9,085 nt of DNA from Oscillospiraceae bacterium. GTDB taxonomy: Bacteria > Bacillota_A > Clostridia > Oscillospirales > Ruminococcaceae. This document shows positions 1 through 9,085 of this stretch, one piece after another. Position 1 is the first letter of the stretch; the number at the start of each line of letters is the position of its first letter. The stretch is from assembly GCA_017523995.1 (NCBI GenBank), contig JAFWUX010000211.1, positions 1-9,085 of the forward strand. Reading direction: 5' to 3'. The translations under genes and the position numbers were made by a program. Under the pieces are notes generated by a model, which saw only the letters and a program-made list of their open reading frames with translations, did no database searches and had not been told where the DNA came from.

Positions 1-97
1 AGTCAGATTTTTCGTCAGATTGTATAGAAATGACGCCGCTGGGCTGGCGCCCAGCAAGGAATTTCTGTGCAAGATGACGGAAAAGATGCAAGCAGAT
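1..97 (+). repeat. Palindromic intergenic element, copy 1 (left edge may be cut off)
   Basis: The plus strand folds into one long stem. Bases 8-17 pair with 75-84 (10 bp), 21-31 pair with 61-71 (11 bp), and 38-44 pair with 49-55 (GCTGGGC, loop TGGC). Only short internal loops lie between (18-20/72-74 and 32-37/56-60). The three non-Watson-Crick positions (12/80, 23/69, 25/67) are all U.G wobbles if the plus strand is the RNA, and would be A.C mismatches on the minus strand. Blocks GATTTTT, AGAAA, GCCGC, CAAGGA-TTTCT and CAAGCAGAT recur in the same order on the minus strand of the element at 8964-9085, so this looks like a dispersed family (MITE-like or REP-like). The family is not one I can name. 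The true left border may lie outside the window. Confidence 0.7.
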
Positions 98-137
98 GCG
101 CCGCCAAGCCGTCAGGCGGGCTTTGTGCGGTGTTGCC

Positions 138-229
138 TTAACCGTTCCAGAGCTTTCCGAGCTGATCGGAATACTGCGCACGGAAATCTGCAAAGGTGCC
201 TGCATCCAGATGATCGCGGATCTGCGTCA
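138..229 (-). pseudogene. Duplicated 3' tail of tgt (gene remnant)
   Basis: Bases 142-229 match 580-667 at 87 of 88 positions. The single difference (198/636) is a synonymous GGC/GGA glycine codon. Read on the minus strand, the remnant encodes the last part of TGT, from LTQIRDHLDAG to QLGKLWNG, then stops at TAA (138-140) where the intact gene continues with QD-TGA. There is no start codon or ribosome binding site of its own, so it is not expected to make a protein. Its first bases also supply the TGA stop of the preceding membrane protein gene. It may be the original end of tgt, left behind when the unit at 230-579 was gained, or a tandem copy. The sequence alone does not settle the direction. 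Confidence 0.85.
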
Positions 230-547
230 GGTGAAATTTGCGATAAAATGCACGCATGCAATGATATGCACAACCGTCCAGAGAATTGCAAATGCAAACA
301 GCAGCCGGTTGACAGTTCTCGCCTTTTTGTCATTATTCTGCTTTGCTTCCTTTGCACAGAGAATGAAGCTGACGATCGTAATAATCCAGCAGACCGGATA
401 CAGAATAATCACCGGCGATTCGATTCCCATGGGCATAAAATAAGCAAACAGCATACCGACATCCAGATCCTCATGATACAGCAGCATCACAAGAAACGGC
501 ATGACAATATACGGCAGCAGAAATGCAAAACGTCCGAGCTTTTTCAT
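227..547 (-). CDS. Small multi-pass membrane protein, hypothetical (106 aa)
   Basis: The frame is open further upstream, but the start chosen is the ATG at 545-547. It is preceded by AGGGGGA at a suitable distance and lies 22 nt after the tgt stop; a longer reading would overlap the tgt end. The protein has hydrophobic segments at about residues 5-24, 44-65 and 81-103, possibly with a short fourth around 29-40, and a charged loop at about 66-80 (KEAKQNNDKKAR). It has no recognisable catalytic motif and I do not recognise the family. It should be cotranscribed with tgt. By eye the coding sequence is more AT-rich than tgt. It lies exactly between two copies of the tgt 3' end, and its stop codon overlaps the first bases of the downstream copy, so it looks like the cargo of a duplication or insertion. 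Integral membrane location is inferred. Confidence 0.75.
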   Translation of the reverse strand: MKKLGRFAFLLPYIVMPFLVMLLYHEDLDVGMLFAYFMPMGIESPVIILYPVCWIITIVSFILCAKEAKQNNDKKARTVNRLLFAFAILWTVVHIIACVHFIANFT

Positions 548-569
548 GTTGTCCCCCTGTTCTTTCCGA

Positions 570-1712
570 TCAGTCCTGTCCGTTCCAGAGCTTTCCGAGC
601 TGATCGGAATACTGCGCACGGAAATCTGCAAAGGTTCCTGCATCCAGATGATCGCGGATCTGCGTCATCAGATTGTTATAGAACCAGAGATTATGCTGCA
701 CGGCAAGTCTGCCTGCGAGCTGCTCCCCTGCCTTGAACAGATGCCGGATATAGGCACGCGAGAAATTGCGGCAGGTCGGGCACTGACAGCCCTCCTCGAT
801 CGGGCGCGGGTCGGTCGCAAAGCACTGATTCGTCAGGTGCATGATGCCGCGCATCGTGAACACCGTTGCGTGACGCGCATTGCGGCTCGGCATGACGCAG
901 TCGAACAGATCAACGCCGCGTGCAACGCCCTCGACAATGTTCTGCGGCGTGCCGACGCCCATCAGATAGCGGATTTTCTCCTTCGGCATATGCGGCTCAA
1001 CATGCTCGATGATGTCATACATGATCTCGGTCGGCTCACCGACGGCAAGTCCGCCGATTGCGTAGCCGTCCAGATCGAGCGCCGCGATTTCATCCATGTG
1101 GTGCTCGCGGAGATCGGCATAGGTGCAGCCCTGATTGATGCCGAACAAAAGCTGATGCGGATTGAGCGTCTCCGGCAGGCTGTTCAGGCGCGCCATCTCC
1201 TCCTTGCAGCGCTTGAGCCACCGCGTTGTGCGGTCGCAGCTCTGCGCGGCATAGCGGTAGGGCGCCGGATTCTCCACGCACTCATCGAATGCCATTGCAA
1301 TCGTTGAACCGAGATTCGACTGAATCTGCATGCTCTCCTCCGGTCCCATGAAAATGCGCTTGCCGTCGATATGGGACTGGAAGGTCACGCCCTCCTCCTT
1401 GATCTTGCGGAGCTTTGCAAGGCTGAACACCTGAAATCCGCCGGAATCCGTCAAAGTCGGGCCCTTCCAGCCGGTGAAGCCCTGCAGGCCGCCCATTGTC
1501 CGGACAATGCCGTCACCGGGGCGCACATGCAGATGATAGGTGTTGCACAGCATCACCTGACAGTTCACCGTTTCCAGATCGCGCGCGGACAGTGCGCCCT
1601 TGATTGCGCCTGCCGTCGCCACATTCATGAAACACGGCGTCTGGAAATCACCGTGGACTGTATGAAACACGCCGCGGCGTGCTGTCTGTTCCGTTTTGAG
1701 CAGTTGAAACAT
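570..1712 (-). CDS. tgt: Queuine tRNA-ribosyltransferase (tRNA-guanine transglycosylase)
   Basis: This enzyme exchanges guanine-34 in the anticodon of tRNAs with GUN anticodons for the queuosine precursor preQ1. The 380-aa length fits the bacterial family. Visible landmarks are TDSGGFQ with Asp89 (the general acid/base position), AFDEC at 141-145 (base recognition), the GGLAVGE loop at 220-226, and LFDCVMPSRNAR with the nucleophile Asp271. The zinc site is C309-x-C311-x2-C314 with H340 in QHNLWFY. All key residues are present, so the protein should be active. The ATG at 1710-1712 follows AAAGGAG, and the gene has its own promoter. No queA, yajC or secD, frequent neighbours elsewhere, is present next to it. 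The last 88 bp are repeated 438 bp downstream; the intact copy ends NGQD-TGA while the remnant ends NG-TAA, which suggests that the last two codons were acquired. A preQ1 riboswitch is unlikely because the leader is only about 30 nt. Confidence 0.96.
   Translation of the reverse strand: MFQLLKTEQTARRGVFHTVHGDFQTPCFMNVATAGAIKGALSARDLETVNCQVMLCNTYHLHVRPGDGIVRTMGGLQGFTGWKGPTLTDSGGFQVFSLAKLRKIKEEGVTFQSHIDGKRIFMGPEESMQIQSNLGSTIAMAFDECVENPAPYRYAAQSCDRTTRWLKRCKEEMARLNSLPETLNPHQLLFGINQGCTYADLREHHMDEIAALDLDGYAIGGLAVGEPTEIMYDIIEHVEPHMPKEKIRYLMGVGTPQNIVEGVARGVDLFDCVMPSRNARHATVFTMRGIMHLTNQCFATDPRPIEEGCQCPTCRNFSRAYIRHLFKAGEQLAGRLAVQHNLWFYNNLMTQIRDHLDAGTFADFRAQYSDQLGKLWNGQD
580..667 (-). repeat. 88-bp direct repeat, copy inside tgt (partner at 142-229)
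   Basis: This is the C-terminal coding end of tgt, repeated in the same orientation 438 bp away with one synonymous mismatch (636/198). Similarity stops abruptly at both borders: 579 against 141, and 668 against 230. The repeats flank the complete 106-aa membrane protein gene. Recombination between them would delete 438 bp and leave an intact tgt ending in NG. Confidence 0.92.
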
Positions 1713-1744
1713 CGTTTTTCTCCTTTGTATAGTTGTCCTTTTAT

Positions 1745-1773
1745 ATCATACCATAAATCGCATAAAAAAGCAA
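1745..1773 (-). promoter_or_regulatory. Promoter of tgt
   Basis: On the minus strand, TTGCTT (-35, 1768-1773) and TATGAT (-10, 1745-1750) are separated by 17 bp, about 33 bp upstream of the ATG. The -35 box overlaps the T-tract of the terminator of the upstream operon, so the two transcription units are packed back to back. The assignment rests on match to the sigma-A consensus and position only. Confidence 0.65.
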
Positions 1774-1806
1774 GCCGTCCGCACCGTTTCGTGCCGGTGC
1801 GGACGG
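1764..1806 (-). terminator. Intrinsic terminator of the GH2-hydE operon
   Basis: A perfect 12-bp GC-rich stem (1775-1786 with 1795-1806, arm CCGTCCGCACCG, 8-nt loop) lies just after the stop codon at 1811. On the minus strand it is followed within a few bases by six T residues (1764-1769). The plus-strand side has no T-run, so it should terminate minus-strand transcription. Confidence 0.88.
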
Positions 1807-1810
1807 TTGT

Positions 1811-2314
1811 TCAATATACTGTATCCCCTGCGGTATCGTGAACCGCAAAGCGTGTGCCGTCATTGAGATAAATGCCGATTGCACGGCTGCCTGCATGCAG
1901 CAGCTTGAATTCCACGAAGATCGGACATACATACTGCTGACCGAGCGAATCATTCAGCAGATAGGGCGGTCTGCCGGCGCTGTCCGAGGTGGTGCTGACC
2001 GTGATGTATTCGCAGGAATACTCGTTCCGCTGCATCCGCGCATATGCGGAGTTGCTGCCGAATACTCTGTTCCAGCCTGTCAGCAGCAGGATGGCGGTTC
2101 CGATCAGGCAGATGAACCACAGCGCGCCTGCAAGCGTCACATAGCGGTTTGCAAAGCCGCTGAATATGGCAATGCCGGGCAGAAACAGCAGGACATCGCC
2201 CGCGATGCAGAGATAGAGCATGTGCAGATGCTTGCTGCGCGCATCATCGAGATATTCCAGAATCTTGCGCTTCTGATTTTCGGTAATTGCTGCATGGGTC
2301 ATTGTGTTTTCCAT
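1811..2314 (-). CDS. Hypothetical two-pass membrane protein (167 aa)
   Basis: The start is the ATG at 2312-2314, behind AAAGGAAG, which overlaps the hydE stop (TGAAAGGAAG). Extending further upstream would run into hydE. The N-terminal 30 residues are polar and probably helical (QKRKILEYLDDARSK). Two membrane helices follow at about 32-54 and 58-80, and then a soluble C-terminal half of about 85 residues that looks rich in beta strands (YVCPIFVEFKLL, AIGIYLNDGTRFAVHD). There are no catalytic motifs and I do not recognise the family. It is the last gene of the operon, 13 nt after hydE and directly before the terminator. Nothing in the sequence links it to hydrogenase maturation, and its position after hydE may be incidental. 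Start and membrane topology are well supported; the function is unknown. Confidence 0.8.
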   Translation of the reverse strand: MENTMTHAAITENQKRKILEYLDDARSKHLHMLYLCIAGDVLLFLPGIAIFSGFANRYVTLAGALWFICLIGTAILLLTGWNRVFGSNSAYARMQRNEYSCEYITVSTTSDSAGRPPYLLNDSLGQQYVCPIFVEFKLLHAGSRAIGIYLNDGTRFAVHDTAGDTVY

Positions 2315-2327
2315 GATATACTTCCTT

Positions 2328-3374
2328 TCAGGTTCGATTATTTGTGACGAGTGAATCTCCGACATCGGAGACGATACGGTATCCGGCGGATTGGATGCGC
2401 CGTTCAAGACATCCCTTGCACTGCGTCGCTTCCTCGCCGGTACAGATTTTGTTTTCGTAGAGATCATAGAGCTTGCGGACGGCTGTCGGGCTGAGATTCG
2501 GCATCATGACATTGCCGCCTGCTTTCAGCGCGAGCTCGCGTCCCTGCGGGTGCATCGAGCCGAATGCCGTTGTCGCCGGAATCAGCGCCTTCGGGAACAA
2601 CAGCCGCAGCAGCGCAATGATCTTCAGGCTGAGATGCAGGTCGCCCGAGGGCTGATCTGCAAAGGGCGTTTCGGTGTGCGTGATATACGGTCCGACGCCG
2701 ATCATCGCGGGCTGCAATTCCTGCAGAAAGCGGATATCCGCGAGCAGATTTTCCGGCGTCTGATAGGGCGAACCGATCATGAAGCCGCTGCCGACCTGAT
2801 AGCCGATCGCTTTGAGGTCACAGAGACAGCGCTTGCGGTTTTCGAGCGACATACTCTCCGGATGCAGCATGCGGTAATGCTCAGGCGAAGCGGTCTCGTG
2901 CCGCAGCAGATAGCGCCGCGCACCGGCATCGTAATAGCGCTGATAGCTCTCGCGCGGTTTCTCCCCGATCGAAAGCGTGATGCGGCAGTCCGGATGCTGC
3001 GCGGCAATCGCAGAGACCAGTTCGCAGATTTTGTCATCGGTGTAATAGGGATCTTCGCCGCCCTGCAGGACAAATGTCCGGTAGCCGAGCGCATAGCCCT
3101 CTTTGCAGCAGTCGAGAATCTGCTCATTCGTCAGGCGGTAGCGCTCTGCATGGCTGTTGCCCGCGCGGATGCCGCAGTAATAGCAGTTGTTTTTGCAGTA
3201 GTTCGTGAACTCGATCAGGCCGCGCAGAAAGACCGCATCGCCGTACCATTTGCGGCGTTCGGCATCAGCGGCGGCAAAGAGTTCCTGCTCCGGCTGCGGC
3301 TCGCGCAGGAATGTCAGGATTTCAGAATCTGTCAGATCATGTGCTGTCCGGAGTGTTTCAAGTAAATCGGACAA
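2328..3374 (-). CDS. hydE: [FeFe]-hydrogenase H-cluster maturation radical SAM enzyme HydE
   Basis: HydE is a radical S-adenosylmethionine enzyme that acts in the cytoplasm on an iron-cysteine intermediate made by HydG, to help build the diiron subcluster of [FeFe] hydrogenases. The radical SAM cluster motif is C60-x3-C64-x2-C67 within LRGLIEFTNYCKNNCYYCGIR, characteristic of HydE; LQGGEDPYY follows at about 103-111. A second cysteine set, C311-x7-C319-x2-C322, has the spacing of the accessory cluster of Thermotoga maritima HydE. The 348-aa length is normal. The start is TTG (3372-3374): it has AAAGGAG (3382-3388) 7 nt upstream, and the next in-frame ATG would remove the radical SAM motif. 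It lies fifth in an operon with a glycosidase and hypothetical genes, with no hydF or hydG nearby. BioB and PylB are the closest alternatives, but the motif and C-terminal cysteines favour HydE. Confidence 0.92.
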   Translation of the reverse strand: MSDLLETLRTAHDLTDSEILTFLREPQPEQELFAAADAERRKWYGDAVFLRGLIEFTNYCKNNCYYCGIRAGNSHAERYRLTNEQILDCCKEGYALGYRTFVLQGGEDPYYTDDKICELVSAIAAQHPDCRITLSIGEKPRESYQRYYDAGARRYLLRHETASPEHYRMLHPESMSLENRKRCLCDLKAIGYQVGSGFMIGSPYQTPENLLADIRFLQELQPAMIGVGPYITHTETPFADQPSGDLHLSLKIIALLRLLFPKALIPATTAFGSMHPQGRELALKAGGNVMMPNLSPTAVRKLYDLYENKICTGEEATQCKGCLERRIQSAGYRIVSDVGDSLVTNNRT

Positions 3375-3392
3375 GGAAATGCTCCTTTCATT

Positions 3393-3824
3393 TTAATCTA
3401 TTTTCTTGTATTTTTCCGCAAGCTCATTAAGATACGCTATGCAATAGATGAGATCGCCTCTTATCGGCTTGTAGAAAAATACGCTGTCTCTTGCATAATC
3501 AGAGGAATTGATGCTGAATCTCCGGATGCGCTTCTCTCCGACATACAGGGTCAGCGCATACCCGTACCCCATACGCATATAGGAAATGCCGTCCTTCACT
3601 GCGCCGCATGTATACAGATTTTCGGCGATGGTCCGCACCTCGGTTTCGTCAGTAACAGATGCCGTGCCGCCCGGGACACCTTCAATGTCGATTCTCGTGA
3701 TGTCCTCCGGCCGATACCCTTTCAGAATACGGATCGGCATCAGCCACCAGACTGCGATCAAAACAGCGATCACCAGCAGCACCTCTGCACGGATGATCCG
3801 TTTTTTCTGCTTTTCTTTTTCCAT
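3393..3824 (-). CDS. Hypothetical membrane-anchored protein (143 aa)
   Basis: The start taken is the ATG at 3822-3824, preceded by AAAGGAG, which overlaps the stop of the upstream gene. A longer reading from 3863 would start inside that gene. A very basic N-terminus (MEKEKQKKRIIR) is followed by one strong hydrophobic helix at about 13-29 and then about 110 residues with alternating short strands (ITRIDIEG, YALTLYVGEKRIRRFSIN). The positive-inside rule predicts that the C-terminal domain faces the outside. No lipobox is seen. I do not recognise the family. It lies 14 nt after the 193-aa gene and 18 nt before hydE, so it is almost certainly cotranscribed. Its base composition is more AT-rich than that of hydE and the GH2 gene, which might reflect a different origin. 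Function unknown. Confidence 0.78.
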   Translation of the reverse strand: MEKEKQKKRIIRAEVLLVIAVLIAVWWLMPIRILKGYRPEDITRIDIEGVPGGTASVTDETEVRTIAENLYTCGAVKDGISYMRMGYGYALTLYVGEKRIRRFSINSSDYARDSVFFYKPIRGDLIYCIAYLNELAEKYKKID

Positions 3825-3838
3825 TTTGATTTCTCCTT

Positions 3839-4420
3839 TCAAGGTGTATCCGGTCTGTTCCATGAGAAGATGCAGCGGGAACCGCCCTGCTCATAGACAT
3901 GAAACGCGGCATAGTGGATGCGGTCTTCGGCGCGCAGCTTCTCAAACATCGTATGGAACTGCCGCTCCGTCTCCGCAAAATCATCATAGCTTTGCGCAGG
4001 CTCCGGCGGATTGATGACTGCACCGACACTGCCTGCATGTTCCATCCAGACAGGCTTCGGATCATGCCATTCCCCGTACAGAATCCCGCGCCAGTTTTCG
4101 CCGTGTGAGGAGATCAGCATATGACGGTTTACCTCCGGCTCCGGTTCGGCGGTGTCGCTCGGCGTGAACATGGTCAGGCTGCCGTTTGCATCCTTCAGAA
4201 ACAGTCTGCCGCATTCGGGGCACTGATAGATGCATTTGCGCAGCAGACCGGAAACCTGCCCCAATATGCGGTGCTGTTCTTTTGCGGTGTGCGGCTTTTC
4301 AGCATCTTCAAACAGATTCCAGAATTCATTAGTGTCCTGATCGGCAAGGATATGTGCCTTGAAGCTCAGCTCGTCGGTGTTGTCATGGAACACATAGCCG
4401 CATCTGCACGCAAAATTCAT
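3839..4420 (-). CDS. Hypothetical cytoplasmic protein with CxC and CxxC cysteines, possible zinc ribbon (193 aa)
   Basis: The ATG at 4418-4420 is chosen because a GGTGGGG stretch lies just upstream, inside the end of the preceding gene, and the protein then begins with a compact cysteine motif. Visible features are C5-x-C7-G at the very N-terminus, C63-x3-C67-x2-C70-G (YQCPECGRLF), an acidic proline-rich linker at about 88-97, and a C-terminal half rich in aromatic residues (GENWRGILYGEWHDPKPVW, about 107-125). CxC with CPEC could together hold one zinc ion in a split ribbon; this is inferred. There is no signal peptide or membrane segment. It starts 4 nt after the stop of the 163-aa gene, which suggests translational coupling and a joint role for the two. 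The family is not recognised. Confidence 0.75.
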   Translation of the reverse strand: MNFACRCGYVFHDNTDELSFKAHILADQDTNEFWNLFEDAEKPHTAKEQHRILGQVSGLLRKCIYQCPECGRLFLKDANGSLTMFTPSDTAEPEPEVNRHMLISSHGENWRGILYGEWHDPKPVWMEHAGSVGAVINPPEPAQSYDDFAETERQFHTMFEKLRAEDRIHYAAFHVYEQGGSRCIFSWNRPDTP

Positions 4421-4424
4421 ATGT

Positions 4425-4916
4425 TCACCCCACCCAGTAGCGGTCGGTCTCCGGCAGCAGATGCGAAAAATCAGCATTTGCACCGCGCCAGCCCGCCGGC
4501 AGATAGCGCAGATAATCCTCATCGCCGGGGAACTGCGAATAAAATACGGAATTGTCAAAATCCACGAAAAGCGCGGGCACAAGCGCGCGGCGCTGCTCAT
4601 CTGTTTCCGCTTTCATGAAATCATAGGCGAGCTCACCCGCAGAGGTCGCGTCATCGTCAATCTTTTTGAGGAACTCCTTTGCGGTGTCGCGCTCGAGCAG
4701 GCGGATGCGGAACCGGCTGCTGCTGAACTCCCCGAATGATCCGACCTCCTTGACAAATTCCATATCGCTCTTGCCGCGGCTGCGGTAGAGATTGTGGTAG
4801 TCGTCATAGAGGCGGAGATAATCCATTTTCCAGAGGGATTTTTCGGTGCAGTACCAGCGCTGCTTTTTCTTGAACTGGACAATCACAATAATGTTTTCAG
4901 CGAATTTCGGCTGCAT
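4425..4916 (-). CDS. Hypothetical soluble protein (163 aa)
   Basis: The ATG at 4914-4916 follows AAAGGAG, which overlaps the stop of the GH2 gene (TGAAAGGAG). The protein is polar and looks mixed alpha/beta, with no signal peptide or membrane helix. The C-terminal part carries the most distinctive residues: LFVDFDNSVFYSQFP (about 116-130), YLRYLPAGWRG (135-145) and a final DRYWVG. The middle is charged and helical (RDTAKEFLKKIDDD). I do not recognise a catalytic motif. This style of small acidic protein with a C-terminal YW resembles bacterial immunity or regulatory partner proteins, but that is only an impression. It is the second gene of the operon, coupled to the CxC/CxxC protein downstream. 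Confidence 0.75.
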   Translation of the reverse strand: MQPKFAENIIVIVQFKKKQRWYCTEKSLWKMDYLRLYDDYHNLYRSRGKSDMEFVKEVGSFGEFSSSRFRIRLLERDTAKEFLKKIDDDATSAGELAYDFMKAETDEQRRALVPALFVDFDNSVFYSQFPGDEDYLRYLPAGWRGANADFSHLLPETDRYWVG

Positions 4917-4928
4917 GATTGACTCCTT

Positions 4929-7724
4929 TCAGCAGAACAGTTTTCGCAGCAGATCGGCGGAAAGCTTCTCTGCCGGTGCAAATGCATCACTATGCATATA
5001 TGCGGCGATGGCGTGGTGCAGGCGGTTCATACAGAGATCATCAGGACATTCCGTCAGCCGCGCTGTGCAGACAAACAGTCTGCCGCCGCCGACCGCCGTC
5101 TCAAAGAGCAGCCCGAGCCGGTGATTGCGCTCCACATTGTCGATCATCTGCACTGTGGGGCGGAATCCCGCCGGCGCTTCATCGAGGACGGCGCAGTCTG
5201 CATGCGTCACGATGCTGTACCACTGCGGCGTGCTGTAATCATCGCTGAACATTGCCGCCGCGACCGGATGTGTCTGATCAATGCAGAGCCCCATTGTCCC
5301 GACAGGCACCTGCCTGCCGACGGATTCCGAAATGCTGCGGAACATCGGATAGTTCCAGAAATCCGTGCAGTAGAATCCGCGGATTTTCTCCGTGATCTGT
5401 GCAGGAATCAGCAGCACTGCCTCGCCCCTCTGCAGATGCGGTTCCGCCTCCGTAAAGCTGCGGACGGTCACGAATTCCGTTGTCACCGGTTTTGCGGGCG
5501 GCAGAACCGTCAGTTCCCATGTGTTGCGGATGCCGGATTCCGGCAGTTCAAAGACAATCTTTGCATTGCCCATGCATGTTTCAGGGATGCGGAATCCGCC
5601 GCCGCCGAGGTCGAGCAATCCTGCGCCGGATGCCGGAATCTCGCCGTTTGTTTCCGCGAGCAGTCTGTCCCCGACGGTGAATGTCACGCGGAACGGCTGC
5701 GCGGGAATCTCCGGACGGCTGCTGCGGACTGCATAGCGGCATTCAAACACGCTGCCGGATTCCTGCACATAGGAATCAAAGATCACAAGCGGCACCAGAT
5801 CGCCGCAGAACGCGCGCCACGTTTCCGGCTCGATCAGCCCCTTGTTCTCTAAAAATGCGTTCAGCATCCCGACGAGCGCCGTGCCCTGTCCCGGAAAATC
5901 CTGCAGATCGAGCAGCTGAAATCCCGCGATCTGCGGGGTGCGCATCACGGCTTCGAGCTCGGATTTGTAGCAGTCTCGCGCGAGCTTTCCCGAGCACCGG
6001 AAGAAATCCGCCGCCTGTTCGCCCATGCCAGCCTGTTCCAGCCGCTCACGGAACACCTCCAGATTGCGCGGTGCCAGCGGGCCGGTGTACTTCGGAAGCT
6101 CCCTGTAATCGGGATAGATGCCGTACTGCCCGATCTCATGCGTGATGACGGGCTTTGTCGGGCGGAACGGCTGCTTTGCCGCCGCTTTGACATGTGCAAC
6201 GCCGGTGCCGAACTGGATCGCCAGATCGGTTTCGGCGGAATCGGTCTCTGTCTCAGCGCAAAGGAACGCTTCGCTGTAATCCCAGTTTGCAGAGGGTGCA
6301 GCCGTCTGGATTCTGCCGAGCGGCGCATCGCAATCCGCATAGGAGCCGCGCAGCAGCCGGTGCTTTCCCGTCCGGACACCGACCCAGAAATCCTCCTGCG
6401 GCAGTTCCTGCGGCGTAAACTGGAAATTGTTGCTGCCCTGTGTATAGAGCGGCCGCGGATCATGTGCGCGCAGAAGATCGAGAATCTCGCCGAGCCGCTC
6501 CGCGCTGCCCCAGAGCTCATTACCGAGCGAAAGCATCACGAAGGAAGGGTGATTGCCGAAGGCATCGCAGATGCGCCTGCCCTCGCGGATCAGATATGCC
6601 TGCCCGACGGCATCATATTTTTCGCCGCCCTCTGCATCGACCGTGCCCCAGAACGGGAGCTCCGGCTCCAGCAGCATGCCGGTCAGATCGGCAGCGGCAA
6701 AGGCAGCCTCCGGCGGGCAGCAGGTGTGAAACCGAATGTGGTTGATGCCCCATGTCTGCATGCACCGAAAATAGCGCAGCCACATGTCAAGTCCGGTCGG
6801 GGCGGCACCCGTCAGCGGAAAGACCATTGCGTCATGTCTGCCGCGGAGCAGAACCGGCTTGCCGTTCAGTTCAAAATGATCGCCGCAGGCTTTGAAATCG
6901 CGCAGACCGAATTCCGCAGATGCGGTCTCGCCCTGCGGCAGCTCAAAACACAGCGCCAGCCCGACCGGAGACTGTTCACTCCACTGCGGCGTATCCGGCG
7001 GCAGCAGAATCTCTGCGGAAAATGCGCCCGAAGCATCCGGCGCAAGCAGCACGCCTTTCGGCACGGTAAAATGCCAGCCGCCGCACTGCGGATACGGATT
7101 CTGCTGAACCGTGACCGCTGCAATCTGCGGCGCGGGCGGGTTCAGTCTGCCGGTGATGCGGATGCGGTGCGCAGCTGCATTCGGATAAACCTTCAGCTCC
7201 GAGAGCGTTGTGCTGCCGGAGAAGCGCAGCTCCATTCTGCCCGTCACGCCGATCCAGTTTGTCTGCGTATCGGGCGAGGTCATGTGTCCGCCGGGAACGG
7301 GATATCCGGTGTTCCGGATGCAGAGCACAATCTCGGTTTCCGGCGTCAGCAGGCCGGAAATATCATATTCATGCGGTGTGCAGAGACTCTCGTCGCTGCC
7401 CGCATACTGCCCGTTGACCCAGAGCTGCGTCATGCGCGTGCGTTCGAGATACAGCGTGCAGTGCGGCGCGTTCAGATCCGCCTCTGAAATGTGCAGGATC
7501 CTGCGCAGCCAGAGCTGTCCGCGGAACGGATAGCGCTCTGTCAGAAAGCCGGTCTCGCGCGCCGGATTCTCCGCGCCGAGCTTCTGCTGCGCGGTGGTGC
7601 CGGGCAGCGTCATCGTCAGCGGATATGCTGCCGGCGGTTCGCTGTATGCACAGGGCTCGGCATCCATCAGAAGCTGCCAGTTCCCCCATAATGGATTGCT
7701 CCCGTCAAATCGGATTTCCGTCAT
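4929..7724 (-). CDS. Glycoside hydrolase family 2 protein (beta-glycosidase, substrate unknown)
   Basis: This is a 931-aa retaining glycosidase with the GH2 layout: an N-terminal jelly-roll sugar-binding domain (about 10-170), an immunoglobulin-like domain (about 175-280), a TIM barrel from about 283 (FELNGKPVLLRGRH), and additional C-terminal beta domains (about 640-931). The acid/base is Glu403 in LGNELWG, and the likely nucleophile is Glu530 in VITHEIGQYG. GFQLLDLQDFPGQGTALVG (601-619) marks a GH2 subgroup distinct from LacZ. There is no signal peptide, so it probably acts in the cytoplasm on imported oligosaccharides. The ATG at 7722-7724 follows AAAGGAG. It is the first gene of a six-gene operon, but no sugar transporter or sugar-specific regulator is visible in the window, so the substrate cannot be read from context. 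Confidence 0.9.
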   Translation of the reverse strand: MTEIRFDGSNPLWGNWQLLMDAEPCAYSEPPAAYPLTMTLPGTTAQQKLGAENPARETGFLTERYPFRGQLWLRRILHISEADLNAPHCTLYLERTRMTQLWVNGQYAGSDESLCTPHEYDISGLLTPETEIVLCIRNTGYPVPGGHMTSPDTQTNWIGVTGRMELRFSGSTTLSELKVYPNAAAHRIRITGRLNPPAPQIAAVTVQQNPYPQCGGWHFTVPKGVLLAPDASGAFSAEILLPPDTPQWSEQSPVGLALCFELPQGETASAEFGLRDFKACGDHFELNGKPVLLRGRHDAMVFPLTGAAPTGLDMWLRYFRCMQTWGINHIRFHTCCPPEAAFAAADLTGMLLEPELPFWGTVDAEGGEKYDAVGQAYLIREGRRICDAFGNHPSFVMLSLGNELWGSAERLGEILDLLRAHDPRPLYTQGSNNFQFTPQELPQEDFWVGVRTGKHRLLRGSYADCDAPLGRIQTAAPSANWDYSEAFLCAETETDSAETDLAIQFGTGVAHVKAAAKQPFRPTKPVITHEIGQYGIYPDYRELPKYTGPLAPRNLEVFRERLEQAGMGEQAADFFRCSGKLARDCYKSELEAVMRTPQIAGFQLLDLQDFPGQGTALVGMLNAFLENKGLIEPETWRAFCGDLVPLVIFDSYVQESGSVFECRYAVRSSRPEIPAQPFRVTFTVGDRLLAETNGEIPASGAGLLDLGGGGFRIPETCMGNAKIVFELPESGIRNTWELTVLPPAKPVTTEFVTVRSFTEAEPHLQRGEAVLLIPAQITEKIRGFYCTDFWNYPMFRSISESVGRQVPVGTMGLCIDQTHPVAAAMFSDDYSTPQWYSIVTHADCAVLDEAPAGFRPTVQMIDNVERNHRLGLLFETAVGGGRLFVCTARLTECPDDLCMNRLHHAIAAYMHSDAFAPAEKLSADLLRKLFC

Positions 7725-7753
7725 GTTTCTTTCTCCTTTACGGTAATATTTTT

Positions 7754-7782
7754 ATTATAGCACATTTGCCTGTTTTGTACAA
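7754..7782 (-). promoter_or_regulatory. Promoter of the GH2-hydE operon
   Basis: On the minus strand, TTGTAC (-35, 7777-7782) and TATAAT (-10, 7754-7759) are 17 bp apart, about 30 bp upstream of the GH2 start codon. The -35 box lies in an 8-bp perfect palindrome TTGTACAA (7775-7782) that could be part of an operator, though it is too short to claim. The ribosome binding site AAAGGAG follows at about 7733-7739. Confidence 0.75.
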
Positions 7783-7934
7783 TAGGATTTCGTGAAAGAA
7801 ATTGAGATATCTGTCAAATTATTTATGTTATCGCATTCGTCCGGCTGCCGCGGAGAGAGCATATTCCGGCGTTCGTCATTCTGCACATTCAGGAGCAGAT
7901 TCGCCATGCGTGCATTTGTCGAATCATACGATTT

Positions 7935-7950
7935 GCAAAGAAAACTTGGC
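7935..7950 (+). promoter_or_regulatory. Operator O1 (weak copy of the 16-bp palindrome)
   Basis: GCAAAGAAAACTTGGC matches the best operator, GCCAAGTACACTTGGC, at 13 of 16 positions, with one perfect half-site (ACTTGGC). It lies upstream of the -35 box and begins 25 bp before O2. It is probably the weakest site. Confidence 0.5.
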
Positions 7951-7957
7951 AAACATC

Positions 7958-7986
7958 TTGACAAGTACACTTGGCAGTGATATAAT
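7958..7986 (+). promoter_or_regulatory. Perfect-consensus promoter of the DUF6442-like/XRE operon
   Basis: TTGACA (7958-7963) and TATAAT (7981-7986) are separated by 17 bp, the exact sigma-A consensus. Transcription should begin near 7993, giving a leader of about 40 nt. A promoter this strong normally needs repression, which fits the operators that overlap it. Confidence 0.93.
7960..7975 (+). promoter_or_regulatory. Operator O2, between and over the -35 and -10 boxes
   Basis: GACAAGTACACTTGGC is a near-perfect palindrome, differing from O3 at one position; that base is needed to keep the TTGACA -35 box. Bound protein would cover the -35 box and the spacer and block RNA polymerase. The likely ligand is the XRE protein encoded at 8726-8935; this is inferred from location. 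Confidence 0.8.
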
Positions 7987-8001
7987 ACAGACAATCAAAG
8001 C

Positions 8002-8017
8002 GCCAAGTACACTTGGC
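8002..8017 (+). promoter_or_regulatory. Operator O3, between transcription start and ribosome binding site
   Basis: GCCAAGTACACTTGGC is a fully symmetric palindrome, with 7-bp arms around a 2-bp centre. It lies 42 bp (about four helical turns) downstream of O2 and directly before AAGGAGG (8019-8025). The spacing would allow two dimers to bind on the same face of the DNA. Confidence 0.8.
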
Positions 8018-8031
8018 AAAGGAGGCAGACA

Positions 8032-8364
8032 GTGAACAAGGAAGAAATCCTCGCAAAATCGAGACAGGAAAACAAGGGCGGCGATCTTGCCGCACAGGCG
8101 GAAAAGGAGCAGAACTGGAATGCCGCATTTCTGATCGGCGGAATCTGGGTTCTTATCGTTTACGTCCTGCAAATGATGACGGATCATGACGAGCAGGCAT
8201 GGGGCACCATGTCGATCATGTTCTGGATGCTGTTCGGAAACGCGCTGCGTCCGGCAATCCGCGCATGCAAAACGGGCGGCGGCATCGAGATTGTCCCGAT
8301 GGTGCTGTTCCTGCTGCTTGCAATTTTGTGGTCAGTCAGATATATTCTGTATCTGCTCGGTTAA
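8032..8364 (+). CDS. Small membrane protein, DUF6442-like, first paralogue (110 aa)
   Basis: The start codon is GTG (8032-8034), 6 nt after AAGGAGG. The alignment of its first residues with the second paralogue, which starts with ATG, fixes this start. The N-terminus MNKEEILAKSRQENKGGDL is the hallmark of a small Firmicute membrane family that I recall as DUF6442; the name is from memory. After a cytoplasmic, charged stretch of about 28 residues come hydrophobic segments at about 30-49, 57-73 and 86-108. There are no catalytic residues, and the molecular function of the family is unknown to me. The gene follows a strong, operator-controlled promoter and is followed by a paralogue and an XRE regulator, a typical arrangement for this family. 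The stop TAA overlaps the ribosome binding site of the next gene. Confidence 0.87.
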   Translation: MNKEEILAKSRQENKGGDLAAQAEKEQNWNAAFLIGGIWVLIVYVLQMMTDHDEQAWGTMSIMFWMLFGNALRPAIRACKTGGGIEIVPMVLFLLLAILWSVRYILYLLG

Positions 8365-8376
8365 GGAGATGTCATA

Positions 8377-8724
8377 ATGAACAAGGAAGAAATCCTCGCA
8401 AAATCGAGAAAAGAAAACAAGGGCGCTGATCTTGTCGCGCTCGAAGCCGACTCCCATTCCGGCAAATTCGCAGGTGCCGCGGCAATTCTGCTCGGCGCAA
8501 TCCTCAACGGAATCGCAATGATTCGCTATAACAGAGCGCTGCCGGAATTCTTGGCAATCTTCTTCTGCTATCAGGCAGCACAGGGGCTTGCACGCGGTCT
8601 CCTTCTGCTGGTGGGCGGCAGAAAAGCCGCGGGACTGGGCTGGCTCGCATACGGATTTGTGATGCTTGCCGCGACAGTTCTCGCCGTGCGTCAGTCAATG
8701 CGCCTCTGGACAGCGGGGGCATAA
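8377..8724 (+). CDS. Small membrane protein, DUF6442-like, second paralogue (115 aa)
   Basis: The ATG at 8377-8379 follows AAGGAG, which overlaps the stop of the first paralogue (TAAGGAG). The first 19 residues match those of the first paralogue except Q12K and G17A, and 32 consecutive bases (8033-8064 and 8378-8409) are identical. Beyond about residue 20 the two proteins hardly resemble each other. Hydrophobic segments lie at about 30-48, 56-79 and 84-104, with a small GGRK turn between the last two. The protein therefore has the same topology as its neighbour, with a conserved cytoplasmic head and a different membrane part. The conserved head may be the part that meets a shared partner; that is inference. 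The stop is 1 nt before the XRE start codon. Confidence 0.85.
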   Translation: MNKEEILAKSRKENKGADLVALEADSHSGKFAGAAAILLGAILNGIAMIRYNRALPEFLAIFFCYQAAQGLARGLLLLVGGRKAAGLGWLAYGFVMLAATVLAVRQSMRLWTAGA

Positions 8725-8725
8725 T

Positions 8726-8935
8726 ATGGATGATTCACTCGTACTGAAAAACCGGCTCAAGGAGGCCCGCGCGGAGCAGAAGCTCTCGCAGGCACAGCTC
8801 GCGCAGATGGTCGGTGTTTCGCGCAATACGATCAGCTCGCTCGAGACCGGACAGTTCCAGCCGACCGCAAAGCTCGCGCTGATCCTCTGCATTGCGCTCG
8901 ACCGGAAATTCGAGGAGCTGTTCTATTTCGACTGA
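8726..8935 (+). CDS. XRE-family transcriptional regulator, minimal helix-turn-helix (69 aa)
   Basis: The whole protein is one HTH_3/XRE domain: LKNRLKEARAEQKLSQAQLAQMVGVSRNTISSLETGQFQPTAKLALILCIALDRKFEELFYF is a textbook match for the five-helix fold, with LSQAQLAQMVG as helix 2 and VSRNTISSLETG as the recognition helix. The ATG (8726-8728) is 1 nt after the previous stop, with a G-run (8715-8719) as Shine-Dalgarno; a frame extending upstream from 8666 would overlap the preceding gene and is not needed. Such small regulators often sit last in operons of small membrane proteins and repress them. The three 16-bp palindromes at the operon promoter are the obvious binding sites, so it is probably an autorepressor. 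There is no sensor domain, so any signal must act through a partner, proteolysis or the membrane proteins themselves. Confidence 0.93.
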   Translation: MDDSLVLKNRLKEARAEQKLSQAQLAQMVGVSRNTISSLETGQFQPTAKLALILCIALDRKFEELFYFD

Positions 8936-8963
8936 CCGGAACAAATTGATGTCCCAACTATCT

Positions 8964-9085
8964 CTTGAAGATATCTGCTTGTCTTTTTGCCATGATACTG
9001 CGTTAGAAATCCTTGCCTTGCGTCAGCAAGGCTGCGGCTTTCTGCCTTGTCTCATGACAAAAATCCTGCGCATCTATTCTTCAAG
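8964..9085 (-). repeat. Palindromic intergenic element, copy 2 (may continue past the window)
   Basis: A 122-bp imperfect palindrome begins 28 nt after the XRE stop. Its outer ends are CTTGAAGA (8964-8971) and TCTTCAAG (9078-9085). Bases 8984-8995 pair with 9052-9063 (12 bp), and the core hairpin GCCTTGC-GTCA-GCAAGGC is at 9015-9032. The one imperfect pair in the 12-bp stem (8990/9057) is a G.U wobble on the minus strand and C.A on the plus strand. Read on the minus strand it lines up with copy 1 through several ordered blocks, including CAAGCAGAT (8973-8981) and CAAGG-ATTTCT. It may also act as a transcription end for the XRE operon, although there is no clean T-run after the core hairpin. 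Confidence 0.7.

What the first reader, a model, noticed from the sequence alone, without database searches (positions are those of the whole stretch)
138..667. 88-bp duplication of the tgt 3' end flanks a small membrane gene: a 438-bp insertable or excisable unit
Bases 142-229 and 580-667 are identical except for one synonymous change. The downstream copy ends tgt with NG-TAA, the intact one with NGQD-TGA. The complete 106-aa membrane gene lies exactly between the copies, and its stop codon overlaps the start of the remnant. Recombination between the repeats would remove the gene and leave a complete tgt. This resembles insertion into the 3' end of a housekeeping gene with regeneration of the gene end, but without any visible integrase. 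The gene could be a recent gain or a cargo that varies between strains.
Basis: partly seen in the sequence, partly recalled or inferred. Interest (0 to 1): 0.72.

Follow-up and report, generated by a model that had tools for sequence, protein, structure and literature searches.

The report
Second gene variant inserted beside tgt
A gut or rumen Ruminococcus-type bacterium seems to carry a foreign version of a small membrane-protein gene, inserted behind the housekeeping gene tgt together with a spare 88-base copy of the tgt end; this looks like an untidy recombination product in a gene that relatives often swap, not a new kind of mobile element.

Summary
The repeat is real: 142-229 and 580-667 differ at one of 88 bases. 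The interpretation needs changing. The four closest held genomes each have one tgt end (NG-TTAA) followed directly by one full-length homologue (M1) of the small membrane gene, so the gene family is ancestral here, not a recent gain. The window's gene is another allele (M2): 68-77% DNA identity to M1 of G011/G012 in four parts of the gene; dS 0.79 against 0.21 for tgt (versus G012). It has its own leader and NGQD tgt tail and lacks the last three codons. The downstream remnant keeps the relatives' NG-TTAA end. The palindrome (1-137) is part of a MITE-like repeat with 4-bp target duplications, sitting at that TTAA. Best reading: incoming tgt-end+M2 DNA joined by homology in tgt on one side and illegitimately on the other, leaving the native tgt end, and (predicted) M1, downstream. 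Nothing suggests a site-specific element: none of 109 tested tgt loci has a comparable second copy. M alleles are mosaic across lineages. The window ends inside the MITE, so M1 is predicted, not seen.

The parts
570..1712 (-). tgt, intact, 380 aa, ends NGQD-TGA
   Evidence: Pfam TGT 513 bits; NCBIfam TIGR00430 475 bits against a cut-off of 307
580..667 (-). T: 88-bp end of the intact tgt (upstream copy)
   Evidence: 88/88 identical to G012
548..579 (-). allele-2 leader: codons QD, TGA, and an AGGGGG ribosome-binding-site-like stretch at 553-558
   Evidence: sequence; only 34-38% like the leader of the four relatives
227..547 (-). M2: 106-aa membrane protein gene, allele 2, lacking its last three codons; stop supplied by T'
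   Evidence: model with helices 4-24, 28-37, 46-70, 74-103, mean pLDDT 76.6
142..229 (-). T': remnant copy of the tgt end, read as the native allele-1 end
   Evidence: 87/88 to T; continues into TTAA like tgt of G001, G002, G011, G012
138..141 (.). TTAA: stop region of the native tgt end and presumed MITE target site (one side seen)
   Evidence: TTAA at the same place in 4 of 4 relatives; TTAA is among the 4-bp duplications of this element
1..137 (.). 137 nt of a MITE-like palindromic element, 172 nt in its commonest form, cut by the window start
   Evidence: up to 99-100% identical copies elsewhere; plus strand folds at z -6.2

Best explanation
A recombination scar that stacks two alleles of one locus. 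The native locus was tgt with the NG-TTAA end followed by allele 1 of a small membrane gene (M1), as in the relatives. DNA from a strain with the other allele (NGQD tail, leader 2, M2) entered. One end recombined by homology inside tgt, so tgt stayed intact and took the NGQD tail. The other end, in the last codons of M2, was joined without visible homology to the recipient's tgt, 88 bp before its end. An end-joined circle of donor DNA integrating by one crossover within the 88 bp gives the same product. The native tgt end became the remnant T', which also gives M2 its stop codon, and M1 was pushed downstream. A MITE inserted at the TTAA of T', before or after. Shown: two alleles, the allele-1 end on T', the missing M2 tail, the MITE and its kind of target site. 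Inferred: the order of events, the donor, and M1 beyond the window. Expected consequence (inference): M2 is the tgt-proximal copy, probably read from the tgt transcript; M1, if present, is separated from tgt by the MITE.
For: T' ends NG-TTAA as in 4 of 4 closest genomes with M, while the window's own tgt ends NGQD. Both tails occur among the 16 closest tgt clusters: 7 NGQD, 1 SGQE, 8 NG (best 120 of 7998 listed). Identity to G012 falls from 88/88 in T to 12/32 in the leader and 68-77% in M; dS 0.21 in tgt, 0.79 in M. M2 lacks three codons exactly at the join. Each relative has one (nearly) full T copy and one M. G012 has the same upstream gene order.
Against: M1 beyond the MITE is not seen, because the window ends there. 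No donor with NGQD-M2 was read as DNA: the allele-2 pattern was found in 1 of 61 genomes, and that hit is a chance match at the start of another gene. The right-hand join could be judged only against relatives' M, not the real donor. The frequency of such events is very low where measured (3x10^-10 per recipient in E. coli conjugation, abstract of PMC3240628).
Confidence: 0.6

Rival explanations
1. Two steps: a strain with allele 1 first made an ordinary tandem duplication of [88 bp of tgt end + M1]; later the upstream leader and M1 were replaced by M2 through normal homologous recombination.
For: Allele exchange at M is evidently common: mosaic M genes and dS of 0.018-0.037 in the first 240 bp of M between lineages whose tgt dS is 0.19-0.53. 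M2 shares a near-identical stretch at its 3' end with G011, which could serve as the right-hand crossover.
Against: Needs two events instead of one; no duplication without replacement was seen in 109 tested loci.
Confidence: 0.2
2. Assembly artefact: T or T' routes two strains of a metagenome together, so that T' is wrongly continued into the MITE, or the duplication itself is false.
For: The window starts inside a dispersed repeat, as contigs do, and no genome is held for it. An 88-bp repeat shared by two strains is a classic branching point.
Against: The M2-T' join shares no long word between its two sides, so a real molecule (or a chimeric read) is needed for it; T' carries its own base at 198; T' to TTAA to MITE is a coherent insertion site.
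Confidence: 0.12
3. A site-specific mobile cassette that inserts at the tgt 3' end and rebuilds it, with a recombinase elsewhere in the genome.
For: Insertion at the 3' end of a housekeeping gene; direct repeats on both sides; a complete tgt is kept.
Against: No comparable second tgt end in 109 tested loci. The right junction truncates M2. No T' behind M1 in the four relatives. The M profile and the tgt-end pattern found nothing in viral contigs.
Confidence: 0.05

Closest known systems
Homology-facilitated illegitimate recombination, or circularised DNA integrating by a single crossover (PMC3240628; abstract and outline seen)
   Same: One homologous and one illegitimate junction, or the equivalent single-crossover product; a stretch of the anchor gene is duplicated around the insert.
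   Different: Here inferred from a natural sequence; donor and transfer route unknown.
Stacking of orphan immunity genes behind T6SS effector genes in Vibrio cholerae (PMC5361080; 12 of 14 passages found were read)
   Same: A conserved upstream gene as anchor, an incoming variable module, the old gene end and old module shifted downstream; the authors propose the same recombination mechanism.
   Different: No effector or toxin seen here; anchor is tgt; only one remnant; the function of M is unknown and M1 downstream is only predicted.
Bacterial MITEs (several MITE papers seen as search listing only)
   Same: Short palindromic element without a gene, terminal inverted repeats, 4-bp target duplications, several copies per genome.
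   Different: Parent transposon not identified; no Rfam match; a library search for the MITE term with Ruminococcus listed one paper, on another subject by its title.

Membership tests
HFIR-type insertion product | one junction inside a homologous anchor | tested here: met
   T and T' are 87/88 identical and 88/88 and 87/88 to G012 tgt
HFIR-type insertion product | other junction without or with very short homology | tested here: inconclusive
   no shared base seen at the join when relatives' M stands in for the donor; real donor unknown
HFIR-type insertion product | insert foreign to the recipient lineage | tested here: met
   dS of M 0.79 against 0.21 in tgt versus G012; leader 12/32
site-specific integrative element at a gene 3' end | recombinase gene in the element | tested here: not met
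   the 438-bp unit encodes only M2 besides tgt fragments
site-specific integrative element at a gene 3' end | recurrent insertion at the same site in relatives | tested here: not met
   0 of 109 tested tgt loci (114 given; some genomes represented twice or more) have a comparable second tgt end
site-specific integrative element at a gene 3' end | excised circular form | not testable with these tools
   needs reads or PCR
MITE | terminal inverted repeats | tested here: met
   GGCAACACCGC / GCGGTATTGCC in held copies; in the window only one end lies inside
MITE | target-site duplication | tested here: met
   11 of 23 elements with both flanks have a perfect 4-bp duplication, 12 do not (22 of 44 strand-rows; 1000 shuffles mean 3.14, maximum 9); for the window copy only one side is seen
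MITE | parent transposon in trans | tested here: inconclusive
   terminal-repeat pattern in 7 genomes gave no pair at transposon distance by eye; no transposase was searched for
effector-immunity stacking array | cognate toxin or immunity function | tested here: inconclusive
   M has no PADLOC or NCBIfam match and only sub-threshold Pfam matches; no effector gene recognised in the scanned window proteins
effector-immunity stacking array | older allele kept downstream | not testable with these tools
   window ends inside the MITE

The most novel reading that the evidence does not exclude
The tgt 3' end in this Ruminococcus lineage is a stacking site for a polymorphic membrane gene under selection for diversity (for example an immunity or phage-entry protein): each incoming allele brings a piece of tgt, becomes the tgt-proximal copy and leaves the older allele archived behind it, without any integrase.
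Probability: 0.12. Interest if true: 0.6.

Novelty: new member of a known kind. Interest (0 to 1): 0.33.

Why it matters
It gives a natural, sequence-level picture of how a second allele can be stacked behind a housekeeping gene in an uncultured gut commensal without dedicated recombination enzymes, and it points to an unnamed small membrane-protein family whose alleles cross lineages faster than the gene next to them. If M proved to be an immunity or receptor protein, this would be a simple model locus for allele stacking. As it stands it is a plausible and rather ordinary recombination scar.

Tried and rejected
Recent gain of the gene: rejected, since four relatives carry it at the same place. 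Site-specific element: not supported. Phage or plasmid vehicle: a protein-profile scan and two exact DNA patterns in viral contigs gave no confirmed match; distant DNA searches with 1-2000 (phages) and 1-700 (plasmids) matched only tgt-like stretches or the MITE. Simple self-duplication as the only step: rejected, because T and T' have different allele ends; kept as the first step of a two-step rival. Function of M: Pfam sub-threshold only, NCBIfam and PADLOC nothing; model of moderate confidence (mean pLDDT 76.6); 0 of 26 listed PDB matches at E 0.001 or better. Rfam: nothing at E 1. tgt as a published island site: the one listed paper mentions a casposon-encoded tRNA-ribosyltransferase domain, not integration into tgt. 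Allele-2 junction in held genomes: one two-mismatch hit in 61 genomes, not at tgt.

Full report
Observation. The window holds an 88-nt direct repeat, 142-229 and 580-667, spacing 438, with one difference. On the minus strand the order is: tgt (570-1712), whose last shared 88 bp are T; a 32-nt leader that starts with the codons QD and TGA; a 106-aa membrane ORF (M2, 227-547); the second copy T'; TTAA (138-141); and a palindromic stretch that runs off the window at base 1.

Relatives. No genome is held for the window. A tgt scan of genome contigs gave 80 loci (the best of at least 595) of Ruminococcus and other Oscillospiraceae/Clostridia, best identity 94%. A DNA search of 100 relatives of G001 with 138-760 found a match in 44, but only four extend well into the membrane gene: G011 and G012 (81%), G001 and G002 (77%). 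G012 keeps the upstream gene order (the 1811 gene 79%, HydE 98.6%, the 3393 gene 72%, the 3839 gene 74%) and its tgt protein is 98.9% identical. In all four, tgt ends AACGG-TTAA (NG stop) and the start codon of one 112-aa homologue of the membrane gene follows 21 bases after the stop. Each has one (nearly) full T copy; G001 and G002 have one further match each of only 30 and 21 bp elsewhere. Each has one M gene at E 1e-5, at a laxer limit, lists one further weak match in G011 (E 0.008). A profile found M in these 4 of 199 relatives of G011; of 297 genomes drawn from the family only G011 had a match to P0006. The large protein set has 48 clusters at E 0.01. M is thus a narrow family that sits next to tgt in this group before the event in the window.

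Two alleles. Against G012 the window is 88/88 identical in T, 12/32 in the leader, and 68, 68, 77 and 76% in four parts of M. The four relatives are 94-100% identical to each other in the leader and in the first three parts of M, and 59-60% in the last part when G011/G012 are compared with G001/G002. dS of the window versus G012 is 0.21 in tgt and 0.79 in M. Among the relatives the reverse holds: tgt dS is 0.19-0.53, but dS in the first 240 bp of M is 0.018-0.037, and then 0.94-1.10 in the last 75 bp between the two pairs of genomes (simple counting method, short stretches). So M alleles move between lineages in pieces; the 20 homologues look mosaic by eye as well (no formal test). The tgt tail is dimorphic too: of the 16 closest clusters (P0021-P0036) 7 end NGQD, 1 SGQE and 8 NG.

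What T' is. T' runs into TTAA like tgt of the four relatives and unlike the window's own intact tgt. It is best read as the native allele-1 end, with T, leader and M2 as the incomer. M2 lacks its last three codons at the join, and T' supplies the stop. With relatives' M standing in for the donor, no base is shared at the join, so it looks illegitimate. Of 114 tgt loci given (several genomes appear more than once), 109 could be tested for a second copy of their own tgt end downstream; four gave hits of 18, 34, 21 and 19 bp, nothing like 88 bp.

The palindromic element. Bases 1-137 belong to a dispersed repeat with terminal inverted repeats (GGCAACACCGC and GCGGTATTGCC). It matched in 6 of 10 genomes and 14 of 31 (the sets overlap). 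In held loci 24 elements were recognised with both ends, 12 of them 172 nt long. Of 23 with both flanks, 11 have a perfect 4-bp direct duplication (TTAA, TAAA, TCAA, CTTA, CTTG) and 12 do not; counted on both strands 22 of 44 rows, against a mean of 3.14 and a maximum of 9 in 1000 shuffles. This is MITE-like. In the window it follows TTAA, which the four relatives have at the same place without the element. The plus strand folds far better than shuffles (z -6.2; minus strand -2.95). Its parent transposon was not identified.

Mechanism. One event explains T-M2-T': homology on the tgt side and illegitimate joining on the M side, or an end-joined circle that integrates by one crossover in T. Both routes are named in the abstract of PMC3240628, which also says how rare they are in E. 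coli. The same idea was proposed for stacked immunity genes in Vibrio (PMC5361080; passages read). A two-step rival, tandem duplication and later allele replacement, is not excluded. Both forecast an allele-1 leader and M1 beyond the MITE, where the window ends.

Against. M1 beyond the MITE is unseen; no NGQD-M2 donor was read as DNA; the allele-2 junction was absent from 61 genomes apart from one chance hit; strain mixing in an assembly could have altered what follows T'. The function of M is open, so immunity or phage entry is speculation.

Verdict. A real feature, re-interpreted: an allele-stacking recombination scar plus a MITE; a new member of a known kind, of modest interest.

Noticed in passing
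8032-8364 and 8377-8724 (+): Two tandem DUF6442 genes share a 61-nt start at 92% (Pfam) but have different bodies; the matching locus of G001 (L168) has one DUF6442 gene before the same HTH gene. This is a second place in the window where a unit with a repeated gene end seems to have been added.
   Followed up: partly
1-137: Sequences 75-86% like this element also occur in contigs labelled as human faecal phage and, for 61-141, in two Subdoligranulum records of the plasmid collection; six of the phage-labelled records with the highest scores hold tgt-like DNA instead.
   Followed up: no
4929-7724 (-): A 931-aa GH2-type protein matches the exo-beta-1,4-galactosidase model NF049890 at 508 bits, far under its cut-off of 1500.
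   Followed up: no
2328-3374 (-): HydE, [FeFe] hydrogenase maturase (TIGR03956, 527 bits), upstream of tgt; the same order is kept in G012.
   Followed up: partly
227-547 (-): Protein clusters P0001 (94% identical) and P0010 also lack the usual C-terminal residues; whether this is another such junction or a contig end could not be seen.
   Followed up: no
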